The notes beneath the pieces were generated by a model. It was not told the DNA's origin. It worked only from the letters and a program-made list of their open reading frames with translations, and did no database searches. Both the position numbers and the translations under genes were made by a program. DNA of 64,000 nucleotides. Origin: Lophium mytilinum (Eukaryota; Ascomycota; Dothideomycetes; Mytilinidiales; Mytilinidiaceae). Of this stretch, positions 1-64,000 are shown piece after piece (positions within the stretch are counted from its first letter, which is position 1; every line of letters starts with the position of its first letter). The DNA lies in the NCBI GenBank assembly GCA_010093605.1, contig MU004196.1, forward strand, positions 150,255 through 214,254. Reading direction: 5' to 3'.

Positions 1-1
1 G

Positions 2-118
2 ACGTTCAAGACCGCGATGGGGTTCTTCGATCCGGCCCGGAGGAGCGGTAGTTCTGGTAGTGCGGGTAGTGAGCGGAAGGTCTCCCGGGGTGGTGAGAGT
101 GAGCGCAGCAGCAAGTGA
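2..118 (+). CDS. 3' end of an unidentified gene (partial)
   Basis: An open frame enters from the left edge and stops with TGA at 116-118. It encodes a 38-residue tail that begins TFKTAMGFFDPARR and ends in a Ser/Gly/Arg/Glu-rich stretch (SGSSGSAGSERKVSRGG). Codon use is GC-rich and regular, unlike the repeat DNA that follows. The tail looks like a polar cytoplasmic C-terminus of a larger protein. No family can be assigned from this fragment, and it could in principle be non-coding. Confidence 0.4.
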   Translation, partial: TFKTAMGFFDPARRSGSSGSAGSERKVSRGGESERSSK

Positions 119-237
119 GCTGCAGCGAGATCTGGAGGCCTTAGAGATAGCTGGCCTGAGTTGAATACGAATCCTGAATCCTGTGCATCTAATCCCAGAC
201 TGAGTGAGATGGAAGACTGCATTTACGCTTGCCTACC

Positions 238-1810
238 ACCGTTTGGGGCCCTCCGATATGGCATGAAATCTTTAAACCCGACGGTTTCCCCAAGCCTGAT
301 AGCCCGCTAGGCCACCTCAAACGGTATCAAACTGTTGTGCCATTGCGGTGTGATTTGGGGATTTGGGGATAGCTGGCCTGAATTGGATACAAATGCCGTA
401 TACCCGAGCCTGGACTATGTGAATCAGTGACTGCATTTACGCTTGCCTACCACCGTTTGAGGTCCTCTGATAAGGCATCAAAATCTTGAAACCGACGGTT
501 TTCCCAATCCTAATAGTTCTCCGGGCCACCTCAGACGGTGCCAAACCAGCCTACCATAAGATTATGTATACCTGCCCAGCACTATTTAAGGTCCTACATT
601 GAATACGAATGGCATATATCTAAACCTAGAGTGTGTGAATTAAGTGACTGCTTTACGCTTGCCCACCACCGTTTAAAGTCCTCTAGCGGCGCGAAAAATA
701 AGAGATACGATGTCAAAGTTCGGGTGGTTCAGATTGCATTGGGTTGATTTGGACGGGTTTGGGTGGTGTTTGGTACCGTCTGAAGTCCTTTGGCGATGCC
801 AAAACTTGAGGGATACGATGTCAAATTTCGAGTAGTTCAGATTGCACTGGCTTAGTTTAGGCGGGTTTGGGAGGTGGTTGATACCGTTTGAAGTCCTCTA
901 GCAGTGCGAAAAAATGAGCGATAGGATGTCAAAGTTCGGGTCGTTCAGATTGCATTGGTTTGATTTGAGCGGGTTTGGGTGGTGATTGATACCGTCTGAA
1001 GTCCCTTAGCGGTGTGAGAAAATGAGAGAGAGGATGTCAAGGTTCGGGTTGTTCAGATTGCATTGGGTTAATTTAGACCGGTTTGGGGGGTGGTTGATAC
1101 CGTCTGAAGTCCTTTACTAGCCTACATTTTCATATTTCCCGAATCTTGCAAACTTACTATCAGATGATGTACACCTGCTTGGTACCGTTTGAAGTCCTCT
1201 GATACACTTTCAAAAACGCGGAAACTCTCATTTGGACACTCCCAATAACCCGCTGGGCCACGTCAAACGGCATCAAACTGCACTAATATTTTTGTATTCG
1301 GTAAATCTCACTCACCTACTCTAGGATCATGTACATCTGCTCAGCACCGTCTGAAGTGCTCTGACGCTCTCTCAAAAGCTCACCTCCGGTGTGAACACTC
1401 CAAATAGCCCGCCGGGCCACCTCAACGGCATTAAAATAGACTGCTACTGTGTTTCTACTACACAACGTGAATTAAGTTGTGGACTTTAGTAAAGATTACA
1501 CGCCTATTCTGTGATCATGTGCACCTGCTTGACACCGTCTGAAGCCCGCTAGCATACTCTCAAACCTCGAGACTTCCGATTTGGACGACGAGAATAGCTC
1601 TCTGGGGCACCTCAGACGATATCAAATGGGCCTACCGCTTTACGTCTGCTGCAAAGCGTGATTTGGGTCGAGGCTTCAGCGAAGCCCACACGCTTACCAT
1701 AGATCATGTACATCTGCTCAGCACCGTCCGAAGTCCGCTGGCATACTTCCAAAACCTCGAAACCTCCGGTTTGCGCAACCGCAATAGCTCTCTAGGCCAC
1801 CTCAAACGGT
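238..1810. repeat. Six diverged hairpin (palindromic) repeat units of 83-88 bp
   Basis: Units lie at about 238-325, 452-539, 1184-1270, 1346-1428, 1534-1620 and 1723-1810. Each starts with a form of ACCGTTTGAGGTCCTCTGA and ends with a form of GGGCCACCTCAAACGGT, the reverse complement of its start, so each unit could fold into a stem of about 12-16 bp. Units are joined by partly conserved linkers such as GATCATGTACATCTGCTCAG and CATTTACGCTTGCC. No coding capacity was found. The structure resembles a small MITE-like or satellite-like hairpin that has spread by local duplication. Copies differ by many substitutions, so the block is old or has been mutated. Confidence 0.75.
668..1120. repeat. 108-bp tandem repeat, about four copies
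   Basis: The word GATGTCAAAGTTCGGG (with variants) starts at 709, 817, 925 and 1033, giving an exact spacing of 108 bp three times. Each unit also holds a form of ACCGTCTGAAGTCCT, AGCGGTGCGAAAAATGAGAG, GTTCAGATTGCATTGG and GGGTTTGGGTGGTG. The unit contains only the left arm of the neighbouring hairpin family, so this array may have arisen by unequal exchange between hairpin units. No gene is visible in it. Confidence 0.85.
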
Positions 1811-1950
1811 ACTAAACACGTCTGCAACTTCATCCCTGCTGCACAGCGTAATTTGGCGCGAAGGCTTGGGGTGGTGGACTTGGCTCCTGAACTGGATACG
1901 AATGCCGTGCCCCTAAATCCAATGATAGATGGTTTTACTCCTAGTTGCTC

Positions 1951-3345
1951 GATGCCACCGTAGGGGGTGGCCCAGCTAGCAGGTGGCTGGGCTGTCAAAA
2001 GAACGTCCAATATCTGTTGCGTTAAGCTTTACGTTGTTTTCTTCCTTTGGCATGCTTGAAAGATGAGTGACTACGGGATATAGTAGTGGAAGGCTTCGCT
2101 TTTGATCGATCGACGCCGCCGTAAGAGGAGGCCCAGCTAGTAGGCAGCTGGGCAGTCAAAACGATGTCTAATATCTGCTGCGTTGAGCTTCATGTTGTGT
2201 TTTTCCTTTTGCTTGCTTGAAAGATGAGTGACTGCGAGATGCAGTAATGGAAGGCTTCGTTCTTGATCGATCGACGCCACCATAAGGGGTGGCCCAGCTA
2301 GTGGGCAGCTGGGTTGTCAAAAGGATGTCTAGAGTCTGTCACGTTGAGCTTTACATCGGTTTCTTCCCTTTGCTTACTTGAGAGCAGTGTTAGGAGTAGT
2401 CCAGGTAACGCCTACCTAGTCCGTTAAAAGGATGTTCAGATCCTGATGCAAGGAACCTTGTCTTAGTTTCTTCGTTCTGCATGCTTGATACTGCTGCTAG
2501 GAGGGCCCTATTTAGCACGTAGCTAGGAAGTCAAAAGGATGTCTAATATCTACTGCGTTACGTTGTATATTGGTTTTTTCCTTTTGGATGCTCGATAGCG
2601 CTGTATGGAGAGCCCTAACTAGCACGTAGCTGAACGGTCAGAAAGATCTTTAATATCTATTGCGTTGAGCTGTACATCATTTTCTTCCTTTTGCATGCTC
2701 GATAGCACTGTACGGAGAGCCCTAGCTAGTACGTGTTGAATTCGTCCAAATAGAGCCTGATTCCTACTGTCGCGACCTTTACGTTAGTCGCAAGGGGTGT
2801 TTAGATATGTGTCCTGGTACTGCACTCCACGGAATCTAGTCTTGATCAATCGACGACACCGTAAGGGGTGGTCCAGCTAGTAGACTTTTAGTCGGACAAA
2901 AGGGTGGCCTAATTCCCAGGCAGTGACTTTTACGTTAGTTTCGAGGAGTGCTTAGATATATATCTTAGTACTGCACTGTACTGGTTCTACTCTTGATTAC
3001 TTAAAATCACTGTCAGGGGTGGCCCAGCTATCAGGCGTTCACATGCTCATAAGATAGCATGATATACGCTACAGCGACCTTTACACACTTTCCGGAATTT
3101 TGAGCTTGAGCACCCGGATATACAGCTTTACAGGCTTCAGTCTTGATCGGTCGACACCACCGTGAGGAGCGGTCTAGCTAGTAGGTGTCTAGTCAGTCAA
3201 AAGGTAGCCAAATATATACTGCAGCAATCTTAACATTGTATTTAGAGTTCCAACTTTGGGGGCCCTGATATACCACTGCACAGGTTCCGCTCTTGCTCGG
3301 TCGATACCACCGTTAGGGGTGGCCGAGCTAGCAGGTGTGCAATGA
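1951..3345. repeat. Tandem array with three successive periods (161, 107 and 150 bp)
   Basis: A second repeat family has the core CGACACCACCGTAAGGGG followed by TGGCCCAGCTAGTAGG. Anchor words fall at 1971, 2132 and 2293 (period 161), then a shortened form at 2505, 2612 and 2719 (period 107, word GCCCTAACTAGCACGTAGCT), then at 2872, 3023, 3173 and 3323 (period 150 or 151). A shared tail carries GTCAAAAGGATGTCTAAT and TTTACGTT-like words. Short open frames inside are chance products. The stretch between this array and the EFM6-like gene (about 3346-3446) holds nothing recognisable. Confidence 0.8.
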
Positions 3346-3446
3346 GTCAAAACGTAGCCTGATATCCGGTGTAGCATTGGCTCCTACATGGCGCTTATCA
3401 TTCATTTCTTTGTAATCGTGTAACTGCAATGGTGTCAGCGCATAGC

Positions 3447-4242
3447 CTAGAGTATCCTTGGGTAGAATACTAACAGGAAGATGTTCTCGCGCCGATAAGA
3501 CGCCTTGTCCGAATCATCGTTCACTTCCTTGACATCAAACTTCTTTCGAATTGCTTTCATGAAGTGTAGGTCCGCCCTCCTCCGCTTTTTGAAGCAGAAG
3601 TAGCAAACGGTCTCCTCCCCGATGAGGTCTTCCAACGTCTTCTGAAGAAGCGGGAAGGCAGGCTCAAAGTAAACGCAATCGGCCGCAAGAATGATATCGG
3701 GATGGCTGGGAACTTCTGAAGGAGCTGGCTCGCCCCAGTCGTATATTGCGGCTTTTGCTTTCGCTTCTAGCCCATTGAGAACGATGTTCTGCTCCATCAG
3801 CGCAAACATAGGCTTCTGGTCAGTGATGAGAAGAGGCTGGTCAATCTGGGAGCCGATTGCAACGGCCAAGCTACAACTGATATTAGCATACAAAAAGTGA
3901 ACAAAGCCAAGATTGACAGACCCGACGAGACCGCCTCCTGCACCAAGTTCAACTCTGCCGACAGACTTAGCATTCTATGATCGAAATGAGCCCAGAATTG
4001 GAGCGTACAAACATCGTTTTGCCTTTCAGATTGTTTTTATGCACTAGAAGCATGTATTTGGCGAGGACCATGCCCGCAGGCCAAAGCTGCCCCCCGCATC
4101 CATTCGATAAGTCCTCCTTGAGCTTCAGCGGAGTCGAGAGCAGTCGATCGAAGTCCACAGTCGAGACACCAGCGGCTTTGTATTCGGGAAGTTGTACCAA
4201 ATCCTCACCGAAACCGATCAAGTCGCTTGGCTCGTCTTCCAT
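3447..4242 (-). CDS. EFM6: EFM6-like protein-lysine N-methyltransferase (Methyltransf_16 family)
   Basis: Three exons on the minus strand, 4242-4013, 3954-3922 and 3870-3447, give a 228-residue protein. The two introns are 58 and 51 bp with GT...AG ends and TGCTAAG/GCTAATA branch sites, and phases agree at both joins. Splicing restores the SAM-binding motif I as TIVELGAGGGLVGLAVAIG, split over all three exons. Other family marks are GCGGQLWPAG before motif I and DIILAADCVYFEPAF after it, both typical of the family 16 lysine methyltransferases and especially of yeast Efm6, which methylates translation elongation factor eEF1A. Length is close to the yeast protein. The start MEDEPSDL was chosen because residues further upstream are not family-like. 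It is divergent from the GNAT gene. Cytosolic; the substrate is inferred from family only. Confidence 0.85.
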
Positions 4243-4615
4243 GTTGGTCGATACGAGCGTGGTTGCGGTGAGGGTGATCCACAGATGACTGGTCGGTGTG
4301 AAATAACTGCCAGGGTTCCTTGAAGAAAAAGTGGCAGTCTGCGAATTCGTGATTACGTGTATTCTCGATTTCCGATCCTTTAGATACACTCCCACTCTAG
4401 TCTTATGTGCAGCTGTCTGGCACCTCTTGAACCCGCTTGATATATCATTGTCATTCGGAAAACGTCAATTCTAAGGTGCGGGATAGCGCTTTAGGCTACT
4501 TCAGACAAAGGCCGAATAGACTACCACTTTATATACAACGAAGCCTAGGCTGCTCTCGAACAAGTCTCGTTCACACACCTTCGTTCTTACCACCACGCGC
4601 ACAAGAGCTCTTGGG
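4243..4615. promoter_or_regulatory. Divergent promoter region between EFM6-like and GNAT genes
   Basis: This 373-bp gap separates two oppositely oriented genes and must carry both promoters. No clear TATA box is visible. A sequence near 4410 (GGCACCTCTTGAACCCGC) weakly recalls the hairpin family at the left end of the window. Confidence 0.4.
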
Positions 4616-5125
4616 ATGGCCCAGCTATCTAAGACTGTACCCGTTACTCAGGCTGACAGTTTCCGTATCACCGACTTGGCCGTGTTCAAACCCAAGGACC
4701 AACAACGACTCCTTACCGAAGTCAAACGCATCGAAAAGAAGACGTTCCCATCAAGCGAGGCGTTTGACTTTGACACTGAGCTCAAGAAACGTAATACTAA
4801 AGTAACCTTAGCTGTGGTAGAGGAAGGTGGGTCGACCGAAGTCGTAGGATATCTCGTTTTCCTTCGGATGAAGCGCATCGTTTTGCTGCACAAGATTTGT
4901 GTTTCTCAAGCAAACCGGCAACGAGGGATCGCTAAAGCAATGGTGCTATCGCTTAGATCACGTCAAGAGAAAGAGGGCGCAGATTGTATTCAGCTATGGG
5001 TTGATGAGGATCGTACTGCGGCGAGAGCGTTATACGCTTCGCTTGGATTTTGCCAACTTGACCGCTGCACCGATTACTACGGGCCCGGACGTACAGGATT
5101 GAGAATGGTCCTCCAGATCGATTGA
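4616..5125 (+). CDS. GNAT-family N-acetyltransferase
   Basis: A single-exon gene of 169 residues. The GNAT fold is visible: an N-terminal region with KRIEKKTFPSSEAF, a beta-strand pair (TLAVVEEGG, VVGYLVFLRM), then the acetyl-CoA binding motif A, ICVSQANRQRGIAKAMV, at about residues 92-108 with the R-Q-R-G-I-A loop, and motif B with RTAARALYASLGF. The C-terminal part ends in RTGLRMVLQID. These enzymes move an acetyl group from acetyl-CoA to an amine. The spacing resembles the N-alpha-acetyltransferase and spermidine-type branches, but the substrate cannot be told. The ATG at 4616 is the first in frame and is followed by coding-like sequence. The gene is divergent from EFM6. Confidence 0.8.
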   Translation: MAQLSKTVPVTQADSFRITDLAVFKPKDQQRLLTEVKRIEKKTFPSSEAFDFDTELKKRNTKVTLAVVEEGGSTEVVGYLVFLRMKRIVLLHKICVSQANRQRGIAKAMVLSLRSRQEKEGADCIQLWVDEDRTAARALYASLGFCQLDRCTDYYGPGRTGLRMVLQID

Positions 5126-5560
5126 ATGAATTACGTCTTGTTTCCTCTGTCGGTTCCTGAGCTCTCTGTTCCAAGGAGTTTATAAGGTGGCTGGATCAAG
5201 TGGTCATCCCTTGCCTAGGGAGAACGCCCACCTTCATGTCTCCTCATTCTTATCCACCCCCATTCCTCCACAACTGTCAAATGTTTCGGGAAGAATGGAT
5301 GTAAGGTCCTGCCACCGAAAACGCGTCCGACGCGATCGAACGCGCCCCGCAGGAAACCATTAATCCTGTTCGTGGTCGGCCATGACTTGCCTTAGGTGAC
5401 GCCGTGTCTCAGTCGTACCTGATACTAATCCAGCTGACGGCGCTTTGGAGTATATCTCTCGATTGTTGGAAGTCATTTGGGTCTACGAAACACTGTTTCG
5501 TTGCTCGGTACGAACCTTCAGCTTCAGCCAGGATATATGCTAATCTTGAGAGTTTAGAGG
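5126..5560. other. Intergenic: GNAT terminator side and AXL2-like promoter
   Basis: A 435-bp gap between two plus-strand genes. It has a pyrimidine-rich stretch near 5225-5280 that fits a fungal core promoter, and an AT-rich word (GATATATGC) about 30 bp before the AXL2-like ATG. Nothing else is recognisable. Confidence 0.35.
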
Positions 5561-8500
5561 ATGTGGAGCGCCGCTGTCTTGCTTCTGGCGGTGGTAGTGG
5601 CCGCAGCACCTCAGGTCAATTACCCCTTCAACTCGCAAGTTCCACCCGTTGCATATGTCGGAAAACCCTTCAGCTTTCAATTCGCCTCGACCACATTCGA
5701 ACCTCAATCAGAGAATTTGCAATATTCTCTGACGGACAACCCTTCTTGGCTTTCTCTGGACGGCGCGACCAGAACTCTATGGGGATCCCCAGGACCCAAC
5801 GATGCAGGGTCTAAGACTTTCATTATCACTGCTGCCGGAGCCGCGGGCGCGGTAGCCACTATGCAAGCAACAATGATGGTTACGGCATCGGGAGGCCCTG
5901 CTGCCAGCGCGAATGTGTCCGACGTTCTTGCAAAGGCCGGAAACTTGTCAGGGCCCTCTAGTCTAGCCCTCTTGGCCGCCAAGCCATTTGACTTCAAGTT
6001 TCCGCCAAACACCTTCACGGACGCCGGGAAGCCTCTGTCATACTACGCAACCTTGTCTGATCACACGCCCTTGCCATCGTGGATCGCCTTTGACGGAGGG
6101 TCTCTTCATTTCTCTGGCACAACTCCTCAGCTATCGACGTCACCACAGACCTTCGAGATAAACCTCATGGCCTCAGATGTCCCGAATTATGCTGAGGCTT
6201 GGGTAACTTTCTCGCTCGTCGTGAGCAATCACGAGCTTCTTTTCAGTCCCTGGAGGCAGACAGTATCAGCACCGAAAGGCGATGCGATCAGCTTCGCTGC
6301 ACTCCGTAGTCACTTGAGTCTGGACGGGAACCAGATCGCCGATGGAGATGTCCAGAGTGTGACGACCGACGCGCCATCATGGCTTTCGTTTGACTCCCAC
6401 ACGTTTGCTTTGACGGGCAAACCTCCGACTGGGCTGATGTCGCAAGAAGTCACCGTAATTGCTAAAGACACTTATGGTGACACTGCGAATACGACAATTC
6501 ATTTCTCGTTCGTATCGCCTTTGTTCAACGGAGAGATTGGACAAGTAAATGCTACTGTAGGCAAGGACTTCACCCATATACTGGATCACTCCATCCTCGG
6601 TCAAGAAGACGAGACTACTTCTGTCGAGCTTGGAAACGCGGCCACGTGGCTCAGCTACGATTCTGCAAATCTAACTATCCATGGGGAAATCCCAACAGGT
6701 ACTACTCCACAAGATATCCAGGCTACATTGACAGCGAAGAGTAAGGACGGATCTAGCCATGATTCTCAGACTTTCAACATACATATCTCTGCCTTCGACG
6801 CCAAAGATCCGACAGCTGGAACGCCCAAATCATCGAATGAAAACCCGGTCAATTCCAATGCCGCTTCTGGAAAGGACAAGGAAGCAAACCAGCACTTCTC
6901 TAAAAGAACTGCTATCATCATTGGAGCTGTTGTTGGCGGTGTGGTACTGCTGACTGCGATCTTGGTCCTGGCCATTCTACTTTGCAGACGTCGGCGACAG
7001 AAGCAGCCCAAATCCTCGCCACGGCCGGAGATTTCGAGACCAATCACGCATTTGGATGAATGGGAAGACATCGAAGATGTTAGTTCTAGCCCTACGCGAG
7101 ACCTTGAGAAAGGAGAGGTTCGGGAAGTTCGAGAGCGGACACCGGAGCACCCTCCTCAACTCGCATTGAACCTGCCGGCTGCATCTCCAAAACATAAGAA
7201 GAATATGTCAACTGGATGTAGCTCTATCGGAGACGGCGAAGCAAAGATCCTTGAGGACTTTGATCGCTCATCTTGGGGCTACAAGGAAGAAATGGGATCG
7301 TTGCATAACCCACACGACTCGATGAAGATACCGACAGAGATAGCACGTATATCTCGAGGCATATCCATGTCACAAAGCTCCGGTACGCCTACTAAGCGAC
7401 GTCGCCAAACAACGCCCGTTTATCGCGACTCGTATCGAAGTAGCGGAAGGCCTGTAAATCGTCGTCTTACTGGCCTCGGACATGGCCGCAGTCCTTATTC
7501 TCCTTCTCGGAGCATGAGCAGTTGGTCAGCCGCTCGACGTCCACGCGACCACACAAGCTTCGGCTCTTACAGTACACAGTCAACTAGCATGCTCTCAACG
7601 ACACCGTCCGCCTTCCCTCAACCTCCATCTGCGCGCCAAACGGCCCAGTATATGACGACTGCGGATAAGCGTCGAAGCATTCGCGTTGTTTCCACAACCA
7701 GCGACAATGTCCCGGATCGGAGAACGTTAGACGAAAGACGCCGAAGCTACATCAAGAAGCGCGCATCAAATCTGTCGCCGTTCTTTGCGGCTGGCTCTCG
7801 AGCATCGTCCTCTAGCTACAAGCCTCCAGTGATTCCATCTGACCCGGGACCATCCAGCTTGGTGGACGCGGCCGCATCAACATCGGCTGCCATCGTCAGA
7901 CCATCAGAGCCTGTACAGCAGAGAGACAGAAAGGAGTTCGCCGGCAGTCTTCGAACCCAGTCTGCGTCAACGTCATTGGCTTTCGGGTTCACAAAGGGCG
8001 AATTTCCAGGAAGTCTCCGCAAGCAACCAACCCATAGGTCTTTCGCACCCACCTATTCTAGTACAGCTTCGGCTGGCCGCATCCAGAAACGAGAACGTCC
8101 CAGTTCATGGCGTCGTGGCATAGCCGATGGCTACACACGCCCAGTCAGTCGATCCAACACGGGGGAAAGTATTCGCAGCCATGACATAAACTACAGCCTA
8201 GGGACCCTCCGCAGTAGTAAGATCTTTGAGGATGCCGAAATGAGCGAGAGCGTCTACTCAGTCGATTCCGATGCAGAGGACGATACCTTTGGTGAGAAAG
8301 AGACCCAATTCGTGCTCCCGCCCCTAAGAATCAACCACGCTCGCAAGAGCAACAGAGAGAGCAGGACTTCAAGGCGTGTCAGCAAAGCGCTGACGCTAGA
8401 CCCCGAGCACGGCGGCAAGGAGAACAGATACTCAGGCCCCGGCCCCATATCCACTACCAACGCGCCCCTCCGAAGCAACAACGACAAAGGCAAAGCCAGA

Positions 8501-9253
8501 GCCAGAGACACCATCACCGCCTCCCCGGAGCGCCACTCCCACTCCTCAAAACGCACCACCCAGATCCGCCACCGCCGCTCCCCCTCGCGCGCTCAATCCA
8601 GCACCTCCCAAACCTCAAACCGCCCCTCTTCCTCCCGCCACTCCCGCAAACCCTCATCCAGCACGACGAAATCCCACAAACGCGACCACTCCCGCACCCA
8701 GTCCTCTGCGTATCCGTACTTCGAAGCGCCCCCCGTCCCGCTGCCGCTCAACATATCTCGCCAGTCCCAGTCTACGTCTCACACCCGCCACAGCGCCTCG
8801 AAGCGTCTTACACAGCATCGCACCCCCTCCTCCCTCCTCCCGCGCTCTCAAAGCGGGAATATAACCAACTACGCGCTCCACGAGTCTCCAGAGCTCGAGA
8901 TTCTGGACCCGCGGCGCAGCATTGCGGTGCCTATTACCCAAGCGCAACGCAGTAGTGCAAGGGATCTTCTTGGTGGCGATAGTCCGACCGTGGGCTTTGG
9001 CGAGCTCGGGGGCTTGGGGCTAGGGTTGCGGGTGGAGGTTGACACGTCGGAGCGGGAGAGAACGCCGCTGGGGAAGATCGCAGGGGCGAATGGAACTATG
9101 GATGGGAATGGGAGTGGGAGCGAGAGATTGAGGGTTGTGGAGGGGAAAGGGCGTAGGCCTGTGAGTGTGGAGGTTAGGGAGGAAAGGGGGCGGAGGGGGT
9201 GGGGGAGCTTGAAGGCGGTTATGAGGGGGGGTGGGAGTGAGGCGTTTTTGTAG
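5561..9253 (+). CDS. AXL2: AXL2-like cell-polarity membrane protein with cadherin-like domains
   Basis: One uninterrupted frame of 1230 residues. Residues 1-16 (MWSAAVLLLAVVVAAA) are a signal peptide. Four dystroglycan-type cadherin-like domains follow up to about residue 410; each has the PSWLSLDG-like signature (NPSWLSLDGATRTLWG, LPSWIAFDGGSLHFSG, APSWLSFDSHTFALTG, ATWLSYDSANLTIHG). A transmembrane helix at about 449-473 (IIIGAVVGGVVLLTAILVLA) is followed by RRRRQ and a long basic, Ser/Arg-rich cytoplasmic tail. This is the architecture of Axl2/Bud10, a plasma-membrane landmark for septin organisation and axial budding in yeast and conidiation in filamentous fungi. The coding strand switches from very C-rich (8480-8900) to very G-rich (8990-9250). 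It is convergent with the STF2-like gene. Localisation is inferred from the family. Confidence 0.88.
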   Translation: MWSAAVLLLAVVVAAAPQVNYPFNSQVPPVAYVGKPFSFQFASTTFEPQSENLQYSLTDNPSWLSLDGATRTLWGSPGPNDAGSKTFIITAAGAAGAVATMQATMMVTASGGPAASANVSDVLAKAGNLSGPSSLALLAAKPFDFKFPPNTFTDAGKPLSYYATLSDHTPLPSWIAFDGGSLHFSGTTPQLSTSPQTFEINLMASDVPNYAEAWVTFSLVVSNHELLFSPWRQTVSAPKGDAISFAALRSHLSLDGNQIADGDVQSVTTDAPSWLSFDSHTFALTGKPPTGLMSQEVTVIAKDTYGDTANTTIHFSFVSPLFNGEIGQVNATVGKDFTHILDHSILGQEDETTSVELGNAATWLSYDSANLTIHGEIPTGTTPQDIQATLTAKSKDGSSHDSQTFNIHISAFDAKDPTAGTPKSSNENPVNSNAASGKDKEANQHFSKRTAIIIGAVVGGVVLLTAILVLAILLCRRRRQKQPKSSPRPEISRPITHLDEWEDIEDVSSSPTRDLEKGEVREVRERTPEHPPQLALNLPAASPKHKKNMSTGCSSIGDGEAKILEDFDRSSWGYKEEMGSLHNPHDSMKIPTEIARISRGISMSQSSGTPTKRRRQTTPVYRDSYRSSGRPVNRRLTGLGHGRSPYSPSRSMSSWSAARRPRDHTSFGSYSTQSTSMLSTTPSAFPQPPSARQTAQYMTTADKRRSIRVVSTTSDNVPDRRTLDERRRSYIKKRASNLSPFFAAGSRASSSSYKPPVIPSDPGPSSLVDAAASTSAAIVRPSEPVQQRDRKEFAGSLRTQSASTSLAFGFTKGEFPGSLRKQPTHRSFAPTYSSTASAGRIQKRERPSSWRRGIADGYTRPVSRSNTGESIRSHDINYSLGTLRSSKIFEDAEMSESVYSVDSDAEDDTFGEKETQFVLPPLRINHARKSNRESRTSRRVSKALTLDPEHGGKENRYSGPGPISTTNAPLRSNNDKGKARARDTITASPERHSHSSKRTTQIRHRRSPSRAQSSTSQTSNRPSSSRHSRKPSSSTTKSHKRDHSRTQSSAYPYFEAPPVPLPLNISRQSQSTSHTRHSASKRLTQHRTPSSLLPRSQSGNITNYALHESPELEILDPRRSIAVPITQAQRSSARDLLGGDSPTVGFGELGGLGLGLRVEVDTSERERTPLGKIAGANGTMDGNGSGSERLRVVEGKGRRPVSVEVREERGRRGWGSLKAVMRGGGSEAFL

Positions 9254-9804
9254 GCTTGAAGGGGGACAAGGTAGTGTACACGCGTGGGGTTGCAGTGCTG
9301 GTTCGGTGCTTCGGTTATGAGATTGAAATGAATGCGCGATATCGGGTTGATTGGAAGGTTCCCTAGGTCAGCTCTTTGGGGTTTCTAGCTTTCAAATCTC
9401 ACAACAGCAACATCTTGAAGGCTAAGGATTTTGAGAACGGTGATCTTTGATTAGTTCAGTCCATTTGATCGATTATACGTGGTTTGTTCATAAAGTCATG
9501 TCATCCCTTGTGACACCCGTGAAAAGAGAAAGGAAAGAAGAAGCTGGCTTAAAAGCCCATCACCTCCAATCCCTTCCGTCAATCAATCAGAATCGTACAA
9601 GAATCCACTACCGCCATCGTGGGGAGAAGAGTGGGAATAAGGAACATCCCATCTTGACCGATTCAGAACAAAATGATCATAGCTGCCAGAGCAAGACCGG
9701 CCTTGCCCGACATAATTATGCCATTCCATTCCATTCGCACGTACGTCCCTTCTCAGCAGTGTATATCCCGTGTATAGTGCCGGAGGGGACAGTGCAGACG
9801 CCCG
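9254..9804. other. Intergenic: shared 3' region of two convergent genes
   Basis: This 551-bp stretch lies between the stop codons of the AXL2-like gene (plus) and the STF2-like gene (minus), so it should contain both 3' UTRs and terminators. No further gene or repeat is visible. Confidence 0.5.
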
Positions 9805-10692
9805 CTACAATTTCTTGGTAGCGGCATCGTCCTCGTCGACGGAGCCGGCGGAATTGGTGGTGGAGGCTTTCTCGAGGTCTTCGCCGACCAGGGCGCTGGC
9901 GCCGTGGAGGCTCTCTTCGAAGACGGGCTCCTGTTCGACGACCTCGAACTTGGTCTTGAAGTCCTTGAGGCCGGCGGCGTGAGTGCTGCTGTTGGAGCGG
10001 CGACGCGGGTTGGTCAGGTTGTAGGAGTAGTCTTCGATCTCGTCACCCTCGCGGCCCCTGAGAGAGGACCTGTTAGTGAGGTGAAGCTTGAGGTTGGAGA
10101 GATGTGATTGGGGTGCAATGCCTCATCATGGTCTGTGTTCACTTCTCGCTACTGTCGTAGGTGCCTCAATGCTCGATGGAATCTGGAGTGACTCGCTTTT
10201 GACAGCGGGAGACCCGTCAGACTACATCGAGTAGTAGCGGAGAAGTGTACACAAACTCATGATGGAGGCACTGTATGAGAGCTACCGGGGGAGAGGGGGT
10301 TCAACATGACGTACCAGTTGCCTTTACCAGCACCGTTCTTCTTGGTCTTGTTGGGTTCAGCGTCGGCGTGGCCAGCTTTGGCAAAGTAGCGGGGGAGATG
10401 GTCTTCATGCTCAGAGGTGCCATCGGCAATGGCGGAGTGGTCGCGGTCGTTTCTAGAAGCATGAATTACGTACTACGTAAACAACGTCAACAATACGTAC
10501 TGCTTGTGGGATCGAGTCACTATAGAAGAGTATCAGCATTGTTTGACGTGATTGAGATGAAAGAGTGTCTATGGAAGCTCCAATAAGCTCCCAAACAAGC
10601 ACGAGCTAGCTGAAGGAGGCGAGTCGGATGGTAGGGAATTCGTGATGCAATATCAATGGTACACGGGGAGCATGGGACGGGGAGGACATACT
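9805..10692 (-). CDS. STF2-like hydrophilin (hyaluronan/mRNA-binding family)
   Basis: Four exons on the minus strand: 10692 (one base), 10519-10501, 10452-10315 and 10057-9805, encoding 136 residues. The start codon is split: A before a GTATGT donor, TG after a CTATAG acceptor, giving MTRSHKQNDRDHSA. The other introns are 48 and 257 bp, the latter ending with CACTAAC...CAG. The join between exons 3 and 4 completes GAGKGNWGREGDEIED, the hallmark of yeast Stf2/Tfs-type proteins (GKGNWGxxGDEI). The C-terminus is acidic and polar. Stf2 was first described as a stabiliser of the F1F0-ATPase inhibitor and later as a hydrophilin for desiccation tolerance; fungal homologs are often annotated as hyaluronan/mRNA-binding. 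All phases close exactly (411 nt). Role is inferred from family. Confidence 0.82.
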
Positions 10693-12618
10693 GTTGAAGT
10701 TGTAGTGTGTTTGAGAGTTGGGTATGAGTGTTTGCAGATGTGAGGGAATCGTGAGCTGATGTAGTAGTTAGCCAGGCACAGGCTATGGCGGAATGAGATC
10801 GGTCATAAGGTGCTCTCGTGACCCCTCCGCATTGACCAACCACGGTGGGGTGAAGCTTTGATGGTTCCACCGGAGCTGGAGTCTTGGGCCGCGTACCTTG
10901 CAGATGATGGAGCGGCGATGACGACGGGAGTCACAGCAGACGATGGTGTTTGTGTGTGGTGTTGAAGAGCAGAGATAAGCACGCAAGATTGGTTGATGTA
11001 GGACAAAGCAGCTCCCCTCAGCACGTCTCACGCGAGTCGTTGCTTCAGGAGCGGGGTCGAATTCCCGCGTGGAAGGGCCAGGAATGCCCGTAGTGCACTC
11101 GATGCGGCAGGAATATGCTAGGCTCGGTGGTTTACATTCAATTCACGCATCAACGGGTGGATGGGCGGATGCCGCTGAGGCCGACGGAGCTGTTTGCACT
11201 GGACTACAGCTTCTTGTGGTCTCTGGAAGGCCTCAATGTCACTAAATAGCATCCGAATCGTTTAATTGATCAGCGGGCAAGCTCGCCGGTCCATCTCAGA
11301 CTGTGGGAGAGTGGTGGACCCAGAATGGACGTGTCCTGTAGCTCACATTGTCGGTCTCTTCAAACAGGGTCCAAGAGAAACAAAGACACAAAGACCAGCA
11401 TTGACCGATTGTTTCGCAGCCCTGTCAAGACTGGCGAGCTCTGCCTGTTGTTGATAACGCCGCAGCCGCACTCCCTGAAGCTGTACAGGCTGTGGATTGG
11501 TGGTGGAGTGCCCGTGGGACTCAGGTACAGACGATCCTGGGGATGCTACGTCATCGCCAATTGCAACAGTTTGGCGTTGATGAGGCATTGGCGGTGGTGC
11601 CATGGCTCTCATGGAGCTCGCACCTTTTGGACTCTCATACCTAGAAAGTTTCCAGCAGATGGGAGGACTGTGGACTTCAACTGCGGGTCGTCTTCAGCTG
11701 AGGTGACTGAGGTGCTGAGTTTCCCCAGATTCTCGGCCTTAGCGTGAGCACGGCCGTTCTAGCGCCTTCGTGGCGTGGTCTTGTGCCTGGTGTGCCTCCA
11801 AACCTCTCCCGCGTCCATCACAGCTTTTCCGAATATCGCCGTCTGGGGTGGCTAGGTGAGCATCCGGCTTCAAAGTGCTTGAGATACAGGCCTCGCAAAT
11901 CTTGAAAAGGAGCTGAGGCACCTCAGACCGTCTAAGACAGGTGTGTACAGTCCCATGGTGACCAGGGATTCTATTCAGACCACAGAATGAAGAGCCTTTG
12001 TGGAAACTCTGTTCACTCAGCTCTCGAGTAGTTAACAGCATGAAGTAATCGTAGTACCCAGCGCGTCCAGTCGTACCCCTACATAAATGTTCTGAACTTG
12101 TGCATGCCACACTCCGCAGTCTACAAAAGTCGCATTCCAATATCCTCAGGTAGACAAATGTCAACTATGTACTAATGACTAAGTCTAATAATATACCGTG
12201 TTCGTAGTAGATGCTTCAGACGTAGTAAATACTTCAGAGACACTGTGAATCTCAGGCCGAATCAGGCAGCTTTGGGAATCCGCGTGACCGTGAGGGCCTA
12301 GTCCCGTGACTTCTCGAAAGCGGCCCTTCCATACAGGCAGGTATTCACACGTCCACACAAACAGATCTACTGATTCCCGATCAGAAACCCTTCCTGCATG
12401 CAAAACGACACCTCACCACCTCATCCACCCTGCCACCGTCCACGTCAGTCGTGCATCAATGATAGCGTTGGCAGTTTAACCACCAAAGTTCCAGGTAAAA
12501 CGTCCCCGCTAAGCTCTGAAGGCGGTAAGCCCCTGCGACTCGCGGTTTCCAGAATCGAATCCAAACATCGTAACCAAAGGAGGAGACGCGCCTTCGACCC
12601 GCCTTCACCAACCTCATC
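10693..12618. other. Intergenic region between the STF2-like gene and NUP133
   Basis: About 1.9 kb between divergent genes. It holds the upstream region of the STF2-like gene and the NUP133 promoter. Open frames here have no domain-like content. Near 11916 the word AGGCACCTCAGACCGTCTAA resembles an arm of the hairpin family at the left edge. A short T-arm-like palindrome sits near 11050. No gene can be supported. Confidence 0.4.
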
Positions 12619-15600
12619 ATGTTTTCGCCGGACTCCACCATCAATAGCCTGCACGGGTCCGTCTCGCGAAACCCTCGACGCCGCCAGCGCAAAGATTCCG
12701 ATAGCGTGCGCCTGCAGCCCCATCGAAAGCGCAACAAGCTCTCGGAGGAGTCCTTTGTATCTCCGTCAGCCGTAAAAGTCAATGGAAATGGTTCAGCGGT
12801 GATGAATGGCCATGCTAGCCATGCTGATGGAGAGACTACATTCGTGTCCATGGACATGCCGGTTCGCGAGAAGAAATTGACGGGAAAGCGGGCGCATAAG
12901 GATGACGGCAGCATCCTTTTGGTCAGTATCTCTTGCGTCGCAACTGAACTACGACACCGAAGCTAATCTCATATTCCTTACAGAGTAAGAGTGCAAACCA
13001 CAGCGTCAAGAAGCTACCGGGTTTCCCTACTCGTCTCAGCCAAAACCCAGCTGGTATGTGTTGGCATCCGTCTACTTGCGTCCACGCTAACAACGCTTTC
13101 TCGCAGTACCCTATCGAGCCTTCATCCTCCCTTCAATCGGCTATGCGCTTGCGCTGACTCACGAACACGCTCTTGGATGGGACTATACTTCGTCATCGGC
13201 GCCCTCAAAAGTCCACGCCTTGCCTTTGTCCTTCGGCCTAAAGCGCTCAGATCCCCTCCCTCTAGGAGCTATCGTACAGAATGGGCCATCCGATGAATTT
13301 GGTATGGTTGTGGTTGCACCTACGACCGGCAAAATCACATTCTGGGAAAACGTGGACAGTGCCGAAACATTCAGTCGTTTCCCTCAGCGGCACCAAGGCG
13401 TTGACGGATCAGTTGGCAAGCTATTTTCCGGCGAGACTATCACCGAGATTGTGGATATCGAACATGCAGGCTATGCTCTCATCTTCAGCAGCGGCCGAAT
13501 AGCCCAGTTGACGTTAAGAGATTCGCAAGGCCGCCCGAGCATAAATGTCTATCAACTCCAGACTATACGCACCGGTGGCGGGCTATTTGGAGGATTCAAG
13601 AACGTACTTGGTGGTGGAATCCGCAAAGAAATTGCTTCCGTCAAGGCTCGCTCTTCTGAATCGAAGGGCCAAATGGAGATCGTCACTGCAACCACGACCG
13701 GCATATTTCAACTCTGGGACCTCAGCTGGGCAGGACAACAAATCTTCAAACGCGAAGTGGATGCGCATGCAGAAATCCTCACCACTCTCCTAGGTGCTGT
13801 CGCTCCGGAGCAGCAAGGTCGTCAAGATGTCAAGATTCTGGATTTTGCCATAATGCAGCACTCTACAGCCGGCACAGAAGTCAGCATTGTCGACACGCGA
13901 GACAAAATCGACCTCCTAGTGTTGGTGGCTATGTGGGAGCCTACTTCAATTAATTATTCCCTGCTGGAGGTGTCCCTGGTGGGAGATACTGGTGTCATCC
14001 GTCGAGTTATCCCTATCAATGCTTACCAGCAACCACAACTCCCCAAGGAACCAGCTGCAAAGCTCCTGCTACCGCTCCCTGGTCATACTGCACTCATTCA
14101 ATTCAGTAACGGAATCGTAATGGCGTCGCTGAAGCAACCAGAGGAAACCCCTGATACTCAATTGATGGTGGATACTGGCAAAGCGCCTGTACCCTATCAA
14201 GACACTATGTATTTCCGAAAAGACAAGCAAGTGCGGATCGCAGGGTCTTCGATAGAGGAGCCGGCCCGCAAGAGCCGAGGATCAGCGTGCATATTCGTTC
14301 TCGGGGGATTCGGCATCATTCGAGTCGCATGCCAGCCTGCGGCCGAAGATCAAACACGAGTCACTGCCAGGAGTAAGCTGGAGCAAGCAACCTTTTTCAG
14401 CAACAGGACGGACCAGATACTAGACTTCTCCATCCGTGGAAGGTACTCCTTCCCTACCGCTGAGGTGGAACAGGCTGCAACGGCTATCAGTGACGAAGTA
14501 CTCAAGTCGAGCTCGGAATTCGTTGAGACGGGGCTGTTGTCAATGGAAGAGCAACTCAAGAAGAGATCCGTTGCTCTTCAGAATCTTGCTTCTCACTTGC
14601 GGTCAGACTATCCCCCGTTATCCTTTAGCGTTCGATGGGCACTACTGGAGGGCGCCGATAGATTGGCTGCTGCGCTCGAGGTATGGAAACACCATGAAGT
14701 GCGCGTCAAACTTGGTGAAAAGCATCCAGACAAGTTTGCACAAGAGCCTCTAATGACTCAGATGCTGGCCTATCTCCATGAGCGCTATAAGACGGAAATG
14801 AAGACCGAGATTGGCGAGCGAGACGAAGTTCGAACGTTCTTTGTCAGAGACATCTACCGATTTGAGGTCCTGGTTCCCTGGGCCTTCCACGTTCTGAAGG
14901 AGGCTTACAATGTTGGATCAAAGCAGCATGCGCTCTTAGCACAGCTGATCAGCGAAGCCGATGACTTTGTTCTGACAACCTTCGAGACAGCGTTCGCATT
15001 CAGAGAGCAGAATCTCGATCTCTATGGTCTGGATCCCGACTGCTTAGATGACGGGATCCTCAAACTCGGCCAGGGGTATAGCCAAATATCGGGAATCTGG
15101 ACCTCGACACACAACAACGTACAAAGCACAAAGCAACTTGTCGACACAGCACGTACTCTGTCTACGAGAATCTCCGATCAGAGTGACACGAATGTCATGA
15201 AGCTTGCTGCAGAAAATCCTCGCTTGGTCCGAATCTCTTGTCAAGTTCATATGGAGTTTTTCCGCTGGAGCTTGGAGCAATCCAGCGAAAAAATCCGTGC
15301 ATCTGGCCAGCGACTTCTGCATGAGTTTGAAACAAGAGTTCGACCGGAACTTATTTTCGAGCTTACAAGTATCGGCCAAGCGACGCAGGGAATGGATCTC
15401 GCGGAGAAATACCGTGACATGCCCACGCTCGTGAGAATCATCAAAGCGGAGCACGACTACTACGCAGAGGAAATGGAACACCCGGGTTTTGTAATGGAGG
15501 CGGCGAAGCAGATGAAGAAGCTCCAGAAGCGGATAGCTGGCTACTTTACGAAGTACGACAAGGACTTTGCCGAAGCGTATTACACCAACCAAATCGCCAA

Positions 15601-16834
15601 TAACGAGCAGAGTCAAGTGTTCTCGGAAGACTGCTTGAATCAGCCAGCTCTTACCGCATTCCTGCGTGCGGATCCCGCCCGCGCGAGGCTGGGATGGATG
15701 AACGAAATCGCTGGCGAGAAAAACTATGTTGGCGCAGCGACGATGCTGACAGAAGTCGGCTCTCGTCAGGAATCGAACAATTGGTGCAAAAAGGCGGAGT
15801 TGTCGCTGGCCAAGCTTGCATTGCTCTGTGTGAAGCAGAAAGGTGTACCGAACCCTCAACTAGAGGAGCTCAAAGTTCGGAACCAGGCTGAGTTGAAGCT
15901 GGTCAGCATTCAAGACAAGCTTTACAACCACTTCCGTGAAACCATCTTCAAGGCTCTGGACGAAGATTCGGCAGTGGGCCTGCTCATGGGTGCTTACGGA
16001 GGAATGGTCGAGGAGCAGCCAGCACTACAGCAGCTGCTTAAGCAGAGTTTCGAAGAGATTATCGCCCATCGAGTCTTAGAGCCACTACTACTAATCGACA
16101 CGTTGACACTGATCGGCCAGAGTCAGCGGGAAGGAAGCGACGATATCACTGGGTCAGAATTTTTCATGGCACTGCAGGTGCTGGAGATTTGCCGGCCAGA
16201 TCTGACACAGGCTGCGTACGAGGACACGCGGAAACTCATCTGGAAGCGATGCTTCGTTCGTGACGACTGGGAGGTGCTCAACGACACAACGGACAAGGGC
16301 GACGCGGAGATTTCACGGGGCGTTATTACGACTATGCTTGGTTGGACTCTGCGGAAGTTGATCGAATCAACCAGTAAGTTTTTTCCCGAACTTGGCTTTC
16401 TTATCTAGGACGAATGATGCTAATCCACACTCGTAGGCGAATGGAGAAGCCAAGCTCCCGCTCCCAGCGCTGTCACAGGTGCCGGCTGCTCAACCGAAGC
16501 ACTGGCATCCCGCTTCGCGTCCGAAGACCTCCGCAACCCCATTATCAAGGATAATCTCTATGACGAAGACCAGCTGCAAAAATACCTCACCACCTGCCGT
16601 CTGGACACGTGGTTCGAGGCGTGCATTACCGCCACGAAGGAACAGATGCAGCACGAGGTCGAAGAGGAGAAGCTGTTAGCGGCGCAGATGTCGGTGATCA
16701 AGACTGGAATTGAGGACAAGGGGCTGTCAGAGAAGGCGTGGGTTGAGATGGAGGCGCGAGGGGCATCGGAGGCGTTTGAGGGCGACGACGAGGACAGCGT
16801 GGGTAATGAGGATACAGAGATGGATGACGAGTGA
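12619..16834 (+). CDS. NUP133: Nucleoporin Nup133 (Y-complex subunit)
   Basis: Four exons, 12619-12921, 12984-13053, 13107-16373 and 16437-16834, encode 1345 residues; phases 0, 1 and 1 agree at all joins. The N-terminus is basic and disordered (NPRRRQRKDSD). A beta-propeller follows, entering with PYRAFILPSIGYALALTHEH and containing the GGGLFGGFKNVLGGG loop and IFQLWDLSWAGQ. The rest is an alpha-helical stack with SVRWALLEGADRLAAALEVW and a C-terminal part with NPIIKDNLYDEDQLQKYL. The tail is acidic. This is the order and size of fungal Nup133, a structural member of the Nup84/Nup107 complex that shapes the nuclear pore membrane. The coding strand becomes G-rich in the last 200 bases. A 271-codon antisense open frame inside it is a by-product of codon bias. 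Confidence 0.92.
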
Positions 16835-18155
16835 GGTTGAGAAGGAGATAAACCTGCAGGGCCTCACATGGCCTGGTTTCTTTATGGGTAATCTGGTGAT
16901 CTGGCAAGCATTGGGCGCGGCGTTCAGCGGAGCGGCTGGTATCACAGCGAGCGAAACAGTAGCACAGTAGTCACAGCTATGCAAAAGCATGGCGTCGGTT
17001 CTTTTGTACAACACAGATCTGGACAATTCTCTTTCTACAAGCCTCATCTCCGTATCCTTTGCAATTCAGTCGTGATGTGAATGCCTAATACAAGCAGCTA
17101 TCTCACGGCCGAATGACTTCTTGCACCTACCCTGTCGGCGGTGATCTGAGGCTGCCAGGGGTGGCCCGTCGGCAAGTTGCTCGAGCAAGAGATTCGAGAC
17201 CTAGGGCAGATCTTGCTTGCATTAGGGAGATTGCCTTTCGGGTACGCCGTAAATGGTTGAAGATGTAACCAGCTATCTCCAGTCGTCACGAAAGTACCAA
17301 GACACACGACACGCAGCCAGGGCATCAGCCCATCTGATTGATCCAGGGTGCATTCTGCACAGCAATGCGGCTAGCGGTTGCAGGTGTCGACTGAAACAGC
17401 CGGCCATTGGCATGTGCGGTGTCTGGGAGGCGCGCAATCATAGCAGCGGGCGGTATAGCAGGGCGGGCTCTTGTCACCCTCGATCGGGGATTGTCGCGAG
17501 TGGCTGAGGTGCGGCGATGGGGCAAAGGGGGCATCTGATAGGCGTGGCAATCAAAACGGCTCGAGTGCAGCGTCGAGAAGGGTGACACGGCGAACGAGCA
17601 GCGGAGACCATGCGAGCCGCGCCCATGGCCTGCATATTATGGGCCTGCCGCTTTCTGTGCAGCGGCGGAGACAACGAGACCAGACGGACCTGCAGCCGCG
17701 AAGCCGTACACGCAGCGACACGCAGCCACCGCTCCGGAATGTGCGCGATGCCACCGCTGCTGGCCACGGCGTGAGGCAGACGAGTGCCGCGACAGGCGGC
17801 CCTGAGGAATAGCTGTGGATGAGAGGCCGAGGGCGCATGCGTGATGCCTCTCCTCTCCGTCGCACCGGTTGATGCCAAGGCCCGTCGTTAATTGCGCGGG
17901 CCGCTCTCGTCCCCGTCTGGCTCTAGCCTTTTGTTCCACTCGGCTGGCCACCAAGCCCCTTCGAGAATCCCCCCAAGACGCCCGAGCTGCTGGCAAGGAC
18001 TTCTGCCGACTCCTCACCACCAACCTCACCATCTCGAGCCCATCCTCACCACAACCCCCAAGAGCCCCCGACGAGCCTGCCGACTGCCTGACCGCCCTGT
18101 CCACGGTGCTGGCTCGACGCAGACACCCCCCCAACCCAGCCCGCACACAGCAAAC
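16835..18155. promoter_or_regulatory. Intergenic and long GC-rich leader of the casein kinase gene
   Basis: About 1.3 kb between two plus-strand genes. The part from 17450 to 18155 is GC-rich with C-rich tracts (CCCCCCAACCC just before the ATG) and several upstream ATGs, for example at 17869, whose frame overlaps the kinase start. This could be a long 5' UTR with upstream open frames, as is common for fungal YCK genes. No TATA box stands out. Confidence 0.4.
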
Positions 18156-19878
18156 ATGGCCTCGTCGTCGTCCAACGTCGTCGGCGTCCACTACCGCGTG
18201 GGCAAGAAGATCGGAGAGGGCTCCTTTGGCGTCATCTTCGAGGGCACCAACCTGCTCAACAATCAGCAGGTCGCCATCAAGTTTGTACGTGTCCCCATTG
18301 ACCGGCGAAAGGGGCTGAGCCCAATGCTGAACGTCCACCCTTCAGGAACCGCGCAAAAGCGACGCACCCCAGCTGCGAGACGAATACCGGACATACAAGA
18401 TACTTGTCGGCTGCCGTACGTCTAGAATCTCCTCGTCTGGTCTGTTACCGCCCCTCTGAGGCACTCCGTCCTGCTCGGCGGAAATGCCGACGACGACTCG
18501 GCACAGACCTTTCCTCACTCACCTCAGCCCCCACGTGCCTTTCTTTATCCGCAAGAGACTCTTCTGATCGCCTTCCCGTCATGCAATGTATTGTCGTCGT
18601 GCGTGTGCTGACTTTCCACAGCTGGAATTCCTAATGTCTACTACTTCGGCCAGGAGGGCCTGCACAACATTCTGGTCATCGACCTGCTAGGCCCGAGCTT
18701 GGAGGACCTGTTCGATCACTGCAATCGGAAGTTCTCCATCAAGACTGTCGTGATGGTGGCGAAGCAGATGGTACGTTTCGTGTCTCATTTGTTCTATATA
18801 TAGCCTGCTAACTCCGCTAGCTCTCGCGAGTGCAAACAATACACGAGAAGAACCTGATATACCGAGACATCAAGCCCGACAACTTCCTCATCGGCCGCCC
18901 CGGCTCCAAAGCCGCCAATGTCATCCATGTCGTCGATTTCGGCATGGCCAAGCAGTACCGCGATCCCAAGACTAAGCAGCACATTCCTTACCGAGAACGC
19001 AAATCGCTGTCGGGCACTGCGCGTTACATGAGCATCAACACACATTTGGGACGCGAACAATCACGGCGAGACGATTTGGAAGCTTTAGGGCATGTTTTCA
19101 TGTACTTCCTGCGCGGCGGTCTACCGTGGCAAGGTCTGAAAGCTGCCACCAACAAGCAGAAATACGAGAAGATTGGAGAGAAGAAGCAGACTACTCCCAT
19201 CAAGGATCTATGCGACAGCTTCCCAGGTACGGTCAATCTTACACTTGTCACATAGCAGTCACTAACACAATCACAGAGGAGCTGAACAAGTATCTCAGCT
19301 ATGTGCGAAATCTCGGGTTCGAAGATACTCCGGATTATGACTACCTGCGCGAACTCTTCACCCAGGCCCTTAAGAGCACCGGGGAAGTCGAGGACGGTGA
19401 ATATGACTGGATGAAGCTGAACAACGGGAAAGGATGGGAAGCGATGAAGGCACACCCTTCGGCTGCTCATCTCCACCACGCCAACATCAACCAAAACTCG
19501 TCGACCGCCGTCAACCTGCACGGCCAACAAATTCGGCAGAAGGTGCAAATCCCAGCGGACCGCCTGCACCAGGAGCTTCCAAAGCCCGGTGCCACTCGAG
19601 GGCCCCCAGGAGGAAACCGCCATCCTCGCAACTCCGACCAAGGAAAGTATCACCCGGATGCGGTCAAGAGGAAGAGTATGGGGGAGCTTGGTCCGCCAGA
19701 GGGATCCACACAGGCACAGTTCCAGAACAGCCAGCCGAACCTGACGGGAAACCGGATGACCCAGTCGACGCCGATGACGGGAAACACGCCGGGTCTTCAA
19801 TCAGTTGGGAGGGGCCAGCCGAATGAGCCCAAAGAAGGAGGAATGAAGAAGCTGATGCGGGTGTTTTGCTGCGGTTAG
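18156..19878 (+). CDS. YCK: Casein kinase I, YCK1/2 type, palmitoylated C-terminus
   Basis: Five exons, 18156-18284, 18346-18415, 18622-18770, 18821-19226 and 19277-19878, encode 451 residues with all phases closing. The kinase domain (about 15-285) shows the glycine loop [12 protein letters not shown], the lysine in [19 protein letters not shown], catalytic [22 protein letters not shown] and the CK1 signature [20 protein letters not shown] in place of APE. The tail is Gln/Pro/Asn-rich and ends [11 protein letters not shown], a dicysteine that is palmitoylated in yeast Yck1/Yck2 and anchors the kinase at the plasma membrane. The second intron (206 bp) is unusually long here. Such kinases act in morphogenesis, endocytosis and glucose sensing; those roles are from family knowledge. 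Confidence 0.93.
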
Positions 19879-21724
19879 TTCAAGAGCCGGCCATCATGAG
19901 TATCCTTTCCCACGCATCTGGAAAGGAGCGTGAACGATTGGAAACAAGTGGGCTGGAGGACTATTCCCCCGAACCAACATATCGACATACCATGACCGGT
20001 AACGCATCGCTAGGAGCAGCACATCGGACACATCTCACCCTCTCTGCCTATTCTTTTCGCCACCGGGCAGGACTCGTTCTGACGTAGCGACATTTTAATA
20101 CCAATTCCCCTCTCCTTCCTGCTCCTCCCATCTACCATCCGGTTGCCTCTTCGTCCACCATGGTCATAGCATAAGGCATCCTGGTCTGGGACAAAAGACA
20201 TACCCAACCTAACTCAAAAATATGGCGCGCTCCGGTTTTCGAGCAGTGTGTCGGGCGCCCAAAACCGGTTTTCATCAGCACGAGATTTCGAGATTCGGCG
20301 ACAAAATGATCTGTGTCACTGGTTTTTCTTTCGACGATCAATCGGCTACGGAACGAAGCGTGAATGTGTCACGACCTCCTTTGCATCTTCCGTTTTCTCT
20401 CCTTGCTTTGTCTCTTTCTCTTCTCTCGCTGGCTGTGCGATGGTTGGCGAGAACGGACGAAAGAGGAAGCCCTTTTCTGGTGTTTTGTTAGCATGCAGCT
20501 GTCTTTTTGAAAGCGTGGTACGAAACGGACTGTATCGGTAGACTTTGTTTTCCCCTCTCTCTTCGGTTCGACGTAGTAATCTTTCCCAAGTGTTGGTAGC
20601 TGCTAGGTACCTCCGCTTTTTTCCTCCCTTTCCTCTAACCAAAGCGGGTAGTTTTAATTTTCTTTAGCCCGGGAGCTTTTCAACGTCACTTTCGGGGCCG
20701 GCCGCTTGCGTGCCAGCTTTTTTGTGTGGTTTTTCTGTTCAATCTTGGGGGGGTGTGATTGAGAAACTTGGGAAGCCTATGCTTTTGTTGCGTGGGCGTT
20801 AGAACGGGTTTACGGGGGGATTGGAAGAAGTGTATAATTGCATCTTTTCTTCTTAGCAAGCTGTTCTTTGTCTCTTTACTGTTGTGTTTTTTCCCTTTGA
20901 TAAGACCTTTCGCTCGCTTGAAGATCGAAGATTGCATGGCGTGCGTTGGCTGGGGTGGTGGATGGGCTGAGCAGATGGTGGGGTGGGGCAGTTAGATGGT
21001 TGGACTCTGTGTGTGTGTGTGTGTGTGTGGTTTTTCTTGTTAATAGGGAGTAATGAAAGAGTAAAATCTAAAAATGGTGCTGGAAACGTGCTCGTGGTGT
21101 GATGTCTTGGAGATGAGGTTGCTTAGGGTAGCCTTACTCTCCAGGAACGGTCGAGTGATATGTCCTCCTACTGACATGATATTGACTTACCCACGTCTTT
21201 CCAGCGATGTCTAGAATGCTTCAAATCCACTGCTGCATTTAGGAGTTCTGAGGGCGAAAGTTATACTCTGGAAAGGTGTAGGGGAATACGGAGCTGCTGC
21301 ACGTGTATGAGACTTCTTCTACATTTGAGGCGAGTTAAGGCGCTGCAGATATTGAAGTTAAGGGGGTAGCGTTAGGTGCCTGAGGAAAGAATGCTGCTGC
21401 ACACTAAGATGTTCACGCTTTACGGGGAAGAGTTTAGCGTGCGGCATCGAGGATAGCATGCTTTCTGTATTGACTCCATGTACAGTTGAGCGTCTAATTG
21501 CGGCGAAGGGGATTAGCAATGACGAACTTCCGCTCACGAACGACCATCTGGCTTGAGCAAAGGCAATGGAGAGATAGAGGAGGAGTTTTTCATCCGCTTG
21601 AATAGTGCTTCTCTTGAATTCTAACTATCTGCTCATTCTCAGGATCTGCTCAGTCTCAATACCCACCGGTTCTCGATACCAACCTAGCTCCATCTTCACG
21701 CATTTCACATCTTATCTCCTTGGA
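19879..21724. other. Long intergenic region with pyrimidine tracts and a (TG)n microsatellite
   Basis: About 1.85 kb without a supportable gene. From 20350 to 20900 the plus strand is rich in T and C with runs such as CTTTCTCTTCTCTC and TTTTTTCC, which could be the 3' UTR side of the kinase gene or a promoter-type pyrimidine region. A TG dinucleotide repeat of about 11 units lies at 21008-21029. The rest shows nothing recognisable. Confidence 0.4.
21008..21029. repeat. (TG)11 microsatellite
   Basis: A clean run of TG dinucleotides preceded by GGACTC and followed by GTTTTTC. It lies in intergenic DNA. Confidence 0.9.
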
Positions 21725-22606
21725 ATGGCTAGCAATCCACAATATGAACTCGGAACCCTCATCGACGGTGAATGGAAACAGTGGACAGATAACGCTGGAC
21801 AGGACTACTACGAAAACCTGAGCACCAAAGCTACGCAAATTGCTGGACCAACCGGATATGAGGATGCTGTCACGGTACATATATACATACTAACCCCTAT
21901 CAAAATCAAGCTATGATAATCCCGTCCAGGACACCTGGGCCCCCGACACCACCAAGCCCCGGCCGCAATGGCACGCCCTCCCCGTCACTTACAACCCCCC
22001 AAAAGCGACTAGATCCTAGAAATCTCGACGAGAACCAAATAACCAACTCACCCCCTCTCTCTCCCTCACAGACGCAACCTCCGCACCGGCCGTATCACCC
22101 TCTCACCTACCTCGACACCCCCATCCTGCGCGCCCACCTCCAGCGCCTCGAACGCTCCCCCGACTCCCAAGCCGACTGTTACAGAAGCGTCATCCATGCC
22201 ATCCTAACCCACTCCCTCCCCGCCGCCGAACACTTCGCCGTCTACCAGCGCGAGCCGCGCGGGGACGTCGCCCAAACCGACGCCAACGCGGGGGTAGCGG
22301 TGATGCAGCTCGCGGCGCGCCCGGGGGGGGAGTATGCACGCGTATGACTACTGCCTCGTGTGGAGCGAGGGGGTTGGGGGGAGTTGGGATGCCGCGGAGG
22401 AGCGGCTGGGGAGGTATTGCGGGGGCACGGGGAACGGGTCGGGGCGGGTTTATGGGGTTGGGTGTGTTGGGTTGGGGGTGAAGTTTTTCGTGGCGGATGG
22501 GGGGGTGTTGGAGGGGAGGAGTGGGGTGTTGGATGTGAGGGATGATGTTGAGGCTGTTGTGGCTATGTTTGGGGAGATGAAGAGGTGCCCGCTTGGGTTT
22601 GTGTGA
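21725..22606 (+). CDS. Hypothetical protein gene, probably interrupted by a frameshift
   Basis: Exon 1 (21725-21874) encodes MASNPQYELGTLIDGEWKQW and onward; a 55-bp intron leads to exon 2 at 21930, which reads DTWAPDTTKPRPQWHALP. A second intron, probably 21984-22071, leads to a frame with TYLDTPILRAHLQRLERSP and VYQREPRGDVAQTDANAGVA. This frame ends soon after a run of eight G at about 22322-22329. The adjacent +1 frame then continues in good coding style (HAYDYCLVWSEGVGGSW ... MKRCPLGFV) to the stop at 22606. A one-base length change in the G run would explain the break, either as real decay or as a sequencing error. No family is recognised. The exact end of exon 2 is uncertain because its donor is weak. 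The coding strand changes from C-rich to G-rich close to the G run. Confidence 0.5.
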
Positions 22607-23166
22607 TGGGAGAGTGGGGATGGTGGAAGGCTGATGGGCGGGGGTGTGGTGTTTTGCGAAGGGGGAGATGAGGTTAGGTGGAGTTTGATGTTTCTGAAGT
22701 GAAATGAATCTATGCAGCTATCTTTTTGCTAAGGGTGCTATTCTTGAAAGGGGTATTGAGGACGCGGGGTTGAGGTGCGTCAGTGTGCCAGGACCCTTGC
22801 AGCTTGAAAGGGTAAATGATAATGATGTCAAGGGCGATATGGGGGAAGTCAGACTAGCTTGTGACTGACGGATTATCTGTCTCTAGGGCGGCTACTAATA
22901 GTAGTTGTTAGTCTCGACGCATCACTCAAGTAGTGGTACATACGTGTGCCATGTGGCCGGAGATAACCTAATACTACACAGTCAGCGATGAGAACAAGTC
23001 ATTTACTTCACGTCACACACGATAGTCCACATCGCAAGAATGATAAGCTAGAACGAGTGTTTGACATTCATGGACTACAACTACAAGAACCAGTACAACG
23101 CTAAAAACCGAAAACGAAAAGAGAGGAAGGAAAAAGAACTAATGCCGTCCGCTGAACTCAAGCACA
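22607..23166. other. Intergenic: convergent 3' region
   Basis: A 560-bp gap between a plus-strand gene and the minus-strand secreted-protein gene. Its first 200 bases are G-rich and later parts AT-richer. No gene, repeat or RNA is visible. Confidence 0.4.
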
Positions 23167-24771
23167 TCACTTCTCCTCGCCGTACGGGTAATCCATGCCG
23201 AAGTAAAATTCCAATTTGCCGCCCTCAGCGCAAATGCACCTGTATTCGTCCCAGCTGTCAGCATGCCCGAACACCTCGCTTGCGTTGTCGTGTGCGACGC
23301 CGAGGATGATACCATCGAGGTTGTCCTCGCCGTGGTTGAGGTGCGAGTATGGCAACTTGGAGGGAGACGGCGTCGGGGTGGATGATATGGAGCGAGTCGA
23401 GGTGTGAGTGTGGTTGAAGTAAGGCAGCTTGGAGGAGGAAGGTGATAGGGTGGGCAATATGGGGCGAGTCAAGGAGTGAGTGGGTGTGAAGGTGACGTAG
23501 ATGCTTGAGGTTGAAGTCGAGGTCAAGGTCGATGGCGAAGTGCTCTTCACACTCTTGGAATACCACTTGGTTGACGTCGATGTGGAGGAAGTCGACAGTG
23601 AGATTTTGGACTGCGTCCAATATTTCGCCCAACTGGTCTGGGACGTGGTGTGGCTCACAGTGGACGAGGCGGGACCAATCTTGCCCTTGATCGACTTGAA
23701 CGTGGCGGAAGGCTTTGGAAGGTAGAACGGGGACGACCAGTGGAGTGACGAGTGAAACGTGGAAGCGGAGTAGCTGGTGTAATAGTAATCGTCGTGCTCT
23801 GGGGCCGTAGCATCACTGTGGTGGTGGTCGATGCCGTAATGGATCTCAAGAAGTTCGTAATCGATGTCAACGTCAACATCGTGAGATCCAGTGGAGTCTC
23901 CAGGCAGAGTACAATTGAGGAGTCCGAAATAGCACTCGGGCTCTTCCACGTCGACGGCAGGCTTTGTCGGGCTTAAGGAAGGCTTGCTCGGGTAAGAGAC
24001 AGGCTTCTCTTGCTTGTCGGTCGGTTTGGACGGATTGATGGAAGGTCTCGAGAAAGAGTATGCGGACTTCGTGGCGGAGTATGCAGACTTCGAGGAAGAG
24101 TAGGCAATCTTCGAGGATGGTACGGTAGACCTCGAGGAAGTGACAGCAGACTTTGAGGAATAGACTCTCGACGAAGTATGGGCAGGCTTCGAAGAGGGCT
24201 TATAAGGCAGCTTTCCAGTTTTCGACGGATGCCCGACATGCTTGAGCGTGTGGCTACCAGGCCCCACGGTAGGAGGACCGGGCTTCGATGAATGCCCAAC
24301 ATGCTTGAGGGTGTGGATACCCAGTCGTTGGGTAGGGGTGCCAGACTTCGGCCGACTAGTGATGGTCGACTTCGAATGGAAGGTAGACTTCCTCGTGGAG
24401 CTCGTTGGCGTTGCCAGAGGAACGAGAACGCTGACCCAGTCAATGAAGGGAATGGACGTTGCGGATAGTGTCACGCCCTTGAGGGACTTCACAAGGCGGC
24501 GTTCGAGTCCACTGTCTCCGATGCTGCGGCTTAGAAGGCCCTCCATGTCCGCGTAGCTCACATCGCCTTTGAAACAGCAGCAGTGGGCGTTCTTGACCTG
24601 CTGACCAGTGGAGTTTCTGACGTTCTTGTATCCGCATTTGGGGGCGTCCGGTGTTGTAGAAGTCGAAGTTGAGATTGGATGAACGCGAGGGGACGGTTCA
24701 GTGGGTGGTTCAGGGCCAGCTGGAGCTGCAACAGCCGTAGCTCCAAGTGCGAGCAGAACGGCAAACTTCAT
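23167..24771 (-). CDS. Secreted Ser/Thr/Lys-rich repeat protein
   Basis: A single exon of 534 residues. Residues 1-16 (MKFAVLLALGATAVAA) form a signal peptide. A short cysteine cluster follows (CGYKN ... HCCCFKGD, about residues 46-68), then a long low-complexity region. That region includes two copies of HTLKHVGHxSKxG, a run of SSKSAYS-type units (SSKSAYSATKSAYSFSRP), Tyr/His/Asp-rich DDYYYTSYSAS, and further STSTST tracts with SKLPYF/SKLPYSHLNH pairs. It ends with a small region holding CICAEGG. No GPI signal or membrane helix is evident. The composition suggests a heavily O-glycosylated wall or extracellular protein. An effector role is possible but unsupported. The gene is flanked by convergent and divergent neighbours and is not part of a visible cluster. 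Confidence 0.7.
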   Translation of the reverse strand: MKFAVLLALGATAVAAPAGPEPPTEPSPRVHPISTSTSTTPDAPKCGYKNVRNSTGQQVKNAHCCCFKGDVSYADMEGLLSRSIGDSGLERRLVKSLKGVTLSATSIPFIDWVSVLVPLATPTSSTRKSTFHSKSTITSRPKSGTPTQRLGIHTLKHVGHSSKPGPPTVGPGSHTLKHVGHPSKTGKLPYKPSSKPAHTSSRVYSSKSAVTSSRSTVPSSKIAYSSSKSAYSATKSAYSFSRPSINPSKPTDKQEKPVSYPSKPSLSPTKPAVDVEEPECYFGLLNCTLPGDSTGSHDVDVDIDYELLEIHYGIDHHHSDATAPEHDDYYYTSYSASTFHSSLHWSSPFYLPKPSATFKSIKGKIGPASSTVSHTTSQTSWAKYWTQSKISLSTSSTSTSTKWYSKSVKSTSPSTLTSTSTSSIYVTFTPTHSLTRPILPTLSPSSSKLPYFNHTHTSTRSISSTPTPSPSKLPYSHLNHGEDNLDGIILGVAHDNASEVFGHADSWDEYRCICAEGGKLEFYFGMDYPYGEEK

Positions 24772-25466
24772 GACTGCACGATGAATAGCGGGATTTATCG
24801 ATGGAGGACTGATGGATGATGTATGATGGAGCTGGTGGATGTTGAAGCTGATGGGTGATGGAGTGGATGAATTGTGGAGTGTAAAGGTCTGGGTTGGGCG
24901 GGCAGGATGCTGTTATAAACACTGCCGCCACCTGTGGTCCTTCCTAGCATACTCGCGACTATAAACATTGCGTGAGAATGCTTGCTGTGAGACGGAAGGT
25001 GGTTGCTCGAGACGGGCACGCTGCTCCCGTTGGCCAGCGATGCTTCTTGCCTTTCCAAGCGCGATCCATGCGTTTGCTAGCAGGATCTACGGGACGGTTT
25101 AGCAACTGAATAGAGACTTGGAGAGGGAGAGACGGACCGAAGAGCAAGAGCGTCAAGCTTGAAGCAACAACGGAGCAATACATTCGAGCTTCGTGGGGCA
25201 TTGAAGGTGGAAGGCTAGTAACACGCTCCGCTGAACACAATGTTGCAGTTCGACACCGTCTAGAATAGCCCGGAGAGCTATGGGGCTTGCCCATACAAGC
25301 CTTTTAGAGGTTTAAAGACCTTACACAGAACTACAAGCGACGCTAGGCAAGCATGAATAAGCGTAGAAAGAGTGTGTACCTCAAGAATAGGAATATCTTG
25401 AATGGGAAGAATAGACTCGCGAAAGTCACTTCTTGCTCAAGGGAGCTAGAGTGGCCCTCTGGAGTT
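24772..25466. other. Intergenic: promoter of the secreted-protein gene
   Basis: About 0.7 kb between two minus-strand genes. It contains the upstream region of the secreted-protein gene with GATGGA/GATGAT-rich purine tracts (24790-24870). No supportable gene is present. Confidence 0.35.
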
Positions 25467-26423
25467 TCACATAACACTGCAAGCCTCCCGAACAAACTCA
25501 ACCCCTTTGCCCTCGAGCTTGTCACCATCTTCTGGAGGAATTTCCAGGGCGATGATCTTGGGCTTCACACCCTTCTGGAGCATCACCCGCACTTGAGCTT
25601 TCTCCCAAAACTCAATCTGTACGGCCCTCCGCCGCCGTAACTCGGTCACGAATCTTGCAAACTCCTCATCGGTTTTGCACCGGAACTTCGCACTCTCAAT
25701 CTTGCTGTCCACATCGTCCACCTCTGCATTTGCGCATCGTGGGCAGTACACCGTTAGCATGCCGATGCTGTTCTCGTCCACAGTGTTGTACATCTTGAAC
25801 AAAGACGCCGCGTAGACGCTGTACCACGGACGCTGGCAATTCTCTCGTGTACACGGCCGCTCGTAGTACTTGAAGGTTTTCGAGTGCAAAATCGCTTCCT
25901 GTTGTCGGAGCAGCATGTTGGACTCGGCCTCACGGCTGCGGGCCACGTCTCGCACGTGTTGCTCAAACAGTTGCTGAACTTCTCGCATAGTCCTTCGTCC
26001 TGCCGTTGCGCGCAGCCGCCCATTCTCCGACTTCAAGTGAGCCTCAGCGAATTGGCGGTCTTTGAAGGCGTGAGAGGGGCAGAGGCCGTGCTTATTGACC
26101 AGGCCGTGCGGTTTGCTGGGCGCGTAGAAGCTCGGTGAGAGCATGCTGATGAGGTAGTGCGCCTGGCAGCCTTCGGACATGCAAGGGACATAGTGGTCGC
26201 TGGGATTGTAGACTGCTGAGGACGGCACGCCTATGCGTGAGGGCTGAACGGTTTTGGCGCGAGACGGTTTGGCGGTTGACATTGTGTGCTTCAGGCTGAC
26301 GAAGCTGCGGGATTTCTTGATCTCTGGTCGTGCGGACAGACGGGTGTAATCACTTTTAGAAATGGAGATGTTTGACAATGATTTATGAGTTGATAATGAC
26401 GGGGCCGCGCGGATGTCAGCCAT
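25467..26423 (-). CDS. Hypothetical protein with paired-cysteine (zinc-binding-like) motifs
   Basis: A single exon of 318 residues, starting at ATG 26423 (MADIRAAPSL); the frame is open further upstream but has no ATG there. The N-terminal 65 residues are Ser/Lys-rich and disordered. The middle has CMSEGCQAHYLIS and later HGLCPSHAFKDRQFAEAHLK, a helical stretch rich in Glu/Arg (about 135-180), then CTRENCQRPWYSVY and VYCPRCANAEVDD. The repeated C-x(3-4)-C and C-x2-C pairs suggest one or two structural zinc sites. The C-terminal third is helical and charged. No named family is recognised. Gene-like codon use and conserved-looking aromatic motifs make a real protein likely. Confidence 0.65.
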   Translation of the reverse strand: MADIRAAPSLSTHKSLSNISISKSDYTRLSARPEIKKSRSFVSLKHTMSTAKPSRAKTVQPSRIGVPSSAVYNPSDHYVPCMSEGCQAHYLISMLSPSFYAPSKPHGLVNKHGLCPSHAFKDRQFAEAHLKSENGRLRATAGRRTMREVQQLFEQHVRDVARSREAESNMLLRQQEAILHSKTFKYYERPCTRENCQRPWYSVYAASLFKMYNTVDENSIGMLTVYCPRCANAEVDDVDSKIESAKFRCKTDEEFARFVTELRRRRAVQIEFWEKAQVRVMLQKGVKPKIIALEIPPEDGDKLEGKGVEFVREACSVM

Positions 26424-27152
26424 TATGAGAGAGGTGCGAGAAAGAGCAGGCACAGGAAACGACAATGGAAGGTACGATTTGCGACATTAATGAATTGAAT
26501 CGAAGGAGTCGCTTTTCAGCCCTGGAGGCTTAAGCCTATGGCGTCAAGCAATCGGAAGCAGCGGCGCGATGAAGGCCTGGCAACTTCGAATCTGGATGGG
26601 AAAGTGAGGTGGTTGGTAGGAAAGCTCATCAATTATGGAAGCGGCATGGGCTCCAAGGTACCAGCTGGCCTATGAGAGATTAAAAGTCGGTGCCCTCGAT
26701 GAAAAGGAGGCAGCGCGTGCAACTCTGTTAGCTGAAGAGGCGAGACCAGCGCCATTGTGCACTAGGTGGCTCCACAGCTGTTATTGGTGACAACCTTACG
26801 GCGCCACCGGATCGCGGATAAGCATCGATTAACGCCCGGCTACAAAGTGCCAAGGCCGTTGTAGGAATATCCTAACTAGATTGATCCCGTCCATAACATT
26901 TCGCTGGTCAAAGCCTAAAAATATATGGTATTACATCAGTGTCGACAGGACCTCATACGAAAAAAACTACAGTCAACGAGGTAGAAGCCTAAAAGCATAT
27001 CAATGGCCCCAAGTAGCCAGGCCTCAGGTGGTATCACTCTGTCCTGAACTCCTAATCCCACGATTAGCCAGCCTAGCCCTATCCTAAACGCCGTCAGCCA
27101 TTCCACTGTCATACCAGTACCGTTACAACAAGAAAAGAGGGTATCCTGATAA
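26424..27152. other. Intergenic region
   Basis: About 0.73 kb between two minus-strand genes. The part after 26860 is AT-rich and includes the CHL4 3' side. No gene, RNA or repeat is visible. Confidence 0.35.
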
Positions 27153-28745
27153 TCAAACGTTATTCTTTCTCGTTCGAATCTTGCCATCCTTGACAACGCC
27201 AATGCTCACTCCAGCCTCTCCAGTCATCCAGCCAGGCATCCTCTCTCCATCGACCACTCCCTTTTCCACAAGCTGTCGGATGCCGGCAAACACATGGGAT
27301 CCGTAGAAGGTGACACGGACGTCTGGACGCCAGTCTGCAGAGCCGGCTCCTGGTGTATTGGCTAGGTCATCGGCTGGTCTATCGAGCTCGGAAGGTCTCG
27401 ATGGACGACCGTGCGCTTTGCTCTTTCTAGCCGCAGGTATGGGAGTTTGAATGTCTTCTTCATCTAGAGCCGCGGAGACTACGTTGGCAGGAAATGCGTC
27501 ATCAATCCTCACTTCAACGCGCTCGAGAGTCATGCCGTCGCCTACAATACCAGAATTACCGAATCGGCCCTCTGCAACTTGCTTCAGGCGCTTGCTCGCG
27601 GGCGATTCCGCGGGTTCCGCATCATCAAGAACTGCGTCTCTCCGTCCACGCTTAGTAGTGCGTGAATTGTTCTCTTTGTCCACGCCGTCGTGCGTAGAGT
27701 CTGGATTTGGTGGCTTGCTTTTCTTGATAGCATCTCCGGAAGGTGGATTGATACCAAAGTCTAGCGTGTTTTGGTTGAGTTTGTTGTCGACGAATATGCT
27801 CCAACCACCCGGCGCGGCGTTGCTTCCACCTGAGCCCCGAAGACTGAGGAGGGCCTCGAGAGAGCGAGTGTGAAGTTTGGTATCTTGGAATTCGTAGCGC
27901 TTGAACGGTTTCGAAAGGGCATGTGGCACTGCATCGTACAGCAGCTTTTGAAGGCTTAGTACTTCCGACCCAACTCGTTGTCCGGGTGAAGTCGAAATCG
28001 ACAGATACACGAAGGGTGAGCTGTCCGGGAACGCCACCCATACTGCCTTTGAAGTGTTCGAGCCGCCAGACACCTGTGGCTGAACATCTTGAAGCGACTG
28101 TTCGGTGTTGTATGGCGAATCGTGCATGAAGACGCGCAAGAGTGTGAGTCCCATGCCTTTGTGCATATTCTTCTGGCGAGTGAAGTAGTAATGTGCTTTC
28201 ATTAATGGCGCAAGCCGGTTCGCGAGACTCTGGAGAAAGGTGGCCACTTGGAATCTCGGGAAGTCGTCGGTGTAGTCGCTAGGTTCCACGCCAGGCTCCT
28301 TGTCCTGCTTCCTCACGAGTCGCTTTCCGTACCACTTGTGGGAGGTGGGGTGCTCGAGGAGAAGGCGTTCCTCGACCATTGCGAGCTGATAAAGCGAGAT
28401 GCCATGCCTCCAGTCTCCGTACAGGACGCGGTCGACAACCTCCTTGCGGCTCCCCTTTCCCCTCTGGTAGCCCTCGTACACTTCCTTTAATTCCTCGAGG
28501 CCCTGGGCCGGGGGGTCATACTCAAGATGCTCGTTCTCAGCGTCGTCGGGATCATGGTCGGCGTACAGGTACGGCCGGCAGAAGTCGCGATGTTTCTTGT
28601 CTAGCCATTGCAGGACGATGGATATCAGGGCCTCTCGTCTGAGCCGAGACAGGGCGCGAACAAGCTCGGTGTTGGTTGTCGGAACACGGAGGCTGTGACC
28701 CAGGACGCCGTTGGTGGGAACAGAGAGGCCACCGCGAGGAGCCAT
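27153..28745 (-). CDS. CHL4: Kinetochore protein Chl4/Mis15 (CENP-N family)
   Basis: A single exon of 530 residues starting at ATG 28745 (MAPRGGLSVP). The N-terminal helical domain carries LVRALSRLRREALISIVLQW and a basic GDWRHGISLYQLAMVEERLL segment; the middle has HKWYGKRLVR, FLQSLANRLAPLMKAHYYF and LTLLRVFMHDSPY; the C-terminal domain includes DVRVTFYGSHVFAGIRQLVE. These are characteristic of the CENP-N/Chl4 family, an inner-kinetochore (CCAN/Ctf19 complex) component that works with Iml3/CENP-L. Between them lies a disordered acidic and basic linker. Length is near that of yeast Chl4 (458) and of filamentous fungal homologs. The gene is divergent from METR. Confidence 0.85.
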   Translation of the reverse strand: MAPRGGLSVPTNGVLGHSLRVPTTNTELVRALSRLRREALISIVLQWLDKKHRDFCRPYLYADHDPDDAENEHLEYDPPAQGLEELKEVYEGYQRGKGSRKEVVDRVLYGDWRHGISLYQLAMVEERLLLEHPTSHKWYGKRLVRKQDKEPGVEPSDYTDDFPRFQVATFLQSLANRLAPLMKAHYYFTRQKNMHKGMGLTLLRVFMHDSPYNTEQSLQDVQPQVSGGSNTSKAVWVAFPDSSPFVYLSISTSPGQRVGSEVLSLQKLLYDAVPHALSKPFKRYEFQDTKLHTRSLEALLSLRGSGGSNAAPGGWSIFVDNKLNQNTLDFGINPPSGDAIKKSKPPNPDSTHDGVDKENNSRTTKRGRRDAVLDDAEPAESPASKRLKQVAEGRFGNSGIVGDGMTLERVEVRIDDAFPANVVSAALDEEDIQTPIPAARKSKAHGRPSRPSELDRPADDLANTPGAGSADWRPDVRVTFYGSHVFAGIRQLVEKGVVDGERMPGWMTGEAGVSIGVVKDGKIRTRKNNV

Positions 28746-29613
28746 CACGTCGAGGTCGTGGTGGGGGCTTCGCGAGGGTGGTAAGCGCTCGTATTGTTTG
28801 CATGGAGTCGCGAAGTGAAGTTGCGTCGACGCGTGTGGTTTAGCGCTAGCCTCGGTACGTAATAGCGTGGGGTGAATGCCTGTTAGTCCGGGCTGTCACG
28901 TGCTGTGGCCAGACTCCACGACGCCATGGCCGGAAACTCGGGCTGCTTCGGGCAATCCGCGATGTACTGCAGCATAGCAGCATTTGCCGGCCGGCACTGC
29001 CCGAAGTTCTTTCAACCGCCGTTGCCGCAGCTGCAGGTTCCCAGTGGCGTCACGTGGCCCAGGGCCGCAAAGTGACGGCGAAGGCGGGGTGTGCATACAA
29101 AGAAAAAGAAACCCTGGGCTCGGTCAGCCAGTTCCACAGCAGTGCCTATTGCCACGCTCAGCCCACGACTCTCTCCATACGCTCTGCACCCTCTTCTTTC
29201 ATTGTCCTGACGTTCTTCGGCCCAAAGGGCGCACTGGGACCCACTTTGCGAGCCTTATTGAGCGCCGGTCATCGCGACCTCGTCAAAGAGCAGTCTACCC
29301 GCGGGGCGGCCACACCAGCAGAATTCTCACCCCACGGCAGAGCGTCCTTCTGCGACAACAACACCACCATCGCCAGACGCTGTTCCTCACCTGCAGACCA
29401 CTGCCGATATCGAATCTGCGACTTTGTCCGGTCTGCCGTCGCCGCGGCTGCGATCAGAGTCTCTGGCCGCCAATTACTCATCCTGACGCAGAGGATATCA
29501 CACTCGCCTGCCGACATATTCGCTGCCAGACACCGGCAACGAGTCTCTATCTCGACGACTGCATTCAAGGCGCCTGACGCATCCTCAATTGGGGCATCCT
29601 CACAGCTGACGCC
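28746..29613. promoter_or_regulatory. CHL4/METR divergent promoter with two TCACGTG sites
   Basis: An 868-bp gap between divergent genes. The word TCACGTG occurs at 28896-28902 and 29050-29056. In yeast TCACGTG is the Cbf1-Met4-Met28 site of sulfur-metabolism genes; here it lies upstream of a bZIP of the sulfur-regulator family, which could fit autoregulation. The 3' half likely forms a long METR leader. Confidence 0.45.
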
Positions 29614-30886
29614 ATGTCTTACAACGGCCGTCGCGGGCCCAATGTGTCGCAGTACATCGCCAACCTCAACACGATCCAGCCAGCCGAGGACCTGCCTGAC
29701 CCGCTGCTCAACATCGAGGAGGACCTCGCGCTCTTCACCAACACCGAGTTCATCGACTGGGACCACGGTAGCCTCGACGTTCCCCAGACGCTGGACTACG
29801 ACCCCGTCGCCGAGCAGCGTGCCCGCCGCATGAATGCGTCGCGCGGCAGCTACAGCGGCGCCGCCAAGGACTTCGGCGCTGTGAGCAAGTCGGAATTTCT
29901 CAACAGTGAGTCTCCCCTTTTCTTCTGTCTCTTTTTCCCTCTCTTCATCTTCGTCGTCGTTGTCGTTGTCGTCGTCGCTGTCGTCGCTGCTGCGCCGTTA
30001 TCTCGACTCTGCTGCGTTCTCCGTATTACCGCCGATCGCAGCGGTTTGGAGGAGGTTGCATGGACGTGGACCCCGCCAACGAGCTGCAGCAGCGCACGCC
30101 GGGCGCTCATTCGCTGAGCGGCGACGATACAGTTCTGACTCCATGCGCATGCATGGCTCGGGCTGGTTGCGTATTTGGTGGGCGTTCGCAGGGCTGCGAA
30201 AGCCCGAAGCACGCCATTCCCCGTGATGGCCCGCCTACAACTCCCCAACCAGCCCACGCACAACACCATCCCGTTCCTTTCTCACCGCTCGCGCCACTAC
30301 TATGACTAACGTCGCCATCTATCCAGGCGACTTCCATTTCCAAGACTTCTCTGGCTTCAACAGCACCATCACCGACCCCCAATTGCCCAACCTGTCGCAA
30401 AACACGCCCGCCGGCTATCCGCTCGCTTCCTACGGGTCGCCCGTCTCCAACTCGGCCTCGCCCGTGTCGCCCGAGTTTGGCCCTGGGCCTGGTGAGAAGC
30501 GCAAGCTTGACGCTATCACAGACCCTAACGGCTCCACAGGCGAAGAACCAACCCGTGTCGCCGCCGAGGAGGACAAGCGCCGCCGCAACACAGCTGCCAG
30601 CGCCCGCTTCCGCGTCAAGAAGAAGCAACGCGAGCAGGCTCTCGAGAAGTCTGCCAAGGACATGACCGATAAGGTCGGCGTGCTGGAAACCAAGATCACA
30701 CAGCTCGAGATGGAAAACAAGTGGCTCAAGAGCCTCATCACGGAGAAGAACGAGAGCTCAGCAGACGTCAGCGCTATGTTCAAGAAGTTTCAGCAGAGCC
30801 AGGAGACAGCTGGTGAGCGGAGTACTGGCCTACGCACCGACGGCGTTGGCACCGGCGCCGCCCACAAGGAAAAGGCAAAGGCCTAA
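29614..30886 (+). CDS. METR: bZIP sulfur-metabolism regulator (MetR/Cys-3)
   Basis: Two exons, 29614-29905 and 30327-30886, encode 283 residues; the A|GC split codon closes the frame. The C-terminal bZIP has the basic region KRRRNTAASARFRVKKKQRE followed by a leucine zipper (LEKSAKDMTDKVGVLETKI ... MENKWLKSLI). This basic region and zipper are almost diagnostic of Neurospora CYS-3 and Aspergillus MetR, activators of sulfur assimilation genes. The N-terminal part (PAEDLPDPLLNIEEDLALF) is acidic, fitting an activation domain. The single intron is 421 bp, long for this window, and contains a GTCGTCGTT-type microsatellite and a GACTAAC branch site. Two TCACGTG sites lie upstream. It acts in the nucleus under sulfur limitation by family analogy. 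Confidence 0.88.
29949..29993. repeat. GTC/GTT trinucleotide microsatellite in the METR intron
   Basis: An imperfect run of GTCGTTGTC-type triplets within the long intron. It may account in part for the large intron size. Confidence 0.7.
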
Positions 30887-32456
30887 ATTCTGATCTTCTC
30901 TCTTGCTTCTTTGGCTTCATTTGCGGTTCTTCCAGCTGTGGCGCCAGGAGACATACTTACACCTATTGCTTGTTTTGATTTTTAGCCTCGATGGCTTTGC
31001 ACTATGCCCGCGGGGTAGTGGCGGGCTTCTAGTCTGTGGATGGTTGCATGCGGTACGAAGTATGAACGGGGGCGTGGTACATCTTAACTTTATTCATGTC
31101 ACTGGCTCTCTACTATCGCGTCATGCTCTAGTTGCTGGGGTCGATCCAATGAAGTAATGACCTAGATGGAAACAACTGCTGGAGGATCCAAAACAAAATA
31201 CGTCGTCCCAAGCGCCAAATACCCAAGCACCAACATTACGCTATAGAATAGAATACCCGCTGGACCAAACCGAGCGCGACACGAGCGAGAAATAAAAAGT
31301 TCAAAATGTCTACCTAGGTATTCATGCTCTCTTCGTAGTGGGTTTCTTGTTCTAACGTTACTACAATGCTTCGTCAAGCTGCACAACTGCAATGTCTACG
31401 CAACGCATATTTAGGTATGTTTAGATATGAGCTGCTGCGTAGCACGGGAGAACCATATTCGCCCATTATTCCGCCTCTACAGTTTCCTCGGCATATGCTC
31501 ACTCCTCCATTCTTTGTATCATCCATTCGAGATGCGCCTCTCTACCATTTCCTTACGGCACCTGCAGCGCTTCCTCCCCCCGCTACTGCTTAGTTGAGAG
31601 TAGCCCAACATTATTCGCGCTAATCGCTGCGTCTGTTATATACAAGCATCCTCTCGTATACACAAACTCGAACCGCAACCCCCGTTGTTGTTCATAGCTC
31701 TCAACTACCAGCAAACACAATCGGCCTCTCGGATGAGACATAAAAACACTAAGACGGGAGTTTAAGCCTCCTTAAGGTGTGCTATAGCTGAAGATATTGT
31801 TGGAAGCCTGCCGAGGCCATCTACCAACGCCAAACCTAGCTCACCTCTATATGCCGCATCATTAACTGTCCCGCGGAGATTCATATCTTTCTATTTGTTA
31901 CAACTGCACACACTCTAACCCTTTTAAGCTCTTTGTAGAAAGTAGGCTCTCGAGTTGTACTATGCTGCGTATAGTGGTACGAATCTGCTAGAAACTGGAG
32001 ACAAGCGTTGTGCAGGGCTAGCTTCGTAGATGTTGAGTGACTTGGTAGTAGTAAGGGGACTAGAACGGAATGCTCTAACGTCTTGCCTGTGTGTGTTAAA
32101 ATAGAATAAATGCTTAGATTTCTCTTTGTAATCCTAAGCAGTGATTAAATCTTATGGGACTGAAAATCCCGTCCTAGGTTGTTAGGATTCTGTACCCGCT
32201 AGTATGGCACATCTTTGGAAGCCATCTCGACCAGCGTGTTTATAGATTCCATCGTTTTGCTGAGCATCCTTGATAGTCATTAGCGGTGATAAGGAAATCG
32301 ATTTTTTATATGATAGGAAACTCGGCACGTGACACCGGGTATTGGCGCTAGTGAGCCGTGTTTACGACGACCATCGTCCATATCGCGTCTGCCTTTTCCG
32401 CCTCATATACACAAAACATACTTTCTTGCCCCACCTTTTGGGTTGAAGATCTCACC
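30887..32456. other. Long intergenic region, AT-rich
   Basis: About 1.57 kb between METR and CHK1. The stretch 31700-32320 is AT-rich with no coding character. A CACGTG word lies near 32326. No gene, RNA or clear repeat is visible. Confidence 0.4.
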
Positions 32457-34223
32457 ATGGCGCCAGCACCTCCGGGGGTGAGTCCACAACCCATTGCGAC
32501 TGTCTTTTCACCAAACTCACTTCTATTTCCAGTCACAAATCGCCCCACTACCAACCAATCTTCCGTTTCGCATAGTATCAAAAACAATAGGCCAGGGCGC
32601 ATATGCTTCGTAAGTAGACTTTAAGGTGTTCCGGTTGATAACATGCTAATTGAACGCAGGATACGAAAAGCAACGCCCCTCAATGCCCCCAAACCCGTCA
32701 TTGCCATCAAGTTCGTCAATAAGGAACATGCCTTCAAGCAAGGTCGTCTTTCGCCTAAGCAGCTTGCTATGGAGATTACTCTTCACAAGTATCTCGGGAA
32801 GCACCAGAACATAATACATTGCCTAGGGAATGGAGAGGATCCTCTGTGGACGTGGATTGCTATGGAGCTTGCTGAAGGAGGAGACCTGTTCGACAAGATT
32901 GAGGCGGATGAGGGCGTTGGGGAGGATGTGGCACACTTTTACTTCACGCAGCTGATAGGGGCCGTCAGTTTTATGCACTCGAAGGGTGTTGCCCATCGGG
33001 ATATAAAGCCAGAAAACGTCTTGCTATCCGGTGAAGGCGACCTCAAGCTTGCGGATTTTGGACTAGCAGCTCTTTTCAAGAGAGATGGAAAGACTCGAGT
33101 CTGCAACACCGTGTGTGGCAGTCCTCCCTATATCGCCCCCGAGATTCTCAGTGGGCGACGCAGCAAACGACCCGACGTTCTAGACACTGGTTACGTTGCC
33201 AATATCTCCGATATCTGGTCCTGTGGAGTGGTGCTCTTCGTGCTTCTTGTAGGCAATACCCCTTGGGACGAGCCCACCCGCCGTAGTGAAGAGTTCAAGG
33301 AATACGTAGACACCAACGGCCGCACAACCGACGAACTCTGGACCAAACTTCCCCAAGATATCGTCTCCCTCCTCCGCGGCATGCTTAAATTGGACCCAGC
33401 CACCCGCTTCACCCTCGACGAAATCCGCACACACCCGTGGTTTACACGGCCGAACCCCTTCCTTAATCCCTCCGGTACAGCCTCCAATCCAGTCGGTCTC
33501 GCAACCCAAATGCTCTCTTCCCTCCGCATCGACTTCAACGCCGACCCCACACCCTCCCAACGCGCTGCCGCCTCAGACTCCGACGCAATGGACCTCGACA
33601 CCGTCCCAGAATCTTTCCCAACACGCTCCCACGCTGTTCCTCTCTCTGCCACCCAACCCGAAACCCCCATCGCCGACACTCCCTTCGACTGGGAACGACC
33701 GCCACGCCTCCCCATCTACGACGGCATCTCCGCCTCGCAACCCGTCGGCGCTGGTGCATCCCTTGCACCCGTATCCCAAGAGACGCTTGACCGCCTATCT
33801 GAAGACCCGTGTCTCTCCCAATTCACACAAACGCCTTCAGTGCCCCTATCACTTACACAGGCCGCTCGCAAATTCGCCGACATCCTACCCACGCACTCTC
33901 TGGCGCGCTTTCTATCGCCACTGCCGTTTGCGCTTCTATTGCCACTGCTAGCGGAGGCATTGCACAGACTTGGCGTGCCCCTGCCGGCATTCAGCCCCGA
34001 GCAGATGCAGGAGTGGGAGCGCGACCAGGAAGCATGGGTACGGGTGAAGACAGTAGATGGGCGAAAACAGGGACTGAATGGGCATGTGGTTGTGGAGAGG
34101 TTCGGGCGGGAGATGCTAGAGGTGCGGTTCGTGAAGGCGAGTGGTGATCCGCTGGAGTGGAGGCGGTTCTTTAAGAAGGTGGTTGTGCTGTGTCGCGAAG
34201 GCGTTATAGTGCCGAGTTCGTAG
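32457..34223 (+). CDS. CHK1: Checkpoint kinase Chk1
   Basis: Three exons, 32457-32477, 32533-32609 and 32660-34223, encode 553 residues; joins are phase 0 and 2 and close exactly. After MAPAPPGSQIAPLPTNLPFR comes the glycine loop TIGQGAYASIRKAT, then VIAIKFVNKEHAF, catalytic HRDIKPENVLL, ADFGLAALF, and CGSPPYIAPEILSG. The DIWSCGVVLFVLLVGNTPWDEP and TRFTLDEIRTHPWF segments close the domain near residue 320. A Ser/Pro-rich linker leads to a C-terminal domain (LEVRFVKASGDPLEWRRFFK) that fits the kinase-associated regulatory domain of Chk1. It is a nuclear DNA-damage checkpoint kinase by family. The coding strand turns from C-rich to G-rich at about 33950. Confidence 0.92.
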
Positions 34224-35384
34224 CGTGTGGTGTGGAAGGTGAGTTGATTGTACGATGGCCTCTCGGGGTCAAATACACTAGTCTCGAACATAATAGTCTA
34301 GACTCTCTTCCGATGTCCCATAGTGTGATCTTTAGGTGATTTGGGAGTTTATACTAGAGGCCGTCTCTCTTTACTCTGCACGCAATCCACGTTTCGCTGC
34401 ATCCTTTGCTTATAGGTAGAAAAGGGCAACCTTCAAAACATGGCAAAGGCTACTTATCCAATTACGATCTTCGACTATAGACCCAGTCGCGTTTCTGTAC
34501 TCGGAACTGAGCAGGCGCTGCTTTAAATTAATCCAAGGAGGAGCAGCACTCCGGATTGCTCACCCTGTATCAGGCTTGGCGTCTTACGGAAGTAGATCTC
34601 GTACCTTTATACATCACGTTTCTTCACACGACATGCATTCCTCAGAATTTCGCTTATAGTTTCATAGAGTCTAAAAGACATGACCAATGTCTTGCTCATT
34701 CTAGTGCCTACTATCTGGGCATCTTTCTATTCATTCAAATGTATTCAAAGCATTTGATCCGAAATCCACTTTCAACCACCCTCTTCCTACCAAGTAGTAG
34801 GTTAGGTGTGTCTGCGTGATGGCTACTGTAGTTGCTTGATTGTGTTGTCAGAGGTTGAGGCGTGTCGGATAAAGCGGTTGAGGGGGATTTTTTTTTTGCG
34901 GGAGGACTGAGAACTGTAGGTAGAGGGAGAGGAGAGGAAGGAGGTGTTTTGACGGAATGGGTGGACGACGGAGAACGTCGGCGCGAAGTGAAGAAGATTT
35001 GACTTCACGTGGGAAGGTTGCCTGAGAAACTAGGGATGGGCCATACATCTCACTTCACCTACGCTTCACCAGTATACCATCATCACGCTAGGCTATGTTT
35101 CACCTTACCAGTACCAGAGATATAAAACCCTTTAACTTACTCAAGTTCACAGAAAGATGATCCACTCAGCCGAGCGGTGCACTTAAGTATGGTCGCCAAA
35201 CATTAGTGCGAAATCATGACGTGGTGAAAGAGGCCCTGGTGGGGGGCTTGCCCTTATCAAACAGAATTATTTGAAGGTAAATCGTGCATATACTACCGGC
35301 TGAACTCAAAGGGCGGTGAACTGCGTCCGAATCCAATGTAGTAGCTGATAGCAACTGCCAGAAAAGTCAAGAAATAACGATCGA
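34224..35384. other. Intergenic region downstream of CHK1
   Basis: About 1.16 kb between convergent genes (CHK1 and the NLR). It has T-rich and A-rich tracts (a run of nine T near 34890) and no coding character. Confidence 0.4.
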
Positions 35385-35578
35385 TCACATGTACAATTCT
35401 CCCTCCAAATCAAGCCGAACAATAGACACAAAGCCTGAACTAGACCCTATTGCAAGCGTGTTACCATATATCGCTAGACATTCGCCTGAAAAATAAGCAG
35501 GGAGTTGTGACGACTTCCAGGGAGTAAAACTAGCCGCTTCTCGCAACTTGTTATCCATCCATATTTGACGTTTGGTCT
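35385..35578 (-). pseudogene. Displaced 3' coding remnant of the NLR gene
   Basis: On the minus strand this stretch encodes YFSGECLAIYGNTLAIGSSS and then GFVSIVRLDLEG in one frame, and WITSCEKRLVLLPG in another. Both resemble the segment that closes the WD40 propeller in fungal NACHT-WD40 proteins (typically W-I...LLWLP... then a GNTVAIGxxSGRV strand). It is separated from the main NLR frame by the miniature transposon at 35586-36114. Removing one target-site copy joins the NLR frame to the WITSCEKRLVLLP frame, and a further frame change precedes CLAIYGNTLAIG. It is therefore the broken former C-terminus. Confidence 0.6.
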
Positions 35579-35585
35579 CCAAGAC

Positions 35586-36114
35586 CAGCGTGGTTAGTAA
35601 ACCGGCCAATCCTCAATCGGATTGACAGACGGTTTATCAATATCACTTATACTTAGTCCAATCGGATCAATCCTATAGCCAATGAAATTTCGAGCGTAGA
35701 TTAATCCGATTAGTTTAATTAGTAGTAGATAAATTAGTGGGTGCAACGTAAGAGTACTATAGTAGTAAGAATCTAGAGGCGCAGAAGACCTAAAAATTCG
35801 CGTTAGACGTAATTTAACCTCTAGTAGTTAACTCTTGTTATCTATTTTAGCCTATCTTATTATAGTGTTATGCTAAAGGGGGGCCAGGGCCGTAGTAAAT
35901 AAGGCTAGTAATACCTAGGTACCTGTTATTAGGGCGCGCTAACCCGCTAATATTATATCTTACTTATATAGGCTAAGCGCTGTTGTAATAAAATAGTTTA
36001 AACAGTTTAATCTAAAAATCTAATTAATCTAATCTATTAATCTTCATTCTATATATAACAACCTAATCAAACTGCTACCTAGTTGAGCCGGCCGCCGGTT
36101 TAGTAACCACGCTG
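35586..36114. mobile_element. Non-autonomous hAT-like miniature transposon (MITE), 529 bp
   Basis: The element has terminal inverted repeats starting CAGCGTGGTTAGTAAACCGG on the left and its near-perfect inverse on the right (20 of 21 bases agree). The same 7 bases, CCAAGAC, flank it on both sides (35579-35585 and 36115-36121) as a target-site duplication. CAG-type ends and a 7-8 bp duplication fit the hAT superfamily; the duplication is one base short of the usual 8. The interior is very AT-rich, contains no transposase frame, and has many TA and TAATC/GATTA words, consistent with C-to-T (RIP-like) mutation. It sits in the 3' coding region of the NLR gene and supplies its present stop codon. 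Confidence 0.85.
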
Positions 36115-39100
36115 CCAAGACTCGACACCACTCGAAGATGCTGCTATAGCAATCGAACTCGGGTCATCGTTGAGACGCATGCAGGTCTCTAAGTCCCAGA
36201 GCTCTCTACTTTCCGATCTGCACTCAAATATAATCTTCCGGTCGTCGCTCGAAAAGTCTAAAGATCGAACAGTGTAGTGTCGAGAAACTTCGAGTGTCTT
36301 TATTAGTGAGCCTGACTGGACGTCCCATATCCGTATCATCCAAAAAGATCCGGTTGCGATCTTCTGGTCGTCGCTAGAAAACACTGCCGACTCAACAAGG
36401 TATTTGTCTCCACAGAGCGTATGTAGTAGCGAGCCTGACCCAGCGTCCCATATCCGTGCAGTCCCATCGTCAGATCCCGAGACAATCTTCTGGCCGTCAT
36501 GAGAGAATGCTACTAACATGATTACCGCAGATTGGGCTATAGAGGTTTGCGAGTTTAGCCCTACATCCCACAGCCGCACGTTACTATCGCTGGATCCAGA
36601 TACGACACTCTGGCCATCAGGTGACAACGCTACCGAAATCACCTCCCCTGAGTTGTCTCTAAAGGTTTGTAGTAGCGAATCTGACGCAACGTCCCACACC
36701 CGTACTCCCTCGTGGCCATGTGCGGATACAATCTTTTGGCTGTCATTCGAGAAAGCTACTAAACATTTACCACACCATGAGTATGACTCGCCGGGCATTT
36801 CGAACTTCCATATTTGCGAGTATAACGTGGCGTCCCATACCCGTACGGTTCCATCCTCCGAGCCGGACGCAATCACCCGGCTGTCTCTTGAAAACGCTAC
36901 CGAAGTGACCGGGCATGAGTGAATGAGCGTTTGTAGCAGCTTCAGCGTGTGTGGTTGTACATCCCATACCCGTAGAGTGTGATCTTGGGATCCGGATACG
37001 ATTTTACCACCGTCACCCGAGAAGGCGACTGAATTGACCCCGTATCGATGGCTTTCAAGCGTCTGCGATAGCCGGCTTATGAGAAGCGAGCTCGACCCTA
37101 TATCCCATAATCGCAGAGGGCCATCTTCGGACACGGACACGATCTTCTGGCCATCATGTGAGAATGCCACTGAGCTAATAGGAGTTGGGTGTTCGAGTGT
37201 CTGTAGTAGCAAGCCTGACCTTGCGTCCCATACCCGTGCGATTTTATCATAAGATCCAGACACAATCTTCTGGCTGTCTCCAGAAAACGCTACGGAACTG
37301 ACGATGTTTGAGTGACCTTCCAGCGTCTGTAGCAGGGAGGCGGATCGTGCATCCCATATTCGCAACGTGTCATCAGCAGACAAAATCTTCTGGCTGTCGG
37401 GCGAGAAAGCTACGGAAGAGACGCTACCTACGTGGCCTTCGAGCGTCTGCAATAGTGAATCCCAGTTTTCTGGGACCGATGGCTTAAGCTTGATCCATGA
37501 TGGAATCTGGTCTTCGAAAAGTACCCTTATTATGCTATGAAATGGGGTGAATTTCAGAGCAGCACAATACGTCTGAAGGGGCGCTTGCTCGATCATAGAA
37601 TGGTACGTCATACTGAACCGATATGCGTCGTAGACCAATTTCATCAATAGTTGGTGGTCAAAGATCTAAGACTAGATTAGAAAGTCAGTTACATAGATCA
37701 CGGAAAGAATACTCACCTGGACTAAGTTATGTAAATCGAATAGCATCAAACCACTTTTCTCCATTGTCCCCAATAGACTGAGCGCTTCAAACCAGTGAAG
37801 GAGATGTTCCTTAAGGAACGTATACACTACCTCAAGAAGAGAAGGATCCACGACGCTCTTTTGAAAGTGGTGGACCCAATATGAGCAAGCATACTGCAGC
37901 TCTGGGGGAATACACTCCTCAACCTTGCTTCGATCAGCTTCCTCTGCAAGGATTCCTGGCAAGCGTAGATTGCAAATGTCGTTCTTCAAACTCTTAGACA
38001 TGATCGCAAGGCAACCCCTTGTTAAATCTGTATGTGTCCTTTTACCATCAACCCAGAACCGAGGATCGCCGGCACGTCGATTCTTATCGAGAAGGAAGTC
38101 GCGGAAGGATGGGTGGACTAGCTGAGGAGCGACTTCGGTGAGGTTGGACACGTCCAAGACTGATCCGAGTTTATCCAATGTGATCTTCACTTTGTCTTCG
38201 AAGTCAATCTCCTTGTCCTCCTCGCCATCCTCGTCATTCTTACCACCCTCGCCATGTTCACCATCATCGCCGTCGTCACCATCGTCGCCGTCATCGCCAT
38301 CTTCGTCGTCCTGGTCATCCTGGTAGTCGTCACCATCCTCCTCGTCATCGCCATGGGTTTTGTCCTCCTCTGCTCTACCTCTTCTTTCCCAACCCCCACT
38401 TGCTTGAAGCAAATAGGACAAGTGTCTTACGCGGAGTGACTCAAACAAAACGACAATAGTTCCCACGAGTGTTCGAAACCTTTCCAATATCTCTGGTTGA
38501 TTCTCTTCGTCGCAATCACCCAATATTGACTGCCTTAAGACCTGCATATACATCTTATCCAGCTGGGCCGTCAGTGAGTTACCCCAGGAGCTCTTTTTCA
38601 GCAGCTTAGACAACTGATCTTTCGGAAGAAAATTCGTGTCCCCAATGAATCTGCACGCAGTCGCAGCATAGATGAACAGGCCATTGGCTTTCCTCACAAG
38701 TATTGTCAGGTCTTTGGTCTCTGGCCACTTTCCGCGGACACGACGCCTTTCATGGACTAGCGCGAGCTCATGTTGTAGAAAAGCTAGAATGTCCTGTTTT
38801 GTTTCTTTCGGGAACATGCTGTGAAGGGCCACATCACGGTGTGCCGAATTCTCCAAGGATTCAATTCCTAGTTCGATTGGCTGCTCAGGCCTGCTCGTGA
38901 CGAAGAATCGTAGCTTGACGTTGCCGACTGGTTTTGATTTCCCAAAAAGTCGAAGGATCAATCGAACATCATCCTGATTGTCGCATTCATCTAGCGCGTC
39001 GATAACGAAGATGATGACCATTGGAGTGTCGATTTTGGATAATGGCTCCAGGATGAATTGGTCCCATTGGTCTTCCGTCCGTTCGCTGATAGGATGATCG

Positions 39101-40735
39101 TTTATCGCTTTGTGAATGTGTTCGGCGATGTTAGGATCGTAATAGTAAAGCTGGAATGCAAGAGTCGTCACAAATTTTGAGGCATCGGCGAGAGCGCCCT
39201 TGCCTTTCGAAAAGAAAAAACTGGCTCCAAGTTGTCCCTTTTCTGAGACTCGGCGTGCCACAGTGCGGGCGATGGTCGATTTTCCTGTTCCTGCCATTCC
39301 ACTCAGCCAGAAGATGTGCGAGCCGTCAGTCGCAGCGCTCCATTCGTAAATCAAGCGGAGCATACTGGCTCGCGTATTCTCCAGACATAGTGGCTCATGC
39401 TGAAGCCTATTGGAGTTGAAGGCGGCACCTTCGGCACGCGGCAGCTTTTGCAAAGTTTTCTCTCGTTCTTCACGGATTGAGTGCTGCTTGAGTGCCTGGG
39501 AAATAGATGAGTATGACTAGGTAAAGAACTAGAACGGAATTTTACATCAATCATGATTTCCAGATTTGATGTTTTGACGTTGATGGCCATAATCGTATGG
39601 CCATCAGTTACATGCAAATCTTTTCCAATGCTGTGTTCAAGAGTTTCTACCTCTGCGAGCATAGCTTTCCAGTCATCGGCGAGCACAACATCTCTGAAGT
39701 AGCGAGATAACTTTCCCCGTGTACAATGGTAGGCGAGTCGAATTTGGTATTCTAGTATCTGGGAATATAGCTTTATTGTCTTGTATTCGAAGGCGACTTC
39801 AAGTTGTTGTACTTCACTTTCGCTGATGAAAAATACATCATTTTTCATGGAATACTAAGGAGTGTATGGGTAACATGCCTTTGTGGTGATGTTGGAGATG
39901 TGTATATGTTTCCCTCTCTGTAAGTGATCTCTATGGTCCTGAACCGTTTGAGCAGATTGGAAATATATTCGAGACCATCAAGCGCGGCAACATCCTGGGT
40001 AACTGGATTTAGAAGCAACTATACAGCTTGCTCAGTAGGTGAAGTTGTTCTTCTATAACGATCAAGTAGGGTCACTGGAAGCAGGACCGAGACTCCAGCC
40101 CACGCGAGCGCTGCGTGTGGTTCTAAACTGGCCGCAGCGGTAATGAGGTCCTTGGCAACGATAATTGCCCTGGTAATTTCGTCGACTTTCTTTTTGGCAA
40201 CGATGGTGAGTCTGGATCGAGCTGCTTCCATGCCTTCGAGTTTCACGTCAACAAGCTTTCCGAGTTGCATTTCTCGTTCTATACCTTGTATAGGTAACTC
40301 CTGTGTCTTTGTAGATGGATCACCACCAAGAGCATCTAGAGACATAATTAGAGTATCAGTGGAACGCAAAGGAGCAGACAATTGGGTAAATCCTGCGCAA
40401 ACTAACCTGGCTGAGTTGAACCTGGGAAGGATGGTGGGTTTTGCAGAAATTTGTCATAACCGTCCATAAGCTTCTTCTTGTCCTTGTCATTCAGAAGCAG
40501 ATTATAAGCCTCGTCCCACAGGTCTTTTAGGCCCAGGTCTTCTGCTCCTGTAGGCGAGGCTGCAGTTTCTCTATCTAGCCCATCTTTCGGCTCATCTACA
40601 AGCTTTTGAGAGTTGTCAGCAATTTAGCTAAGTTGCAGGCTCATAGCTATCGCTCACAGCGCTACCAGGCTGCACTGAAGTCTTTGCGGATCTCCACCTG
40701 GATCCAAGGCGTTTTGTTCGGATCCATGGCACCAT
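36100..40735 (-). CDS. NLR-type receptor: NWD-NACHT-WD40 STAND protein, 3' end cut off by a transposon
   Basis: Seven exons: 40735-40658, 40602-40407, 40335-40076, 40018-39914, 39854-39546, 39495-37717 and 37665-36100, about 1430 residues, all phases consistent. The N-terminal NWD region shows AALAWAGVSVLLPLLLNP and GLEYISNLLKRF, the first split by a 57-bp intron. NACHT: Walker A GMAGTGKSTIARTVA (about 382), Walker B VIFVIDALDECD. A region near 693-747 is a long Asp/Glu/Gly insert coded by an imperfect trinucleotide repeat. About ten WD40 units follow from residue 960 (for example VAFSGDSQKIVSGS ... RVWD). Such proteins act in non-self recognition (heterokaryon incompatibility) in fungi. The fourth intron needs a GG donor in place of GT, and the last propeller strand is lost to the MITE, so function is doubtful. 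Confidence 0.8.
38210..38370. repeat. Trinucleotide repeat coding an acidic tract in the NLR
   Basis: Imperfect CATCGTCGCCGTCATC-type triplets on the plus strand encode DDGDDGDDGDDG and related Asp/Glu/Gly runs on the minus strand. The tract lies between the NACHT core and the WD40 propeller, in the region where the helical NACHT-associated domain is expected. Confidence 0.8.
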
Positions 40736-40955
40736 TTCTACGACAACACAAAAAGAATGATTAGGTCTCTCGAAGTGTATATGCAAAGATAGAACTTCTC
40801 GGAATGAAGCGATGTTAAACCGTGTTGGAATAAGTCAGCTAATGCGTCGTTAGCACCGCAAGCTTGGGGAAAAGTCCAATGCCTAATGAAGGCAAGCAAA
40901 GATACCTGGGATCGACGGGCTGAGCCTTTTCAGCTCCTCAAAGGCCATGATCTTG

Positions 40956-41352
40956 AATGCCAGCTGCTTGGCGCATTTCGCTCTTCAATGCCAGAAAACT
41001 CCACGAACACGCCGGATCAACAAGCCGACGCCCACTTGAGGCCTGCTTTAGCCTCTTAGAACTCCTATATTGCGGAGGAAAGCCCTTTTCTGGACCGAAT
41101 GCTACCGCGTTTACGGTCGGTTTATCGATATCATGGTGCCGCAATAATTTACTATCCAGGATCATCTTTCTTCTTGCTGCTGACTTGGCAGGCCGATCTC
41201 CGCGCTATCCCACCGGATGCGCCTCGCGATTGCATACATGGATGCTTGAAGCTAACCCATACACAGCCGTTTCCCGCTTGAAGTGAGAGCGATAATTTCC
41301 TGATGGCGTTTTTCTGGCATCCAAGAGCGAAATGCGCCAAGCAACTGGCATT
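40956..41352. repeat. Inverted-repeat element with 43-bp arms
   Basis: Left arm 40956-40998 begins AATGCCAGCTGCTTGGCGCA; the right arm 41310-41352 is its reverse complement with 40 of 43 bases identical. The spacer is about 311 bp and has no long coding frame of note. Flanks show no convincing target-site duplication. It could be a small foldback element or a local inverted duplication just upstream of the NLR gene. Confidence 0.7.
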
Positions 41353-41972
41353 GAAAACTATTGCCCATTATTCTCAGGTGCAGCATTTCGCCCGGGCATC
41401 CCGAATGTGTCTGTGTCTGATTCGTCCAGATTTTCCAGCTTTCGCATGTCTTTGATCTTGAAATGAAAGATGTTAGCAATCCGCCATGAAATATTTGCAG
41501 AACATCTTACAATATCAGCGTCAACGCTTCTCTTTCTTTCAGCCTATCCTACTCCCAGCTCTAACACGGTGTCGAACCCCTTCCTGCCTATTTGCTTATC
41601 CAGCAGCTTCTTGCATATCCTTCTTTCTTCCATTCAATAGCTAGCTTCCTCACGATACTAATCCAAACGGCACTTGTTGGCCCCACGTATGATCTTGATT
41701 GCCTTTCAGTCTCACTGTCAATTAACGGCAGTCAAGCGACCACAGCAGCCATCAAACAGGCAGACTGATCTCGCAGATCGCTTCAAATGCTCTTCCAACG
41801 CACTCCAATACCTGTTTTACAGCCCTTCCCCGAGTCCCCTTATCCGCCTTTCTCCAGAAGCCGAGTCATCCAACTCCAATTGGAAAAGTTGGAGCCTCGC
41901 GCTATGACCTCAAAACGAACGATTGCTTAAGACCGACCATACAGACCAGCTGCCATAGAAGTTCACGGGAGA

Positions 41973-41980
41973 TATATAAA
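41973..41980 (+). promoter_or_regulatory. TATA-box-like word without a visible gene
   Basis: TATATAAA followed by AGG is a strong TATA match in a region with no plus-strand gene downstream. It may drive a non-coding transcript or be chance. Confidence 0.2.
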
Positions 41981-42450
41981 AGGAAGCCATACATCTCACC
42001 AACTCAGGAATACCACATCATCGATCATCGGCGCCACATCCAAACGCGCGCTTTGCGATTACGCAGACCAGATATCGACACAAGAAAACGCGTATCATAC
42101 GCACGCACGACGGAGAGTGAGATGGAAATGGACTGACATCTCAGGACCGCAGTCCCTAGTATTATTTTTCTCATGAAGCGAGATCATACAAACCCCAATA
42201 CCTTTCTCAGAACCCTCACGAAGAGTTCTTATCCAACCACATCCTATCCCATTATTACACACTCCAACGCAAAAACGCTCAGACGCAGCCCTCCACGCGC
42301 CCAAAATCCCACGCTATGCCCAGAACACCTGACCTAACCCAAGCCCCCTCGTACGCCGCGCTAGAACCCAAAAAAAGATCACAGGGTAGTGTAGTTATCA
42401 ACAAGAAAAACGTCATGAACATCCCAATCGCTAGACAACCACAGAACTAA

Positions 42451-44868
42451 TCAAAACCGCCGTTGCCCACCCGCAAACTCATCATCCTGCACCTCAACAA
42501 ACCTCCCCCGGATCGGCCGCTGCTCGCCGCTCACCGCCCGCACATTCAGCGGCTGCGGGTAGAAGTGCGCCGGCGTATTGGTCTTGCTGGGTGGGGAGTC
42601 GTAGTCCTCCCGGTTCACGCTCTCGTAACCGCCCCGTGTAGTCGCGGAGGTGGGCGTGACGGGCGCGGGAGGGGCGAGAGAGGGGGAGCGGGGTGGGGGG
42701 AAGTGCTCATTGGCCATGGCGTCGCGGGAGGGGTCGTAGGGAGGGTTGGAGAGGGTGCGGCGGTGTTGGTGGTGCTGCTGCTGCTGGGCGTAGGCGGCGG
42801 CGTAGTGAGGGTCGTTGGGGGAGAGTTGGGGGTCGTATTGCTGCTGTTGTTGGTCTTGGTAGCCTTGTGGGTAGGTGCCTGGGGGATATGCGGATGGTGG
42901 GTACGTTCCTGGAGGGTAGGGTTGCGGTGGGTATGATGTGTGTGGACTTGAGGGGTAGCTGCCTTGTTGCGTTGGATACCCAGAGATGGGTGTGTGGTAT
43001 TCAGCGGGGCGAGTAGGTGGAGTTCCGTAAGGAGAGTGCTGATGGTTGTAGGATGGAGCAGCGCTTTGGGCGCCAGGAGAGTGAGCCCACTTCGCGGGGT
43101 TTTCGGCGACAGCGCTCATTTCGGTGGCCGGGTTGTTCACTGGTAGCTCTACGGGTGGTGGAGGTGGAGCCTGGGGTGCTGGCTTATTCTTGAGGTTCTT
43201 CTTGTGGCGATGAAGACAGAAAAGCGCGAGAAGGAGCACTGCTATGAGAAAAACAAGACCGCCGACTGCACCTCCGGCGATGGCACCAACGTGGCTATTA
43301 TGGTGGCTTGTGCCGTTTCCTGGCGCTGAGGTTCCAGAAGGGAAATATCGTGTTGCCGTACGAGCAGCAAAAGTGGGAACACGAGTGAAGTAGACAGAAA
43401 GATCAGGGTTGCTCCAATCGCTCGCAGGCTTCGTAGCTGTTGCTCCACCAGTAGGTCTGCACATGGTTAGAACTGTATCAATACAGGGAACTTCGTAACT
43501 TACCCGCCACCAATTACTGAAATGATCGGCGTAGGAATGAGATATTTGGTGATATTCGGATGGTACTGGTCCCACAGCGAGTTTGCAGGGCCATTTTCGC
43601 CCAGATTCATGTTATGAGTTCCCCATACGTTCGGAGAGTCGCAGCTGTCAGTGTTCGCAAAGTAGCCTCCAATGACAAGCATTTGCGAGTAGTCGATAAC
43701 GTTGCAGCTGCTGATGCCATGGGGGGCCGACCCTTCTCCGTACATCTTCACCCACTTGAAAGAAGGTACGCTAAGGACGTAGGCATCATCGAATCCAGTA
43801 ATGTTATGGATACCTTGTCCGCCGTAGAGATAGCTGCAATCCGTCAGTTCTCAGATATCAGGAGCCGGTAGTGGCGGTGTGTCTTACATGTTGTAAGATG
43901 AGTGGTCGTCAGCCCACGTGACGCCAGCGCAGAACTTCCTCCGCATGTCAGGGATCTCTCCGGTCGCGTTTTGAGTGTACCATTTCGATGATGCTACATC
44001 AAACAGATGAATTTCCTAGGCTTAGTCAGTAAAGCGATTCGGCGCGTTGTATAGAAATGCCTTACACTCATGTTGGCGCCGACGACAGTCCCATCCTGGT
44101 ACGGGTCCGTGACGCCGCCAAAATACACCAGCATCCCTCCGTCCGACGCCGGTAGATACGACATCACACCTTCTGCTCTGCCCATGCTGTCTGGTCCGGT
44201 ATTGTTTGTCCAAGTGTTGGTGTTCATGTCGTACTTGATGAGGTTGCTTGTGGCAAGCGGAGCGCCATTCCATCCTGGCACAGTCTGATTGTTCATCCAT
44301 CCACCGTAATAGAAGCCATATCCGAGGTCATCTATCGTCGTACCCGCGCCAAAAGCAACTCTTTCGATACCCTGCAGTACACCGTCGGTATGGTTCCATT
44401 GATTCAGAACGGTGTCGTACATCCAGAATGAAAAATCGTCAGGCGAGTCTTGGAATTGTCCGCCGTAAAGGTAGAACACTTTGTTGGCCTCATCGGTCCA
44501 TAATATGCCACCAGAAACGCTTGGTATGGAGCTGTTCTTCGTCAAGTTCGCGTGCAGTTGGGGCATTCCGCCGTCGTCGGTGGTCGTGTTAAGGTCATTG
44601 TAAAGGAGCCATGTATCTTGCGCCAGGTCAGCAAGCAGTCTGAGAGCGGAAACTGATATTTAGAATAGTACATACTAGTAAAGTTCGCTGGATTAGCTGA
44701 TATGGGGCTCCATTGCACCAAGCCCCCGTCAATGTAAAGTTTTCTATCAATGACAGCAGTCTGGTGTCCAAATCGGCGGCAGAAATCGTTCAAGGGATCT
44801 TTGGTGTCTTGCAAGGATTGAGCTGCAAACACAAGGGCGACGACTAGGCAAAACAGCGCGCGTGCCAT
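42451..44868 (-). CDS. Kelch-repeat single-pass membrane protein with Pro/Tyr/Gln-rich tail
   Basis: Five exons, 44868-44676, 44616-44066, 44015-43888, 43833-43504 and 43456-42451, encode 735 residues; introns are 47-59 bp and all phases close. A signal peptide (MARALFCLVVALVFAAQS) precedes kelch-type blades: RKLYIDGGLVQW, NKVFYLYGGQFQD, GYGFYYGGWM, GGMLVYFGGVTDPY, YNIYLYGGQGIHN and QMLVIGGYFAN. N-glycosylation sites are frequent. A transmembrane helix at about 457-481 (GAIAGGAVGGLVFLIAVLLL) is followed by RHKKN and a cytoplasmic tail with PPQPYPPGTYPP-type repeats and a poly-Gln run. The architecture resembles fungal kelch cell-wall or plasma-membrane proteins; no ligand is known from sequence. 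The coding strand becomes G-rich in the last 150 bases. Confidence 0.85.
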
Positions 44869-47002
44869 GGTCGAATCAAACTACAGGCTGCAAATGGCAT
44901 ATATGAATGCCCGTGGAGTGTGGCAGCCGGCCGCATGAGAGAAGAGGAGACGAAGACACGAGAACCAGCAGCTTGGGATGAGAAAAGACGTGTGGCAGCA
45001 CAGGGCTGAAAGGGTGGGTGGAGAGCGGAGGAGATCTCCAGCAGTCTTACTTGATTGACCGCGCCCCAGGATGGCGCTGACAGTGACACAACGGCAGGTC
45101 CCTCGTCTGCCCTCAGCGGACGTGCGGCGCCCTGCCGCCGAGTCCAATGGGCTGAGGGCTGAGCGTTGAAGGGCTCGAGCCAGGGCCGTGGTGGAGGCTG
45201 CGGCATCCTGGCATGGTGGTGGGTGGCTCTCACGAGACAGCGGGGGCTGCGTTGTCGAGCTGCAGGCCAGCATCCAGACGCTCTTTCGACTGCCTCGCGT
45301 GGCGGCAGTAGTTCATACTACTAGCCGTTTGAAGTTCCGCTCATCTCGATCAAACAGCGCGAGCCCGCGTGGCGTCGGCGTGCTAGACAGAGTGCGGTGA
45401 GGGCCATCAACCTCACAGCCGCACGCTGGGGGAACTGGGAGCGGCGAAGTAAGCACCGCGCCTCCTCCCATGGCCGTCGCTCTTGACTCGTCGACGGTGC
45501 AGCTGGCGGTGGAGACACGGCGCCCATCTCGGGACGAACACGATATCGGCGACATTTTTCGCGAGGGAAGCACTTGGCAAATACTGCTGTGCTGCCAGCG
45601 GGAGCACCGAATCGACCCAGAAGCACGAGCGCGATGACGGGCCGTTGCACAAGTTCACGATTTGTGCGCCCGTCTGGCCATGGGGAAAACGGCGACCCGT
45701 GGTTGGCAGCATCACGCCAATATTGCAAACACTCGTTTACTGTTCTGTACATCTTCGATGATATCACAGCACAGTGAACCTCGCCGAATGTAGTTGAGGC
45801 GATGCCAGGTTTATTGATGCCATATCTCCTGACGGAACCGAGGGCCCTATCCGCCGTACACCTCGTTCAGTTCTGCGTAAACTTCCGAGAATGCTTGCCT
45901 TGCGATATGCGATGCATGCTTGTCTTTCATGTGGCTCCTTGTGGCTCCTTGTCGTTCAGGCCTTCATATTTAGGCGTCCTGCCAGCCCTGATGGAGGATG
46001 GAGGATGCTTTTTTAAGATGAAGATCAGTGCTGTGCCCGGACTTCCACATTCTACCCGTGGCTTAAGCCAGCGAACGGTCCGATAAGAGAGACTCCGGCA
46101 CGCATGATAGGAACAGGCAATTGATCCCGCCTCGTTTCACATCTTCTCGCCGCAGAGACCGTCTGCCGTTGTGAAGGAAGCTTAATCAAAGGGGACACGG
46201 GGGTCACGTCACGGGGGTGGGGATCTTCAGTGCAGGCTGTGTAGAACCCAAATAGAACAGCAGTTCGCCCCTCCGCGAACATCAATATTGGCACCAGAGC
46301 GTAAAGTGAGACACAGCCTTGGCGACCAAAACCACGACCCAACGGCCCGACTACCTAGCGACTGCACATCCAGTGGAAAATCTGTTGCCCTAAAAGCGAA
46401 CCCGTAGCTCTCAAGCGCTCGCTGCGCGTCAGAAAAGACGCACAGCCACGCGAATCGCGAGCCCCAGGATTAGAAAGGAACTTCGTCGTTCTCGGTCAAT
46501 CGAAAATATGGACAGCCAACGGAGATGTTTGTGACCGCCCAGGAGCATTGGAGACCTTGGTAATATGTAACGAGGAGGAAGCGAGGGACGCGGAGAAGAG
46601 TTTTTGATGTCAGTGGTGCACGGACGCAGCGCTAGGCCGGTTTGGGATGTCACGGGCCTGGCCAACCTCCTTTTGAGGATGTCAATACTTTGTCACGTGG
46701 AGAAGCATCTGGATGAGGTTCAGAAGGTATGGCGAGCGGCAGGCAGTTTATTGAAGAAGTTTGATTCATCGTGGAAAGTCTGACCGACGTGGAGTTATGG
46801 GGCTTCTCCAATCACATCGCAGGCGGTCTATTAGACCTCATAGCATTGCTAACATACTCTAGGCATTATGTTGGTACCGGGAGCAAACGATATATAGAAA
46901 CTAGTTGTTGATACCGCTAAACTAATCCTCAAATGCTATCATGGTGCCTTTTGCAAGTCATACCAAAATTCGCTTCGTGGAGCCTATTACTATAACTATA
47001 AC
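44869..47002. other. Intergenic region, about 2.1 kb
   Basis: Lies upstream of the kelch gene and downstream of the F-box-like gene. A 12-bp direct repeat (GTGGCTCCTT twice) is at about 45931-45953. CACGTG occurs near 46694. Open frames on both strands lack domain-like content, and the stretch 45000-45700 is GC-rich like a promoter. No gene can be supported. Confidence 0.35.
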
Positions 47003-48931
47003 CTACCAATGCGCAGTTGGCAAATTCCGAACCGAGAAGACAGGGTTAAAATCGATGTTCACCTGCTTCCATCGGGCTCCTTCCATCACATCTAGACTCT
47101 CTTTCCTGAAAGGGCCTGTCATCCGTGTAACCTCGATTCCCAACTCGCGGAAAGTCCAGAAGCGTGCTCGATCACAGCTTCGCTCTACGAAGCAAATATC
47201 TATGCGTTGTAGAGTAGTCGCATGTCTGTCTTGATAGAACCTCTCGAAGAGATCCTCCATAAGTCTCGCGATGGGGCCCTCGATGTCGTGCGGAAACTCT
47301 TCATCCACTCCAACAATATCACAAAGTATAAAGATCTTCAAATGTTTGGAGGGACTAAAGGAGATAGGTAATGGCTTTTCCCACACAAACTGATCTCTTT
47401 ATTAATACTGTTGATTGGAAATGAGTTACCCAGCAAATCGAAAAGAAGACAATGAATATCAGGCTGGATACCTCGCACATACGCGGGTAATTGCTTTGGA
47501 AAACGGCCAACCATAGATCCACGAGATCTTGCGGGCATTCCTAAAAGTTGGCATGATCCAAAGCTTATCCATTCGAGATACATGACGTCTTCTCTTAGGA
47601 GCTTTACACTGACCTGTTCAAATGCTTCGATATTCATATCGATCTCAAGCTGCTCTAGGTTATCACAGAGTCCCGCTAGTTTCTCAAGCTCCACAATCGT
47701 CCATCCTGCGCTGTACTGTCGAGACAAGTCCACTGGTGCGCGAGCTGTGAGACTTTGCAATGATTTCGCCTGCTTAGAAATGGCCGGTAACAAGATCTTC
47801 CAATCCATACTCTCATTGATGATCGAGAGTGTTTCCAAGCGATCTATAGAGTTTATGAAGTCTATGACAATACATGGATCATCGTATCCATCAATACATC
47901 CGTGATATGGCGCTTTCCGAAGACCGATACATAGTGATCGGAGATTTGGCAGTCGTCCGCAAAACCGCTTGAAGAAATGCGGAGGGCAACGGTTGCCTAG
48001 ATCAAGGCATCTGAGGCGGCTCCAGTCCATGGATCTTTCCAAGGCCTCGCAATGTTCCAGAGTGAAATCGTAAAACCCGACCTTGGTCTGCACTTTTCCC
48101 GGCAGACTGAGTTCTTGAAGGGGTGGAAGTCGGTCCTCCGACTGAAGAGGCAAATTAAGGTTTTCTTGTTGCCAGTATTGAACGCTGCGAATGGCAGACA
48201 CTTGATCAGTGAGATCGTTCCATAATTCGGTTGACGCAATCTCTAGCTTCAGTATCCTGAGTCGGCTGTTTCCTACAAGTATTCGTCTCAATGCCTCAAG
48301 TTCGGACCTCGGTCGAAGAACATAGTTTGCCTCTCCATTCTCGACCACCAAGTCCCCTACAGTATCGTAGAGGAAGACCAAACATGTCAATGAATAGAGT
48401 AACGGAGAGCCGAGAAGGCGCAAGTCCAGTGGTATTGACGCAATTTCCGCCTCTGGTCTGCGGAGGTTGCTAACAAAGAGGTTTACAGATGGCCACCGGC
48501 TTTCAAGAATCGAGATAAAACTCTCCGGGATGTGTCGGTTCGCGTTCCAGGCGAAAGATTGGAGGTGTTTGAGGTTGCAGAGCACTTGCTCGAGCTTGAA
48601 CCAGCCATTTTCTTCTTTGAAATCAGCTATCGTGATCTGCCTGACATGCTCCGACAGGTCGTGATTGGCATCGAGCAAGAGGATTATCAACTGCTGTGAA
48701 GCGCCTGCAAAGGGTCCGACGTCACTGAGTGTTATGGAGCGCCATCTGAAGGGATCTGCAAGGCGTTTTGTCCATTTTGATACTAACGCTAATTGCTTGA
48801 AGGATTGTGGACGGTCGGTATCGAGCTTCTCGCCGTTAGCTATTGAGCGGGAAGCGCCGAACGGAAGGAAAGAGAACCTGATCAAAAATAAGGCGCATGG
48901 AATCATCATTCAACTTCATCAGATTCGCCAT
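47003..48931 (-). CDS. F-box/LRR-like hypothetical protein
   Basis: Exon 1 (48931-48878) encodes MANLMKLNDDSMRLIFDQ and a 52-bp intron with an AGCTAAC branch site leads to 48825, continuing LDTDRPQSFKQLALVSKWTK. This start resembles a degenerate F-box (LIFDQL ... LALVSKW). The following 420 residues have spaced leucine-rich strands (LKHLQSFAW, LRILKLEIAS, LPPLQELSLPG, LRCLDLGNRCPP, LPNLRSLCIG, LETLSIINES), typical of fungal F-box/LRR proteins. The last exon reads KPLPISFSPSKHLKIFILCD to the stop at 47003. The join before it is not settled: a GTAACT donor gives a 35-bp intron, a GTGCGA donor gives one of about 98 bp. It may recruit substrates to an SCF ubiquitin ligase, by inference. Confidence 0.6.
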
Positions 48932-49625
48932 TATTGAGACGATTTCTATGTCTTCGTTGTAGGTGACGATTCGTCCGGTGGTTCAACGTCGCCTGTTTTT
49001 CTGTAGATACCGGCGTTCGAATGCTACGTTGGCGGCACAGTTGAAATGGGATAGCTTGAATCTAGAGTAAGAAAGGAGTTGGAACTAGGCTGCAAGTCCG
49101 AAACCGTTTGCAATCACGATGAAGACGCGAAAACTCCAATTGCTCCCCTTGCAATATAGAGAAGCCTTGGTCCTTTGGATCTTCTTCGTCCAATTGCCTA
49201 GAACTTAGAAGTGTTTGTGTATGGTGTATTTATGGGAAGTTGAAGCGCGTCGTGGAGCGTCAGCCCAGTTTTGACTAACCCAATTTGGATAGCTCATGGC
49301 CCCCCACCAATTCTGTCAACGGCCAGCTCCCAGCCTCGTGCCTCCATCATCTCCATCGACCTGCCATTATGATATCTGCGGATGGAGTCCGATTTTGCAC
49401 GGAATTAAGTTCGCTTCTATCGCTCTGTCTCAACATTGGTCTTCGACAGACCCATGTGCCTGCGATGGATGGACCTACGGTTCTCTGGAGTATTGGAGTA
49501 CATATCTTCTTACCAATATTCTACGCAATAGTGCATATTGGCGAACATGCTACGTTTTTATGTCTTCTCATGGAACACAGGCCTATCGGCTATCTCGAGC
49601 AATTTGATCGCAAGGCTACATGACA
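48932..49625. other. Intergenic region with unassigned open frames
   Basis: About 0.7 kb upstream of the F-box-like gene. A plus-strand frame at 49296-49607 (DPCACDGWTYGSLEYWSTYL) is open for 103 codons but matches nothing I know. No gene is called. Confidence 0.3.
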
Positions 49626-50459
49626 TTATGGCTGTTCTTGTTGTACCCCGCAGGAAGAGTCGAAGCAACCAGCAGCCAAATTTGCCCAGTCCTTCAATCC
49701 TTGGCTATTACCAGAAGTCATCTTGTCGGCATTTCTCCTTAGGTTCCCTAAATCAGTCCAGTATCTCCAAAATGCTGTTGTATAGATTAGAAAGGTAACA
49801 GAGACAAAAGCAAATAAGACAGGGGTATAGTAGGACCAAAGCCTCGGAGCCATCCATAGGGATCCGTGGTTCTTACCGATCAAATGACCGATACGTTCTA
49901 GAAATCTACAACGTCTACATGGAACGTCTCATACCTATCGGACTCCATTCTAGCACATACTGCTCCAGGACCTGGGGCCGAATATAATTCCCACCACAAA
50001 GTACTCTCAACCGCGACGCATGGAAAGGCATATACAACACATCCGCTTCTACCATTATCATCTCGACTCTGATGCTATTGAGCTTCAGTATCTCTTGGCA
50101 TTCCGCCATGAGGTGAAAGATCGTGCGAGAAGGCGCGTGTACGCTGGGTCAAAGCTCTTCCCTACCTGTGGGGAGTTAGTACAGGAAGAACCCAATTCAA
50201 GATATATGCCTCTCGTCTTCAGAAGCAGCGCCAGTCTTTCGAACCTCACAAGAGCTACCTCGCCAACGAGATAGGGTGGAGTTACGGTATGCACACACCG
50301 CGCCAAGAAATACATTCTGTCACTCAAAGTACGCAGGGGCAAAATACTAGCCAGCAGGTTTAGGAATAGACATTGAAGCTGCCCGATAGATCTAAGACAC
50401 TTGTACAGTACCAAATTAGACGTTTGGGCACTCTTCACAGCTCTTTGGGGTACGCCCAT
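49626..50459 (-). CDS. Possible membrane-protein gene, structure unresolved
   Basis: Three minus-strand open segments could form one spliced gene. The join between 49959-49915 and 49883-49626 is plausible: a GTATGA donor and TTCTAG acceptor (37 bp) give LEWSPIERIGHLIGKNHGSL and continue to a hydrophobic helix LFAFVSVTFLIYTTAFWRYW near the C-terminus. Upstream, the frame with ECQEILKLNSIRVEMIMVEA runs back to about 50140, and a further frame at 50085-50459 has a TACTAAC...CACAG acceptor inside it. The first exons and the true start are not clear. It could be a decayed gene. No family is recognised. Confidence 0.35.
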
Positions 50460-50904
50460 CGTCTCTAGAAACTACAGGTACATTGTAAAGGTCATCGCCA
50501 TGGAAATTAGACTACCATTTGACTAACGGGAGACATGCTAACTAGGCCACTCCTAACAGTGATGTCGAGAGAGCAAGAGTAAGCTAGGGTAATCGTATAT
50601 CCATGGCCCAGTGCTGTACTCACAAGACATCATGTAGATCAGACCCTGAGCGAGACTAACCGAATACTTCTAACTTTTCGAAACTACATTTCCAGTACAC
50701 AAGTCTAGGCACGCCGCCCTCCAACATCTTCCAGGAATATGACAATGAGCTGAAGCACCCCAAACAGCGGCCAACCAGGCCAACCATAAGCGCATGCAAC
50801 CTCCCCGATTCAAAGTCTCAAGTTCTTTACATATCCTCGGAAATTTGATAACCCACTAGAGCACCCCAAACAGTGGCGAGCCAACAGCAAAAACGCTCCC
50901 AAAC
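50460..50904. other. Intergenic region containing two hairpin-family arms
   Basis: About 0.45 kb downstream of the phosphotransferase gene. It carries the direct repeat described at 50752-50879; nothing else is recognised. Confidence 0.35.
50752..50879. repeat. Two copies of the left-end hairpin arm, 106 bp apart
   Basis: GAAGCACCCCAAACAGCGG (from 50753) and TAGAGCACCCCAAACAGTGG (from 50858) are near repeats. The second agrees at 17 of 21 positions with the reverse complement of the left-end arm CCACCGTTTGAAGTCCTCTA. Spacing of 106 bp is close to the 107-108 bp periods of the left-end arrays. Confidence 0.55.
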
Positions 50905-52149
50905 CTACTCCTCTCCCAGCCCCCCCTTCCATGCTTCCAGCAGCGCCTCATAAAACGCTGGCGTTCCCTCGTTCTCCCACAAATCCATCCCAACCGCCAA
51001 TTCTTGACACCGCCTCTCCCCCAGCACCACGGACAACACCCCATCCAATCCCTTCGCCTTCTCCGCCTCCGCGACATACCCCACATATTCCGCTCTCAGC
51101 GCCGCCTTAGGCTCGCTATCCCGATCCATCCTCACCTCCCAGCTCTGCAGCTCTGGGTTCCCCCTCGCCGTCCGCCCCGCCTGGACCAGCACGTCCGGAA
51201 AGTCCGGCAGAAATAACGGCAAACGCACTAGCTCCCAGGGCACCGTCGTGCTCTGTTCCCAGTCGACCACCGCGGTGATCTTGGTAGTATTCGCGGCGTC
51301 GACAAGGACGTTATGGTGGGAGAAGTCGCCGTGGACTAGCGGAAACGGACCGGGGCGGAGAGGCATAGACGGAAGAAGTTCTTCCAGCGCTTTCGGAAAA
51401 TTAAGAGCGGAGGCGACAAGGGGTTCTACAAGATCTGGTTCCTGGCGTTCGCAGACGGCGCGGAGGTTGCTTTCCGTGCGGTTAAAGGGCGTGTGGCGAC
51501 ACCAAGCTGCGAAGTAGTCGGCTGCGGTGTCAAACGGCCCGCCGAGATACGGGATGGGACCGATATCATACGTACCGTCGTCGAGCTGGATGATAGAGCC
51601 AATCTTCGGGAAGCGGACGGAGGCGATCTCTGCGTGGAGTTCAGCGAAGGCGGGGAAGAAGGAGGCGCGGTACTCCCTAGGGACTTGTCCGCCGCGGCCT
51701 AGCCCGCCAAAGGCGTCGATTGCGTTCATCCCGTATAAGAATTCCATGAGCATGAAGGCGGCGCCTACGGGGCTATTGAGCGCATTGGGCTCGTAGGCGT
51801 ACACTTGCGGGACGCGGATTGAGGTCTGCTCGGCGAGTAGCCGCATTGTGGCTACCTCGCTGTGGAAACGGAGTTCCTGGTCTGTTGACTCTGGCTCGCC
51901 GCCACTACGCCGCAGACGGACGACCCATTTGGTGCTGTCGCTGAAGTTGAGGAGGCGGAGGACGTTGCGGCCGCCGGCATTGCACTCGTTTGCTAGCTGG
52001 CAGGCGATGGCGGTTTCTTGATCTCCGAGCATTTCCTGCTTCTTGACGAGGGCGTAGTCGACGAGGGCGGGCCAGTTGACATCGCCCCACTCCCGCTCCC
52101 AGTCGATGTTGGTGTCCTTCCAAGCGAAGTCGCTTGAGTCGGCGGTCAT
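50905..52149 (-). CDS. Aminoglycoside-phosphotransferase-fold kinase (APH family)
   Basis: A single exon of 414 residues. The N-lobe has a lysine-containing strand context (KWVVRLRR) and a helix (LRFHSEVATMRLLAEQTSI) and PQVYAYEP. The hinge is FMLMEFLYGM. The catalytic loop is LVHGDFSHHNVLVD with the expected Asp and Asn, and the metal-binding motif follows as TAVVDWEQSTTVPWEL. This is the APH/choline-kinase-like fold that phosphorylates small molecules; fungi have large families with unknown substrates. No signal peptide. A (GTG)n microsatellite lies just upstream of the start. The last 340 coding bases are G-rich on the coding strand, in contrast to the C-rich middle. Specific substrate cannot be inferred. 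Confidence 0.85.
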   Translation of the reverse strand: MTADSSDFAWKDTNIDWEREWGDVNWPALVDYALVKKQEMLGDQETAIACQLANECNAGGRNVLRLLNFSDSTKWVVRLRRSGGEPESTDQELRFHSEVATMRLLAEQTSIRVPQVYAYEPNALNSPVGAAFMLMEFLYGMNAIDAFGGLGRGGQVPREYRASFFPAFAELHAEIASVRFPKIGSIIQLDDGTYDIGPIPYLGGPFDTAADYFAAWCRHTPFNRTESNLRAVCERQEPDLVEPLVASALNFPKALEELLPSMPLRPGPFPLVHGDFSHHNVLVDAANTTKITAVVDWEQSTTVPWELVRLPLFLPDFPDVLVQAGRTARGNPELQSWEVRMDRDSEPKAALRAEYVGYVAEAEKAKGLDGVLSVVLGERRCQELAVGMDLWENEGTPAFYEALLEAWKGGLGEE

Positions 52150-52664
52150 CTTCTGGAGGAGCGGGAAGGACTGGACAGGGCTTGTGGTGGTGTGGTGGTG
52201 GTGGTGGTGGTGATAGGAGGAGGTGTAGGGGTAAAGAGGGTGTTGATAAAATCTTATATGAGAGAAGCAAGATGAACAATGGTTTTGTGAACGACATTGG
52301 TCGATGGAAGAGATTCACTTGGGATCTTAAAGATCTCCATGCTGAAGTGCCCTGCAAAAAGCGTGGGCTCATAAACTACGGATTGAGTTGCTCCGGCGCA
52401 TCGAAAACACTGCGATAACATGTAAAGCCCCCGTGAGCTTAAATAAGAGATACCCTACTTGCTGGAACACGGCCTGCTTGCCTCTGTTTGTGGCGCTTCA
52501 GGACGTCATCATAACCTGGAAGAGATGGTAAGGCGGCGTGCTCAGATCCGTGTCGTCGTACTGGACAGTTCTGCACATCGTTGTAACCTCATTGTAGCTT
52601 GTACACAATGTGAATATTGCACCTCTTGTATACTTTAATCAGCTTGTTAAAGCACAATGAGTAC
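52150..52664. other. Intergenic: promoter of the APH-fold gene
   Basis: About 0.5 kb between two minus-strand genes. A (GTG)n run sits at 52184-52212, within the likely leader of the APH-fold gene. AT-rich words (TGTACACAATGTG, TATACTTTAATC) lie near the end of the upstream gene. Nothing else is visible. Confidence 0.35.
52184..52212. repeat. (GTG)n microsatellite
   Basis: An almost pure GTG run on the plus strand (CAC on the transcribed strand of the adjacent gene), 35 bp upstream of its ATG. Confidence 0.85.
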
Positions 52665-53186
52665 CTAAAGTGCAAATATGCAGACACCTAGGCCCTGACA
52701 CTCCGGGTGATCCTGTTCGCATTGGCTGAAGTCATAATTGCAGTCTTGGGCGCCGGTGATAATGCACATCCAGGGTTCGTGAACATGACAGCTAACGGGA
52801 TCAACAATATTGGAATCCCGAGGCTTCTTGATCTGGCAGTTGGCGGGGTTGCTGATAGGGCAGTGAACAGGCTCGCTGATATTGCAGAATCTGGCGTTAA
52901 CGATGGCGCAGTTCTTGGGCTTATGGACATCGCAGCGCGTCGAGTCGGTGATGATACCTCCTTGGGGAGCCCTGATATCGCAGCCGATGGCGTCGATAAT
53001 AGTACAGTCCTCAGGATCCAAGATAGTACAGAATTGAGGATTGATAATGTGGCAACCAGTGGGGTTGGTAAGAAGCCAGCCTTGTGGGGCGATGATTTGG
53101 CCGCCTCTGCGTACGGTGATAATGCGGTAGGTAGGAGCAGTGTTTCTTTGGGCATTATGTAGGTTGACTTCTTGAGGAACGACCAT
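52665..53186 (-). CDS. Cysteine octapeptide-repeat protein (CxIxxPxx), novel
   Basis: A single exon of 173 residues starting MVVPQEVNLH. From residue 29 to 148 it consists of fifteen consecutive 8-residue units without a single gap. Unit position 1 is Cys in eleven units (45, 53, 61, 69, 85, 93, 101, 109, 117, 133, 141; the next Cys, 149, keeps the register); position 3 is always I, L or V; position 6 is Pro in ten. Examples: CHIINPQF, CTILDPED, CDVHKPKN, CNISEPVH, CPISNPAN, CHVHEPWM. The C-terminal tail has four more cysteines (QCEQDHPECQGLGVC). There is no signal peptide and no Lys-Arg processing site between units. I know no named family with this repeat. A short beta-solenoid with a cysteine ladder, a metal-binding protein or a peptide precursor are conceivable; none is shown. 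Confidence 0.65.
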   Translation of the reverse strand: MVVPQEVNLHNAQRNTAPTYRIITVRRGGQIIAPQGWLLTNPTGCHIINPQFCTILDPEDCTIIDAIGCDIRAPQGGIITDSTRCDVHKPKNCAIVNARFCNISEPVHCPISNPANCQIKKPRDSNIVDPVSCHVHEPWMCIITGAQDCNYDFSQCEQDHPECQGLGVCIFAL

Positions 53187-54030
53187 GGTGAATGATGTGT
53201 AAATGGCTATCGGTTCATGGACGGAATAATGAATTTAAATTTGCAGAAGAGGACGCGGCTGAAGCTTTTGAACTGGCATGAGAAGGTATTCTTTGCTTGG
53301 AAGGAAAGACACGTACGAGGAATTCGTCGACCCAGGGAAGTTGTAAGACACACTTCCGTGGTCTTATAACGTCTTACCCTTTCTAGCAAGACGAGGAGCA
53401 TGGTAGGCATACAATTTGAGGGAGCGGTGCCCGGAGCAGCTGAAGTCCAATGGATCGAGCCTTCGCTACCAGCCTTCCAGCTGCGCTTGATACTTTTGAG
53501 CGACGTCTCTGCTGCGACCTAGGTATAAGGCCTACAATGTACCAGAACTAATGTAGAATCTAGTCATATGGTTGTACATACCGAACTAGCGTGACATCTC
53601 GAGATTGATTGCAACCGGAGATCTCCTTTTTGGAAACATTGATGATCATCTCCTCTCCCAGTAGACTCCAGACACGCTATCGCAGTTCCAATAAAAACAA
53701 TATACAAAAAGAAGGGCGGAGCCAGCTACTTCCTAACCTCCTTTGACACTCATCGTGTTAGTTGCAATATATCCAAGTTGAAATCGGTATTTCGCAATGA
53801 CCAGAACAACATCAGCTCCCAAAATATAAACTTACAGCGCTTCGAAGGCCATATTTATTTAGAATCCCCATATTCCTTTGCCAATACTACTTCAAGGTAT
53901 GTGCAGGTGGAGTGATATGCTCCATCCTTCCGATCTGTCCTTGAATCGACGCCATGTCCTCGATACCGTTCCCACGGTAAATCATGAGCTATTTCGATAT
54001 TGGTTATCCCCATCGTGAGTCCTACGATAC
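53187..54030. other. Intergenic: upstream of the octapeptide-repeat gene
   Basis: About 0.84 kb between two minus-strand genes. It is moderately AT-rich (ATATCCAAG, AAAATATAAAC words near 53760-53830). No coding or repeat structure is visible. Confidence 0.35.
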
Positions 54031-54529
54031 CTAGTCCTCCCTCTTCAAAATCTTCCTCAATGCCTCCTCATTCTCCGACGTCCTCTTAACCTTGCCTTCT
54101 TCAACAGGCTTATCCGGTTTATCCTTCGCAAACAGCGCTTCCTTCAGAATTCCAGTATCATCGACTTTCTCTAGCTGCCCGTGCCGACGCCTGGATTCAC
54201 GATACCAGCTGATCTGCCCTCCATCGGCTTCACGATGCTTTTGTGCATTGAGTTTCGCGGCGCGTATCGAGGTGCGGGAGTAGACGAAGAGAAGGCCGGC
54301 CATTGTCAGCGCGGCTAGGGGCGCCACGAGAGTCTGTTTTGATATCAGTCTCCTAATGCTTGGCGGTATAGAAGCTATCGACAGCGAGTCATAGCAGATT
54401 ATAGCAGATTGAGTCACTTACTCGTCCATTGATGAGACTCCTCCGTACAACTTTCTTAGCTCCTCCGGGAACGTTGGGGACTTCAGAGATGCCGTCTGCT
54501 GAGCGTGGTACTGACAGACGTCCTCCCAT
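54031..54529 (-). CDS. Small single-pass membrane protein, conserved-looking, unknown
   Basis: Two exons, 54529-54422 and 54333-54031, encode 136 residues; the 88-bp intron has a GTAAGT donor and closes in phase 0. The N-terminus (MGGRLSVPRSADGISEVPNV) is followed by a basic segment (KKVVRRSLINGR), a hydrophobic helix TLVAPLAALTMAGLLFVYSR spanning the splice site, and a charged C-terminal half with READGGQISWYRESRRRHGQ and KTSENEEALRKILKRED-like helix. This layout fits small mitochondrial or ER membrane proteins of fungi. No family is recognised. It is divergent from glutathione reductase across about 530 bp. Confidence 0.7.
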
Positions 54530-55057
54530 GCTGGCTTATAGCTGTGATGGTTGAGGATGAGTTGCGATGCTGGTGGTGTGAGCTTAGGTCGTGAATATAC
54601 GCTACGTCATTAGATGGTTCGAGGGCGAGGCGCAATGGACCATGGCGGGACGGCTCGTTTTCGGTAGAGCGATCCGAGAAGATCTTAAATATTAATTTAA
54701 AGTCTGTATAGCTGGTAGATGCTCTCAGGACGTGACTTTGCGAGGTGGTCGTCTGGTGGAGCAGTTTTAGCCGCAAAGCTCGGATGCGCGGCATGACTTG
54801 AGCTTCAAATAATTTAGAACAAACTCAAGTCATTATTCAGCCAATCGCCGAGGCAGGCGTTCTATACTCAACCCCTCGTGTTCTCCTTTCATTTGTCATT
54901 AAGCGCGTCTACGCTAAGCTGGCAGCTGGCAGAATCGAGAGTCGTTTGGGGCCAGATAGCACTGCTTCCGTCATTCTGAGACTGTTCTCGTCCAGGCCTT
55001 GCGTCATTACTAAAAGTCGCATCCTTTCACCGGATAGGCCCTGTCACCATTCTACCT
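54530..55057. promoter_or_regulatory. Divergent promoter: small membrane protein and GLR1
   Basis: A 528-bp gap between divergent genes. No clear TATA box or known redox-regulator site was identified by eye. Confidence 0.4.
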
Positions 55058-56665
55058 ATGAATTTCATCATACATAAAGTCACTGCTTCTGCCGTATCAG
55101 TCGCCGCATCGCCGCACTCCTCCACTTCCATCCTTCTGGCTTTCCGCGCTCCCTCGAAACTGGCCGCTCCACGCCTTGCATCGGTCTCCCGCCACTTCTC
55201 GTCGTCGCCGTCAATCATGGCGCCTATTCAGAAAGAGTGTGACTATCTGGTTATTGGGGGAGGAAGCGGGGGTATTGCATCTGCGCGACGAGCGGCAAAA
55301 CACGGTGCGAAGGTTATTGCGATTGAGAGTGCCCGCTTGGGAGGGACCTGCGTGAACGTCGGTTGTGTGCCCAAGAAAGTGACCTGGAACGCCGCGGCGA
55401 TAGCCGAGAACTTCAAGGACGCAAAAGCGTATGGGTTTGGCGGATTCGAAGAGCCTACTTTTGACTGGCCGTACTTCAAGAAGAAGCGTGATGCATATGT
55501 CAAAAGACTGAATGGCATCTACGCCAACAACCTCGGAAAGGACAAGATCGACACCCTGCATGGTCGCGCGAGCTTTGTGAGCAAGAACGAAGTCGAGGTG
55601 AAGCTCGATGACGGCACGAAGCAGACTATCAAGGCGAAGAATATCCTTATTGCGACGGGAGGCCGACCTACAGTTCCGGACATCCCCGGAAAGGAACTAT
55701 GCATCGACAGTGATGGCTTCTTCGACTTGGAGGAGCAGCCAAAGCGGATCGCAACCAGTGGTGCTGGCTACATTGGAGTGGAGATGTCTGGAATGCTACA
55801 CGCTCTTGGTTCTAAAGTCGATTTCTTCATTCGTGGAGACAAATTACTCAGGAGTTTCGATCCTCTGATTCAAGACACTGTCACGAAGGAGTACGAGCGA
55901 CAAGGCGTCAGCCTCCATAAGGGAGCCCAGATCACCAAGGTCGAGAAGCTAGACGACGGCTCGAAAAAGGTGTACTACAAAGAAGGTGACAAGGAGTCGA
56001 GCATCGAAGTCGATGTCGTTCTCTTCGCCGTCGGCCGAGTCCCAGAAATCGAGGATCTTCACCTCGACAAGCTTGGAATCAAGCTCAATGAAAAGAAGCA
56101 CATCATCGTGGACGACTACCAGAATACCAACGTCGAGAACATCTTCGCCCTGGGAGATGTCTGCGATCGTGGTTTCGAACTGACACCCGTAGCTATTGCG
56201 GCCGGCCGCCGTCTCAGTGAGAGACTCTTCGCTGGAAAGAAGGACGCCCATCTCGACTACAGCAACATCCCATCTGTCGTTTTCGCACACCCTGAAATTG
56301 GAAGCATCGGGTTGACCGAGCCACAAGCGCGAGAGAAATACGGCGATAGCCTCAAGATCTACAAGACCGAGTTCACAGCTATGTACTACGCCATGATGGA
56401 GCCGGAAGACAAGGGCCCTACCGCATACAAGATCATCTGCGAGGGCGTGAATGAAAGAGTCGTTGGATTGCATATCTTGGGCGTGGGAAGCAGCGAGATT
56501 CTACAGGGCTTTGGTGTTGCTATCAAGATGGGCGCGACGAAGGCGGATTTCGATAATTGCGTCGTAAGTTCGAAGAAATCAGAACTGATATGCTACAGCA
56601 GAGCTAATTTATTCATCCAGGCAATTCATCCCGTCTCAGCAGAGGAACTGGTCACCATGACCTAG
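55058..56665 (+). CDS. GLR1: Glutathione reductase, likely mitochondrial and cytosolic
   Basis: Two exons, 55058-56563 and 56621-56665, encode 516 residues. The FAD motif GGGSGG is at 67-72, the redox disulfide GGTCVNVGCVPKK has Cys 98 and Cys 103, the NADPH fold is GAGYIGVEMSGML, and a second FAD region is NIFALGDV. The active-site histidine lies in AIHPVSAEELVTM, encoded across the intron. The 57-bp intron is a multiple of three and free of stops, so an unspliced message would add 19 residues right before that motif. The first 53 residues are rich in Ser, Ala and basic residues with no acids, as in a mitochondrial presequence; a second ATG (residue 54, MAPIQKE) would give the cytosolic form, as in yeast Glr1. 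It reduces oxidised glutathione with NADPH. Confidence 0.94.
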   Translation: MNFIIHKVTASAVSVAASPHSSTSILLAFRAPSKLAAPRLASVSRHFSSSPSIMAPIQKECDYLVIGGGSGGIASARRAAKHGAKVIAIESARLGGTCVNVGCVPKKVTWNAAAIAENFKDAKAYGFGGFEEPTFDWPYFKKKRDAYVKRLNGIYANNLGKDKIDTLHGRASFVSKNEVEVKLDDGTKQTIKAKNILIATGGRPTVPDIPGKELCIDSDGFFDLEEQPKRIATSGAGYIGVEMSGMLHALGSKVDFFIRGDKLLRSFDPLIQDTVTKEYERQGVSLHKGAQITKVEKLDDGSKKVYYKEGDKESSIEVDVVLFAVGRVPEIEDLHLDKLGIKLNEKKHIIVDDYQNTNVENIFALGDVCDRGFELTPVAIAAGRRLSERLFAGKKDAHLDYSNIPSVVFAHPEIGSIGLTEPQAREKYGDSLKIYKTEFTAMYYAMMEPEDKGPTAYKIICEGVNERVVGLHILGVGSSEILQGFGVAIKMGATKADFDNCVVSSKKSELICYSRANLFIQAIHPVSAEELVTMT

Positions 56666-58035
56666 TCAAACGCATATTCAGTGTTTGCTGTGCGAAATGG
56701 AGAAACCGCATATACCTAGATTTCCTATTGTAGATGTACAATACGCACTCCAATAAAGACAGTAGAATATCTTCAACACCCAGGAGAAACATTGATACGC
56801 GAACTACGTGAGAACCTACTTCGGATACGAGATTGACTTTTCAGATACCTTCCTACGGCTCTATTCTTCCAGCCTTTACGCAGCTTCATCCTCTCACACC
56901 CTGTCGATTCTACTGGTCTCGTTCCTACGACAACTCTTCTCTTGCAGGACTTGCAGGACTTCTATGGCCACGTAATCGAATCGAATGTTATCACAATTCC
57001 ACGGTTCCACCTCTCTACCACGACTATTATCCTCTAAATTTCTCAACGGCCACGTCATCAGGAGCCCAGAGCGACTCTACCACGGAACCACCCACCCCCC
57101 GCTGACTCATCCCCCTCCCCCAAACCTACATAAGCCCGTCCTCCCCCGTCCCTCTTCTCCTCTTCGCCTTCGGGCATTCACTCCTTCCAATTTCCTAAAA
57201 TCAAGGGCTCATTGCATGTATCGCCATATAATTTGTTATATGTAGAGCACAAACCCGGCTCTTGTAGACTATGCTATCTAGACCCTTCCCCCGCCATGTA
57301 TTACCCACTTTTGTCACTCCTTGGGGGCAGCGGTTCAAACCCGACAGATACTTAGTAGGAGACGATGCGCAGATGGATGAGAGCCTTGTGGATTTGGTTT
57401 GGATATATAGGAGGTTTTTGACCCCGAGAAAGGGTTTTCCTCACAATCATATACTGTTCCCGATCTACATATGACCTTTTTGCTATGATTTTTGTGATGT
57501 GTGTTGAGGTTGTGGGGAGGACAGGTGGCCTGAGTGGTGTGGTGTTTGAGACTGGCATAGACCTTTAACGTGCTGAGGCATCGTAGCAACTCATGATGAC
57601 TTGACTAGTAACGTGAAGCTATTATATGACTGCTTAGGGTGCATCGAGGTATTCCAGAGGCTCTGAGGTCGTATCCAGGCGTGAGTGATGAGTAGGAGTT
57701 GAAGCCAGCTCAACTCAGCCCTTCGCCACTGACACATCCTGTATGCCTATTCCCGGAGCACTACTTCAAATTATCAAGATACAGGACTCTGACAAATGTT
57801 CAGGACCTCGATTCGAATGAAAAATGACGTTGATTCAGTGTCCTACATAGAAGCTCCAACTCCCGCTACCCAGTACACACACTATGCGAGAACTTGAGGC
57901 AGAACAGCATGATTCCCAGCTCTTCCATGCCCCCAATATACACAATGAAAGCCTTTTCCCTCTCATACAAGCCCATCATCCCATCGCTCCCAAGCCGATC
58001 CCCATACACCCTCCTCTCCCCACCCTCACTCAACC
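56666..58035. other. Intergenic: convergent 3' regions of GLR1 and VTC1
   Basis: About 1.37 kb. The stretch 57050-57170 is C-rich, and a B-box-like word (GGTTCAAACCC) near 57332 is not part of a foldable tRNA. No gene, RNA or repeat is supported. Confidence 0.4.
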
Positions 58036-58473
58036 TCACTCCCCCTTCTTCCCCGCGACAACCCTCAGCACAAAATTCACCACCACGGCCGCCAGCAGCG
58101 CAATCGCGAGCACCGTCGGGCCCAGCCTATCATCAAACCCGCCCTGCCCGCGCTGCCGGATGCTCTTCGCGCGCCAGTGGAACGTGAACAGCGCGTAGAT
58201 CATAGCCGCCATGGCGACCAGCGTGAACAGCCCCGCGCTGATCTGTCCGACTTTGTCGCCGAAGTTCAGCAGCCCGATGGCGAGCCCGCCGAGGATCACG
58301 GTGAAGTTGAGCCAGCTGAGGAAGGTGCGCTCGTTGGCGAAGAAGACTTTGGGCTCGACGCGCGTGGGGAGGGCGATGCGTTTGCCTGGGGGTTGTTAGG
58401 GACGGGGTATTGGAGAGAGGGGAGGGGAGGGAAGAGTACCTGGGGCGGTTTGGAGGAGAGGTTGGGTGGACAT
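58036..58473 (-). CDS. VTC1: Vacuolar transporter chaperone subunit Vtc1
   Basis: Two exons, 58473-58440 and 58385-58036, encode 127 residues; the 54-bp intron has a CCCTAAC branch site and the split Gly codon closes the frame. After [20 protein letters not shown] comes [19 protein letters not shown], the hallmark of the DUF202 membrane domain. Three transmembrane helices follow (about 31-51, 55-79 and 96-118). Vtc1 is the small membrane subunit of the VTC polyphosphate polymerase, which makes polyphosphate and moves it into the vacuole. Length matches yeast Vtc1 (129). The gene is divergent from the dynein light chain gene. The coding strand becomes G-rich at its 3' end. Confidence 0.94.
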
Positions 58474-58849
58474 GGTGGGGATTTGTGGCTTTGGAGATGG
58501 TAAAAAGGTTGGTTTGGGGCCTCAATGGGTAGGATAGTTGTTTGAGGCAATATTTATGAGGCTTGGGGAGCTCGACAAGGAGTTTGAGGTGAATATCTGG
58601 ATGTTCTGATGACAGAGAAAAGAAAGAAGCACGGCAAAGGTCTGCGATCCATCGAGGGCTCTCGTCCGCCCACGTGCTCGGCAGCCAATCGCTAGAACCC
58701 CCGCCCAAAACCGGCGATCTCCAGGGCTCACCCTTCACTAATGCCAAACACAACAACACCACTACTCAAAGCCCCAAACATCACCATTGGCACGCCCTCG
58801 CAACCCTATTAGCTCCTTAGACTCCTAACTTTACGCGATCGAGCCCATC
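58474..58849. promoter_or_regulatory. Divergent promoter: VTC1 and dynein light chain
   Basis: A 376-bp gap. A CACGTG word occurs near 58671. Pho4-type sites of the form CACGTG control VTC genes in yeast under phosphate limitation, so this single site could matter for VTC1. Confidence 0.4.
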
Positions 58850-59513
58850 ATGACTTCGGTATGGCTGGACTCTGGCTAAAGCGCATGTTTCCGAATGCTA
58901 ATGTAAGCTCCCACAGCCTGTTTCGACGACCCGGCTGCAGCAAATCGCAACAGACGTATGTACATCCACTTCCCACTTATATGTTCGAAGAAGCTGATTG
59001 GGCTCTCAGGCATGCGAAAGCGCCATCGGCAATTCAGAGAGCTACAACCATAGCAGTGTCGCAGCTTGGAATACCGAGATCATCGTACGTTCACCGCATC
59101 ACACGAGCACCCCGACTACACCTCCCAACCGCCTCATATCCTCAACACCGCCTTCCGCTCTCTATTGCTAGCATTATCTCGCCATTTCCGTCAATCCCCG
59201 CATCACTCATACTCGAAGTTTTAGTACTAACAATTCCCAGAACAGCGTGCTGAAAGCCCTCATCTCCGAAACCACATCCACCACCACCTCGCAACCCCCC
59301 TTCAAGTACGCCGTCAACAGCACCATCATCCAGCACATCACGCCCAGCCCTGGCGCCGCAGGCGAGAGCGGCAGCACCGGCCGGCGGGGCATGCACAGCG
59401 CCATGGGCGCGTACTGGAACAACGACCGGGACGGCATGTGGAGCTGGAAGTACGACGGCGGGGAGAAGAAGGGCATGGATATTGTGGTCAGCATTATGTG
59501 GGTGGCGGTATAA
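58850..59513 (+). CDS. Tctex-type dynein light chain
   Basis: Four exons, 58850-58858, 58917-58955, 59010-59084 and 59241-59513, encode 131 residues; all joins are phase 0. The first exon codes only Met-Thr-Ser. The protein reads MTSPVSTTRLQQIATDACES, then SVAAWNTEIINSVLKALISE, then YAVNSTIIQHITPS, and ends DIVVSIMWVAV. The closing beta-strand pair with W and the NSTIIQ segment identify the Tctex-1/DYNLT family, a light chain that binds the dynein intermediate chain and cargo. A short Gly/Ser loop (GAAGESGSTGRRG) sits in the usual loop position. Introns are 58, 54 and 156 bp. The coding strand shifts from C-rich to G-rich within the last exon. Confidence 0.9.
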
Positions 59514-60163
59514 GCGCGTGGCGTGTGTATAACAAAGGGGGACGTGTGCTGGAGTATTAGTATCCTAGGGGGTGGAGCCGTGTGGTTGAGAGAGGTGAAC
59601 AAAAATCGGAGGAGCGGACTGCGATGGTTGAGGCCTTGGGTGCTGCTGAGACCGGTCGGTTGCGTGTTGCATCTGCTGGCGGTGCTTGGAGTCTGTCTCT
59701 TCTTCTTCGTTGGTGTGTGACTTCTTGCGACTTGGCGGTGAGGGAAATCCGAAATCGTAACTTTTCTCTTTGATTCTTGATCGGGCTGTGATGTTCTGGT
59801 ATTCCGAATGTGTAAAGTCCAAGCTGTTGAGAGATAGGCCTCAAGGTTCGACGTTGCCAAGACAAGATATACTTCCAAAAGGAAAAGGTGCTGGCGGGTG
59901 GCTGCAGGTGGACTTCGGGTAAAGACTTTTTCTTGTACCACCTCAGTATCGCATAAAGATCGAGCGCGCTCCGCTTCGCTTCCTTCTTCCTTATACATAC
60001 TTTCCTGTACCGTAGCATCCCACCAAGGTCGAGCGCACTCCACTTCGCTTGCTTCTTCATTATACACATTTTCTTGTACCATCTAAGCATCCGGTAAAGA
60101 TCGAGTGCACTCCACTTCGCTTTCTTCTTGATTGTACACATTTCCTCCGCAGTCCCTCACGAG
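59514..60163. other. Intergenic with tandem repeat upstream of a BTB gene
   Basis: About 0.65 kb. The part 59514-59900 has no recognised content beyond open antisense frames. The part 59930-60140 is the tandem repeat described separately and forms the immediate upstream region of the BTB gene. Confidence 0.4.
59930..60140. repeat. Three-copy tandem repeat of about 70 bp
   Basis: The word CGAGCGCACTCCACTTCGCT, with variants, starts at 59961, 60030 and 60102, so the unit lengths are 69 and 72 bp, both multiples of three. Each unit also has TTATACACATTTTCTTGTAC. Read on the minus strand, two frames stay open through all copies: one gives KKxAKWSALDLxxMLRWYKK repeats, the other EEASEVECAR-type repeats. 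No other evidence supports a protein here, and the repeat may instead act as a promoter element of the BTB gene. Confidence 0.75.
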
Positions 60164-61070
60164 ATGGCGTCGTCGACAGGAGCTATGAAGACCAGAGGGC
60201 CTTCGCCTATGTATGTTCTCGACAGGCATTACTATGATGAAAACTGGCTAATAGAAGCGTAGAACGGTGGGGGGAAGGATCGTAAACCTCGTAAACCTGA
60301 AGGTGGGCTCGGAGGAGCGAATCTACCCCGTTAACGAGGATCTGCTCGCATATCACTCCGAATATTTCCGGGTCCTCTTCAAAGGCCCGTTTCGGGAAGC
60401 TAAGGAAAAGGTCTCTGCTTTGCCAGACATTCAGTGCCGAACCTTTGAGATCTTCCGGGATTGGTTGTGTTCGGGCCGGTTTCCATGGGAAGGGAGCATG
60501 ACCGGCTCAGTGCCAAATTTGTCTAAGCTTAGAGGGTACACCGCTGAGCTGGCCTTGTTGGCGGCCCACGAGCACAGGGCTGCGGAAGAAATAGCCTCAG
60601 ACGACGACATGGAAAACGTTGAAGAGTACGCCCTTGACCTCTTCATTCTGGCCGATACCTACGACATTCCTAGACTTCGCCTTGACGCTCTAATTTCCTT
60701 TTTCATCGTCTTCGCGCAAGACTCTACGAAGACCCCATCATCGAACAGCATTATGTTAGCCGTCGATTGTCTACCCGAGGGCTCGCCGATGCGTACCATC
60801 ATTTCCGACTTGTTCTGCGTCCGCGTTATGGGAGCCGATCTTCCAAAAGACTATTGCTTGAAACTCCCAGACGATTTCATGTTCGACGTCCTGAAGAAAA
60901 TGAAGGACATGCTTTTGTATTCGCTGTATCCGCAAACCTCTACGTACCAGTCTTTCGTGGCGGGGCACGCAGAGGTCCGATACATTCCCTGGAGGAGGAA
61001 ACCCATCAGACAAAATTCTCCAAGGATGCCACGACGGAAAAACCGCCGACCTCGCCTCAGGCCGAAATGA
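60164..61070 (+). CDS. BTB/POZ domain protein A
   Basis: Two exons, 60164-60210 and 60263-61070, encode 284 residues; the 52-bp intron (GTATGT ... GCTAATA ... GTAG) splits a phase-2 codon. The N-terminus is MASSTGAMKTRGPSPITVGG. The BTB fold shows VNLKVGSEERIYPVNEDLLA, YHSEYFRVLFKGPFREAKEK, LPDIQCRTFEIFRDWL and a helical end (LFILADTYDIPRLRLDALIS). The tail is basic (RRKPIRQNSPRMPRRKNRRP), which could be a nuclear signal. Fungi of this group have many such short BTB proteins of unknown role. It is a paralog of the next gene, with the same intron position just before the BTB fold. Confidence 0.85.
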
Positions 61071-61963
61071 TTTTATAATGATAGGTCAAAGGGTTTAGGT
61101 ACACGACCATCCGACTGCTTGGGTCCTGGTATTGTTCGATCGATACCATTTTAGGGAGCGGTACACCTAGTAGGTAGCTAACTGCCAAAAGGCAGTCTTA
61201 TTCCCACTGCTTCAGCCCTCATGACCTGTGTTGAGTCTCAGAGACATATGAGGGTACCCCAAACGGCAGTAAGTTTGTGCGAGGCCCTGCCACTTCAATC
61301 ATTTGAGTTGCGAAAGGTGACAGTGGGCGAATGGAGTCACGCAAGTGGTATAGTGGACCCAGCTCGTTTACACTCCTGCTTGAGACTTGTCAATTGAACG
61401 CAGCATTTAAATGCGACAGGTGACGAGCGTCGTGATAGTCCATTCTAGTCTTATCTCGGACTCAGGCAGGTGTTACTGACTGAACGCTTCTTACTAGCTT
61501 GAGCTCCTGTTGTCCAAGTGAGACGGTGTGTTTTTAGAAAGTCTTAGAGTGCCTAAGTGAATGTTTCTAAGTGCATCTACACATGTATGAACACTGGGCA
61601 CTTGGTTAGATAGCTGGAGGCACCCTGGGCTGATGCTTTCAACAATTCCGATATAGAAATTTGCGCACTCGAGATCGCGTTTGGAAACTAAGGGTTCTTC
61701 GAGGTCGGCCTGAACCGCACACTCTCTCTTCCTGTCTTCCTCTCAGCTCCACTCCGTTTCACCTTCAACCTTCCACCCCATCTCGGCGAACTTTCTTCTT
61801 CCGTCTGATCAAGTACCGGATGGCTTGATGTGCCCCTCGCTGGCTGCAACTTCTCTGGCCCACCTCCGCTGTTTACGCGTCGACGCGCCTTTCATCGCCT
61901 GCCCAACACGACCTTGTCCGATCCACCTCACTTCCATCACCTCCTGGTGAAACGGCAGCTCCA
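61071..61963. other. Intergenic with single copies of left-end repeats
   Basis: About 0.9 kb between two BTB genes. It holds the repeat copy at 61134-61220, a hairpin-like arm at 61248-61269 (AGGGTACCCCAAACGGCAG), and a pyrimidine-rich promoter stretch at 61720-61800 before the second BTB gene. Confidence 0.45.
61134..61220. repeat. Solo copy of the left-end tandem-array unit
   Basis: GTTCGATCGATACCATTTTA, GGGAGCGGTACACCTAGTAG and the following AACTGCCAAAAGGCAGTCTT match in order the left-end unit (TCGATCGACACCACCGTAAG, GGGTGGCCCAGCTAGTAG, GTCAAAAGG...). The copy lies about 58 kb from the main array. Confidence 0.65.
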
Positions 61964-63047
61964 ATGTTACCTCCAGGCGGCTTTGGAAAGCCTCGTATGC
62001 AAACTGAAGGCGGCTTTAAGATGCCGCCGGCCCCATCTGCTCTCGGGCCTGACCGGCGCAGTCTCACTTTCGGACAAGTTGCGCGCATGTCACCATCACC
62101 CGCTCCCACTCAGCCAACCCTCTCTATTGAAGCATCGAAGATGCCGGATGCGACGAGCGACTCAACCTCTGCCGAGGCGCAGAAGCCACAGCCGTCGGGA
62201 AAGCCAGACAAGGACAAGAATGAAGGATGCCCATCCTTCACGTAAGCTATCCAGCCTTGCGCTCGTACGCCACGTGTGGAAATAGTCTAAACAACAATCT
62301 AGGACAATGAGCGTGATGTTGGTGCAGGTGAAGGTCGGAGCAAAGGGACAAGGCTCTGGCTCACCGGTCGCCTACGGCGTCCACAGAGATCTCCTTGCGC
62401 ACCATTCTGGACAATTTCGAGATCTCTTCATAAAGGGAGCTGAAACGGGTGATGATGTGACGGTACTGTTACCGGACATCAGTACAAATACCTTCAATAT
62501 GTTCCTAGACTGGCTTTACTTCAATCGCTTCCCGTGGGACCCGCGCGGAGAGCTGACGACAGCGATCGATAACCCGTCTCTGGAGATCGACCTCGTGGAT
62601 CTCTATTACATGGGCGAGAAATACGACATCCCGAAGCTCCGTCGCGACGCTATCAGCCGCTTCTTCCTTCACTTCGCCAAGAACAATCGCAAGTGCGTTG
62701 CCCTGCCCACGATCAAGCACGCGTTCCGGACCCGCAACCTTACTGTACTTTCGCCCATGCTTTCGCTCATCATTGACATCTTTTGCGGCCGCATGGGCGC
62801 CGCCGTACTCGACGACGCACTCCCGGAACTGTTCATGTTCCGAGTTCTACTCCAGCTCCAGCGGACAATGCCACCACAACGCGACTTCGATGGAGCGGCG
62901 AAATTGGGACACCACATCTGCAAGTACCACGAGCACAAGAACCTGTTCGACAAGTGCGAATACGAAGGGACTCAGGCTCGACTTGATCCGTATAGGACTT
63001 TTGTTCGACTTCCAGCTTCTGATTCCGCAACCCGTGAAACTGCCTGA
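61964..63047 (+). CDS. BTB/POZ domain protein B
   Basis: Two exons, 61964-62241 and 62303-63047, encode 340 residues; the 61-bp intron splits a phase-2 Thr codon. The N-terminal 92 residues are disordered and Pro/Ser/Lys-rich (MLPPGGFGKPRMQTEGGFKM). The BTB fold follows: VMLVQVKVGAKGQG, AYGVHRDLLAHHSGQFRDLF, LPDISTNTFNMFLDWLYFNR, and YYMGEKYDIPKLRRDAISRF. The C-terminal helices resemble BTB protein A without its basic tail. The FPW motif after the BTB (FPWEG in A, FPWDP in B) and the intron position and phase are shared, pointing to tandem duplication. Function is unknown. Confidence 0.87.
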
Positions 63048-64000
63048 GCCAGGTAACCTCTTAAGTCTCGCGGTATTTCATTCGATGTTTCGAGAGCACA
63101 GAGAAACTTGGAAGCCTCTACTTGGGAGGACCCTGTGGGCTCGGATTTTGCGAGTGTGGGAGACACATGAGGGTTCTTTTCCTTTCTTAAGGTCATGGCG
63201 TCGATGTTTCTAGGGTTCATGTGCTGCAAAGGCTGCGCGTTTTGGAGGTTTATGTGTCTCAAGACAAAGTGAACGAATTAATGTCTAAATGCCCTACTAT
63301 GAGCTTGTGCAGTGACTCCTCATAGAAATACGTGAACTCATTTACCACTGCTTGAGGAGCCTTATAGTGTTTTCAGCATTCGGAACAAGAGACAAGTACG
63401 GCCTGTTGGACTACTAATAAACTCGCCAGGTTACTCCAGACAGTTACAACATGGTCTATACAGATTAGAAGCGTATTTGCAGTCCCCGAGCCCCAGGAAC
63501 ACGTAAAACCCCTTTGGTCGATGGTAGGGAAGTATAGGGATATCTAAAGCAAAGGACTGTAAAGTTTAAATACTCAGCATGAGCTTGTATCTCCTTTTCC
63601 CTCCTCTATCTTCCCTTCTACTCACCTCCTATACCAATACCCCCTTCACGAGTCTTACCCTCAAGGTAGACATTCTCGCAAGCAACCCAACTGCACTGCT
63701 TCCTCTCACACCCCAGCTTCCATGGCTCAAGACCAATACAAAACCCTCGCGCTCTCCAAACCCTCCAAACTATCGCGAACGCACCTTCCTACTGCGGTCC
63801 GATCTAATCAACAGCTAGCTCCCTCCAGCATAGCACGCTGGACATGAGAATAAGTAGCGCACTCGACCAGCATTCTGCCTTCCGTTACACCTGTCTACCG
63901 CTGTTTGGAGTGCTTCCATGCGCATTTCAGTAATATGAAGGAGATAATAACTCTTAGCTCTTGGCTATATGGAACCTTGTTGAAGCACTCCAAGCAGTGA
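63048..64000. other. Right-end intergenic region with hairpin-family copies
   Basis: About 0.95 kb to the window edge. It has no supportable gene. A hairpin-like arm, CCACTGCTTGAGGAGCCTTA, is at 63346-63365, and a full inverted pair is at 63897-64000. A CT-rich stretch occupies 63590-63720. Confidence 0.4.
63897..64000. repeat. Hairpin repeat at the right edge, related to the left-end family
   Basis: The left arm CCGCTGTTTGGAGTGCTTC (63898-63916) is the near reverse complement of the right arm TGAAGCACTCCAAGCAGTGA (63981-64000), 16 or more of 19 bases agreeing. The unit length, about 104 bp, and the arm sequence resemble the left-end hairpins (ACCGTTTGAGGTCCTCT) in type. It touches the window edge and may continue. 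Confidence 0.65.

Follow-up and report, generated by a model that had tools for sequence, protein, structure and literature searches.

A Lophium mytilinum gene with fifteen in-register CxIxxPxx octads encodes a probable, hitherto undescribed form of beta-solenoid

An octad-repeat gene and its surroundings

Within the window (the whole 64-kb stretch of DNA analysed here), the open reading frame (ORF) list contains a single-exon frame at 52665..53186 on the minus strand that encodes a protein of 173 aa plus a stop codon. Its ATG occupies 53184-53186 and its stop 52665-52667, and the sequence around the start, CACCATGG (53183..53190, minus strand), is a favourable context for a eukaryotic start codon. 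The translation falls into four parts, given here with their minus-strand coordinates: an unrepeated N terminus (residues 1-20; 53127..53186), a possible degenerate unit 0 reading RIITVRRG (residues 21-28; 53103..53126), fifteen octads of the form CxIxxPxx (residues 29-148; 52743..53102) and a Cys-rich tail with C149, C156, C163 and C169 (residues 149-173; 52668..52742).

Downstream on the same strand lies an ORF of the APH family by Pfam (50905-52149), bracketed by an imperfect 39-nt inverted repeat (74%; 50697-50735 and 52515-52553). As a candidate repeat family this inverted repeat was rejected: the 3′ flank of the octad gene (52430-52664) matches only itself in the genome. Upstream, a short ORF at 54031-54417 has only a sub-threshold Pfam match, and an ORF at 55058-56665, on the strand opposite the octad gene, matches the pyridine nucleotide-disulphide oxidoreductases and is taken as glutathione reductase.

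Other features of the window include four close blocks of long-period tandem repeats at 668-2734 (periods 108, 190, 161 and 107) and two neighbouring plus-strand ORFs, at 60267-61070 and 62307-63047, with a BTB domain match in each. Reading by eye, we also noted a bZIP-like ORF and two adjacent minus-strand ORFs separated by a 24-base gap (36100-37647 and 37672-39453), one WD40-like and the other NLR-NTPase-like with an acidic stretch, which may be a single gene with an intron or a frame break in between.

Fifteen eight-residue units in exact register

A sequence-only reading of this DNA had described fifteen eight-residue units in exact register from residue 29 to 148, and this description is borne out with no gaps. 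From the N-terminal end, units 1-8 read GQIIAPQG, WLLTNPTG, CHIINPQF, CTILDPED, CTIIDAIG, CDIRAPQG, GIITDSTR and CDVHKPKN, and units 9-15 read CAIVNARF, CNISEPVH, CPISNPAN, CQIKKPRD, SNIVDPVS, CHVHEPWM and CIITGAQD. The protein contains 35 identities at a lag of eight residues, compared with 9.9 (SD 3.0, maximum 24) in 20,000 shuffles. In a scan at lags 3-40 of every stop-to-stop frame in the 64-kb window with 100 aa or more (161 frames), the octad frame supplied the top three periodicity z-scores (8.3, 7.7 and 7.3 at lags 24, 16 and 8); the next, 7.2 at lag 16, came from a frame antisense to it.

All 15 units have I, V or L at position 3, where the earlier reading placed an aliphatic residue, and proline is, as claimed, the usual residue at position 6 (11/15; the rest are A in three units and S in one). 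Cysteine at position 1 holds for 11 of the 15 units rather than for all, with G in the units starting at residues 29 and 77, W at 37 and S at 125. From residue 45 onward (13 units), the residue in place of a missing Cys is thus G or S, which agrees with a small buried position. The register may also extend beyond the fifteen units at both ends. RIITVRRG has an in-register Ile at position 3, with no in-register Cys or Pro, and since it fits the position-3 register the array may begin at residue 21, which would make eight 16-residue pairs. At the other end, C149 carries the octad Cys register into the tail, which we take as a possible end cap.

The same reading considered a peptide-precursor role less likely, and the sequence agrees: the protein contains only two dibasic pairs, at residues 26 and 120, so that such a role is disfavoured.

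Constraint at the level of the protein

The regular register had been attributed to selection on the protein rather than recent DNA duplication, on the grounds that the codons of the units have diverged. This argument stands up: pairs of units have an average nucleotide identity of 0.486, and Tandem Repeats Finder (minimum score 40, 21 rows in the window) reports no tandem array at the octad gene. Since 24 nt make up exactly eight codons, a DNA repeat of that length would yield an octad in whichever frame it is read, and we therefore compared the frames. Between units, pN/pS in the octad frame (0.693) is the lowest of the six; the runner-up, antisense frame 1 (0.771), contains four stops, and antisense frame 0, whose codons stand opposite those of the octad gene, reaches 0.915. 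Synonymous codon choice also ranks the octad frame best of six, at 9.3 bits, compared with -9.2 for antisense frame 0. Total codon score orders these two differently (17.8 for antisense frame 0, 9.7 for the octad frame). The antisense strand holds an open frame of 151 aa with a GTG start (52707..53162, plus strand), which is probably a by-product of the 24-nt register.

These comparisons bear on whether the locus might be a decayed 24-bp minisatellite left open by chance, or a young gene that is expressed but unconstrained. The region is open in three frames, over 151-173 aa, and the total codon score of the antisense frame is the higher one, as such an origin would allow. In its favour, too, no homolog appeared in the collections searched (see below), and a protein search ignoring introns found no second locus in the organism's own genome (43.2 Mb, 24 contigs) among the matches listed. 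A neutral star-decay model is, however, incompatible with three features of the array. It gives a pN/pS of 1.03 ± 0.15, and a single run in 400 came out as low as the array itself or lower (0.699 in this calculation); over the same 400 runs it places I, V or L at position 3 in at most 14 of 15 units, against 15 observed, and its column heterogeneity peaks at 0.030, below the observed 0.040. The counts of Cys at position 1 and Pro at position 6 (11 and 11) are within its reach (maxima 12 and 13, 400 runs). The model draws its consensus and divergence from the same data and assumes independent units, and is a rough test. The conserved residues further vary at synonymous third bases, with TGC in eight and TGT in three of the Cys codons and CCC in six, CCT in four and CCA in one of the Pro codons, which also argues against decay without selection. 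We regard an unconstrained origin as unlikely. Instead, these rough tests support constraint on the octad protein, at the protein level and in the sense frame.

Alternation between two kinds of unit

A further feature, absent from the sequence-only reading, is an apparent alternation of units, for which we compared odd-numbered units (1, 3, 5 and so on; A) with even-numbered ones (2, 4, 6 and so on; B). Position 4 reads IIITVSVT along the A units, all beta-branched or Ser, and TLRHSKH along the B units. Proline occupies position 6 in 4/8 A units compared with 7/7 B units (Fisher p 0.077). At positions 4-5, K, R, E or H accounts for 0/16 residues in A and 8/14 in B (p 5e-4, for a class picked after inspection); with Asp added the counts become 3/16 and 9/14 (p 0.024), and with Asp but without His 3/16 and 7/14 (p 0.12). 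Across whole units, K, R, E, D and H together make up 7/64 residues in A and 18/56 in B.

The alternation was spotted before it was tested, and tests of the A/B division give p = 0.12 for 15 units and every column and 0.025 when the 13 inner units are used. With a correction that covers residue classes and columns, p is 0.042; for columns 4-6, which were picked after inspection, it is 0.007. A three-unit period, also conceivable, gives p = 0.15 and 0.08. Under the A/B division, position 1 of the B series is unbroken Cys at residues 53, 69, 85, 101, 117, 133 and 149, the last in the tail, and the A series reads C45, C61, G77, C93, C109, S125 and C141. Together, these patterns are suggestive of a structural repeat of 16 residues, made of one A and one B octad. 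If so, residues 21-148 would comprise eight 16-residue coils, each running B then A.

Comparison with described repeat families

The sequence-only reading knew of no described family with this octad. CxIxxPxx was indeed not found, and the exact string CxIxxP occurs in none of 5.39 million open-licence papers; the claim is qualified by two partial likenesses, to Cornifin below threshold and to the coils of ice-nucleation proteins (INPs). A Pfam search with the octad protein returned only Cornifin, below its cut-off, and one chance match. On its sequence, the protein belongs to none of the families that we tested.

The Cornifin match (PF02389; E 2.4e-4) scores 21.7 bits, under the curated cut-off of 34.8 bits. 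Cornifin and the small proline-rich proteins resemble the octad protein in having an octad-compatible register of Cys and Pro, which could point to a flexible, crosslinked protein of the same kind. Alanine substitutions show what the profile responds to. For residues 29-141, E is 0.0011 unchanged and 3.5e-4 once Ala replaces the residue at position 3; for residues 45-141, E is 0.0046 unchanged, and the match is no longer listed once 8/9 of the position-6 prolines are set to Ala. The match thus depends on the in-register Pro and ignores the constant aliphatic position 3, the best-conserved one. In a six-frame Cornifin search of the organism's genome, moreover, the octad locus scores just E 1.67, and we consider a cornifin-like protein very improbable. 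Another Cornifin match in this genome, on contig C18, was rejected as a K/E/A/P-rich ORF without the octad Cys.

INPs offer a different comparison. Their 16-residue coils follow the consensus AGYGSTQTAGEESSLT, as given in PMC9418140, which on our reading may be seen as two similar octads. Both the bacterial InaZ type and the INpro of Mortierellaceae would resemble the octad protein in a possible 16-residue, two-octad layout (PMC12978214, PMC9418140). Such a layout, together with the beta-branched or Ser residues at position 4 of the A units, might suggest an ice-binding or ice-nucleating solenoid. The INP motifs TxT, SLT and YGS, however, occur 0, 0 and 0 times in the octad protein, which also has no match to the Pfam family Ice_nucleation (PF00818); a PF00818 search of the organism's genome gave two weak matches, neither at the octad locus. 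INPs have 23 or more repeats, whereas the octad protein has about eight inferred coils and a putative Cys/Ile core. An ice-related function therefore appears extremely unlikely, even with the weak plasmid records described below.

The start of the pentapeptide-repeat consensus also resembles CxI: the 2019 version, as quoted in PMC8145042, allows C first and has L or F third. The octad protein differs in its period (eight rather than five) and in its preference for I/V over L/F. Pentapeptide proteins (PF00805) are defined by eight or more five-residue repeats in a row with L/F third, and PF00805 has no match to the octad protein at E up to 10 and none at the octad locus among eight genome match rows. 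One of these rows (L009 997-1743, a 248-aa ORF) overlaps, in another frame, a 971-aa ORF (87-3002) with a run of LTDPR pentads, and may be a shadow of its 15-nt repeat.

Metallothioneins usually carry the motifs CC, CxC and CxxC, none of which occurs in the octad protein. This is relevant to a reading in which the position-1 cysteines form a thiolate ladder that holds Cu(I) or Zn for storage, buffering or sensing. The 173 aa of the protein include 15 Cys and 7 His, with seven of the cysteines at an exact 16-residue spacing, a composition that would suit such a role; the loss of Cys to G (residue 77) and to S (residue 125) within the array does not, nor does the lack of metallothionein motifs. 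We judge this metal-binding role quite unlikely, a view to which the TBCC comparison below adds.

Searches of other collections returned no convincing relative. NCBIfam gave one chance match (E 0.49), PADLOC one (E 0.019) and PHROGs none; PDB sequences gave four matches to the protein (best E 0.71) and none to the unit profile. Searches with the protein and the unit profile yielded 5 and 22 pattern stretches in viral contigs and 9 and 14 in the genome contigs of a prokaryotic collection, with 0 confirmed in either set. With tblastn (E up to 10), one phage record (E 0.1) and 15 plasmid records (best E 0.003) were found. Seven of the 15 plasmid records are from Cereibacter and are annotated as ice-nucleation or heme-utilization proteins, at E about 3. 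One phage and one plasmid record match the strand opposite to annotated genes and were treated as chance. These prokaryotic, phage, plasmid and viral collections have little bearing on fungi.

Predicted fold and a precedent for stacked cysteines

We ran AlphaFold on the single sequence, with no alignment, for the full protein and for residues 27-152. Both models place strands at steps of about eight residues, both with low confidence. The full-length model (mean pLDDT 45.2) has strands over residues 45-103. For residues 27-152 mean pLDDT is 53.8, reaching 74, 75 and 71 in three blocks spanning residues 37-66 and falling below 50 past about residue 112, so that the C-terminal third has no confident model. 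The second-best of five models averaged 34.9 for the full protein and 42.2 for residues 27-152. In the latter construct, 7 of the 11 listed strands fall exactly at octad positions 2-4, and the other four overlap them.

Foldseek searches with the predicted models mostly list right-handed beta-helices, including TBCC, pectate lyases and pentapeptide proteins, none significantly: 0/55 and 0/89 matches in the PDB and 0/259 among viral models reach E 0.001. TBCC (5cya_B) has the highest probability among the 50 matches listed in each PDB search (0.66, TM 0.43, E 1.3 in the first; 0.69, TM 0.55 on the query, E 1.4 in the second); by E-value, the top match of the first search is an adenovirus protein. 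The viral models include an ectromelia protein, annotated as a caspase 9 inhibitor, at probability 0.99 (TM 0.62, rmsd 2.3 over 95 columns, E 0.48); another match, at 0.82 (TM 0.58, E 0.63), is to an iridescent virus protein.

Sulfur atoms spaced 3.8-4.7 Å apart are too distant to form disulfides, and both TBCC and RP2 reside inside the cell. This is the spacing described for the stacked core cysteines of TBCC, and RP2 has a similar stack (PMC4539340). According to the same structural account, residues 158-242 of Leishmania TBCC wind into a three-sided helix with five coils, by our arithmetic 17 residues per coil, and the helix core holds stacks of four and two cysteines plus aliphatic residues (PMC4539340). 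The octad protein would resemble this TBCC/RP2/CAP type of beta-helix (the CARP domain) in its proposed core Cys stacks and in a similar coil length (~17 versus 16 residues). Of the precedents that we found for a regular cysteine stack within this type of fold, TBCC/RP2 comes closest. Since the TBCC prism is three-sided, the Foldseek match is no proof of two strands per coil. At the sequence level, the octad protein has no match to Pfam TBCC (PF07986) or CAP_C (PF08603) at E up to 10; the organism's own genome has one match to each, both away from the octad locus, and BLASTP gives no alignment between the octad protein and the genome's TBCC stretch.

The thin solenoid with a cysteine ladder that the sequence-only reading had proposed is therefore retained in part. 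A solenoid is the likeliest fold on these low-confidence models, and the protein probably folds into a thin coil, shaped like a ladder, whose core holds stacked cysteines. The choice between disulfides and metal that came with it is unsupported: given the stacked core cysteines of the TBCC structure, the octad protein requires neither. The passages of PMC4539340 that describe these stacks make no mention of metal, which further weighs against a thiolate ladder.

Stacked cysteines could also be oxidised, in a secreted disulfide-ladder solenoid or a small secreted effector. The beetle antifreeze protein is a disulfide-ladder solenoid, and the high Cys content of the octad protein, with four Cys in the tail, would fit one. 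Among fungal ice-nucleating solenoids, Cys residues are described near the solenoid ends (PMC12978214, PMC9418140), and disulfide caps have been proposed (PMC12978214, PMC13288671). In the octad protein, however, the number of cysteines is odd (15) and the N terminus has no signal-like hydrophobic core: Kyte-Doolittle windows of nine residues, starting at every third residue from 1 to 40, contain no hydrophobic segment at the N terminus, the top value (1.33) lying at residue 31, within the array. A secreted, oxidised form is accordingly improbable.

Proposed model and significance

We propose, with a probability of roughly 0.55, that the gene encodes a small intracellular beta-solenoid with two-octad A/B coils and a reduced Cys/Ile core that acts as a scaffold; we take it for a probable, hitherto undescribed form of beta-solenoid. 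Each octad would contribute a short strand, at about positions 2-4, and, with the help of Pro6, a turn, with an A and a B octad forming one 16-residue coil, about eight such coils spanning residues 21-148 and the Cys-rich tail serving as a cap. Ile3 and Cys1 would face the core, Ile3 as an aliphatic stack and Cys1 as one or two columns of buried cysteines in the reduced state, which would be comparable to the stacks in TBCC and RP2. The A units have beta-branched residues or Ser at position 4 and some Asp at position 5, and the B units are richer in Lys, Arg, Glu and His. Such a protein would most likely serve as a rigid scaffold for binding or self-association, with its A face paired with a second solenoid and its B face in contact with a partner. 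We infer the intracellular location, the core packing and the scaffold role.

A bolder and doubtful extension is that CxIxxPxx defines a solenoid class of its own, in which the unbroken stack of seven Cys and the second, interrupted one work jointly, either as a redox-locked rod or as a metal-binding thiolate wire, and not as inert packing.

If the proposed scaffold model is right, beta-solenoids would gain a very short, code-like repeat, with one strand per eight residues and two per coil, and a probably intracellular fungal protein would have seven cysteines at an exact 16-residue spacing. It would provide a compact test case for the way in which buried Cys stacks stabilise coils without disulfides or metal, as well as a simple scaffold for design. 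Should the octad gene be an orphan, it would show a 24-bp repeat turned into a constrained protein.
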